Virus record (IMG/VR): IMGVR_UViG_3300043409_001471 | Coordinates: 1-32,875 of that record | Strand: one strand, 5' to 3' | DNA from: a virus | Length of the DNA: 32,875 nt | In this document: piece after piece, positions 1-32,875 of the stretch | Layout of the letters: every line of letters starts with the position of its first letter | Numbering within the stretch: position 1 is the first letter of the stretch | Notes under the pieces: generated by a model | Database searches by the model: none | What the model was told of the DNA's origin: nothing | What the model saw: only the letters and a program-made list of their open reading frames with translations | Program-made: the position numbers and the translations under genes

Positions 1-127
1 TATTGTTGTTCCACTTGTCTGCCAAGTTAAATAACCACCATTAGCATTAGTAGAATTTATATTACCAACATTACCATTTGATGTAGACAAAAATAATTCT
101 GTTGCCGTCACACTACTACTAAACGTA
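1..127. repeat. Terminal direct repeat marking circular closure (copy 1)
   Basis: These 127 bases are identical to bases 32749-32875. The fibre reading frame enters this copy from the left-edge gene and leaves through the right-edge copy without a frame break (2037 nt on one side and 339 nt on the other, both multiples of three). The simplest reading is a circular assembly with an overlap equal to a common assembler k-mer length (127), not a biological terminal repeat. The genome may be physically linear and circularly permuted in the virion; the sequence cannot tell. Confidence 0.93.
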
Positions 128-2037
128 CCCGTTCCACTAACATCAAAATTCCCAATGGACTGAACTATTCCAGTACCACTTGGCACTAATCTAATATTTT
201 GATTTGTACCTGATGCTGCAATGTATAAACCACCTCCAGCACTATTAGCAGTAATTTGACCTGATTGTGCAGCATTTCCACCCCATATAAACATATCTCC
301 TTTAGCCGTCACACTACTACTAAACGTGGCTGCACCAGCATTTGAAATTGTAACAACAGTTGCTGCACTTGCATTTTGAAAATATAATGCAGCAGGTATT
401 TTTATATAGTTAGCACTACCATCACTTGTGATTAACTCTTTCCCGTTTGAATAATATGAAGAAGCAGAAACAATACTACTAAACGTGGCTGCACCTGTGG
501 ATGTTAGTGTTAATATGTTTGAAGAGCCTGCATATGTGATACCAAAGGAAGTGGCAGATTCAGCATATAATCCCCAATAATCACCTCCTATAAAATCCCC
601 ATTTGAACCATCAAGCCATAAAACTGCACCATTATTAAATTCTGAAAGTGCTATTGCCGAAGTACCTTTTTTAATTAATAACTCATCACTAAACCTACCC
701 GTACCATTTACTTGTAGTTGTTCTCCTGTATCACCTGTTTGGTTTATTAATAACCTGTTATTAGCAGTAAGCGTCATTGCTTGGGTGAAGGTAATGGGAT
801 TGCCTGCGGTGCCAGAGGGTGCTATATTCCATCTATGTTCTCCTGAACCTTGCTCATAATATGTAGCATAACCTGAATTAACATATTTCCATGCTGAACT
901 ATAATAAGCGTTAAATCCTAATATTGCATTTGCATCTCCATATAAAAAGGCACCTCCAGTATTTACTTGAATAACCTTTCCTACCGACCACGCACTCGGT
1001 GTAACACCTAAGCCAAGATTATTATTTGCATCTGTACGTAAATCACTATTACCAATCGTACTACCACCCGTAAACTTAGGAATATAATTTATTGTACCCG
1101 TTCCAGTTACTGGGTTCGTTAATGCGTTCTGCTTGTTATTAAACGTTGTCCAATCAGTAGAAGATAATAAACCTTGTTGTGAGCCACTTGCCGTTGCAAT
1201 AGCAAGAGTAATAGTTCCACTCGTTGTAATAGGTGTTGAGCCGATAGTAACTCCACTTGTGGCAGAGGATAAGCCTACACTTGTTACTGTTCCACCAGAA
1301 CCAGTAGTTAAATCGTAATCAGTACCATCACTATTTTTGTAATATATTTTTTTATCAGTCTTAGCATATAGTTGACCTTGACCAGCAATTGGTGTAGATA
1401 ATCCACCCGTTTCTGTAAACCTTGCACCAAAAGCTGAAAAAAGTGTACTACCATTAAATGTTTTACTTCCAGCTATCGTCTGTACTCCAGTTGTTATTAA
1501 GCCTCTTGCCGTTGCAGATGCATCGGGAATGTTTAATGTTATTACAGGAGTTGTTGTACTATTGGCTACGGTGCTTGTAACATCTGTTCCTGTTGTGCCT
1601 ATTGTAAGGGCAGCAACACTTGTTACCGTTCCACTACCTCCACTATACTGCGGAATATTTAAAACATTCCCAATTAATGTAGCTGCACCACTTGTTCCAG
1701 TTGTTGTTAAACTTGTTATTCTATTTGTATATGCAGTATCCCAATTGGTTTGGGAAATTGTTGTAGGTATTGAATACCCACTTGTGAGAGTTAAAGCTAA
1801 TGTGCCACTTGATGTTATTGGTGAACCGCTAACACTCAACCCTATTGGTACAGATAACGCTACGGATGTAACTGTCCCTCCACCACCTCCTCCAGCATAA
1901 ATAGGTATATTTAAAATTCCACTAATTAAAGTACTTGCTCCGCTTGTTCCAGTCGTAGTAAGTGATGTAACTATTCCAGTAGTTGCACCACCAGTAGCTT
2001 GAGTTATCGGTAATATAATCGGCGAAGTATCTGGCAT
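1..2037 (-). CDS. Tail fibre / appendage protein, N-terminal 679 residues (gene crosses the circle junction)
   Basis: The frame opens at the ATG at 2035-2037 (MPDTSPII...) and has no stop before base 1. It continues at 32748 and ends at 32410, giving 791 residues on the closed circle. The protein is rich in Thr, Ser, Gly and Ala. The first 200 residues hold two copies of a cassette (TTTGTSGA(A/S)TLI, NIP, then a Gly-rich run and TVTSV). The second half holds several GAATFSS-type repeats typical of beta-rich trimeric phage fibres. A third copy of the N-terminal cassette lies in the gene at 4698-5936. No S74 chaperone or enzymatic domain was seen. It lies last in the tail-appendage cluster, 9 bp after the 240-residue gene, so a receptor-binding or fibre role is inferred. 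Confidence 0.85.
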   Translation of the reverse strand, partial: MPDTSPIILPITQATGGATTGIVTSLTTTGTSGASTLISGILNIPIYAGGGGGGTVTSVALSVPIGLSVSGSPITSSGTLALTLTSGYSIPTTISQTNWDTAYTNRITSLTTTGTSGAATLIGNVLNIPQYSGGSGTVTSVAALTIGTTGTDVTSTVANSTTTPVITLNIPDASATARGLITTGVQTIAGSKTFNGSTLFSAFGARFTETGGLSTPIAGQGQLYAKTDKKIYYKNSDGTDYDLTTGSGGTVTSVGLSSATSGVTIGSTPITTSGTITLAIATASGSQQGLLSSTDWTTFNNKQNALTNPVTGTGTINYIPKFTGGSTIGNSDLRTDANNNLGLGVTPSAWSVGKVIQVNTGGAFLYGDANAILGFNAYYSSAWKYVNSGYATYYEQGSGEHRWNIAPSGTAGNPITFTQAMTLTANNRLLINQTGDTGEQLQVNGTGRFSDELLIKKGTSAIALSEFNNGAVLWLDGSNGDFIGGDYWGLYAESATSFGITYAGSSNILTLTSTGAATFSSIVSASSYYSNGKELITSDGSANYIKIPAALYFQNASAATVVTISNAGAATFSSSVTAKGDMFIWGGNAAQSGQITANSAGGGLYIAASGTNQNIRLVPSGTGIVQSIGNFDVSGTGTFSSSVTATELFLSTSNGNVGNINSTNANGGYLTWQTSGTTI
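474..501 (-). repeat. Fibre-gene internal repeat (28 bp), partner at 32598-32625
   Basis: The 28 bases at 474-501 are identical to 32598-32625 inside the same fibre gene. Shortened copies of the same core (ACTACTAAACGT on the plus strand) lie near 112-126 and 312-335. Each encodes the S-x-G-A-A-T-F-S-S motif. The copies are close enough in DNA sequence to allow recombination between fibre modules. Confidence 0.75.
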
Positions 2038-2046
2038 ACAATTATT

Positions 2047-2769
2047 TTAAAGTCCAAAAAATCCCATCATTCCCATTGGGTCAAAACCACCAAGTCCGGG
2101 GGCAGCTTCATAAAAAGTTATCCTTCTCCAAGTAGTTGCATCGTTACCCAAAGTTAACTGCGTTTGTGCTACGTTATTTGTAGCAGCAGCAGTTGTTTGT
2201 AGCTGATATGCAAATGTCATTGACTGGTCAGTACCCGAAGTGTTTCTATACTGCGCAGACAAACTTGTTTTAACCCAGTTCGTTCCCGTTAATGTTCCCC
2301 ATGTGTTATCGTCAGCAGTCATCCAAGATGCAATGGTTACGTTATCACCATTTGCTGGTGTAATACCCGTAACCGTTATTGTTGCAGCAGCAGCCGCCGC
2401 CGTTGTTGCTATCTGCTCCGTAAACCAATCATTCGTAGATGTCGCTGGTCTGAATACTATCATAATAGCACTTGTACAAGTACCACCAGTATTATCAAAA
2501 ACTGGATTCGCCGCCCAAGTGCCATTAAACCTCGCCCAAAAAGTATTCATTGATACGTTGGCAGTTGCAGTATTATTTCCTACGTTATTCCAAGACTGAC
2601 CACCTGTAACGCTATTAGTCCAAGTAACTGCACCCCTTTGTTGTGTGTACACCACAACTAAATCTCCATCAAGCATTGAATCTGGTGGAGTTAATGTAAT
2701 AGTAGTTGTTGCGTTTACAGCGGAAGCTCCATCAACAGGAACGGCGAATGAGCCAAAGAATGTTGCCAT
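2047..2769 (-). CDS. Virion/tail-appendage protein, predicted beta-sandwich (240 aa)
   Basis: The protein has alternating hydrophobic beta-type segments, a near-N-terminal GASAVNATTTITLTPP stretch, a GDLVVVYT strand and an IMIVFRPA strand, then an Ala-rich stretch around residues 122-130. This pattern (D-G-D-L-V-V, later V-F-R) is familiar from phage structural proteins with a jelly-roll or lectin-like fold, but I cannot name the family with certainty. The C-terminus (GGFDPMGMMGFFGL) is Gly/Met/Phe-rich, as in many exposed virion protein tails. Its ATG overlaps the stop of the upstream 66-residue gene by one base (TAATG), so the two are probably translationally coupled. A tail appendage or decoration role is inferred from position among fibre genes. 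Confidence 0.7.
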   Translation of the reverse strand: MATFFGSFAVPVDGASAVNATTTITLTPPDSMLDGDLVVVYTQQRGAVTWTNSVTGGQSWNNVGNNTATANVSMNTFWARFNGTWAANPVFDNTGGTCTSAIMIVFRPATSTNDWFTEQIATTAAAAAATITVTGITPANGDNVTIASWMTADDNTWGTLTGTNWVKTSLSAQYRNTSGTDQSMTFAYQLQTTAAATNNVAQTQLTLGNDATTWRRITFYEAAPGLGGFDPMGMMGFFGL

Positions 2770-2969
2770 TAATAATATTTTGCGTATTCGTTAGCAATTA
2801 ATGAGTCTATTATTTCTTGGTCAGTCATTGTATCTGAAAACGTAAACGGACTTCTTGAATCGTGGTGATTAAATATTCCATCTTTATACACACATAATTC
2901 AGCAATCATGCTAACAGAACCATCTTCATTATTAACCTTCTCTACTAAGTATATTTCTTTTGTTATCAT
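2769..2969 (-). CDS. Small hypothetical protein in the fibre cluster (66 aa)
   Basis: A short soluble protein beginning MITKEIYLVEKV, with no recognisable domain, signal peptide or membrane segment. It is acidic towards the C-terminus (DTMTDQEIIDSL). It starts 5 bp after the 573-residue appendage gene ends, and its stop overlaps the start of the next gene by one base. That packing supports a real gene. A small accessory protein of the tail tip is possible but not demonstrated. Confidence 0.6.
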   Translation of the reverse strand: MITKEIYLVEKVNNEDGSVSMIAELCVYKDGIFNHHDSRSPFTFSDTMTDQEIIDSLIANEYAKYY

Positions 2970-2974
2970 AGTTG

Positions 2975-4696
2975 TTAAATTTCGTATCCGTTAACTTGAA
3001 TATATACAGTCATCGCAGCTGATGTTGTTACTCTCAAAACATGATCTATCGTTGTGGAAAGATAAGGAATATTAAACGATTTTATTGCTCCTGGCTTTGA
3101 GTTCGCAGACGGGGCAAATTCACCTCTAAATAATGTAGGATCAGCACCTACGGTATATGTAGTATCACCAGATGCGCCTTGCCATACAGTAACTATACCA
3201 GCAGTTGTACCTCCCGTAGTAATCGAGATATCACTCACCGCAAACTTTTTTCCAGTTGTTGGCGTCCATAGTGCAGCGCCAGTTTGAGTAGTAGTGTATT
3301 CACCATCTCTATGTACTATCAAATATCCAAAGTTATGGGGAGCAGCACCCGTATCGATACCAGCAAGTAATTGTTGAGAAGCAGATACGTTACAAGTATG
3401 TGCAACTGTTGCGCCAAGTATAGCCGTTGTTCTGATTCTTATTTGTCTATACCCACCAACTGATAAATGATAAACTTTACCAAGAGTAGGTGTTATGTTT
3501 TGTCCACTAACCCACATATCCAATCCAGCATCAAACACTTCAACTGAAAGCCAGTTAGTTGCATCTGTAGTACCTTCAAAAATAAATGTACCCGTTGTTG
3601 TTGTTCCTATACCAAATGACATTGTGTTTCCACCTTCTACTTCAATAGCAGAAACGGAGTTAACGGCAGTACCTAAGTTAGCTGGATTATATCTATGAGA
3701 AAATCCCGGTCCAGTACCAACTGCAAGTACCCCTAATGTACCACTATTTGCACCAGTTCCAGTCAATGCATCAATAGTTCTAACCCTATCCCATGTAGTA
3801 CCATTAAAACCTTCTATGCAAGAACCTACATGAGGTGCAGTTGGGTTTGCAGTTGAATCACCAAGTGCAACCGCAGCAGGAAGTTCAGTATCCGCAGTAA
3901 CCGTTCCACTAACGGGTTGTGTTGCTTGAAAGAAAGTCCCTGTTACGGGTATAGATGCATTTTGAACACTTACGTTCATTGTGCCAGTACCAGCATTTGC
4001 GGTCACCGTACCACTAATAGGTTGAGTAACGTTTGAGCCATCAACACGAAGCAAACCAGTTGTTGTCATAGTCATCGCGTTCGTATTTCCAGCCGTATAT
4101 GTTGGAAGCGTTGCAGTTGCACCAGCGAGACTTAGATAACCTTTTTGAGCAGCAGTGGCAGTAGACTGAGAAACTGCATTAGCATCAGATGTAGCGAATG
4201 TTCCTGTGCCAGCATTTGCTGTTACGGTACCATCAATTGTTAAGGAACCGCCATTATCAGTTACGGGTATTGAAGCATTTTGTACCGATACATTCATCGT
4301 TCCAGTTCCAGCATTCGCGGTTACCGTACCACTCACTGGTTGCGTTGCAGGGAAGTTAGAAACAGAAACGCTACCATCAATAGTAATTGAGTTGCCACCG
4401 TCTTGAATGTTTACGGCAGATGCACCAGCACCATTTTGTACGGTAATACTTTCGAGAGCAGAAAGTGATGTTGCACCTATCTCAACCGTACCACTAACGG
4501 GTTGCGTTCCCGTTCCTACGTTAGCCGTAATAGTGCCACTTACTGTAACAGTCCCACTTACACCAACAGTGCCGTCTACTGTTACGCTACCGCCATTATC
4601 TGTGATAGGTATTGCTACTTGATCAGTAGCAATAACTACGGGTGCAGAGTTTGCACTTGTTGTTGAACCATTTGGATTAGAAGGATTGTATGCCAT
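2975..4696 (-). CDS. Repeat-rich tail appendage protein (573 aa)
   Basis: Residues about 20-280 are a string of beta-repeat units built from QPVSGTVTANAGTGT, MNVSVQNASIPVT and DNGGSLTIDGTV-like phrases, with several near-identical copies. Residues about 280-573 are non-repetitive and look like a folded C-terminal domain (G-x-C-I-E-G-F-N-G, a W-x-S-V-E-V-F-D segment, then Y-x-x-I-R-I-R-T). This architecture is common in Bacteroidota phage tail or baseplate appendages. It starts one base after the stop of the neighbouring gene at 4698. The repeats make the opposite strand open in several frames; those plus-strand frames are artefacts. No enzymatic motif is visible, so exact placement on the virion is unknown. 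Confidence 0.75.
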   Translation of the reverse strand: MAYNPSNPNGSTTSANSAPVVIATDQVAIPITDNGGSVTVDGTVGVSGTVTVSGTITANVGTGTQPVSGTVEIGATSLSALESITVQNGAGASAVNIQDGGNSITIDGSVSVSNFPATQPVSGTVTANAGTGTMNVSVQNASIPVTDNGGSLTIDGTVTANAGTGTFATSDANAVSQSTATAAQKGYLSLAGATATLPTYTAGNTNAMTMTTTGLLRVDGSNVTQPISGTVTANAGTGTMNVSVQNASIPVTGTFFQATQPVSGTVTADTELPAAVALGDSTANPTAPHVGSCIEGFNGTTWDRVRTIDALTGTGANSGTLGVLAVGTGPGFSHRYNPANLGTAVNSVSAIEVEGGNTMSFGIGTTTTGTFIFEGTTDATNWLSVEVFDAGLDMWVSGQNITPTLGKVYHLSVGGYRQIRIRTTAILGATVAHTCNVSASQQLLAGIDTGAAPHNFGYLIVHRDGEYTTTQTGAALWTPTTGKKFAVSDISITTGGTTAGIVTVWQGASGDTTYTVGADPTLFRGEFAPSANSKPGAIKSFNIPYLSTTIDHVLRVTTSAAMTVYIQVNGYEI

Positions 4697-4697
4697 A

Positions 4698-5936
4698 TTA
4701 TATTATTTGCCAGTTTGAATTGTCAGAAATTAATGTGATTGATTCGTATAATTTATTTAAAGTAGCTGTTAAACCACCATCAATAGTTTGTGATCCATTG
4801 CCGTCAATCACTACTTGATTTACAGAAGCTATTTTTTTGATAGTAAGCTTTAATGTATTTCCTATTGCCGTTGGTAGATTGATTGTAAAGGTAGCCGTTG
4901 TAGAATTTGCAAGTAATATTATTTCTCCACTTGTAGCTGTTTCAGTATAAGTACTTGTTTTTGTTGAAACAGAATAAGTAGTACCTCCACCACCGCCACC
5001 AGTGTATTGAGGGATATTAAGAGTAGAGCCAATCAAAGTAGCTGCTCCACTTGTTCCAGTCGTAGTAAGGGTTAAGGCTTGCTGTGGTGTATAACCTAAT
5101 ATCCCACTAATGCTATTATTCTGATAACGAAGGTTTGAAGTATTCCAAAATATTCCATCATTGTTTGAAGGAGTAGGAACGTAGACATCGTGTAATTCGC
5201 CTATCTCATAACCATTGTCAACTTTAACGAATATTTTACCATTGTTAATATGAGCATATACTACATAACCAAGTGTTAAAGAATGGTTTGGTGCAGTAGG
5301 TTTAACCTTTGTGATAGCACCTGCGATAGTTGGTGATAAATATAAAATATCACCATCAGCCCAAGTTTCACCTTGAAGCGAACCCGTTGTATTTATTCCC
5401 CTTACCTCACCACTTGTAGTTATAAAACCTTCTTGATTATTTGTTATTGTTTCAGTAACTATTCCTATTGTGGTTGTGCTATCGGGGTCGTTATTACCTT
5501 GTGCAAGAACTACCGCTAATCTTTGACCTTGTGCCCCACCCTCACTAACTAATCTAATTCTAACTGCTTTATATTGTGCTTCAAGCAAATCAGCACCAGT
5601 CTTGTTAACAACCCTTAGAACTTGTTCTTGACCGATTTGAAGCGTTACATTGCCACCTAATAAACCTAAGTCTAATGTGCCATCACTATTATTCCATCTA
5701 AGAACTCCTACTCCAGCAGTTCCCGTTGGTGATTGATCAAACGTTACTTGCCCTGTAAGAAGTTGATATTCACCTAAATTCACATTACTTGTAGCGCCTG
5801 TATATGGTATGTATACTAAACCTATATCACTTACTAATCCCTTATAAGAAGTGCCTGTCGTAGGATCGCCGATTAATAATAAATCAGTTGCAGATAGTAC
5901 ACGAGTGGCTAATTGATTTATTTTTTTATTGGGCAT
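4698..5936 (-). CDS. Tail fibre-like protein (412 aa)
   Basis: The N-terminus (MPNKKINQL then ATDLLLIGDPTTG) is a start I associate with Bacteroidota phage tail appendage proteins. Residues about 85-245 form a continuous domain rich in valine strands (GQRLAVVLAQGN, GIVTETITNNQEGF, WADGDILYLSP) that recurs in fibres of several phages. A TTTGTSGAATLIG...NIPQY cassette with a Gly6 run follows at about 290-318; it also occurs twice in the junction-crossing fibre. The C-terminus is a small beta domain ending NWQII. The start overlaps the stop of the upstream duplicated tail gene by 11 bases. Host recognition or baseplate attachment is inferred. Confidence 0.75.
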   Translation of the reverse strand: MPNKKINQLATRVLSATDLLLIGDPTTGTSYKGLVSDIGLVYIPYTGATSNVNLGEYQLLTGQVTFDQSPTGTAGVGVLRWNNSDGTLDLGLLGGNVTLQIGQEQVLRVVNKTGADLLEAQYKAVRIRLVSEGGAQGQRLAVVLAQGNNDPDSTTTIGIVTETITNNQEGFITTSGEVRGINTTGSLQGETWADGDILYLSPTIAGAITKVKPTAPNHSLTLGYVVYAHINNGKIFVKVDNGYEIGELHDVYVPTPSNNDGIFWNTSNLRYQNNSISGILGYTPQQALTLTTTGTSGAATLIGSTLNIPQYTGGGGGGTTYSVSTKTSTYTETATSGEIILLANSTTATFTINLPTAIGNTLKLTIKKIASVNQVVIDGNGSQTIDGGLTATLNKLYESITLISDNSNWQII

Positions 5937-6930
5937 ATATTAATTTGTCATTGTTATTAATTAAGAAATACTGTCCGTCATCCCACAATAAGAAGTTACC
6001 TTCATCGATAGGCACCTGACATTTATTTGCATCAAACTTCGTCGATATATCTACGCGAACAGATACGCCTGCAGTTAGATCTTGTAACTGATAATCTTTG
6101 ATTTGCATAGGATACTCTGTGCCTATTTCCCAACTGTATTGAAAGCCGAAGTAGTTAAGCATCGCTAAGAAATCCATCGCAACAGATGCCATATCACTTT
6201 TTACCTCGAACTCATTCTGCAAGCTTCGATCTGCTATATCAAGAAGATCAAAAAAGTAAAATGTAAAGCTATACGTTGCGAGTCTATTCGTTAAACTTAT
6301 TTTTGATGATTGATTAAGCTCGCCAAACATCGCAGGATAAAGAACATCTTCGCCATCTAAGAACTCATCAAATGAGCCTAAAAAAACATGGTTGATTTGT
6401 TTATGCGCATTCGCTAATGCTTCAATTCTTGTAATCGTTTGCTTGAGCGTTAACGTACTTGATGCGTAATCTTGAAAGTTATACGTACTCGGCACTTGAC
6501 ATCTATTTGCGTCAAAGCGAGTACCTATCATTACATCGATTGAAACGCCACAAGCAAGATCTTGTAGTTGATAATCTACTATATTGATATCGTATTCATC
6601 GCCTATTTCCCAATCCTTATAGTCAACATCATAAAGTAAAGCGAGATAGTCTTGAGCAATAGAAGACATATCACTTGTAACTTCCCATACGTTTTGTAGC
6701 GACTTATTCGCCGTATCCATTAAATCAAAGAAGTAGAACGTAAAGTTAAAGTTTGCTACGCGATCGTTTAAAGAAACATTCCCGTCTTGCTTTAATTCGC
6801 AAAACAGAGCTGGGTAAACGACATCGGCATTATCCAAGAATTCATCGGGTGAACCAATGAAGAAATGATTAATTTGACGATGGCTTAGCGCCAGTTCCTC
6901 TAACCTTTGTATTATTTGCTTTAACGTCAT
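5926..6930 (-). CDS. Tail/neck structural protein made of two tandem copies of one domain (334 aa)
   Basis: Residues 1-147 and 160-307 are the same domain twice. Both contain LKQ-I-x-R-x-E-x-L, RQINH or KQINH, a DEFLD motif, FTFYFFDL, W-E-I-G, DYQLQDL, GVS and end FDAN(R/K)CQVP. The copies correspond to about 6490-6930 and 6010-6453. They have diverged well beyond DNA identity, so the duplication is not recent. A single-copy version seems familiar from other Bacteroidota phages as a head-tail or tail-completion gene, but I cannot assign a family name. A short C-terminal extension (WDDGQYFLIN...) follows copy 2. It is downstream of portal and connector genes and upstream of fibre genes, consistent with a neck or tail-terminator role. 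Confidence 0.75.
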   Translation of the reverse strand: MTLKQIIQRLEELALSHRQINHFFIGSPDEFLDNADVVYPALFCELKQDGNVSLNDRVANFNFTFYFFDLMDTANKSLQNVWEVTSDMSSIAQDYLALLYDVDYKDWEIGDEYDINIVDYQLQDLACGVSIDVMIGTRFDANRCQVPSTYNFQDYASSTLTLKQTITRIEALANAHKQINHVFLGSFDEFLDGEDVLYPAMFGELNQSSKISLTNRLATYSFTFYFFDLLDIADRSLQNEFEVKSDMASVAMDFLAMLNYFGFQYSWEIGTEYPMQIKDYQLQDLTAGVSVRVDISTKFDANKCQVPIDEGNFLLWDDGQYFLINNNDKLIYAQ

Positions 6931-7000
6931 TAGTTTTTTCTTGCGATGCTAAAAATAATCTAAGCTTTAACAGATTCTTTTTACTTATATTTTTGCTCAT
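6869..7000 (-). CDS. Possible 43-residue basic micro-protein
   Basis: An ATG at 6998-7000 overlaps the TGA of the connector gene in the ATGA arrangement typical of translational coupling. The frame gives 43 residues, very Lys-rich near the start (MSKNISKKNLLKLRLFL). It covers the otherwise empty 66 bp before the next gene and then runs 62 bases into that gene in another frame. The coupling argues for translation; the overlap and lack of any known relative argue against. It could instead be a short leader that carries ribosomes to the next start. Confidence 0.25.
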   Translation of the reverse strand: MSKNISKKNLLKLRLFLASQEKTNDVKANNTKVRGTGAKPSSN

Positions 7001-7596
7001 ATATAAAATGGATCGTTTGAATTATAACCTGCCGGTGGTCTTTTGTTCAAAGAATAATCGTCTGGCGGTACTTCACTCTCATTCCCTAAGTAGATAGGTA
7101 TTGTGTACGATGTGCGATCAGGATAAACTGTGTCTACACCAGCCACAAAAGTAACATACTCGGGGAACTTCTCGTTTCCGTATTCAATCAAATACATCCT
7201 TGCTCTATTTACATAATGCTCTGCGCGTGATTTATACTTCGCTACAATAGAATACATCTCGCTCATTGATGGCTGCGTTGCATTGTCTACAGTCTTTTGA
7301 GATACGCCTTTATTCCAAAATTGATAATTAAGTCCTTCAGGCAGTTCACTCATTACGTAGTTGCATATCGCCATTATAAGATAGTTATCCATAAGGTCTT
7401 TATAATCGCCACTTAAAGTATTAGCGGCGATATCAGTAAGTATTTTATTATACAACGTAGAACCAAGTAAAGGCATGATATAAAGATCTTGCACAGCTTT
7501 TATTTCTGGATAGATAAGCTTATCGTCTACGTTATCATGTAAGGACATACGCTCTTTTATGACAGAAGGGAGAACTATATACGTAACTGTTGGCAT
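6997..7596 (-). CDS. Head-tail connector-like protein (199 aa)
   Basis: The N-terminal half is largely helical. It carries the phrase IYPEIKAVQDLYIMPLLGSTLYNKI, in which residues such as the P-L-L-G-x-x-L-Y element are characteristic of an uncharacterised Bacteroidota phage family found just after the portal gene. The middle has a C-N-Y-V-M-S-E-L segment and the C-terminus is Pro/Asn-rich (RPPAGYNSNDPFYI). The length fits head-completion adaptors of the gp6 type. It starts one base before the portal stop (7597) ends, with practically no gap. Role inferred: adaptor ring under the portal. Confidence 0.6.
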   Translation of the reverse strand: MPTVTYIVLPSVIKERMSLHDNVDDKLIYPEIKAVQDLYIMPLLGSTLYNKILTDIAANTLSGDYKDLMDNYLIMAICNYVMSELPEGLNYQFWNKGVSQKTVDNATQPSMSEMYSIVAKYKSRAEHYVNRARMYLIEYGNEKFPEYVTFVAGVDTVYPDRTSYTIPIYLGNESEVPPDDYSLNKRPPAGYNSNDPFYI

Positions 7597-9621
7597 CTAT
7601 TTATTTTTTAAAACTACATTTTTAATCCAAGCATGGCGACAATGAAACTCGATAACTCCGTTGTTATTCCAAAACCCACCAGCCCTTGTGAAAACAGAGT
7701 AACCTAAACGCTGAGATAAGTTTTGAATGTCTTGACGAGTGAATAACCTTGTCTTTGAAATAGCCACCATACGTCTACAAAAAGGACGTGACGTCGGAAG
7801 CAATTCTGGGCCGCCTACGTCGCTTCTCTTCTCGTATGAGTATAATACCTTAATCTCAGGCAAAGTCTGTTTAGGGAGCCTCTCTGTGATCTTACGTATT
7901 GTTTTACCACCTTCTACAACTAACGCAATTAAGCCAGAGTTTTTAAGCGACTCAATAATATCATTTACAATCAATAAATCTATATTAAGCGCCTCAGCTA
8001 TTTTTTCATTCGTCAAGTCAGGCTCTTTCTTTATCAACTCTAAAATCTTCGCCTCTCGCTCTGTGTACTCACCCACTGCTGCGAATGTTTCGCGCATATC
8101 TTCGTCATCGCCTATATAAACCTCTGATTTTATAATCGTGTAATTTGCGCGATCTTCACCGCACTCTAAAAATAAATCTGCCACAAAATCGTCATCCATA
8201 TCACTAAACGCGACGTCTTGAGTCTGAGGGTTATCGTCTAAGCCTAAGTATTGATTTATTTGATCATCTGTGAAACCATACGCTTGCAACTGTATTGCAC
8301 TTTGCGCCTTCGTTAACTTTCCCTGGCTAAACAATCTAACTATACGCATTAAGTTTTGCTGTTGACGCCCAGATAATTGTACGAGCTTATCATTGCCAAG
8401 AGCTTGAGCGTTTACTTGAGCTTCGGGTAATATACCATACTTAGTTACATCGATGCCTAACTTTTCAAGGATCCACTCTTTAGGTATCATTTCCTTAAAT
8501 TGAACAGGATCTAAATCAATGCCTACAGGCTCGACGTCTTTAATCTTGTACTCTGCTTCTACGCCTGCAACGTTTGAGAAGTAAGAAACGATCTCTTCAA
8601 TCTGCTTTTGCTTATGCGTTACGTACGTATTCTTAAAGATCTCATAAGCCGTTTTAAGCTCGCTCGCATTACCGAGCTTACCTTCTTGCTGTATTCCAAA
8701 TAAAAGAGGGTGAGTAATGTTATGGCCAGAAAAGATATTGTTTGTGATTAAGTTATCTACTTGACTAAAATCTTCTTTCGTCAAATCAGATGCGCCGAGA
8801 TCATCGATAGTAGGCTTCTTTGCAGGATCATTGTTGAATCCTATCAATAGCTTCTTTCCTTCTGCTCCTGTCGCTGCGTTCTCTAAACGAGCTTGTATCT
8901 TTGCTTTTTTTTGCTCTTCGGGTTCTCCGTTGTAGAAGTTTATGAACTTCGAAGCACTAAAGCCAGTCTTTGCGTTCGTCAAAGTATGACGCGAAACCTC
9001 GATATCAGACTCAACCCAGTTGCAAGCAGCTACCCAAGAAGGTAGTGCGTACGGAGCTTTACCGCACCTGTACTCTTTGTAATAAAATATTGAAGTCTCA
9101 GCAATCCCAGGTCTAAATTTAGGATAACAAGTCTCAGGCTTTAATAAGTTGTTATTCCATTCTTTCTTATAATAAAACTCGCTATTTGTCTCATTTGTGC
9201 GCATCTTTTCGTATGCGATATGATAGTAGTTATAACCTCCTGCGAGTTTAGGGATTACTTGAAAGTAAACGCCTCCGAAGTTCTCAATGTCCAAGCAAGC
9301 AAGCTTCATGAGTTGATCCCATGACTGAGATTCGTTTGCTTTCTTAAGAAATACTTCGCCGAGTGGCTCGACAGATTTAATGCCGTTACCCATAATATAA
9401 ACGCACTTACCATTAATAATTGCGTTATGCTTCGCAGACTTATTATATAGCCATAGTAAGTAAGTAGGGTAATCGTTACGATCCCCGAAAGGGATATATG
9501 AATATCCTCTCTTTTCTTGCATTAAAGGGATACGACTATCTGCAAAGTCTTGAGACTTTACTTCAATCAAATCACCCTCAAAATTAACCGGCGTATCCTT
9601 TGTATGTCGTCGTAGGCTCAT
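7597..9621 (-). CDS. Portal protein with a winged-helix insert and a gpF-like C-terminal tail (674 aa)
   Basis: Residues about 35-480 match the portal proteins I know from Bacteroidota siphophages (PFGDRNDYPTYLLWLYNKSA, then KCVYIMGNGI, and a stem region around FKNTYVTHKQKQIEEIV). The portal forms the dodecameric DNA channel at one capsid vertex. Two additions follow. Residues about 519-581 look like a winged helix-turn-helix (EREAKILELIKK, then NEKIAEALNID, then IIESLKNSGLI). Residues about 612-665 carry RPFCRRM, TRQDIQNLSQRLG, GGFW and CRHAW, the end of the Mu gpF-like head-morphogenesis domain normally encoded separately. The start ATG at 9619-9621 lies 38 bases inside the upstream gene. 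No separate gpF gene is present, in line with a fusion. Confidence 0.88.
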   Translation of the reverse strand: MSLRRHTKDTPVNFEGDLIEVKSQDFADSRIPLMQEKRGYSYIPFGDRNDYPTYLLWLYNKSAKHNAIINGKCVYIMGNGIKSVEPLGEVFLKKANESQSWDQLMKLACLDIENFGGVYFQVIPKLAGGYNYYHIAYEKMRTNETNSEFYYKKEWNNNLLKPETCYPKFRPGIAETSIFYYKEYRCGKAPYALPSWVAACNWVESDIEVSRHTLTNAKTGFSASKFINFYNGEPEEQKKAKIQARLENAATGAEGKKLLIGFNNDPAKKPTIDDLGASDLTKEDFSQVDNLITNNIFSGHNITHPLLFGIQQEGKLGNASELKTAYEIFKNTYVTHKQKQIEEIVSYFSNVAGVEAEYKIKDVEPVGIDLDPVQFKEMIPKEWILEKLGIDVTKYGILPEAQVNAQALGNDKLVQLSGRQQQNLMRIVRLFSQGKLTKAQSAIQLQAYGFTDDQINQYLGLDDNPQTQDVAFSDMDDDFVADLFLECGEDRANYTIIKSEVYIGDDEDMRETFAAVGEYTEREAKILELIKKEPDLTNEKIAEALNIDLLIVNDIIESLKNSGLIALVVEGGKTIRKITERLPKQTLPEIKVLYSYEKRSDVGGPELLPTSRPFCRRMVAISKTRLFTRQDIQNLSQRLGYSVFTRAGGFWNNNGVIEFHCRHAWIKNVVLKNK

Positions 9622-9964
9622 ATCCTTGCTGTATTAAATTTGTTGCTGGGTTGAGAAGCATCTTACCGCATTCGACTAACGATAACCCAGAAGGGTTTAA
9701 GTTAACCGAAGATTCTTGCTCATATATTTCATAACTAAACTGCCCAGCTTGAGCTGTAGCGAATAAAGTTATCGTATTAAAACTATATATGTTTATTCTC
9801 GTAGGATATAAACTCGTATCTGACGTACTATTAACGATCGTTTTATACTCAACCTTAGTTGATACGTTCGTAAAAATAAAAAGATAGTAAGCATTAACGA
9901 TCGTAGTCGATTCGTTAAGCGTAACGAGTGTATCTGTTTGCTGACCTTTAGTATATACGAGCAT
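9584..9964 (-). CDS. Small virion-associated protein before portal (126 aa)
   Basis: I place the start at the ATG at 9962-9964 (MLVYTKGQQTDTL). A longer frame would begin with TTG at 9979, inside the promoter motif, which is less likely. The protein is beta-rich (YYLFIFTNVSTKVEY, FSYEIYEQESS) and ends GLSLVECGKMLL...GYEPTTTYKGYAG. I recognise this pattern as a small gene often next to portal or tail genes in Bacteroidota phages, but not its function. It is the first gene behind a late-promoter motif that directly follows an intrinsic terminator. It overlaps the portal start by 38 bases. Confidence 0.7.
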   Translation of the reverse strand: MLVYTKGQQTDTLVTLNESTTIVNAYYLFIFTNVSTKVEYKTIVNSTSDTSLYPTRINIYSFNTITLFATAQAGQFSYEIYEQESSVNLNPSGLSLVECGKMLLNPATNLIQQGYEPTTTYKGYAG

Positions 9965-9970
9965 CAAGTA

Positions 9971-9997
9971 TAGTGGCAAAAAAGTCGGTTTTGTTTC
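9971..9997 (-). promoter_or_regulatory. Candidate phage late promoter, copy 1 (portal operon)
   Basis: On the minus strand this reads GAAACAAA, 12 bases ending in six T, then GCCACTA, 6 bases before the ATG at 9964. The same 27-bp layout with identical spacing occurs at 12352-12378, 19520-19546 and 31899-31925. It lies 3 bp downstream of a strong intrinsic terminator, where a new promoter would be needed for the portal and fibre genes. Confidence 0.7.
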
Positions 9998-10000
9998 AAT

Positions 10001-10027
10001 AAAAAAAGGCAGCCTATAAAGGCCGCC
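10001..10027 (-). terminator. Rho-independent terminator after the tail-tube gene
   Basis: On the minus strand GGCGGCC (10021-10027), a TTTATA loop and GGCTGCC (10008-10014) form a 7-bp stem with one G-U pair, followed directly by seven T (10001-10007). It ends the capsid/tail-tube transcript 29 bp after the tail-tube stop and is followed at once by late-promoter motif copy 1. Confidence 0.88.
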
Positions 10028-10056
10028 CTATATTTATATAACCCACATCAAAAAGA

Positions 10057-10569
10057 CTACGTCAATAATGTACCGAGAGCTGTTGAGTTAACTTCATAAG
10101 CAAGGTTCTTTTCATCACCTTCGAAAGTCAATTCATAGCCATTACGATCAGCGAGAACCTTTCCAGTCTTATTCGCTGAGGTTGTTAAAGTCAAACCATA
10201 ATCACGACCGTACATCCAACCAGTACCATTCTCATCTACATAAACAAAGATCAACCTATTTTGTGCAAGTAAGAAAAGCTCGTTTCTTACAGCGGTAGTC
10301 ATTTTGTTAATAGGGAATTTAATGGTTTGTTTATTACTTAATGTACCCATTTCGCGACTTCCTGCAAAAGCTTCGTCGGCTTCTGCTGTATGCGCAATCA
10401 AATTATATTTCTTGAATGTCTTTAAAGCTACTTTTGTAATCACAGAAATTACTCCGAGAGTTTCAGTGATAGTACTTACGTTTTCGTATTCAATGACATA
10501 TATTTCTTTGACGCCTCCATAATTGAGCCTACAGTCTAAGTTGTAACCAGTTGTTAGTGCACAAGGCAT
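10057..10569 (-). CDS. Major tail protein (tail tube) (170 aa)
   Basis: The start MPCALTTGYNLDCR, then GGVKEIYVIEYENV, is a characteristic opening of tail-tube-like proteins in Bacteroidota siphophages. Later segments FPINKMTTAVRNEL, AQNRLIFVYVDENGTGW and ADRNGYELTFEGDEKNLAYEV fit the beta-sandwich tube fold. The size of 170 residues suits a tube subunit that hexamerises around the tape measure. It follows the major capsid gene across a 50-bp gap with a hairpin, and is followed by a strong terminator. Capsid and tube are the two most abundant virion proteins, so a short dedicated transcript for them makes sense. Confidence 0.8.
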   Translation of the reverse strand: MPCALTTGYNLDCRLNYGGVKEIYVIEYENVSTITETLGVISVITKVALKTFKKYNLIAHTAEADEAFAGSREMGTLSNKQTIKFPINKMTTAVRNELFLLAQNRLIFVYVDENGTGWMYGRDYGLTLTTSANKTGKVLADRNGYELTFEGDEKNLAYEVNSTALGTLLT

Positions 10570-10590
10570 AATTGTATATTTTAAAAGTTA

Positions 10591-10612
10591 AGGAGGGATA
10601 TTTCACCCTCCT
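10591..10612 (-). terminator. Intercistronic hairpin between capsid and tail-tube genes
   Basis: On the minus strand AGGAGGG, loop TGAAATAT and CCCTCCT give a perfect 7-bp stem, followed by TAACTTTTAAAA rather than a clean T-run. It is more likely a leaky terminator or an mRNA-stability or processing hairpin than a full stop, since no promoter motif follows. Its loop is identical to that of the hairpin at 26743-26768. Confidence 0.55.
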
Positions 10613-10619
10613 ATGTTAT

Positions 10620-11618
10620 TTATCCGAGATAAAGAACGTTATTGGCTTGACGTGCTACGTGTGCTGCGATAGTGAAAATATGCTTTACGAACATATCCTC
10701 TCTATTGTTAGCTATTTTGTTAATTTCCATTTTATTGATATCAGCAACTAAGTCAGTACACCAGATCAAATTTGAAGGGAGAGCAGCTATGATACAATTC
10801 TCAGGCAATGGTACGAATTTGATTTCGATTCCGTTGTAGAAGTATTTATCAGCTTTGATATCTACGCTAAACAAATCCCTGTAAGTTGCACTTACATTGA
10901 ATATGTTGATAAATTGCTTATGACTATAAGGAGCGTAAAGGAAAGGCTTTTCGCTTTGAGCCAAAACAACTGCTGGAATTGCAGCGTAAACTTTACCATA
11001 TTCTTGAGCGACTAATGCGCTTGTAATTGTTGTGCCAGCAACTTTAACACGTAGACCAAGAGCGCCTCCGTTGTAGATCATCTTAGCAACTACGCCATCA
11101 AATAGAGTAGCAGTTTGAGCAGCTGCCCAAGTTTGTTCTGCAGCACCAACTTGTGTATTTAATGTGCCTGGACTCAAAGCAGCAATTGCTGTTTTAGTAG
11201 CAGCAGTAATACCGCTCCACCATTTTGACTCGGCATCCAAAGAAACTTCTTTACCATAAGCGGCCATAACGGTTCTTTCGAATTCGCTTGACATAATTTC
11301 CCAAGCGCCAGGCTTCATAGATCTTTTGAAACGTGAAGGTCTTAAAGCGTTTGGATCGAACTCTTGATAAAACATTACTTTTGTAGGAGTAATTGCTGTA
11401 TCAACAAATCCGAGAGTACCTTGTGAAGTTGGAGCACCAGATGCGAATGCTTGAATAGTAACTACTGAGTTTGACTCAGTGATGATAGTTTCATTCTTAA
11501 CATCTGTTTCGAATGATACAAGATTGTCAGCAACTGTTTTGTTTTCAAACAGAAGCTCTTCGAGAATTGGCTCATAGGCTTTGCCTCTGATGTCCACGAT
11601 TGTTGCAGAAATTGCCAT
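10620..11618 (-). CDS. Major capsid protein (332 aa)
   Basis: The 332-residue size, the position directly after scaffold-like and protease genes, and the sequence character all point to an HK97-fold coat protein. Visible features are an N-terminal helical region (AYEPILEELLFENKTVADNL), a beta-hinge-like stretch rich in Thr and Val, FDPNALRPSRFKRSM, a GAWEIMSSEFER helix and a late FVPLPENCIIAALPSNLIW segment. There is no obvious long N-terminal delta domain, and a separate scaffold-like gene lies upstream. The gene starts 3 bp after the stop of a 57-residue gene. It is followed by a hairpin and the tail-tube gene. Confidence 0.85.
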   Translation of the reverse strand: MAISATIVDIRGKAYEPILEELLFENKTVADNLVSFETDVKNETIITESNSVVTIQAFASGAPTSQGTLGFVDTAITPTKVMFYQEFDPNALRPSRFKRSMKPGAWEIMSSEFERTVMAAYGKEVSLDAESKWWSGITAATKTAIAALSPGTLNTQVGAAEQTWAAAQTATLFDGVVAKMIYNGGALGLRVKVAGTTITSALVAQEYGKVYAAIPAVVLAQSEKPFLYAPYSHKQFINIFNVSATYRDLFSVDIKADKYFYNGIEIKFVPLPENCIIAALPSNLIWCTDLVADINKMEINKIANNREDMFVKHIFTIAAHVARQANNVLYLG

Positions 11619-11621
11619 TGT

Positions 11622-11795
11622 TTATTTGTTTTTAGATTTTGAAATTTTAGCTTCTTTATCGTCTTCGATGTCCTCTGGAAATCTTGATTTAAGATGCTCG
11701 AGTTGATCTTGACTTAATTTTGATTCGTTTGTGAATGGATTTGATTGTGGGCCGTACGCCCATATCTCGACACCATCTTTTATTTTTAATGCCAT
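11622..11795 (-). CDS. Small protein between scaffold and capsid genes (57 aa)
   Basis: The frame runs from the ATG at 11793-11795 to TAA at 11622-11624 (MALKIKDGVEIWAYGPQ...). It fills exactly the space between the scaffold stop (11799) and the capsid start (11618), leaving 3 bp on each side. The N-terminal part looks folded and the C-terminal 25 residues are highly charged (EDIEDDKEAKISKSKNK). A capsid accessory or head-assembly role fits the position; no family was recognised. It is too short for common ORF cut-offs and easy to miss. Confidence 0.65.
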   Translation of the reverse strand: MALKIKDGVEIWAYGPQSNPFTNESKLSQDQLEHLKSRFPEDIEDDKEAKISKSKNK

Positions 11796-11798
11796 AAA

Positions 11799-12332
11799 TT
11801 ATCCTTTTTGTGCGCGAAACTTTTCGAGAGGAGTCATATCTTCAAATATTTTAGACTGCTCTTTCGGTGCTTCAATACTATTGTTTGCGATCTTTTCAAC
11901 TAAAGAAAACATTTGCTTCAAAGATTCTTGCTGATTTTCGATTGTCTTAGCTTGCTTTTCTACTAATGCTTTCAAAGAATTAACTCCGTTTTCCATGTCG
12001 CTAAACATTCCTGGTAGTTTTTTCATTGCTTCAACTTCGATTTCAACAGAAGGCGCAGCCATTGCGGGCTCTTTAACTTCTGTGATTAAACCACCGCTTA
12101 CTACGATTACTTTACCATTCTCAAACTCATGCTCTCCGTCAGGAGCAGGTGCGCCATCAAGCGTAACTGATCCACCTACTTCGAGCTTATCTATTGATAC
12201 TACTGCGCCAGATTTAAGCTTGTAGTCTTCGAACTTTTGAGCTTCAACAGGAGCTGGAGCAGCTGCAACAGGTTGCATTTCTTCTCCGAATAACATTGTT
12301 TTTATCTTTTCGATTGCGTCTTTTGTTGACAT
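11799..12332 (-). CDS. Capsid scaffold-like protein (177 aa)
   Basis: I choose the ATG at 12330-12332 (MSTKDAIEKIKTMLFGEE). A longer frame from 12380 would overlap the protease gene and run through late-promoter motif copy 2. The order is an N-terminal helix, an Ala/Pro/Glu linker, a small beta segment (VVSIDKLEVGGSVTLDG, then GEHEFENGKVIVVSGG and ITEVKEP), then a long coiled coil (about residues 105-160 here, with LKALVEKQAKTIENQQ). This matches scaffold-type proteins in Bacteroidota phages that sit between protease and capsid genes. It would guide procapsid assembly and probably be cleaved by the neighbouring protease. Confidence 0.75.
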   Translation of the reverse strand: MSTKDAIEKIKTMLFGEEMQPVAAAPAPVEAQKFEDYKLKSGAVVSIDKLEVGGSVTLDGAPAPDGEHEFENGKVIVVSGGLITEVKEPAMAAPSVEIEVEAMKKLPGMFSDMENGVNSLKALVEKQAKTIENQQESLKQMFSLVEKIANNSIEAPKEQSKIFEDMTPLEKFRAQKG

Positions 12333-12351
12333 AATATCAGTATTTTGAATT

Positions 12352-12378
12352 AAGTGGCAAATTTTAATCGTTTGTTTC
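12352..12378 (-). promoter_or_regulatory. Candidate phage late promoter, copy 2 (scaffold/capsid operon)
   Basis: Minus strand GAAACAAA, 12 bases (CGATTAAAATTT), then GCCACTT. The left part overlaps the last codons of the protease gene (Glu-Thr-Asn-Asp-stop), so some of the match is also coding sequence. The scaffold ATG follows 19 bases after the motif, further than in the other three copies (6-7 bases). It would give the scaffold, capsid and tail-tube genes extra expression. Confidence 0.6.
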
Positions 12379-13230
12379 ATTTAAAATCTTAACTATTTTT
12401 TCAAAAGTTTCATCATATTTATCTTTTTTCTTCATACCGAAGTTGCCTTCTACTGAAAAACCTTTGATTAGTCCGTCTTTAACCATCTGCCAAGCGACAT
12501 CGTTTTCGACAAACATAGAACCAAAGAGAGTGCCATCTGCTAAGTCTTCAAAGCCTTTCATAGGCATTATACCTCTGCTTCGATCACTTTGAAATATTTC
12601 AAATAAAGTAACGCCAGGAATTTGCATATCTGCTCTATGCATTAAATTAACGTTATTTTGAAATCCTTTCTTAGCCAATTTAATGGCTATCTTCTTTATC
12701 GTATCTGCTGAGAAATATACTTCATACTCTCCCATATCTGGATCTGTTCTATAAATTCTTTGATTCGCGATCATAAGAGGGCCGGATATGATTCGCTTCT
12801 CTTCGTCTTGAATCGCAAACGCTTGACTATATAATTTTGTGAGTTCTTCTATATGATATAAGTAAACACTATTCTCAGTATGTGTTGCGCCAGTCATTAA
12901 TCTACCATCTACGTCTTTATGCATTGGTCCTTTATATAATATACCATTTTTTGTATAGTGCGATAAATCATCTGCGAAATGCTGCTCCCATAACGAAGTA
13001 CAAATCGCAACTGCTTGCTCATTGCTTTTATCTTCGTTTACGACGTATGAAATACATCGAGGCAAAAACTCGCTTTGATGCTCACCCTTTGAAGGCTCGA
13101 TAAAGTCTTCGCTAAATTTAAGAAAGTCTTTTTTAATGGCAGGCTTATCGACAAGTGCGATGAAATCGACCTGCATATCACTATCTACATTTTCATCGAT
13201 AAGCATTTCGTAAACTGGTAATTTTTTCAT
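12364..13230 (-). CDS. XkdF-like prohead protease with inserted domains (288 aa)
   Basis: The N-terminus (LPVYEMLIDENVDSDMQVDFIALVDKPAI) and C-terminal half resemble the XkdF-type phage serine protease family. Candidate catalytic residues are His198 in NLMHR and Ser259 in GFSVEG. Between about residues 46 and 130 is an insert with two recognisable parts: a Cys-containing module (LPRCISYVV...QAVAIC...LWEQHF, Cys59 and Cys77) and a KGPMHKDVDGRLMTG...YLYH segment. Such modules occur inside many phage head proteases and vary between phages. The enzyme would cleave scaffold and possibly capsid in the prohead. It lies upstream of the scaffold gene and 19 bp downstream of the tape-measure gene. Confidence 0.8.
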   Translation of the reverse strand: MKKLPVYEMLIDENVDSDMQVDFIALVDKPAIKKDFLKFSEDFIEPSKGEHQSEFLPRCISYVVNEDKSNEQAVAICTSLWEQHFADDLSHYTKNGILYKGPMHKDVDGRLMTGATHTENSVYLYHIEELTKLYSQAFAIQDEEKRIISGPLMIANQRIYRTDPDMGEYEVYFSADTIKKIAIKLAKKGFQNNVNLMHRADMQIPGVTLFEIFQSDRSRGIMPMKGFEDLADGTLFGSMFVENDVAWQMVKDGLIKGFSVEGNFGMKKKDKYDETFEKIVKILNETND

Positions 13231-13249
13231 TTTATTTATTTTAATTATT

Positions 13250-15067
13250 TTATCCTAATCTTGCTGCTCTTTGTAATCTCTGCTGTCTTTCGTCACTATT
13301 ATTTATATCACTCTCAAGAACGTATGCTCTATTTATACCACCTGCAGCGGCGTTGCCTATACCTTGAATAGATGCAGAGTTTAATTGAGTACTAAACGCC
13401 ATCGGTGAGATTGGCGAATTAGTTGATACTCCAGGCGCAGATGCAGAAGGGCCAGAACCTCCACCGCCTTTAACTTGTGTAAGTATATTTTTTGCCTTAC
13501 TTGCTGCTCCTAAAACTGCTGCTATCTGAGTAGCGTAAAAGATAGGAAATGCAAACGCAGCGCCTGGGCCAGTAGCCCTTGAGCTTTTTTGTGCAATATC
13601 TAAGGCTTGAATAAATCCAGTACCTGTTCCTATTGCGATTTCAGCAATAGCTGCAGCCTTACTCGCTGCTGTGCCTTGAGCAAACATACCACTTAACTGC
13701 CCGAAGATTTGACCTACTGAATTTGCGAGCTGCATTTGAGATGCAAGCTTCGCATCGTTAATTGCTTGCTCATCAATAAGAGACTGCTTATTCAAATCAG
13801 CTACTTGTTTTATATATTGCATATCTGCAATATCAAGCTCCGCTTTCTTTTCATTGTAAGCAATCTGAGCATCGATACGAGCTTGAGTGCCTACTTTAGT
13901 ATTATTTATATTTTCTTGTAGCCTTTCAAGTTCGATCTTCCGTTCTTGATCTCTGATCTCTTTGAGTAGTTTAAGCTTATCGAACTCGTTTGTACGTAAC
14001 TCTGCGACTGCCTTCTTTTTATCTAATGCAATTTTATTATCTGACTCTACGATCGACTTAGCCATTTCGAGCTGCTCTTTTGCTAAGCCGATAGCGTTAA
14101 CTTTTTGCTCTGATTCTAATCCAGTTATTTGTGCGAGTACACCTTTACGCTCATTGAGAGCTTGTGTAAGTGCAACTTGCAAATCGATATTACCCTTGTT
14201 AAGATTTAAATCGTTCTGAGCACTTGCTATTTTTTGATTCGCAAGTTCAAGCATTGCTCTTTGTTGATCCTTTAATATATCGCCTAATTTATTATTTGCT
14301 GCGATTCTTACTTCAATAGATTGAGATTCGTCATCTCTTATTTGACGTTGTTTCTCTGCTAACCTGTCATACTCCTCGACAAGTCCTTGTAGTTGCGCTG
14401 CCGATAGCTTTGCTGTGTTTTGCATCGCCGTTTGTGCTTCCGCTGCAGTCCAAGTAGCTGTCGCATAGTTGACGATCGCAGTTGTAGCTTTTACGATTAT
14501 ACCTGCAGTATTGTCGACGCCAGTAACTACGTCAAGCATTTCTTTGCCTGCTTCTTTTACTGAGTCGATAGCACCTTTAAAGTCTCCTGTGAATAGTTTC
14601 TTTAACGCAGTACCTAAATAGCCTATTGTCTCTAAGAACGAATTAAATCTCTCAATCAAATTATCCTGTATAGCGTTGCCAAACTCTTTGAGTGATTCGA
14701 CTGGGTTTTCAAATATGCTTTTAAACCATTCAACTACAGAGCCGATATTTTTACTTAAAAAATTAATTAAGTCATTAAATACCTTCGTCAAGAAATTCAT
14801 CGACGTTGACATTAAGTCAGCCACCTTTTGATTCTTACCTAATGTTTCTTTAAATAATCCGAATGCACCTTCGACTACTGATAATATTCCAAGTCCTTTG
14901 AGAGCGGTGCCGAGAGAGCTAAATGCGCCACCACCTTTTTTTGCAGACTCCGCAGTTTTATCAATTGCTTTACCTGTATTTTCAACACCTTTCTGTGTGC
15001 CTTTTATCTCTTTATTGGCACCATCACTATCGACGGTAATCTTCGCTTTTATATTAATATCAGCCAT
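13250..15067 (-). CDS. Tape measure protein (605 aa)
   Basis: The order is typical: an N-terminal stretch MADINIKAKITVDSDGANKEI, a hydrophobic segment (about residues 50-72), a long central alpha-helical region dense in Lys, Glu, Gln and Ala (about 230-455), and two C-terminal hydrophobic segments (IAEIAIGTGTGFIQAL and AFAFPIFYATQIAAVLG). A Gly/Ser/Pro linker and a short tail follow. Tape measures set tail length by spanning the tube; this one is short, so a short flexible tail is expected. It is the last of five tightly packed tail genes. Its ATG overlaps the stop of the upstream tail protein by one base (TAATG). Confidence 0.88.
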   Translation of the reverse strand: MADINIKAKITVDSDGANKEIKGTQKGVENTGKAIDKTAESAKKGGGAFSSLGTALKGLGILSVVEGAFGLFKETLGKNQKVADLMSTSMNFLTKVFNDLINFLSKNIGSVVEWFKSIFENPVESLKEFGNAIQDNLIERFNSFLETIGYLGTALKKLFTGDFKGAIDSVKEAGKEMLDVVTGVDNTAGIIVKATTAIVNYATATWTAAEAQTAMQNTAKLSAAQLQGLVEEYDRLAEKQRQIRDDESQSIEVRIAANNKLGDILKDQQRAMLELANQKIASAQNDLNLNKGNIDLQVALTQALNERKGVLAQITGLESEQKVNAIGLAKEQLEMAKSIVESDNKIALDKKKAVAELRTNEFDKLKLLKEIRDQERKIELERLQENINNTKVGTQARIDAQIAYNEKKAELDIADMQYIKQVADLNKQSLIDEQAINDAKLASQMQLANSVGQIFGQLSGMFAQGTAASKAAAIAEIAIGTGTGFIQALDIAQKSSRATGPGAAFAFPIFYATQIAAVLGAASKAKNILTQVKGGGGSGPSASAPGVSTNSPISPMAFSTQLNSASIQGIGNAAAGGINRAYVLESDINNSDERQQRLQRAARLG

Positions 15068-17094
15068 TAGTATATTCGATTAATAATTTTTAATAGTTCA
15101 ACCTTGCAAGTATCTTCATTGGAAGCGTTAAAATCTTCGATCTTATTGAGTCGATATAGTACGCCATCAATCCAGATTAACTTTGAAAAATCTAATTGAT
15201 AAACGTCTTTATTTGAAAGCTTCATCGTGCAACTAAGTAAGCGAGAATCTTTATCTGTGATCTCTGCCATGTAACTACTCCAGTAAGAATTAAAAAGATT
15301 TGTAAACGGGTATGTTGTTACGTTGAAATATATCTCTTTTGGTACTCCAAAACATATATCATTAGTTGGATTTATCGGATCATCAAGATGCCCTGCATAT
15401 CCGTAACTTGTCAAAGCTGAAAGAACGGTACCCCCATTTTTTAAATTCCATGATGAAATACCAGTAATCTTTTTAGCTTGCATTATCCTAATTACTGACT
15501 CCATTTTATCCTCAGTGCTATTTGCATTTGATAACTTATAAATCGATGAATAAATTTTATCAGTTCCTACGAGTTTATATAATGGAGAACTCGCAAATAT
15601 TACGTCGACTGTTTCAGTATCTTTTACAAAATTATATTCAGTATCATATAAATAATCGCCAAATCCTTCATTGTTTTTCTTTCTATAATTTTCAGAATAG
15701 TAGTCATTGTCTTGCTTAAATTTGAATTGATAGTATCTTGAATTGATTTCAGACATTGGTTTTATCCGCATAGGCTTAGAACGATCGACCTTCAAAGACC
15801 AATCGATCGCAGTAGCGTCTTCGTAATACGTAACGAAAGGTCTAATCTTTAACTTCTTTTCTGTTTCGTAATCCTCGAAAACGTATAGATTAAACATCTT
15901 ACAAATCGAAGAAAAGAAATCCTTTTGAAATATACCCTTAGGTATTGTATCATTTATAATAATTGCATCGCCGTAGCTTATTGGTATTTGAACAGGAGAG
16001 GTTGTCGATAATGTTAACGCACCCCCATATTGTTGTATCTGTATTATATTGCTCGTCATTTCAAGCTTTAATGTATCACCGGTATTGAATGTGATATTAC
16101 TTATAGATAACGTAATTCCAAAAGGTCTTGGTACTGATGGAATATAAACACTCTGTTGTGATAATATTGTACTATTTTTTTTCAAGTAAAATGTTGCATT
16201 CGATGGAATACTTGTGGCGCTATTTATTTGACCAGCAAAAGCACAAGTTATATCCGTCGTTAAAGGTGTAGCTGGAAAATACGTGAATGTATCGTTATTA
16301 AAGTTCGAAGTAAATGATCCGAGCGTTGTAATGGTGTATCTAACAAACTGTATGTTATTATACGTCGCAGCAGTAGCATCGGCATCGAAAGCAGTAGTCG
16401 ATGAATTATTATAAATATCCGTTTGATTATTTGGTACAATTAATCTATCAAAAAGAGGCGTACTAAGTAAAGGAAAATCCCAGGTATAACTCGATGCCTC
16501 TATTATCTTCGTTAAGTATTGCTTGACGAATAAAGCAGGCCTAAACGTTTTAAAGTCAAAGTCTACTTTATTCGTCGAAGCGACGCCGTAATCAATAAGC
16601 GGAAATAATACTCCACTTCCAGCAATCGTATCCCAACTTGTAGTAATGTTTGTATTATTCCAAAGAATATTTGCGATACCCATGTCTAAGTCTTCGAGTT
16701 TCTTAGTACCTAAATCAGTAATAAAACCGCCAAGCTCACCAAAGACTGCGCATTCATACTCGATGAAACCATCGTCGACGATTACTTCGAGAATACGAAA
16801 TATGCCTTTAAAGACTTGCATATTATCTGCGAAGATTATCGCACTCGCTGCGATTGCTGCATTGAAGTTTGCGCCTATATTATCGATAGCTGGGTTATAA
16901 TCGTTTGAAGCGTTTATATTGAATATATTACCAAAAATAAGATTATTGTTTTTCGTGCCAGGAAATAACATAGTCTTTGAATATGTCGTATTCTTTGCTC
17001 CGAAATCCTTAATGTCATCGATAGCGAGTGTTAAGATCGTGCTAAACGATTCGTTAATATCTATTTTTTGATTCTCGATATAAACTTCTATCAT
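15067..17094 (-). CDS. Distal tail / baseplate hub-like protein (675 aa)
   Basis: The N-terminus (MIEVYIENQKIDINESFSTIL...DDIKDFGAKNTTYSKTM) is a hallmark I associate with a large tail-tip protein in Bacteroidota siphophages. The rest is beta-rich with many Asn, Thr and aromatic residues and a cluster near residues 415-500 (FEDYETEKKLKIRPFV, then FKFKQDNDYYSENYRKK). No lysozyme or peptidase motif is visible. Its ATG overlaps the preceding gene's stop (ATGA) and its stop overlaps the tape-measure start. A tail-tip hub (Tal-like) role is inferred from size and linkage with the Dit-like gene. Confidence 0.65.
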   Translation of the reverse strand: MIEVYIENQKIDINESFSTILTLAIDDIKDFGAKNTTYSKTMLFPGTKNNNLIFGNIFNINASNDYNPAIDNIGANFNAAIAASAIIFADNMQVFKGIFRILEVIVDDGFIEYECAVFGELGGFITDLGTKKLEDLDMGIANILWNNTNITTSWDTIAGSGVLFPLIDYGVASTNKVDFDFKTFRPALFVKQYLTKIIEASSYTWDFPLLSTPLFDRLIVPNNQTDIYNNSSTTAFDADATAATYNNIQFVRYTITTLGSFTSNFNNDTFTYFPATPLTTDITCAFAGQINSATSIPSNATFYLKKNSTILSQQSVYIPSVPRPFGITLSISNITFNTGDTLKLEMTSNIIQIQQYGGALTLSTTSPVQIPISYGDAIIINDTIPKGIFQKDFFSSICKMFNLYVFEDYETEKKLKIRPFVTYYEDATAIDWSLKVDRSKPMRIKPMSEINSRYYQFKFKQDNDYYSENYRKKNNEGFGDYLYDTEYNFVKDTETVDVIFASSPLYKLVGTDKIYSSIYKLSNANSTEDKMESVIRIMQAKKITGISSWNLKNGGTVLSALTSYGYAGHLDDPINPTNDICFGVPKEIYFNVTTYPFTNLFNSYWSSYMAEITDKDSRLLSCTMKLSNKDVYQLDFSKLIWIDGVLYRLNKIEDFNASNEDTCKVELLKIINRIY

Positions 17095-18233
17095 TGAAAT
17101 TGAGTTTTATATGACGTATTGAACTCGACATCTATTGCTAAGTTAATTAACCCATCGACGATATGCTCTTTAAATTCATAGTTAGTAGACGTGATAACGA
17201 CAGGATAGAGAGTTCCTGAGTCTTCAATTAATACTTGAGGCGATGTAACGAGTTGCGCGAGCCATTGATACTCAAGATCAGAGAGCCAGTCGCTATTCAT
17301 TCGGAGACGTTCTTTGAACTTACCTGCGAACTCAGTCTTTTGTTGATACATAGTAGATCCAGACTTAACAGAGACTACTCCAGACGCATTAACTCGATAT
17401 CCTAATTGATTATAAGATTTACGCTCGATATCAAAGAATCGCCTTGAAACCTTATTGAATAGCATCGACTCGTAACCTCCGAACTTATTCATAAAGTGAG
17501 CTGTGTAGTTACGATATAGACCAGCGCATAAGAGATTGATTGTATAAGTTACTCCTCCAAACGCTACGGTGTACGATGTCGTAGACGATGTGAAGTTACC
17601 TGCGTAGTCTACATTTATAGCGAGAGGCGAGATATTAAGTATCTGTAATGTATTCGCCGCAGTCGGTGTTATCGTCTTCGTTCTCGTTGAAGTACCTCCT
17701 GTGATAACTACGTTAAAAGGCGTAGTCGTTTCACTAAAATAAGGGATAAAATAATTAGCGTTTGCAAAAGTCATATCTATCGTAGTCGGTCGATCTGTTG
17801 TAGGAACGTCATCGTAATTGCCTAATATCGTAAAGTCATTGATACGCCCGTTGTAGTGATTGAAGAAAGTACGTGTTGAATCTGTTAAGATTATTGCACC
17901 TACAGTACCTGAGTACTCTTCTCTCATTTTTATTACTACGCTCAAAGACCATGATCCTTCGCCGAGTTCTTGAGCAAGTATGCCGGCGCCTGTGGGTTGC
18001 AACTGAGCAACTACGTACTCGCGTACGATGTTACTAAAATCCATTATACCTCTATTAGTTGTAGGATTAGGAAAGTACTTGCCAGTAAATACTTGTACGC
18101 CGTTGATCCATACTTCGCCTACGTATTTGTAATTTGGGTATGTTGTAGGGTTTGCGGCGTTCGCATCGTATGCTACGTAAACGAGAGGATCGTTTACGCT
18201 TGAATATACGGGCGGTGTTGATTCAAATATCAT
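17091..18233 (-). CDS. Distal tail protein-like (Dit-like) (380 aa)
   Basis: A beta-rich protein with paired domains. Residues 1-150 include VGEVWINGVQVFTGKYF and DFSNIVREYV. Residues 150-235 are Thr-rich (VVITGGTSTRTKTITPTAANTL). Residues 240-380 include a Y-R-N-Y-T-x-H-F-M-N-K-F-G-G segment followed by a V-S-R-R-F-F-D-I-E-R-K-S-Y motif and WLSDLEYQWLAQLV. The last region is conserved in Bacteroidota phage tail proteins located next to the hub. The start overlaps the upstream gp10-like gene by the ATGA pattern. I infer a distal-tail or baseplate ring; confidence in the exact name is moderate. Confidence 0.6.
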   Translation of the reverse strand: MIFESTPPVYSSVNDPLVYVAYDANAANPTTYPNYKYVGEVWINGVQVFTGKYFPNPTTNRGIMDFSNIVREYVVAQLQPTGAGILAQELGEGSWSLSVVIKMREEYSGTVGAIILTDSTRTFFNHYNGRINDFTILGNYDDVPTTDRPTTIDMTFANANYFIPYFSETTTPFNVVITGGTSTRTKTITPTAANTLQILNISPLAINVDYAGNFTSSTTSYTVAFGGVTYTINLLCAGLYRNYTAHFMNKFGGYESMLFNKVSRRFFDIERKSYNQLGYRVNASGVVSVKSGSTMYQQKTEFAGKFKERLRMNSDWLSDLEYQWLAQLVTSPQVLIEDSGTLYPVVITSTNYEFKEHIVDGLINLAIDVEFNTSYKTQFQ

Positions 18234-18853
18234 GGTACTAAATTATTTATAATATCTATTTTTACTGATGTTCCAAGCTCTTTCTCTGCAATAGGTAAAA
18301 AGGTTTGTGTAGCATCGCTCCAAAAATGGCGAGGTCTTATTCCATGACGTTTGATCATGTATGCCATTTGTACCGCCGCTTTTGTTGAAGCATCGCGCAT
18401 GGTTTTTCCTTTTGCTTCTCTACTTGTTACGGCTACCTTTACATTTCGTGCGCTTAGACCTTCTCTATTTATATATTCCTTTAATGACTTAACCATATCG
18501 CCCTTTGGATTAACTCCCTTAGTGCGAAATTTAAAACGAGAACCTCGATCTACTGCCCATCCGTTAACACCTTCGTCAACATACGATGCGTATAAAGGCG
18601 CGTTAATTCCTACGCTTAAAGTAGATTCACTTTTTTCTAAATCAGTAGGCTTTATATTATCTTGCATAAAGCCTGAGCTTGCTACGTCCTTTCTCTCAAT
18701 CTCTTCATTGATAAGCTCAATGTAAGTGCCTGCAAGTTGAAGTAAAGTATTCTCTGTGTCAGTAAACTTAACGGGCGTATAGTCAGCTCTCGATTCGCTC
18801 GATAACTCGATATCTGTATCCTCTAAAATCTTATGTACAATAGACTTTGGCAT
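18230..18853 (-). CDS. HK97 gp10-like head-tail/tail completion protein (207 aa)
   Basis: Residues about 40-120 carry the gp10-family pattern: a helix (LAGTYIELINEEIERKDVASSGFM), then DNIKPT, beta strands and YASYVDEGVNGW, where the protein contacts the tail tube. The C-terminal part has basic segments (RNVKVAVTSREAKGKTMRD) and an Arg-Pro-Arg-His-Phe-Trp motif typical of this family. These proteins complete the neck or the tail end and are usually 120-200 residues, so the size fits. Its ATG overlaps the stop of the chaperone-like gene by one base (TAATG). Confidence 0.65.
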   Translation of the reverse strand: MPKSIVHKILEDTDIELSSESRADYTPVKFTDTENTLLQLAGTYIELINEEIERKDVASSGFMQDNIKPTDLEKSESTLSVGINAPLYASYVDEGVNGWAVDRGSRFKFRTKGVNPKGDMVKSLKEYINREGLSARNVKVAVTSREAKGKTMRDASTKAAVQMAYMIKRHGIRPRHFWSDATQTFLPIAEKELGTSVKIDIINNLVP

Positions 18854-19512
18854 TACTTATTGATATATTTTTGATACGATTGAAACGACTTTAAATAAGC
18901 GAGAGTATTAAACGCTTGTAAAATAGGCAGATCAAAAGCTTGATCAAGTGATATACCTTCGTGTTCTGCGATTTGTTTAGCTGAGTAGATCCAGCCGTAC
19001 TGATCGATAAAAGAATGAGGTTTTTCTACTATCGCATCTTCTTCTTCTTCGCTTTGCTCAACTTCGAAAAGTCCTTTATACGATTTAAGTAACTCAGAGA
19101 ATGAGAGTAGAAAAGTAGTAAAGTCTTTAAGTACGTATCTCACGTTTGTATCTAATAAAATCGATGCTTTTAATTCGTGATGTCGTTCATCTCTCCAAAT
19201 AGTTGCACATATTAAGTGCATCGCGTCGATCTCGCCTTGCTTCATAAAGTGTTGAACTTCGATAAATTGCCCCAGGTTTATCTTTGTCGCATCATTCGTA
19301 AACTTCATACGCATAAAAAAAGGCTTTTTGTCTAATTTGTAGAATGACTTTTCAACTTGCTTTGATAGTCTTATGAATTTTTTAGGATCCATCGTGTTTA
19401 CTTCGTCATAAGTCATGGCGTACATATCGCAAATAATAAGAGCTACTTGTGTAACTTCATCGTTTTCGGCGCTCCAAAAAGCTGCTATTCTTTGATACTG
19501 CGACAATGTCAT
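18853..19512 (-). CDS. Tail assembly chaperone-like protein (219 aa)
   Basis: An alpha-helical cytosolic-type protein with an acidic run (EQSEEEEDAIVE, about residues 152-163). It ends with a conserved tail I have seen in Bacteroidota phages (YGWIYSAKQIAEHEGI, then QAFDLPILQAFNTLAYLKS). It opens the tail cluster that includes the tape measure, and tail chaperones normally bind tape measure. No slippery sequence or frameshift extension is evident: it ends on a TAA overlapping the next start. It lies 7 bases after late-promoter motif copy 3. The function is inferred; a neck protein is an alternative. Confidence 0.55.
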   Translation of the reverse strand: MTLSQYQRIAAFWSAENDEVTQVALIICDMYAMTYDEVNTMDPKKFIRLSKQVEKSFYKLDKKPFFMRMKFTNDATKINLGQFIEVQHFMKQGEIDAMHLICATIWRDERHHELKASILLDTNVRYVLKDFTTFLLSFSELLKSYKGLFEVEQSEEEEDAIVEKPHSFIDQYGWIYSAKQIAEHEGISLDQAFDLPILQAFNTLAYLKSFQSYQKYINK

Positions 19513-19519
19513 ATAGTGT

Positions 19520-19546
19520 AAGTGGCAAAAAACGTAGATTTGTTTC
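19520..19546 (-). promoter_or_regulatory. Candidate phage late promoter, copy 3 (tail operon)
   Basis: Minus strand GAAACAAA, 12 bases (TCTACGTTTTTT), then GCCACTT, 7 bases before the ATG at 19512. It fits exactly in the 36-bp gap between terL and the first tail gene. Because the gap has no other use, the match is not explained by coding constraint. Confidence 0.72.
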
Positions 19547-19548
19547 TA

Positions 19549-20739
19549 TCAATCATCCTCAGCGAAAGAGTAATTTCCAGAGTTTTCGAATTGGCTCAGC
19601 TTATTAAGACCTATATATCTAAGCGCATCGATGGCGTGATTCATAATATCCTCTGGCGCGTTCAATGATCTACCTTCTCGATCCTTCGCCCATCGATACT
19701 GGCGAAGCTCTTTGATCAAGTTCAAGCTTGTTTTCGTTATCCTAAGATCGTATTGTTGTAAACGATCAATAGACGCTTTAACGGAGTCTGGTCCTTTACG
19801 AGCTGCTTCAATATAAAAGCCTGCGTTTGAGATATCCTTTATCGACTTCGGCTCTGCGCTATCTGCAACGATACAATGATCTGTATTTACTTCATATTGT
19901 TTTAAGCGCCCTACGATCTCGCTATTCGTCAGTTTAGTCTGATATAGTAATTCATTCACGTAAATCTTTCCATCGTGCCTATAAGCCTCTATTAGCGCTG
20001 TGGGATCATTTGTGAAGCCCCAGTCTAAGCCGTAAGCGATAAACTCGGCTTCTTTAGGGATTTGATCGCATTGTTCCCAGTTATTAAAGATAACGCCCTC
20101 GAGAGATCCGATCTCGCCCATGCCGTAGACGCGATACCAATTACTCCAGAAAGAAGAACCTTTCTGCGCTTTGTCTTTTGCTTTGAGTATAAAGTTAAGA
20201 GCCGATTCTGGGCACGCTTCGTTATCGAGATAGTTAATTATGAGAAAGTCTACGTCAGAATCATTGATAAGCTCATCATGAAACCAGAAGGGATTTGTAG
20301 GATTCCAGTCTAAGTAAACGCCTTTTTTAGTACGTGAAGCAAGTTCGGTGTATGCATGAAACGTCATATTGTTTGCTTCGTTCATGTAAAGCCAATCACG
20401 GCGAGCGCCTCGAAGCTTTGCGTCGTTATCGGCCGAGAAGAACTCTATTTGTGATCCATTGCCAAAGGTGTATTTAAAATCCGTGGCATTCCATCGATCT
20501 TCAAACCACCGCCCTGTTTCATACATGATCTTTTTGAAGTCCTTCATTGCCCCACGTTTAAGGTGTGGGATTGATTCCGCTACTACCGATATCTCGCTAA
20601 ACGCAGACTTTGCTGCGATGTCAATAAGTATCGGGAGGATTGCGTACGTCTTACCGGCACTGGTGCCACCTTGAACGCCTCGCACAAATTTGCGAAGCTT
20701 TAAGATTTTGTTGATGGCAGTAGTGCGTATGAATGGCAT
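19549..20739 (-). CDS. terL: Terminase large subunit (396 aa)
   Basis: The DNA-packaging motor ATPase and nuclease. Walker A is GGTSAGKT (residues 24-31) and Walker B ends at Glu121 in WLYMNEAN. The RNase H-like nuclease domain shows Asp239 (YGLDWGFTNDP), Asp293 (IVADSAEP) and Asp371 (IMNHAIDALRY), the three acidic positions needed to cut concatemeric DNA. At 396 residues it is compact but complete, with an intact ATPase N-terminus. It cooperates with TerS, encoded 102 bp upstream, and docks on the portal. Notably, the portal gene is 10 kb away instead of next door. Its ATG overlaps the stop of the 33-residue membrane peptide by one base. Confidence 0.95.
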   Translation of the reverse strand: MPFIRTTAINKILKLRKFVRGVQGGTSAGKTYAILPILIDIAAKSAFSEISVVAESIPHLKRGAMKDFKKIMYETGRWFEDRWNATDFKYTFGNGSQIEFFSADNDAKLRGARRDWLYMNEANNMTFHAYTELASRTKKGVYLDWNPTNPFWFHDELINDSDVDFLIINYLDNEACPESALNFILKAKDKAQKGSSFWSNWYRVYGMGEIGSLEGVIFNNWEQCDQIPKEAEFIAYGLDWGFTNDPTALIEAYRHDGKIYVNELLYQTKLTNSEIVGRLKQYEVNTDHCIVADSAEPKSIKDISNAGFYIEAARKGPDSVKASIDRLQQYDLRITKTSLNLIKELRQYRWAKDREGRSLNAPEDIMNHAIDALRYIGLNKLSQFENSGNYSFAEDD

Positions 20740-20840
20740 TAAGAATATTTTGACATCAAATTAGAAAACAAAAACCAGGTACTAAAAAATAATACTAAAT
20801 AGATTAATATCAAATATAGTATTTCTTTATACGTTTTCAT
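20739..20840 (-). CDS. 33-residue single-pass membrane peptide between terS and terL
   Basis: The ATG (20838-20840) follows the terS stop with no gap (TAAATG) and its own TAA overlaps the terL ATG (TAATG), so it fits the intergenic space to the base. The peptide starts MKTYKEILYLILIYLVLFF and continues STWFLFSNLM, one strongly hydrophobic helix with a Lys-containing N-terminus. Exact packing on both sides supports translation. The function is unknown. A membrane micro-protein coupling TerS to TerL translation, or a small lysis or superinfection factor, is conceivable. Confidence 0.6.
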   Translation of the reverse strand: MKTYKEILYLILIYLVLFFSTWFLFSNLMSKYS

Positions 20841-21269
20841 TTACTCGGGGGTTACGTCAGGGAATAAACCTTGCTCGACCTTGACATCGTTTTGAATTTT
20901 TTCTACTAAGCCTAATTTCTTAGCGATTATATTAGGATTAAACAATCCAACAGATGCTCCTTTGAAGTTATGAACAAAGCAATTTTTCTGTATACGCGTT
21001 ATGATAGTAGAATATTCGTCGTAAGATCCTCCTTTATTTGATACATAATCACCTAGACTATTGATAATATTCTTGTCAGCAAGGTAACATTCAAAGCCTT
21101 CAAAAGTGATAGGAGTCTCTAATGGAGTATTTTCGATACGACCATCTTTACCTACGTATTCGACTTTGTACATAGGATTATTTCTCTCATGCAAAACATA
21201 GTTTTCAAAGAGTTCCCATAGAATATCTGAGTTTTCTATGTATTTACCTTTTTCCTTTTTTGTTGGCAT
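20841..21269 (-). CDS. terS: Terminase small subunit, gp3-like (142 aa)
   Basis: The fold pattern is that of the DNA-packaging protein gp3-like small terminases: a Lys-rich N-terminus, ILWELFENYV, an ITFEGFECYLADK helix-turn-helix-like middle, a Y-x-x-I-I-T-R-I helix and the family's end, GLFNPNIIAKKLGLVEK. It recognises packaging sites and feeds DNA to TerL. It overlaps the upstream 72-residue gene by 26 bases. The C-terminal tail (VEQGLFPDVTPE) is short and acidic, as in TerS proteins that contact TerL. Confidence 0.8.
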   Translation of the reverse strand: MPTKKEKGKYIENSDILWELFENYVLHERNNPMYKVEYVGKDGRIENTPLETPITFEGFECYLADKNIINSLGDYVSNKGGSYDEYSTIITRIQKNCFVHNFKGASVGLFNPNIIAKKLGLVEKIQNDVKVEQGLFPDVTPE

Positions 21270-21462
21270 TTTCTATCGGTTTTTGATTTTCGAATACGTA
21301 GCGGACTAATTCATTTACGCATGACTGACATCCTTTAACTGCCCATGGTAATTCTGGATTAATAAGATTTGCTTCACTAATTAGTTGTTCAATTTCAAGA
21401 TCAGATGCGTGTGCGTCGATTCCGAGTTTAACTCGATCGTAGAGATAGTTTAAATTTGTCAT
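21244..21462 (-). CDS. Small hypothetical protein upstream of terS (72 aa)
   Basis: A helical protein with a single C-x-x-C pair (GCQSCVNELVRYVF, about residues 44-47) and a basic C-terminus (ENANKKGKR). Small proteins with a G-C-x-S-C-V-x-E-L-V element occur upstream of terminase genes in Bacteroidota phages, as I recall. One C-x-x-C is not enough for a zinc site within a monomer. It overlaps the sigma-like gene by 4 bases (ATGA) and terS by 26 bases, so all three are probably co-translated. Confidence 0.6.
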   Translation of the reverse strand: MTNLNYLYDRVKLGIDAHASDLEIEQLISEANLINPELPWAVKGCQSCVNELVRYVFENQKPIENANKKGKR

Positions 21463-21929
21463 AGTTCTATATGTTTTTTTATGTTTCTTCTTGCGTTTTT
21501 AATTGTATGAAATATCGATATATGGGGTATGCCTGTGATCTCCGATACTTTACGATACGTTTTATGTTCGGCGTAAAGTTCTAATATTTTTGCTTCATAC
21601 CAATGAATTTTTTCCAAAGGTACAACAATTACGTCAACATCAAAGTCTTGCAATACGTCTGGAAGCGATTCTAAGGTGGTTTCTTTCGCCTTTAACTTGC
21701 TAAACGTACTACGCTCCCAACGAACCATATTGAAGAGCATCTTAGCCACGTATGCAGTTAATTTGTTTCTAAGGTGTAGATCGATGATTTCGCTTTCAGG
21801 TTTGCTAAGAAGTTCCATAAAAGTATGCTGTAGCACTTCTTCTTGAATATCAATGGGGCGAATACGCGCCAAGCAAGTTCTCAAGTCTTGAGAAATGTAA
21901 AGATCTGCTATTATTTGCTTTGCGTTCAC
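21459..21929 (-). CDS. Sigma-70-like transcription factor (156 aa)
   Basis: Residues about 27-75 resemble sigma region 2 (IDIQEEVLQHTFMELL, then LRNKLTAYVAKMLFNMVRWER). Residues 122-150 form a region 4-type helix-turn-helix (HKTYRKVSEITGIPHISIFHTIKNARRNIKK). A linker rich in Asp/Val separates them. This is the layout of small ECF-type sigma factors, and similar genes occur in Bacteroidota phages. It lies between the replication block and the terminase genes, an ideal place for an early gene that turns on late transcription. Four copies of a novel 27-bp motif upstream of late genes are candidate targets. Upstream is the GTTACA repeat field, which could control it. No anti-sigma gene was seen. 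Confidence 0.7.
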   Translation of the reverse strand: MNAKQIIADLYISQDLRTCLARIRPIDIQEEVLQHTFMELLSKPESEIIDLHLRNKLTAYVAKMLFNMVRWERSTFSKLKAKETTLESLPDVLQDFDVDVIVVPLEKIHWYEAKILELYAEHKTYRKVSEITGIPHISIFHTIKNARRNIKKHIEL

Positions 21930-21958
21930 TTTGTAAAATTAAACTAATTTATTTGAAA

Positions 21959-22217
21959 GTTACAATAGTTACATCAAAGTTACAGCCTTTGTAACTTTGT
22001 AATCCAATACTAGTAAGGGTTACAGACGAAAGTTACAAAGTTACACGTTTTTTGAGGTGTGTATCTGTATTTCTATATACATATATAATATATATATAAT
22101 ATAAGTATTTTATATATCTATAGTAATTCTTGTAACTTTGTAACTTTGACTTGAAACCCACGCCCATACTACAAAGTAAAGTTACAAGGGTATGTAACTT
22201 TCTTGTAACTTTGTAAC
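21959..22217. repeat. GTTACA iteron field around an AT-rich core: candidate replication origin or operator
   Basis: Thirteen copies of GTTACA lie in 259 bp. Those reading GTTACA on the plus strand start at 21959, 21968, 21979, 22019, 22032, 22040 and 22181. Those reading TGTAAC start at 21990, 22131, 22139, 22193, 22204 and 22212. Neighbouring copies are 8-11 bp apart, about one helical turn. A 17-bp block at 22029-22045 is a perfect inverted repeat of 22131-22147, and between them is a pure AT-rich stretch (about 22070-22125). Iterons flanking a melting-prone core are classic for replicon origins. The last copy begins exactly at the primase stop codon. A transcriptional operator is the main alternative. 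Confidence 0.75.
21975..22007 (-). promoter_or_regulatory. Possible Bacteroidota-type promoter for the sigma-like gene, inside the iterons
   Basis: On the minus strand TTG (22005-22007), 22 bases, then TAACTTTG (21975-21982) fits the Flavobacterium-type pattern TTG, 17-23 bases, TANNTTTG. The TAACTTTG box is itself part of an iteron, so any iteron-binding protein would compete with RNA polymerase here. The sigma-like ATG is 46 bp downstream. Every TGTAACTTTG iteron contains a TANNTTTG match, so chance is a real alternative. Confidence 0.35.
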
Positions 22218-24505
22218 TAATATGTCTTTTCATAGGTGTTTCTTTCGAGTTTTTCGAAGAGTTTGCCGATGTTTCGCTTCAAAAACACCTTTGCAGACGA
22301 TTCTTTGATATTTAAGGTACTTGCTATTGTAACTATTGTTTTTGTCGTAAAATGAGTAGGTAGCAACTTATAGAGCTTTTCGTTTACACCGATTAGTTGC
22401 TCGACTGGGTTATCAGGATTCAAGAGCTTCAAAGCCTTGTGCATATTCGAGAGAAAATACTCAGTTAATCTAATGGCTCGCTCGATGGAAGCCGTTCTTA
22501 TCTCGTAAGTTCTTTCGTTTACGTCTTCGCATACTTGAATTATTAGAGCAAAGCGAAGGCAGTAGTCTTGATATTTGGCTATAATACCTTTAATGTGATC
22601 GCTTTGTGCGTTGTTGTACTTTGTGTTTTTATTGTCAAACCATTGCTTATATAACAAATTAGCTTCATGTGATAGATAATAGGTAGCTTTATCTTCTTTG
22701 CGTAAGTGTATGAGATCAAAGAATATTTGCTTAAAGTTATCGCTCAAGTGCTTAGCGACTGTGATCTGCTCCCAAGACGATTTATGTTGTGGCTCGGGGT
22801 AGACGAATAAAAAACGATGGTAGAAACCATTATGTGCGTTATCGTCTTTGCTAAGGGATTCAAGCACCCCAGGTTGAATTCCTCCTATGATTGTACAGAA
22901 TGGCTCTTCGACTTTGTTTTCGTCTCGCGTGATACGTTGTAGCAAGATTGAATCGCCCGACCACATCGATAGCCACTTTTGAACTTCATCGCCAGCTTTG
23001 TATTGATTCATACGATTTAAAAAGCCTATAAGCTCGTCGGCTACTAATGCGCAGCCTCCTTTGTTAAAGGATAAAATCTTAACTACCATCTCGATAGTTG
23101 AGTCTTTTATGATCGTTTGAGGGAATGAGGGCTTCTCAGGCTTTTCTTCGCCTTTTTTCTTACTCTTATCGTATTCATTCAACTTATCGTTAAAGTCCTT
23201 TAAATGAGCCTCGTATTGCTTATAAAGGGCATTGTCGTAATCCTCGAGAGGTTTGAACGCTTTTGATAGCGCTGGAGTCTTCGAAGCACCAGGCGGTGCT
23301 ACTATCGCCATGTAAAGTATAGGCTTGATAATATAGCCATCCATCGCTTCTAAAACGCACGAATTACCTATTGAAGTTGAAAGGGCAGCGAGTACGGCCC
23401 CAGCAAGGTATTCGTGTTGTATGCGTTGGGCGCGAATAAAAGACTGAATTGCCTCAGGGAATACATCGTACGGGAAAGCGCCTCGATCGTTTACTTGTAC
23501 GTTAGTTATATCAATTTTTTGTGATATGTCGATATCGTTATCGGCGCAGATCATTTCTATAGTGTCGATCGTAGAGCGCCAGTCTCTCTTTGATTTGTAG
23601 TATATTATTCTTGTAGGCGTTAAGATCCACGAAGTATCGTCTTCGTTAATCTTGGTATGGAAGTTAGGAAAATCCATAAACGAAGCGGACATTATTAAAA
23701 GCTTCTTACTTGTAAAGTAAGCCTTCGCCGAGTAAGTAGCGTTTGATCCTTTACGTAGATATGGCGTGAACTTCTTACGAGTGAACAATCGCTTATCTTG
23801 AACTTCAAAGAGATCAATAGAGTTTAATAGCTGTATAAATATTTTGTCAGTGCATTCGTTATCGAACTTCAACGCAGTTGATTCGTATTCGAAAGGATAC
23901 TCGATAAGCTTTGCCTCGTTAGTTAAATGATCGTTCTTAGTATAAGCATTGAAGTAGTAAGCAATCGAGCAAAGCATATCAAATTCATCGTGAGTAAGCT
24001 CTTCGATATCGCCGAACTCGTTATGGATAAACTCATAGCCTGGCGTCGGGGCGCAGAACGATAACAAGCCTCCGGTGTAGATCGCAATCACTTCACGCCC
24101 GTCTTCACTTAGAGCAAGCATCTTCTTCGTGTTAATGTTCTTGTACTTAGCGTAAACGTGAAACCCGTTTGATCGTGTAGACTCTATGCATACTTTACGA
24201 AGTACATCCTCGTTTATTGAGCGCACCATTTGTAAGAAGTCTTCAAATATGTTTTTGCGTTTATCGTTTTTGAGATCAAAATCAAACATAAAGTAAGGAG
24301 GGTATAGCTTGAGAGCCATCCCGTTAGCGTCTTGGATCTTATTAAACCATCGAGTTATGTCGTCTAAGTCGGGGCGATCTGAGCCGTTACGAATATCAGT
24401 CTTATGCTCGGGGTATATTTGAGCGTCTTTTGTTTCAATATTCCACTTGATAGGAATAGGAGTTAACCCCATATTGAAGATGTCGTTAAATATTTTGATG
24501 TCCAT
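22217..24505 (-). CDS. Primase-helicase: AEP-like primase plus DUF3987/YfjI-type helicase (762 aa)
   Basis: The N-terminal 200 residues look like a prim-pol (AEP) primase. FDFD at 74-77 would bind metal and S-N-G-F-H at 112-116 matches the family's SxH-type motif. The central part carries a P-loop ATPase of the DUF3987 type, with Walker A APPGASKT (403-410) and Walker B LVADE (487-491). The link at about 435-465 is Lys/Glu-rich. The C-terminus (about 705-762) is a small helical DNA-binding-like region (TTKTIVTIASTLNIKESSAKVFL). The protein would unwind the fork and prime replication. Its gene starts 17 bp after the nuclease gene and its stop touches the iteron field, linking initiator and candidate origin. 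Confidence 0.85.
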   Translation of the reverse strand: MDIKIFNDIFNMGLTPIPIKWNIETKDAQIYPEHKTDIRNGSDRPDLDDITRWFNKIQDANGMALKLYPPYFMFDFDLKNDKRKNIFEDFLQMVRSINEDVLRKVCIESTRSNGFHVYAKYKNINTKKMLALSEDGREVIAIYTGGLLSFCAPTPGYEFIHNEFGDIEELTHDEFDMLCSIAYYFNAYTKNDHLTNEAKLIEYPFEYESTALKFDNECTDKIFIQLLNSIDLFEVQDKRLFTRKKFTPYLRKGSNATYSAKAYFTSKKLLIMSASFMDFPNFHTKINEDDTSWILTPTRIIYYKSKRDWRSTIDTIEMICADNDIDISQKIDITNVQVNDRGAFPYDVFPEAIQSFIRAQRIQHEYLAGAVLAALSTSIGNSCVLEAMDGYIIKPILYMAIVAPPGASKTPALSKAFKPLEDYDNALYKQYEAHLKDFNDKLNEYDKSKKKGEEKPEKPSFPQTIIKDSTIEMVVKILSFNKGGCALVADELIGFLNRMNQYKAGDEVQKWLSMWSGDSILLQRITRDENKVEEPFCTIIGGIQPGVLESLSKDDNAHNGFYHRFLFVYPEPQHKSSWEQITVAKHLSDNFKQIFFDLIHLRKEDKATYYLSHEANLLYKQWFDNKNTKYNNAQSDHIKGIIAKYQDYCLRFALIIQVCEDVNERTYEIRTASIERAIRLTEYFLSNMHKALKLLNPDNPVEQLIGVNEKLYKLLPTHFTTKTIVTIASTLNIKESSAKVFLKRNIGKLFEKLERNTYEKTY

Positions 24506-24522
24506 TGATGTGGGTTTTAGGG

Positions 24523-24984
24523 TTATAAAGATAGCACTAAATCATAAAGCGCAAAGAACTCGTCAGGTGTTTTTATAAATTCGTACACGCCGCCAGCTTT
24601 ACGCTCTCGCGCTTGCTCAAGTAATTGATCTTCGCGAGGTTTGTCTTTACCTACTTTTATTTCTATCATTACAGAGCGCCCTTTGATTGTAGCGGAAATA
24701 TCTGCCGTGCCTTTACGTGTTGAAGATTTGATCCACTTCTTAACACCTAGCGTAATGCCTGATGCTTGTTTTTCTTTGCCTTCAACTAAACGACCTGAGA
24801 CGTTTATACGCGTAGCTCGATGATCTTTCCAAGAAAGGTAATTACAAATAAAAGTAGTTAAGCCGTTTGATTCGTTTACTTTAGGAAGTTTAGGCTCTAA
24901 GTAGAAACCATCTTTGTAAGCGTGAGGATATTTTATTTTAAACCATTCTTCGTGAGCTATTTGATAGCGATCTTTAAACGTCAT
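24523..24984 (-). CDS. VRR-NUC-like nuclease (153 aa)
   Basis: The C-terminal half shows the PD-(D/E)XK pattern of VRR-NUC phage nucleases: GTAD (Asp95), then MIEIKVGKD with Glu108 and Lys110, then Q120 and a closing GGVYEF strand. The N-terminal 80 residues are an unusual extension with a basic stretch (ATRINVSGRLVEGKEKQ). Such nucleases act in replication or recombination, for example on branched or flap DNA. The gene overlaps the cytosine methyltransferase by 11 bases and is followed by the primase-helicase. Because it shares an operon with a DNA-modification pair, a restriction-like role on unmodified DNA is possible, but VRR-NUC genes are common without one. Confidence 0.75.
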   Translation of the reverse strand: MTFKDRYQIAHEEWFKIKYPHAYKDGFYLEPKLPKVNESNGLTTFICNYLSWKDHRATRINVSGRLVEGKEKQASGITLGVKKWIKSSTRKGTADISATIKGRSVMIEIKVGKDKPREDQLLEQARERKAGGVYEFIKTPDEFFALYDLVLSL

Positions 24985-26083
24985 TATTGATTTTTTTTAA
25001 TATAGTATTATAGACGTGTTCTGCTATTCCTTTCATCATCAATGGCGGTACTGCTCTACCGAGTCGCTCTGTTTTATGTGTATACTTTTCACCTAAGTAA
25101 TAATCGTCAGGAAATGATGATATTCTAATTAATTCTTTAATTGTTAATTCTCTATCTTCTTTCCAATGTAATAAACACGCACCTTTATTTCCTTGCCTTG
25201 CGCATACTGTGGGTGAAACTTTATTGCTATATATTCTTACTAAACCATGATATCCACTCGGTGCGTATTTATCACCAGATTCACCTTCTTTTAATAGTTT
25301 TACATATTCTTTTACTTTGCCTTCGCTATGTGTAGCTTCTTTTATTTCATTAACATTATGTACTAAATCATTTACTGCATCTTCAACACTTACATAATTG
25401 TAATCGCTTTTATTTATTGGATATGTTATAGGTATATCAAAATCATTTCGAACACCAATAAAGATAGTTCGCTCTCGAGATTGAGGTACGCCGAAATCCT
25501 TAGCATTTAGAACTTTGAATCTTACTTTATATCCTGCGTCTGATAATGCTTTGAATATAGTATCTGGTTCATCATCAAACATATTTATTTGTGAAGATCC
25601 TAATAAATTATTTGCTGCGCCCATTGTAATACCTTTTACATTTTCGCAAATAAATACTTTAGGTTGTACGTCTTTCAAAATACGCGCGAACTCAAAAAAT
25701 AGATCGTCAGTGCGTTGCGAAGAGTCTGAGTATTTTTTTTCTATGCCCCATCCTTTTTCACGCACACCGGCCATTGAAAAACTTGAGCAAGGAGGCGAGC
25801 CATCTAAAATATCAAGCTCTCCTTTATTTAACCCTATTTGTTTTAAAATCATATCGCCATTAATCTTTCTTATATCTTCTTTAAAGATATATGTTGATGG
25901 GTAATTCTTAGAGTATGCAAGTTGCGCGGCAGGTATAAATTCATTGATTGCTAATATGTTTCCACCTGCTAATCGATAGCCTGTTGAACTACCACCACCA
26001 CCTGCGAACATTGAAACGACATTAAATAATTTTAAAGATTCTCTTTGTTTTACATAATCGAGATCGTATATAAATCTTTTCAT
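24974..26083 (-). CDS. DNA cytosine-C5 methyltransferase with Arg in motif X: candidate cytosine carboxymethyltransferase (369 aa)
   Basis: All core motifs are present: I MFAGGGGSS (25-33), IV GSPPCSSFS with nucleophile Cys99, VI ENV (147-149), VIII QSRER (201-205), then a target-recognition region (about 215-300) with SPTVCARQG. In motif X, where C5 enzymes have a near-invariant Asn (GNAVPP), this protein has Arg343: RLGRAVPP. The codon is AGA at 25055-25057. From memory, changing this Asn to Lys in M.MpeI (N374K) allows use of carboxy-SAM and yields 5-carboxymethylcytosine. The gene directly upstream, 4 bp away, resembles the carboxy-SAM synthase CmoA. I infer a DNA carboxymethyltransferase; a plain 5mC enzyme remains possible. 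No cognate restriction gene was recognised. Base composition is lower in GC than the primase gene. Confidence 0.92.
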   Translation of the reverse strand: MKRFIYDLDYVKQRESLKLFNVVSMFAGGGGSSTGYRLAGGNILAINEFIPAAQLAYSKNYPSTYIFKEDIRKINGDMILKQIGLNKGELDILDGSPPCSSFSMAGVREKGWGIEKKYSDSSQRTDDLFFEFARILKDVQPKVFICENVKGITMGAANNLLGSSQINMFDDEPDTIFKALSDAGYKVRFKVLNAKDFGVPQSRERTIFIGVRNDFDIPITYPINKSDYNYVSVEDAVNDLVHNVNEIKEATHSEGKVKEYVKLLKEGESGDKYAPSGYHGLVRIYSNKVSPTVCARQGNKGACLLHWKEDRELTIKELIRISSFPDDYYLGEKYTHKTERLGRAVPPLMMKGIAEHVYNTILKKINNDV

Positions 26084-26087
26084 AAAT

Positions 26088-26723
26088 TTATTTTATTGCA
26101 ATTATTGCTTTGAAATTAAACATTTGCCAAAAAGTTGTAAATGTTGAAAAGCCTGACTTCTCTATTATATTGTTAAGATCGTATTCGTTATAAGGCTTCA
26201 TAATATATCTAAGATCCTTTTCTTTGCTTAATATTTCATTTGAGCTAAAACTATTAAGCTTATAATCATAATGAGAAAAGCTAAGTATATCTTGAAACTT
26301 ACCTTCATTTTGATATATCTTTTCGCAAATTATTAAAGCGCCGCCTTCGTTTAAACCATCATAAATATTTCTAATATAATTAAATCTTTTATCTGGGTTC
26401 AAAAACTGCATTGTAAATATCGAATATACTAAGCAAGAATTATTCAAATCAAAATATTCGTTTAGATTTACGTTTTCGAAATGCTCAGTATTTGTAGATA
26501 ATGGCAATAAATTTGAATAATCATAACCTATTTTCTTGCATTCTGTTTTTATCGATTTTAGTAGTTTACCAGTAGAACATCCAAGATCATAAACATTCGC
26601 ATCTTTTATAAAAAAGTATTCACTTATGCTTTGTATAGCACTTATAAGTAAATCATAATTAGGTATACTTTTTTCAATATGTTCATCGAAATTTTCAATA
26701 GTGTTAAAGTCAAAATTTTTCAT
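26088..26723 (-). CDS. CmoA-like SAM-dependent enzyme: candidate carboxy-SAM synthase (211 aa)
   Basis: A class I Rossmann methyltransferase-fold protein with motif I YDLGCSTG (45-52). Similarity to E. coli CmoA, as I remember its sequence, runs along the whole chain: FDEHIEKSIPNYD near the start, FTMQFLNPDKR, IYDGLNEGGAL, H-Y-D-Y-K for H-H-D-F-K, SGF...FWQMFNF and the end AIIAIK. CmoA makes carboxy-SAM from SAM and prephenate, normally for tRNA cmo5U34. The phage protein is shorter (211 against 247), mainly between motif I and FTMQF. CmoA Arg199, which I recall binding the carboxylate, aligns in a Lys-Glu-Lys stretch (167-169). No CmoB gene is present; the neighbour is a DNA methyltransferase. 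The gene is strongly AT-rich. An ordinary methyltransferase is the alternative. Confidence 0.78.
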   Translation of the reverse strand: MKNFDFNTIENFDEHIEKSIPNYDLLISAIQSISEYFFIKDANVYDLGCSTGKLLKSIKTECKKIGYDYSNLLPLSTNTEHFENVNLNEYFDLNNSCLVYSIFTMQFLNPDKRFNYIRNIYDGLNEGGALIICEKIYQNEGKFQDILSFSHYDYKLNSFSSNEILSKEKDLRYIMKPYNEYDLNNIIEKSGFSTFTTFWQMFNFKAIIAIK

Positions 26724-26737
26724 AATGTGAGTTTTTT

Positions 26738-26768
26738 AAAAATGAGCCGATATATTTCAATCGACTCA
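26738..26768 (-). terminator. Intrinsic terminator or attenuator between ssb and the CmoA-like gene
   Basis: On the minus strand TGAGTCGAT, loop TGAAATAT and ATCGGCTCA form a 9-bp stem with one G-U pair, followed by five T (26738-26742). It lies 8 bp after the ssb stop. No promoter is obvious in the 14 bp before the CmoA-like ATG, so either it leaks or a promoter lies inside ssb. The loop is identical to that at 10598-10605. Confidence 0.75.
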
Positions 26769-26775
26769 TAATGTT

Positions 26776-27048
26776 TTAGAATGGTAGATCGTCAAACGCT
26801 TCCTGAGAAGGTGCTTCAGGCGCTTGCTTCTCTAAAGGTTTGAAGTTACCGATGTAGGTTTTCTTTTCCTTAGCTTCTCTTTGTTCTTTTGTTTGACGAA
26901 CCGATACGGAGCCTATGTTCCCGTATTGATCCTTTTCGTCATTGATCCAAAGATCGAGACTTAGATAAAGCTTTCCGTTCTTTGCTTGCGTTAACTTGTC
27001 CTTTGGAATGTCCGATACGCAGATCGAACCGTTGTAAAGTGTACTCAT
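26776..27048 (-). CDS. ssb: Single-stranded DNA-binding protein, compact (90 aa)
   Basis: A short OB-fold-type sequence (LYNGSICVSDIP, then NGKLYLSLDLWINDEKD) followed by a charged linker and the C-terminal tip FDDLPF. That acidic tip is the protein-docking tail of bacterial SSB. The product would coat single strands and recruit replication and repair partners. At 90 residues it is smaller than host SSB, as often in phages. It lies in the replication block between a gene of unknown function and an intrinsic terminator, with the RecT-like gene nearby. Confidence 0.75.
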   Translation of the reverse strand: MSTLYNGSICVSDIPKDKLTQAKNGKLYLSLDLWINDEKDQYGNIGSVSVRQTKEQREAKEKKTYIGNFKPLEKQAPEAPSQEAFDDLPF

Positions 27049-27087
27049 AATGATTGCCGGTTGACCAGTGCCGGTATGGTTAAAAGT

Positions 27088-27444
27088 TTATTGTTCGGTT
27101 GGGTTTATAAATGTAAAATAATCTATACGCCCATAATCCGTATTTTTATAAACGAGTTTACAAAAATTACGACTTTGTAAAGTTTTTAAAATATTAGCAA
27201 GATCAGTAACCCTATACTCCCATATTTTATTTTTTACATATTTATCATTCCTTTTTATTTTTACGTCATAACCATAATATCTTATCATTTCATTTATTAA
27301 ACTTTTTGTATTATCTCTAAAATTAAAATGCCATTCTTTAGTACCGCTTTTAACTTTAGTATCAATTTTACTTATACTATTTTTAAGGTCTTGTAAATCT
27401 TTCTCAATTTTAGCTATTATTTCTAATGTTGTAAGTATATTCAT
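27088..27444 (-). CDS. Hypothetical protein in the replication block (118 aa)
   Basis: The N-terminus is a coiled-coil-like helix (ILTTLEIIAKIEKDLQDLKN). The rest is Lys- and Tyr-rich with WEYRVTDLANILKTL and CKLVYKNTDYGRIDYFTF, which could be a small winged-helix-like domain. No family was recognised. It starts 2 bp after the RecT-like stop and the ssb gene follows 39 bp later, so it is probably in the same operon. Its codons are AT-rich, like those of the modification genes and unlike the primase gene. Confidence 0.6.
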   Translation of the reverse strand: MNILTTLEIIAKIEKDLQDLKNSISKIDTKVKSGTKEWHFNFRDNTKSLINEMIRYYGYDVKIKRNDKYVKNKIWEYRVTDLANILKTLQSRNFCKLVYKNTDYGRIDYFTFINPTEQ

Positions 27445-27446
27445 TT

Positions 27447-28127
27447 TTAAAAGTTTAGATTTTCAGTTTTATTATATACGTCTAATTGTAAGCGTTGACC
27501 ATCGTTAAGTTCTACGTTTTCAATAGCCCACTCGTATAGCGTAAGATCCGTTCCTGTAGCCATTTGCTTTGCTTCAATGCCTATGCAAAGCTTCTCGAAT
27601 TGTTCAGGCGTTAATACCTTTTTGCGAGGTACTTCAATAGCTTGAGCTTCTTCGGTTACTTGCTCCATTTCTTCGGGAACGTAAACAGGCGCTTCGTAGA
27701 TGTCAGGTGTATACCATTTAACGCCGTTTGACATTGCACGAGCAAAGAGCATATTCTTTGGGAACTTGTCGAGGTTTTTAGTACCGGCTTTCTTAGCGTC
27801 TTCTATCGTGAAAGTGGATACGCCTATCGATTCTTTATTTTGAAAGTATTCAATTTGACATATCTTTTCGTTATGCTCGATTACTTTGTAATCGTATTTA
27901 CCGAATCCTTTAACACGCGCAGCCATAAGTCCGGCCCCGATTGTAGGCTTGCCTTGAATGATGTGGATTCCAGACATTGCGGCAAAGGGCGAAATACCCA
28001 TCTCGGCTCCGGCCATGATCTTTACGACTGCTTGCTGTGCGCTTTTAATGTCTACAAACATACCTGACTTGTAGAACGTTTCGCCGATTGTTAGCGCATC
28101 GGCTGCGCTTTTTACGATCTGATTCAT
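27447..28127 (-). CDS. RecT-like single-strand annealing protein (226 aa)
   Basis: Residues 15-145 follow a phage RecT-like annealing protein pattern: a helix ending SGMF, QQAVVKIMAGAEMGISPF, IHIIQGKPTIGAGLMAA, Y-D-Y-K-V-I-E-H, then FTIEDAKKAGTKNL, FPKNMLFARAMSNG and a W-Y-T-P-D-I-Y end. These proteins anneal complementary strands in recombination-dependent replication and genome circularisation. The C-terminal 75 residues are acidic and helical. It is the second gene behind the leftward early promoter, and ssb lies downstream, its usual partner. No exonuclease partner of the RecE or lambda-exo type was identified; the VRR-NUC-like nuclease could serve. Confidence 0.75.
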   Translation of the reverse strand: MNQIVKSAADALTIGETFYKSGMFVDIKSAQQAVVKIMAGAEMGISPFAAMSGIHIIQGKPTIGAGLMAARVKGFGKYDYKVIEHNEKICQIEYFQNKESIGVSTFTIEDAKKAGTKNLDKFPKNMLFARAMSNGVKWYTPDIYEAPVYVPEEMEQVTEEAQAIEVPRKKVLTPEQFEKLCIGIEAKQMATGTDLTLYEWAIENVELNDGQRLQLDVYNKTENLNF

Positions 28128-28133
28128 TTTGTT

Positions 28134-28289
28134 TTAGATTTTTGGGATTATTAATTCACGCACAGCTTTTGTGAGGCTGCCGTATTTCTTGACGATTGCT
28201 TTCTTTTCATGATCTTTAAGGTAAGCGCTTACCATCTTACTTTTTTCGTTTTCGGGCATCTTCTTGCGCCCTGGTTTTAATCTTTCCAT
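28134..28289 (-). CDS. Ribbon-helix-helix-like DNA-binding protein (51 aa)
   Basis: I take the ATG at 28287-28289 (MERLKPGRKKM). A longer frame to 28334 would run through the promoter box at 28315-28322. The sequence has a basic N-terminus, a short strand (SKMVSAYL), then two helices (DHEKKAIVKKYG and LTKAVRELI), the RHH/Arc pattern of small phage and plasmid repressors. It is the first leftward gene from the divergent promoter region, so autoregulation or control of both early operons is likely. Only the fold pattern supports this; no operator sequence can be assigned with confidence. Confidence 0.6.
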   Translation of the reverse strand: MERLKPGRKKMPENEKSKMVSAYLKDHEKKAIVKKYGSLTKAVRELIIPKI

Positions 28290-28314
28290 AATGAGTGTAT
28301 TTTGTTTGTTTGTG

Positions 28315-28322
28315 CAAATATA
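28315..28322 (-). promoter_or_regulatory. Leftward early promoter, TANNTTTG box
   Basis: TATATTTG on the minus strand matches the Bacteroidota -7 consensus TANNTTTG, 25 bp before the RHH-like ATG at 28289. The upstream TTG is badly spaced (9 bases), so the -33 element is not convincing. The same octamer serves the opposite direction at 28392-28399. Confidence 0.5.
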
Positions 28323-28372
28323 GGGTTTTTTCAATATAAAAAATAATTTAAAAAATATTTCTTAAAATGATT

Positions 28373-28399
28373 TTTGTATTGTAAAAGGTAGTATATTTG
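28373..28399 (+). promoter_or_regulatory. Rightward early promoter, TTTG and TANNTTTG boxes
   Basis: TTTG (28373-28376), 15 bases, then TATATTTG (28392-28399). The -7 box matches the Bacteroidota consensus exactly; the spacing is shorter than the usual 17-23. The first rightward ATG is 28 bp downstream at 28428, with an A-rich leader and no Shine-Dalgarno site, as expected for this phylum. Confidence 0.5.
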
Positions 28400-28427
28400 A
28401 ATCTCAAACCACTTAAAACTAAACAAA

Positions 28428-28664
28428 ATGAAAAATTACAAAGTAGAACAAATCAAAAACGAAAATGGTACTTTTAGTTATTTAATTGATGGCCGTGTTT
28501 TTACAAAGCAATCTAAAAGAGATTATAGCTATTGTTTAGTTGAGGTTGGAATTTTTAGTAGTTCTTTAAAATCAATTCAATCTGCTCAGTCTTTTTGGTA
28601 TAAAAATGGAAACGAAGGTGTAAACAAAGACAATCTATTTATATCAGAAATAGTAAAAAATTAA
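28428..28664 (+). CDS. Hypothetical early protein (78 aa)
   Basis: The first gene of the rightward operon. It reads MKNYKVEQIKNENGTFSYLIDG..., a small basic alpha/beta protein with no recognised domain. The start has an A-rich leader (ACTAAACAAA just before ATG). As the promoter-proximal early gene it may act against host functions immediately after infection, which is inference from position alone. It is followed by a 41-bp gap before the next gene, unlike the overlapping genes further on. Confidence 0.6.
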   Translation: MKNYKVEQIKNENGTFSYLIDGRVFTKQSKRDYSYCLVEVGIFSSSLKSIQSAQSFWYKNGNEGVNKDNLFISEIVKN

Positions 28665-28705
28665 TCATAAAGGGGTGCAGCATCCTAACAACTACAAATA
28701 ATCAA

Positions 28706-28858
28706 ATGGAATATATAACTACACATCAAACAGAATTAATCACAGCGCCAGTGCAATCATCATCTTGCAAGTGCGAATGTGGCGAATCTTACAAGCTCGT
28801 TTTCGCGGATGGCACAGAATTAATAGTATGTAACGAATGCTTTAAAATAAATCGATAA
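28706..28858 (+). CDS. Cys-rich zinc-ribbon-like micro-protein (50 aa)
   Basis: The frame from 28706 to TAA at 28856-28858 encodes MEYITTHQTELI..., with cysteines at 21, 23 and 25 (CKCEC) and a second pair at 42 and 45 (C-N-E-C). That arrangement, two knuckles 20 residues apart with a DGTELIV strand between, is typical of a small zinc ribbon. Such proteins often bind nucleic acid or RNA polymerase. The next ATG follows after 2 bp, supporting translation as part of the operon. Confidence 0.6.
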   Translation: MEYITTHQTELITAPVQSSSCKCECGESYKLVFADGTELIVCNECFKINR

Positions 28859-28860
28859 CA

Positions 28861-28947
28861 ATGAAACCTAAAACAATTTTAACATGGATGCTAATCATTT
28901 CACTACTTTACATCGTAGGTCAACTTCAGGATCAGTGGTGCCGATAA
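28861..28947 (+). CDS. 28-residue membrane micro-protein
   Basis: The ATG at 28861 is 2 bp after the preceding stop. It encodes MKPKTILTWMLIISLLYIVG..., one hydrophobic helix after a Lys-containing N-terminus, ending in a polar DQWCR. The size is at the limit of what can be called a gene. Other membrane micro-proteins in this genome (20739-20840 and 29795-29914) make it plausible. Function unknown. Confidence 0.4.
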   Translation: MKPKTILTWMLIISLLYIVGQLQDQWCR

Positions 28948-29099
28948 CACCTTACGAAAAATGGCAACAAAATAAATATGGCAATTTTATCAAAGAAACA
29001 TCAAATAATGAATGCATGGATTATACCTGGCTTGAAAGAAAAGCCGATCTACAACCGGAGAATACAAACGAAGATCCAAGTGATCGAAATTGTTCTTAA
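28884..29099 (+). CDS. Possible hypothetical protein overlapping its neighbours (71 aa, start uncertain)
   Basis: The middle (VPITPYEKWQQNKYGNFIKE) reads like real protein and recalls small phage proteins with a T-P-(Y/F)-E-K-W start region. The first 20 residues overlap the membrane micro-protein in another frame. The last 40 overlap the upstream part of the DnaA-like frame. Either this gene starts later by a non-ATG codon, or one of the overlapping frames is not translated. Both alternatives remain open. Confidence 0.4.
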   Translation: MDANHFTTLHRRSTSGSVVPITPYEKWQQNKYGNFIKETSNNECMDYTWLERKADLQPENTNEDPSDRNCS

Positions 29100-29349
29100 T
29101 TATTTTAATATAACAATGGAAGATCTAACAAAGAAATCACGCTCAAGAGAGCTTGTAATTAAAAGATACGTGATGGCTTATTGCTTGAAAAAGCACGCAG
29201 ACCAAAACTTATGTGAGATAGCTCGCATTCTTCGACCTGGCATCTCTAATCATACCACGGTAATGTATGGCTTAGCTCTCATTGAAGGACAGTTAACAAG
29301 TCCTTTTCAAAACTCTTATCGCGAACACATTGAAAATATCAATCTATGA
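28978..29349 (+). CDS. DnaA domain IV-like DNA-binding protein (up to 123 aa, start uncertain)
   Basis: Residues about 35-105 match the DNA-binding domain IV of the replication initiator DnaA: VLNYFNITMEDLT, then KSRSRELVIKRYVMAYCLKK, CEIARIL and the signature NHTTVMYGL (HTTV at 92-95), where DnaA contacts its box. The AAA+ ATPase domain is absent, so it cannot act as a full DnaA. It may bind the phage origin (the GTTACA field is a candidate) or compete with host DnaA. The true start may be 29008 or 29116, because the first 40 residues overlap the 71-residue frame. Its stop overlaps the next ATG (ATGA). Confidence 0.75.
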   Translation: MAILSKKHQIMNAWIIPGLKEKPIYNRRIQTKIQVIEIVLNYFNITMEDLTKKSRSRELVIKRYVMAYCLKKHADQNLCEIARILRPGISNHTTVMYGLALIEGQLTSPFQNSYREHIENINL

Positions 29350-29483
29350 TCTGGATAAAATGTAGACTCTGTAAATCTTTATATACAATCACAATCAAAA
29401 ATCAATCATTATGTCCGAAATGCAAATGCCTAAATGGGGCGAACTTAACACAATCGAACGTCATACGCTTATTGGCGAGCTAA
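29346..29483 (+). CDS. Zinc-ribbon micro-protein (45 aa)
   Basis: The ATG overlaps the DnaA-like stop as ATGA. The protein reads MIWIKCRLCKSLY... with Cys6 and Cys9, then Cys23 and Cys26 (CPKC) and an extra Cys28, a compact four-cysteine zinc ribbon. The last 24 codons overlap the next gene in another frame, so the functional part is the first 30 residues. Probable nucleic-acid or protein binding; nothing more specific can be said. Confidence 0.5.
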   Translation: MIWIKCRLCKSLYTITIKNQSLCPKCKCLNGANLTQSNVIRLLAS

Positions 29484-29611
29484 TCGATGCCATGATCTAT
29501 AGTGGTGAAGCAGTTCACATACTTCAAAAAACGCTCGAACAATTTAGAAACAAAGGATTAATTAAATCAAAAATTTTACCAAATGAAAACGACCTTGCAC
29601 AAATTTTTTGA
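29411..29611 (+). CDS. Hypothetical small protein (66 aa)
   Basis: A helical protein, MSEMQMPKWGELNTIERHTLIGELI..., with a conserved-looking W-G-E-L-N opening and a middle helix pair. No domain recognised. It overlaps the zinc-ribbon frame at its start and the following gene by 29 bases at its end. It lies in the dense rightward early operon of genes that overlap by a few bases, supporting expression. Confidence 0.55.
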   Translation: MSEMQMPKWGELNTIERHTLIGELIDAMIYSGEAVHILQKTLEQFRNKGLIKSKILPNENDLAQIF

Positions 29612-29798
29612 GTCAATCATTGGCTTTAACGAAAACACTATCGTCTTGAATGAGTTCAATTACGATACTTTGAAATCATTGCTTGAACAGGAAAGAGAGC
29701 AGATAATCGATGCCTACGCAAACGGGCGTGATAGCATCGAGTATAGAGAAGATAATCAAGAAATGGCAGAGCAGTACTACGAAAATCGATTCCTATGA
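29583..29798 (+). CDS. Small phage protein, ER-x-QI family (71 aa)
   Basis: It contains LKSLLEQEREQIIDAYANG and ends EQYYENRFL. Phage proteins with an E-R-E-Q-I-x-x-A-(Y/F)-x-x-G motif and a YYE tail are common and uncharacterised. A second, more divergent member lies at 30357-30566 in the same operon. Its stop overlaps the next ATG (ATGA). Confidence 0.6.
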   Translation: MKTTLHKFFESIIGFNENTIVLNEFNYDTLKSLLEQEREQIIDAYANGRDSIEYREDNQEMAEQYYENRFL

Positions 29799-29914
29799 AA
29801 AGCTTAAAATTGATTATTGAATTGATGTACTTCTTTACTATTGCAGTACCTATCTTTATTTGTTTTTATATTGCTAATGAAACCATTTGGTTTTTTAAAA
29901 GACTAAAAAAATGA
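29795..29914 (+). CDS. 39-residue membrane micro-protein
   Basis: Both ends show ATGA overlaps: with the stop of the previous gene at 29795-29798 and the start of the next at 29911-29914. The peptide is MKSLKLIIELMYFFTIAVPIF..., one long hydrophobic helix (about residues 6-34) followed by a basic end (FKRLKK). The exact fit between two genes supports translation. Function unknown; small early membrane proteins often modify the host envelope or block superinfection. Confidence 0.6.
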   Translation: MKSLKLIIELMYFFTIAVPIFICFYIANETIWFFKRLKK

Positions 29915-30360
29915 AATTAAAATTACAAGACTTAAAGCCTACGAAATCAGATATTAAAATTGCGACTGATATGCTTATCGATCAGATTGATAGTGGAGAA
30001 ATCAACCCTATCGATGTCGCTCTTCAACTCAAAGTATTAGAAGAATTTGTAAAGGATGCAAGGGAGAAGCTCAATAATTATACTATTGAAGAGCTTAGGA
30101 AATACCCTACTGGAAGGACAAGCATTTTTGAAACAAGGATCGAGATCGCAGAAACAGGCATAAAATACGACTACTCTCAAGACCTTGTATGGCAAAAGCT
30201 AAAACAAGATAACGAAATGACTTCGATAGCTTTGAAGTTTAGAGAGGATATTTTAAAAAAGATACCAGCCGGTAGTCAACTCGTAGACGAAAACGGAGAA
30301 GCATCAATCGGCCCATCAAAAACAAGTACAACATCATATAAAATAACCTTAGCAAAATGA
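29911..30360 (+). CDS. Conserved-looking phage protein of unknown function (149 aa)
   Basis: Soluble, helical and charged. The first part is LKLQDLKPTKSDIKIATDML, then GEINPIDVALQLKVLEEFVKDAREKL, then YPTGRTSIFETRIEIAETGIKYDY, and it ends in a Ser/Thr-rich tail (SKTSTTSYKITLAK). Proteins with the IDVALQLKVLEEF helix and an adjacent small ER-x-QI gene occur together in Bacteroidota phages as far as I remember. No function is known to me. It is the largest gene of the rightward operon and overlaps both neighbours by 4 bases. Confidence 0.65.
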   Translation: MKLKLQDLKPTKSDIKIATDMLIDQIDSGEINPIDVALQLKVLEEFVKDAREKLNNYTIEELRKYPTGRTSIFETRIEIAETGIKYDYSQDLVWQKLKQDNEMTSIALKFREDILKKIPAGSQLVDENGEASIGPSKTSTTSYKITLAK

Positions 30361-30566
30361 AACAAGAAACCGCAGTTAATTTTTTGATCAGAGAATTAAA
30401 TCTCAATAAGATTATCGAAGACAATAAAATGATGCATCTTAAGGATATTCTTTTAAAGGCTATCATTAAGGAAAGAGTCCAGATCGAGATGGCCTTTGAT
30501 ATCGGCGATGTTCAAGGCGAGATAATCAATTCAGAGTATTATTACAATCATACTTATAATAAATGA
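30357..30566 (+). CDS. Small phage protein, ER-x-QI family, second copy (69 aa)
   Basis: It reads MKQETAVNFLIREL... and later KERVQIEMAFDIGD and NSEYYYNHTY. The spacing of E-R-x-Q-I, a small residue, G and a closing YYY-N segment parallels the gene at 29583-29798. The two are probably distant paralogues flanking the 149-residue gene. Overlaps of 4 bases on both sides indicate co-translation. Confidence 0.6.
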   Translation: MKQETAVNFLIRELNLNKIIEDNKMMHLKDILLKAIIKERVQIEMAFDIGDVQGEIINSEYYYNHTYNK

Positions 30567-30766
30567 AAACAAGTTCACTAAGCGAATACATAAAAAGAAA
30601 CTCAGAAAGAAGATACACTCATGCGAAGATAGTAAACGGCGAGATGGTTTTTAATGTGAACGGTAAATGGGTTAATAAGCAAAAGTTCAATGAGCTTTAC
30701 CCTGTCTACGAATACGCGAAATTTAACGATAAAGGAGCTAATCAAGATAAAACTAAAATAGTATGA
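30563..30766 (+). CDS. Hypothetical small protein (67 aa)
   Basis: A basic soluble protein (MKTSSLSEYIKRNSERRYTHA...) with a V-N-G-K-W-V-N-K-Q-K-F-N-E-L-Y centre. No family recognised. ATGA overlaps both neighbours. Confidence 0.55.
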   Translation: MKTSSLSEYIKRNSERRYTHAKIVNGEMVFNVNGKWVNKQKFNELYPVYEYAKFNDKGANQDKTKIV

Positions 30767-30975
30767 AGTGTTACGCAATTAAAACGACAATGCAAAATAA
30801 ACAAGTTAAGTATTTTTGTTATTACAGCTTCATGGGTAGTTATGAGACTAAGTTCGTAACATCAATAAAAGAAGCTGTATACTACGTGAAAAAAGACTTA
30901 GACGATGTCGAGAGACATCTACTAAAAAACTTTGAAAACCTTGAAGTTTATAGATACGATTTGATCGAAGTTTAG
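30763..30975 (+). CDS. Hypothetical small protein, end of the rightward operon (70 aa)
   Basis: It reads MKCYAIKTTMQNKQVKYF... and ends VYRYDLIEV. It has the feel of a small alpha/beta domain with a helix DLDDVERHLLKNF. It is the last rightward gene. Its stop overlaps the stop of the endolysin gene on the other strand by 4 bases, so the two operons converge with no space for a terminator between them. Confidence 0.55.
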   Translation: MKCYAIKTTMQNKQVKYFCYYSFMGSYETKFVTSIKEAVYYVKKDLDDVERHLLKNFENLEVYRYDLIEV

Positions 30976-31460
30976 ATTCTTACAAAACCATGATCGTCTA
31001 CTTTGCCGTTTGCGTGAAGAGTTAAAAGCTCACGTGTTGACTTGCCGAATGTCTTTTGAAAATGAGGGCCGTCAAAGAATTTCCAATCGCCGCCCCATTC
31101 CCAGCCATACGTTTTAAAGATCGTAACTACTTCGAGCCAGTCAGATTTGCCGTCCTTATCGAAATCTGACTTCATGTCCCAAGACGCGGTTTTGCCGTCG
31201 ACGATTAAAACTATATCGATCGCAAGGCCGTAGTTATGGTAAGAAGACCCACCTTTTGCGTTTGTTACTTTCGAGCCAGGAGTTGTTCTACCTTGAGCAT
31301 ATAAAACGTTCTGCTCAGCGAACGTACGTAACGTATGCGAGAATCTACACATTGCGCGACCTTGAAGAGCTTCGCATATATCGTCATAAAGATCAAAAGC
31401 TTCATCCCTTAGTTTGGGATGAAGTAATTTTATTCGATCTAACGTTTTTTGGTCTTTCAT
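30972..31460 (-). CDS. M15-family peptidoglycan peptidase, endolysin (162 aa)
   Basis: The M15C (L-alanyl-D-glutamate or D,D-peptidase) metal-site pattern is complete: S-x-H-x-x-G-x-A-x-D with His75 and Asp82 (SYHNYGLAID), and PHFQ with His133; Arg45 lies in an LRTFAEQ motif typical of phage members. Trp119-Gly rich segments (GWEWGGDW) precede the second site. There is no signal peptide, so release needs a holin, for which the two upstream membrane proteins are candidates. It is the last leftward late gene and meets the rightward operon tail to tail. It would cut peptide cross-links in the cell wall for lysis. Confidence 0.9.
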   Translation of the reverse strand: MKDQKTLDRIKLLHPKLRDEAFDLYDDICEALQGRAMCRFSHTLRTFAEQNVLYAQGRTTPGSKVTNAKGGSSYHNYGLAIDIVLIVDGKTASWDMKSDFDKDGKSDWLEVVTIFKTYGWEWGGDWKFFDGPHFQKTFGKSTRELLTLHANGKVDDHGFVRI

Positions 31461-31517
31461 CTTTTGAATAGATATTCAATATATATATCACTTATTCTAC
31501 GAAGAGTAGATATAATC

Positions 31518-31679
31518 TTATTCAACATTAGAATCTTTTGCAAAAAGACCGATTAAAAGCGTTCCTAAGCCTGTAGCAATCTTTCCCCAGTCTTTTGATA
31601 CTACGCCTTCAACTATCAATGGTAGGCCAGCTACTGCGCCGAAAAGACTTGTTTTGAAGTTCTTCAAAAATGATTTCAT
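31518..31679 (-). CDS. Small membrane lysis-associated protein, holin candidate (53 aa)
   Basis: The frame from 31679 to TAA at 31518-31520 reads MKSFLKNFKTSLFGAVAGLP..., with two hydrophobic stretches (FGAVAGLPLIVEGVV and IATGLGTLLIGLFA) and an end FAKDSNVE. Small proteins with this plan, a basic start and a K-D-x-N-V-like end, commonly sit next to phage endolysin genes. It lies 57 bp upstream of the endolysin and 3 bp after the 69-residue gene. Either of the two membrane proteins may be the holin. Confidence 0.6.
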   Translation of the reverse strand: MKSFLKNFKTSLFGAVAGLPLIVEGVVSKDWGKIATGLGTLLIGLFAKDSNVE

Positions 31680-31682
31680 AAT

Positions 31683-31892
31683 TTATACTTTATTTTGTAA
31701 ATAAATCAAAAATACTGAGGCTCCTAAACCCATGATCCAAAAGATAATTTTTTGGACACTACGCTTCCAGCTCTCGAAATTATCCACTCTTCCGTTTGTT
31801 TTAGTAGTTTGAACGAGTATCTTATCGAGTTTTTCATCATATTTTTTATCCATTGCGTCAAGACGATCGAGAATAAAACCGAGTTCTTCCAT
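31683..31892 (-). CDS. Coiled-coil membrane protein, XhlA-like holin accessory (69 aa)
   Basis: Residues 1-45 form an amphipathic helix (ELGFILDRLDAMDKKYDEKLDKI) and residues about 50-66 one transmembrane helix (IIFWIMGLGASVFLIYL). This order, a cytosolic coiled coil followed by a C-terminal membrane anchor, resembles XhlA-type hemolysin/holin helpers. Its ATG is 6 bases downstream of late-promoter motif copy 4, so it opens the lysis cassette. Role in timing lysis is inferred. Confidence 0.6.
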   Translation of the reverse strand: MEELGFILDRLDAMDKKYDEKLDKILVQTTKTNGRVDNFESWKRSVQKIIFWIMGLGASVFLIYLQNKV

Positions 31893-31898
31893 TATTTC

Positions 31899-31925
31899 AA
31901 GTGGTAAAAAATCGACTTTTGTTTC
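31899..31925 (-). promoter_or_regulatory. Candidate phage late promoter, copy 4 (lysis operon)
   Basis: Minus strand GAAACAAA, 12 bases (AGTCGATTTTTT), then ACCACTT, 6 bases before the ATG at 31892. It directly follows the intrinsic terminator at 31930-31959, the same terminator-then-motif order as at 9971-10027. It would let lysis genes be expressed apart from the fibre transcript. Confidence 0.7.
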
Positions 31926-31929
31926 ATTT

Positions 31930-31959
31930 AAAAATAAAGAGGGTTACTCGCCCTCTTTA
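31930..31959 (-). terminator. Rho-independent terminator before the lysis cassette
   Basis: On the minus strand TAAAGAGGG and CCCTCTTTA form a perfect 9-bp stem around a 7-base loop, followed by five T (31930-31934). The upstream 42-residue gene ends inside the loop: its TAA is at 31944-31946. It ends the fibre-region transcript. Confidence 0.88.
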
Positions 31960-32072
31960 TCGTTCTTTAATTCTTCTGCAATAGATTGATTAATTTCTTG
32001 TAATTGTTTCTGTAGATACTCAATCTGAGCTAAACAATCATAAGCAGCTGCTTTTTTTTCAACAAGTGTCAT
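31944..32072 (-). CDS. Coiled-coil micro-protein (42 aa)
   Basis: ATG at 32070-32072, TAA at 31944-31946. The sequence MTLVEKKAAAYDCLAQIEYL... continues as one amphipathic helix with heptad-like spacing and an acidic-basic end (ELKNDKEGE). The stop codon lies in the loop of the terminator hairpin. It could form a homo-oligomer or pair with the coiled coil of the 69-residue lysis protein; both are guesses. The intergenic fit supports it as a real gene. Confidence 0.55.
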   Translation of the reverse strand: MTLVEKKAAAYDCLAQIEYLQKQLQEINQSIAEELKNDKEGE

Positions 32073-32094
32073 AGTTATAATTTTGGTAAAAATA

Positions 32095-32388
32095 CTAAAT
32101 AATAGTCAAATTAAGCTGCTCTGCACTCCAATTATAAATCCACTCGTTGATAGCCATTGCGGGTTGGTCACCCCAGTTAACATAATCCTCGCCATTTATA
32201 ATTAGATTGCCTTGAGCAATCTGCTCACCTTGTGATTCTACACCTTCTGTTACGACCTTAGTAAATAAAGTCCAGTAGTTCGTAGCTGCCGATTCGTAGT
32301 TGTCGTTAATGCCGATAACTTGAAAGTACTCTGCTACTTTGCTTTCTCCATTTACCCATATTGATACGGGTTCGATTTGTTTTGCCAT
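32095..32388 (-). CDS. Small virion-associated hypothetical protein (97 aa)
   Basis: A compact acidic protein with VSIWVNGESKVAEYFQVIGINDNY, YWTLFTK and a conserved-looking end W-G-D-Q-P-A-M-A-I-N-E-W-I-Y-N-W. I associate the last pattern with a small gene near the fibre or lysis genes of Bacteroidota phages. It lies 21 bp after the fibre stop. A tail-tip or fibre-associated role is possible; nothing identifies an enzyme. Confidence 0.6.
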   Translation of the reverse strand: MAKQIEPVSIWVNGESKVAEYFQVIGINDNYESAATNYWTLFTKVVTEGVESQGEQIAQGNLIINGEDYVNWGDQPAMAINEWIYNWSAEQLNLTII

Positions 32389-32409
32389 TGTATTTGTTTT
32401 TTATTTTTA

Positions 32410-32875
32410 TTAACACCATCCTGGTATTCTTACTGGTATATGATAAAACACACCATTAATTTCAACTTCTATAAATTTATCTGTTAACGTATTTGCAAAT
32501 TCAGCGAATGTTGTAGGTACTCCACAACTATCGGTTATTACACTTCCTAATTTCCAAGGCTGAGCAGTACCGCCTGTTGGTGCTGCCGTTTTTATTGTAC
32601 TACTAAACGTGGCTGCACCTGTGGAGGCTATAGTTAATCTTGAAGTATTATTAGTACCAAAAACTAATGACCTTACACCTCTTGCATTTATACCAAATGT
32701 ATCATTACCGCCAGCTCCAAATATTTGTTGAGCAGTACCTATGTCAGCTATTGTTGTTCCACTTGTCTGCCAAGTTAAATAACCACCATTAGCATTAGTA
32801 GAATTTATATTACCAACATTACCATTTGATGTAGACAAAAATAATTCTGTTGCCGTCACACTACTACTAAACGTA
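32410..32875 (-). CDS. Tail fibre / appendage protein, C-terminal part (continues from base 1)
   Basis: This is the end of the 791-residue fibre whose N-terminal part lies at 1-2037. Bases 32749-32875 repeat 1-127, so only 32410-32748 (112 residues plus stop) is new. It contains one more GAATFSS-type repeat, then PTGGTAQPWKLGSVITD and a C-terminal domain ending EINGVFYHIPVRIPGWC. A GTG near 32859 could look like a start, but the frame is open far upstream across the junction, so it is internal. The unusual terminal Cys may be exposed at the fibre tip. Confidence 0.85.
   Translation of the reverse strand, partial: TFSSSVTATELFLSTSNGNVGNINSTNANGGYLTWQTSGTTIADIGTAQQIFGAGGNDTFGINARGVRSLVFGTNNTSRLTIASTGAATFSSTIKTAAPTGGTAQPWKLGSVITDSCGVPTTFAEFANTLTDKFIEVEINGVFYHIPVRIPGWC
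32749..32875. repeat. Terminal direct repeat marking circular closure (copy 2)
   Basis: Identical to bases 1-127. Removing one copy gives a 32748-bp circle with an uninterrupted 791-codon fibre frame across the join. Confidence 0.93.

Follow-up and report, generated by a model that had tools for sequence, protein, structure and literature searches.

DNA cytosine carboxymethylation was recently described in the Synechococcus phage S-B43 (Yang et al., Nat Commun, December 2025; PMC12783734). This phage encodes SpCmoA, a carboxy-SAM (Cx-SAM) synthase, and SpCmoX, a natural DNA cytosine carboxymethyltransferase that accepts Cx-SAM as its only donor and modifies GC sites. Arg350 of SpCmoX, which replaces Asn304 of M.HhaI, touches the carboxymethyl group of Cx-SAM, and the R350N variant is inactive (PMC12783734). 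The ligase CmoY adds glycine to 5-carboxymethylcytosine (5cxmC), and the virion DNA contained the glycine amide, while free 5cxmC was not seen. The system was demonstrated by crystal structure, mutagenesis and LC-MS, and the authors listed 5,615 candidate CmoX proteins with SPPC and this Arg, together with 2,251 ligases (PMC12783734). Two other comparators are relevant here. M.MpeI N374K is an engineered C5 carboxymethyltransferase (PMC12783734), and the CmoA protein of E. coli (4GEK) belongs to the tRNA cmo5U pathway, with Arg199 as the sole contact to the Cx-SAM carboxyl group (PMC4482062).

Here we analyzed a viral record of 32,875 nucleotides (IMG/VR IMGVR_UViG_3300043409_001471), referred to below as the window. 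It carries a gene pair that is a pared-down further case of the published CmoA-CmoX system, in ligase-free form, and thereby broadens the reach of this very recent discovery to a small closed phage genome that devotes only two genes to the DNA modification. A first-pass annotation of this DNA had proposed that a CmoA-like protein and a C5 enzyme with Arg in motif X together lead to 5cxmC. This chemistry matches that of S-B43, and every sequence feature of the window that we tested agrees with it, but the pair is not the first natural example; the annotation's remark that no natural phage example had been described is out of date, as the S-B43 system has been published (PMC12783734). The added interest lies mostly in the relatives of the window, which carry prephenate-supply genes, a CmoX lineage with GFPC of apparently separate origin and a relocated CmoA Arg.

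The gene pair and its proposed function

On the minus strand, cmoA is followed after a 4-bp gap by cmoX, which in turn overlaps by its 3' bases with a nuclease-like ORF downstream (24523-24984; Table 1). Both ORFs are complete and lie where the first-pass annotation had placed them, and the codon that it had assigned to Arg343 in motif X reads AGA, in the context ERLGRAVPP. The annotation had also seen no CmoB, and indeed no TIGR00452 match was found anywhere in the whole record. All eight nearest viral relatives keep the cmoA-cmoX pair with the same motif X Arg, and the pair is also conserved with Arg across a survey of about 410 loci. The E-values, the conserved residues and the conservation in relatives rule out chance similarity.

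Table 1 Features of the window discussed in the text
Feature	Coordinates	Strand	Basis
cmoA, carboxy-SAM synthase, phage-type CmoA, 211 aa	26088..26723	-	TIGR00740; PDB CmoA sequence and fold matches; 37% identity to assayed SpCmoA
cmoX, DNA cytosine C5-carboxymethyltransferase, 369 aa	24974..26083	-	PF00145; PDB 8YF3 by sequence and fold
CmoA Arg172 codon, candidate carboxylate-binding Arg	26208..26210	-	Alignments with E. coli CmoA and SpCmoA; helix in model; putative role
CmoA Glu168 codon, in the place of E. coli Arg199	26220..26222	-	Alignment
CmoX SPPC motif, residues 96-99, catalytic Cys99	25787..25798	-	Aligned to SpCmoX S95-C98
CmoX motif X Arg343 codon (AGA), equivalent to SpCmoX Arg350	25055..25057	-	Alignment; PMC12783734
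Left copy of exact 127-bp terminal repeat	1..127	.	Closed genome
Right copy of exact 127-bp terminal repeat	32749..32875	.	

The window shares with S-B43 the joint presence of cmoA and cmoX, the SPPC motif, the motif X Arg, the Cx-SAM contacts and the Glu/Arg arrangement of CmoA. The gene order in S-B43 is cmoA, cmoY, cmoX, whereas the window has no CmoY between or near the two genes; the identities to the S-B43 proteins are 42% (CmoX) and 37% (CmoA), the window genome is small and closed, and its host is likely a member of the Bacteroidota. M.MpeI N374K resembles the window CmoX in having a basic residue instead of the motif X Asn, a change that permits M.MpeI to use Cx-SAM. That enzyme, however, has an engineered Lys, acts on CG sites and has no CmoA partner gene, whereas the window CmoX is natural, carries Arg and comes with its own CmoA.

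By analogy with S-B43, we consider it highly likely that the pair forms a minimal CmoA-CmoX DNA carboxymethylation module. Our model suggests that CmoA converts host SAM and prephenate to Cx-SAM, and that CmoX flips a cytosine out, attacks C6 through Cys99 and moves the carboxymethyl group onto C5 while Arg343 binds the donor carboxylate. The product would be 5cxmC at short sites in the phage DNA, where it would most likely protect the phage from host restriction. What we observe in the window and its relatives is the gene order, the homology, the conserved active-site residues, the fold and the tendency of Arg and CmoA to occur together. For SpCmoX, both the chemistry and the function of the Arg have been established, and we extend them by analogy to this 42%-identical homologue; activity in this phage, a target site, a 5cxmC end product and a benefit to the phage would follow. 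The lack of CmoB and of CmoY or PF00733 fits a module of this kind, as does the chorismate mutase beside cmoA in relatives, which fits the use of prephenate. Counted against it are a CmoA score under the TIGR00740 cut-off, the loss of Arg199 and eight viral Arg loci with no CmoA in view. Taken together, the CmoA-CmoX module is real and very probably functional.

Genome closure, host and end product

The record begins and ends with the same 127 bases, which leaves 32,748 unique bases. Such a terminal repeat is a usual sign of a closed assembly. We found no SpCmoY homologue, PF00733 match, ParB or chorismate mutase in this closed genome. Because the genome lacks a CmoY-type ligase, 5cxmC itself is the predicted end product; bare 5cxmC is thus the simplest reading for the window, and 5cxmC would then be present in the virion DNA of this phage. 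Alternatively, 5cxmC could be only an intermediate that is amidated or otherwise capped, as by CmoY in S-B43, through a host enzyme or a phage gene that escaped recognition. The glycine amide of S-B43 virion DNA, in which no free 5cxmC was present, is a precedent for this (PMC12783734). Several ORFs of the window match no family, and ligases are present in other CmoX phages. Among the other CmoA- or CmoX-bearing records of at least 30 kb, 6 of 23 have a PF00733 ligase, so that a CmoY-type ligase is frequent but not universal among CmoX phages. With neither an SpCmoY homologue nor PF00733 in the closed genome, and with PF00733 also missing from the remaining 17 of the 23 records, which are possibly fragments, we regard capping as a tentative and rather unlikely explanation. 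If bare 5cxmC is the end product, as we prefer, the two-gene genome offers a clean way to ask whether DNA is protected by 5cxmC on its own.

A SAM decarboxylase-like gene (PF02675) lies near cmoA and cmoX in eight phage loci (L144, L151, L152, L153, L161-L163 and L167). Its product could provide the amine for a capping reaction on 5cxmC, or the gene may have nothing to do with the modification.

The window TerL is 51% identical to that of Flavobacterium psychrophilum phages, a similarity that suggests a Bacteroidota host; judged by this sequence, the window is probably a Bacteroidota phage. A canonical CmoA over the TIGR00740 cut-off was present in only 6 of 198 Bacteroidota genomes. Since canonical CmoA is rare in this phylum, such a phage would usually need its own Cx-SAM synthase. 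Genomes of Hymenobacter, Telluribacter, Spirosoma and Larkinella also contain CmoA and CmoX pairs; every one has a single CmoA-like match, and none of these matches exceeds the cut-off. Elsewhere in the window, a plus-strand ORF at 28978-29349 encodes a protein of 123 aa whose sole domain is the DNA-binding C-terminal domain of DnaA (PF08299); it may bind the phage origin.

CmoX and the link between motif X Arg and CmoA

The window CmoX has a C5-methyltransferase fold with a catalytic SPPC. Its best PDB sequence match is 8YF3 (SpCmoX; E 7.7e-75), with M.HaeIII far behind (1.8e-23), and its AlphaFold2 model (mean pLDDT 87.7) has 8YF3 as top fold match at 1.6e-33, the next entry scoring 4.1e-22. 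Residues F25, E47, F48, D69, C98 and R350 of SpCmoX align with F26, E48, F49, D70, C99 and R343, and all the Cx-SAM contacts named for SpCmoX are retained in the alignment. Conservation is low between motifs VIII and IX. As the two enzymes are only 42% identical, the GC site of SpCmoX may not carry over to the window enzyme.

The other matches of this protein, to PF00145 (E 6e-56) and to a Type II methyltransferase in PADLOC, are generic, and would suit an ordinary SAM-using 5mC methyltransferase with an unrelated CmoA-like neighbour. To weigh this, loci were collected from five viral-contig scans, one bacterial and archaeal genome scan and named phages, with some contigs counted twice. The Arg enzymes that a methyltransferase query retrieved shared their locus with a CmoA 74 times out of 82 in viral sequences and 28 times out of 30 in genomes (102/112); no CmoA was in view in eight viral loci, and both genome loci without it end within 100 bp of the contig end. 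In contrast, CmoA was found beside none of the Asn enzymes (0/61 viral and 0/24 genome loci) and none of the Met-family enzymes (0/79), that is, in 0/164 loci for Asn and Met together. A motif X Arg that is common without a cmoA neighbour, which would speak against the pairing put forward in the first-pass annotation, was thus not seen. On the strength of this survey we rejected the ordinary 5mC methyltransferase, which is very improbable: the Arg tracks CmoA, SpCmoX with the same Arg takes Cx-SAM only (PMC12783734), and the best match of the window enzyme, by sequence and by fold, is a CmoX and not a 5mC enzyme.

The link also holds in the opposite direction. Starting from CmoA, the adjacent C5 enzyme has Arg wherever motif X is readable, including in several loci with GRTV and GRTI forms, with one exception, a Staphylococcus SPbeta-like phage (L175:5926-7655) in which cmoA is directly followed by an HhaI-like enzyme with Gly (VGGVI). 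A few CmoA loci, such as L147, L150 and L118, have no C5 enzyme in the stretch searched.

We then placed the C5 enzymes on a tree of 132 rows. A GFPC-type Arg enzyme with CmoA (L114) is nested in an ordinary Asn/GFPC clade with 97% SH-aLRT, and five independent tree pairs agree with the link between Arg and CmoA and none speaks against it (p = 0.06, the limit for five pairs). Therefore, Arg and CmoA seem to have come together on two or more occasions, and the GFPC-type lineage apparently gained both independently. Its 18 loci would fail the published SPPC filter and so be missed by it, and we did not find an independent GFPC lineage in the main text of PMC12783734. Members of this lineage with the motif X Arg have the reversed order, cmoX then cmoA (L114, L117, L119, L121, L125, L131-L135, L137-L139, L142 and others).

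On the same tree the Met family forms one clade, a large SPPC sister group with GMSVPP (L171, L172, L178 and L267-L346) from Flavobacterium, Cellulophaga and Parabacteroides phages and many contigs, with no CmoA. These enzymes share SPPC and a CmoX-like central region with the window enzyme, and by TerL the window is closest to those Flavobacterium phages that carry them (51%). They differ in having IGMSVPP where the window has LGRAVPP, in forming a separate clade and in never being accompanied by CmoA (82 loci). Another CmoX-like SPPC enzyme, from the Methylophilales phage Melnitz-3 (L173), carries Leu at the motif X position (GLMVAP); a RimK-like ATP-grasp gene lies nearby, and there is no CmoA in the stretch searched.

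CmoA and its apparently relocated Arg

The window CmoA matches TIGR00740 end to end (E 4e-34), and its score of 118 bits is below the curated cut-off of 193 bits for this equivalog of canonical tRNA-pathway CmoA. Its PDB sequence matches are the CmoA structures 1im8, 4gek and 4iwn, and the first six fold matches of its model (pLDDT 93.4) are all chains of solved CmoA (4iwn, 1im8 and 4gek). It thus resembles E. coli CmoA in fold and overall sequence, but lacks Arg199, scores under the TIGR00740 cut-off and belongs to a genome without CmoB. A role in tRNA wobble modification together with a host CmoB, the gene merely lying beside that of the methyltransferase, is scarcely credible despite the homology to tRNA-pathway CmoA and the label of its PHROG (tRNA methyltransferase), and was rejected as the phage has no CmoB, canonical CmoA is rare in the likely host phylum (6/198) and the association of CmoA with Arg-type C5 enzymes persists in unrelated phages.

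In the alignment, E. coli Arg199 is replaced in the window CmoA by Glu168, with Arg172 four residues on. The assayed SpCmoA, 37% identical to the window protein, has the same Glu/Arg arrangement. Because an assayed enzyme also carries this Glu, the loss of Arg199 is no argument against Cx-SAM synthesis, and we dropped the idea of a dead CmoA. Among 130 distinct CmoA rows, only 3 keep Arg199, with Glu203, while 107 have Arg at 203 and 20 have it at neither position; in these 20, the Arg is mostly eight residues on (ELSLSGVQRP). Positions 168 and 172 of the window CmoA lie on one helix of the model (161-174), with Arg172 one helical turn on; therefore, the Arg seems to have moved along the helix. 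We infer that Arg172 may replace Arg199 as the contact to the Cx-SAM carboxylate. The relocated Arg, which sits four or eight residues on in most phage CmoA proteins, was not found in the main text of the discovery paper (PMC12783734).

Probable prephenate supply in relatives

Chorismate mutase produces prephenate, the co-substrate of CmoA, and the pathway is entered through DAHP synthase. In two relatives a chorismate mutase gene (PF01817, cut-off 27 bits) lies between cmoA and cmoX (L007:8637-8900, 70 bits; L006:5814-6089, 45 bits), and in two others a fusion of DAHP synthase and chorismate mutase (PF00793 + PF01817) directly follows cmoA (L104:3821-4819; L110:3272-4228). When 57 phage records were searched whole, PF01817 was confined to these four, where it invariably abuts cmoA, and a local profile detected no chorismate mutase in the fetched stretches of 160 control loci. 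Compared by eye with the positions that we take to form the active site of E. coli chorismate mutase, including Glu52, most positions are kept and the one matching Glu52 differs; these sequences suggest that the enzymes could be active.

We hypothesize that a chorismate mutase or fusion beside cmoA is likely to supply prephenate for CmoA. These genes provide genetic support for the use of prephenate by these CmoA proteins, and bear on a question left open by the discovery paper, which named prephenate availability in different hosts as needing investigation and in whose main text the words chorismate and mutase do not occur (PMC12783734). For the clade of the window as a whole, which probably consists of Bacteroidota phages, we find the chances evenly balanced that it has a stand-alone 5cxmC pathway, in which the closed genome, with only CmoA and CmoX, would yield bare, negatively charged 5cxmC, and the chorismate mutases or fusions of its relatives would divert the host aromatic pathway to prephenate. 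The main text of PMC12783734 describes no wild phage with bare 5cxmC and no phage genes for the supply of prephenate.

A PF01817 protein is also encoded just upstream of cmoX in two Verrucomicrobiota contigs (L376 and L377). One Verrucomicrobiota genome carries many cmoX-cmoA cassettes on different contigs (L376, L377, L381, L383, L387 and L392), and another also has many (L378, L379, L388, L390, L393, L409 and L410); these cassettes are perhaps prophages or another mobile element.
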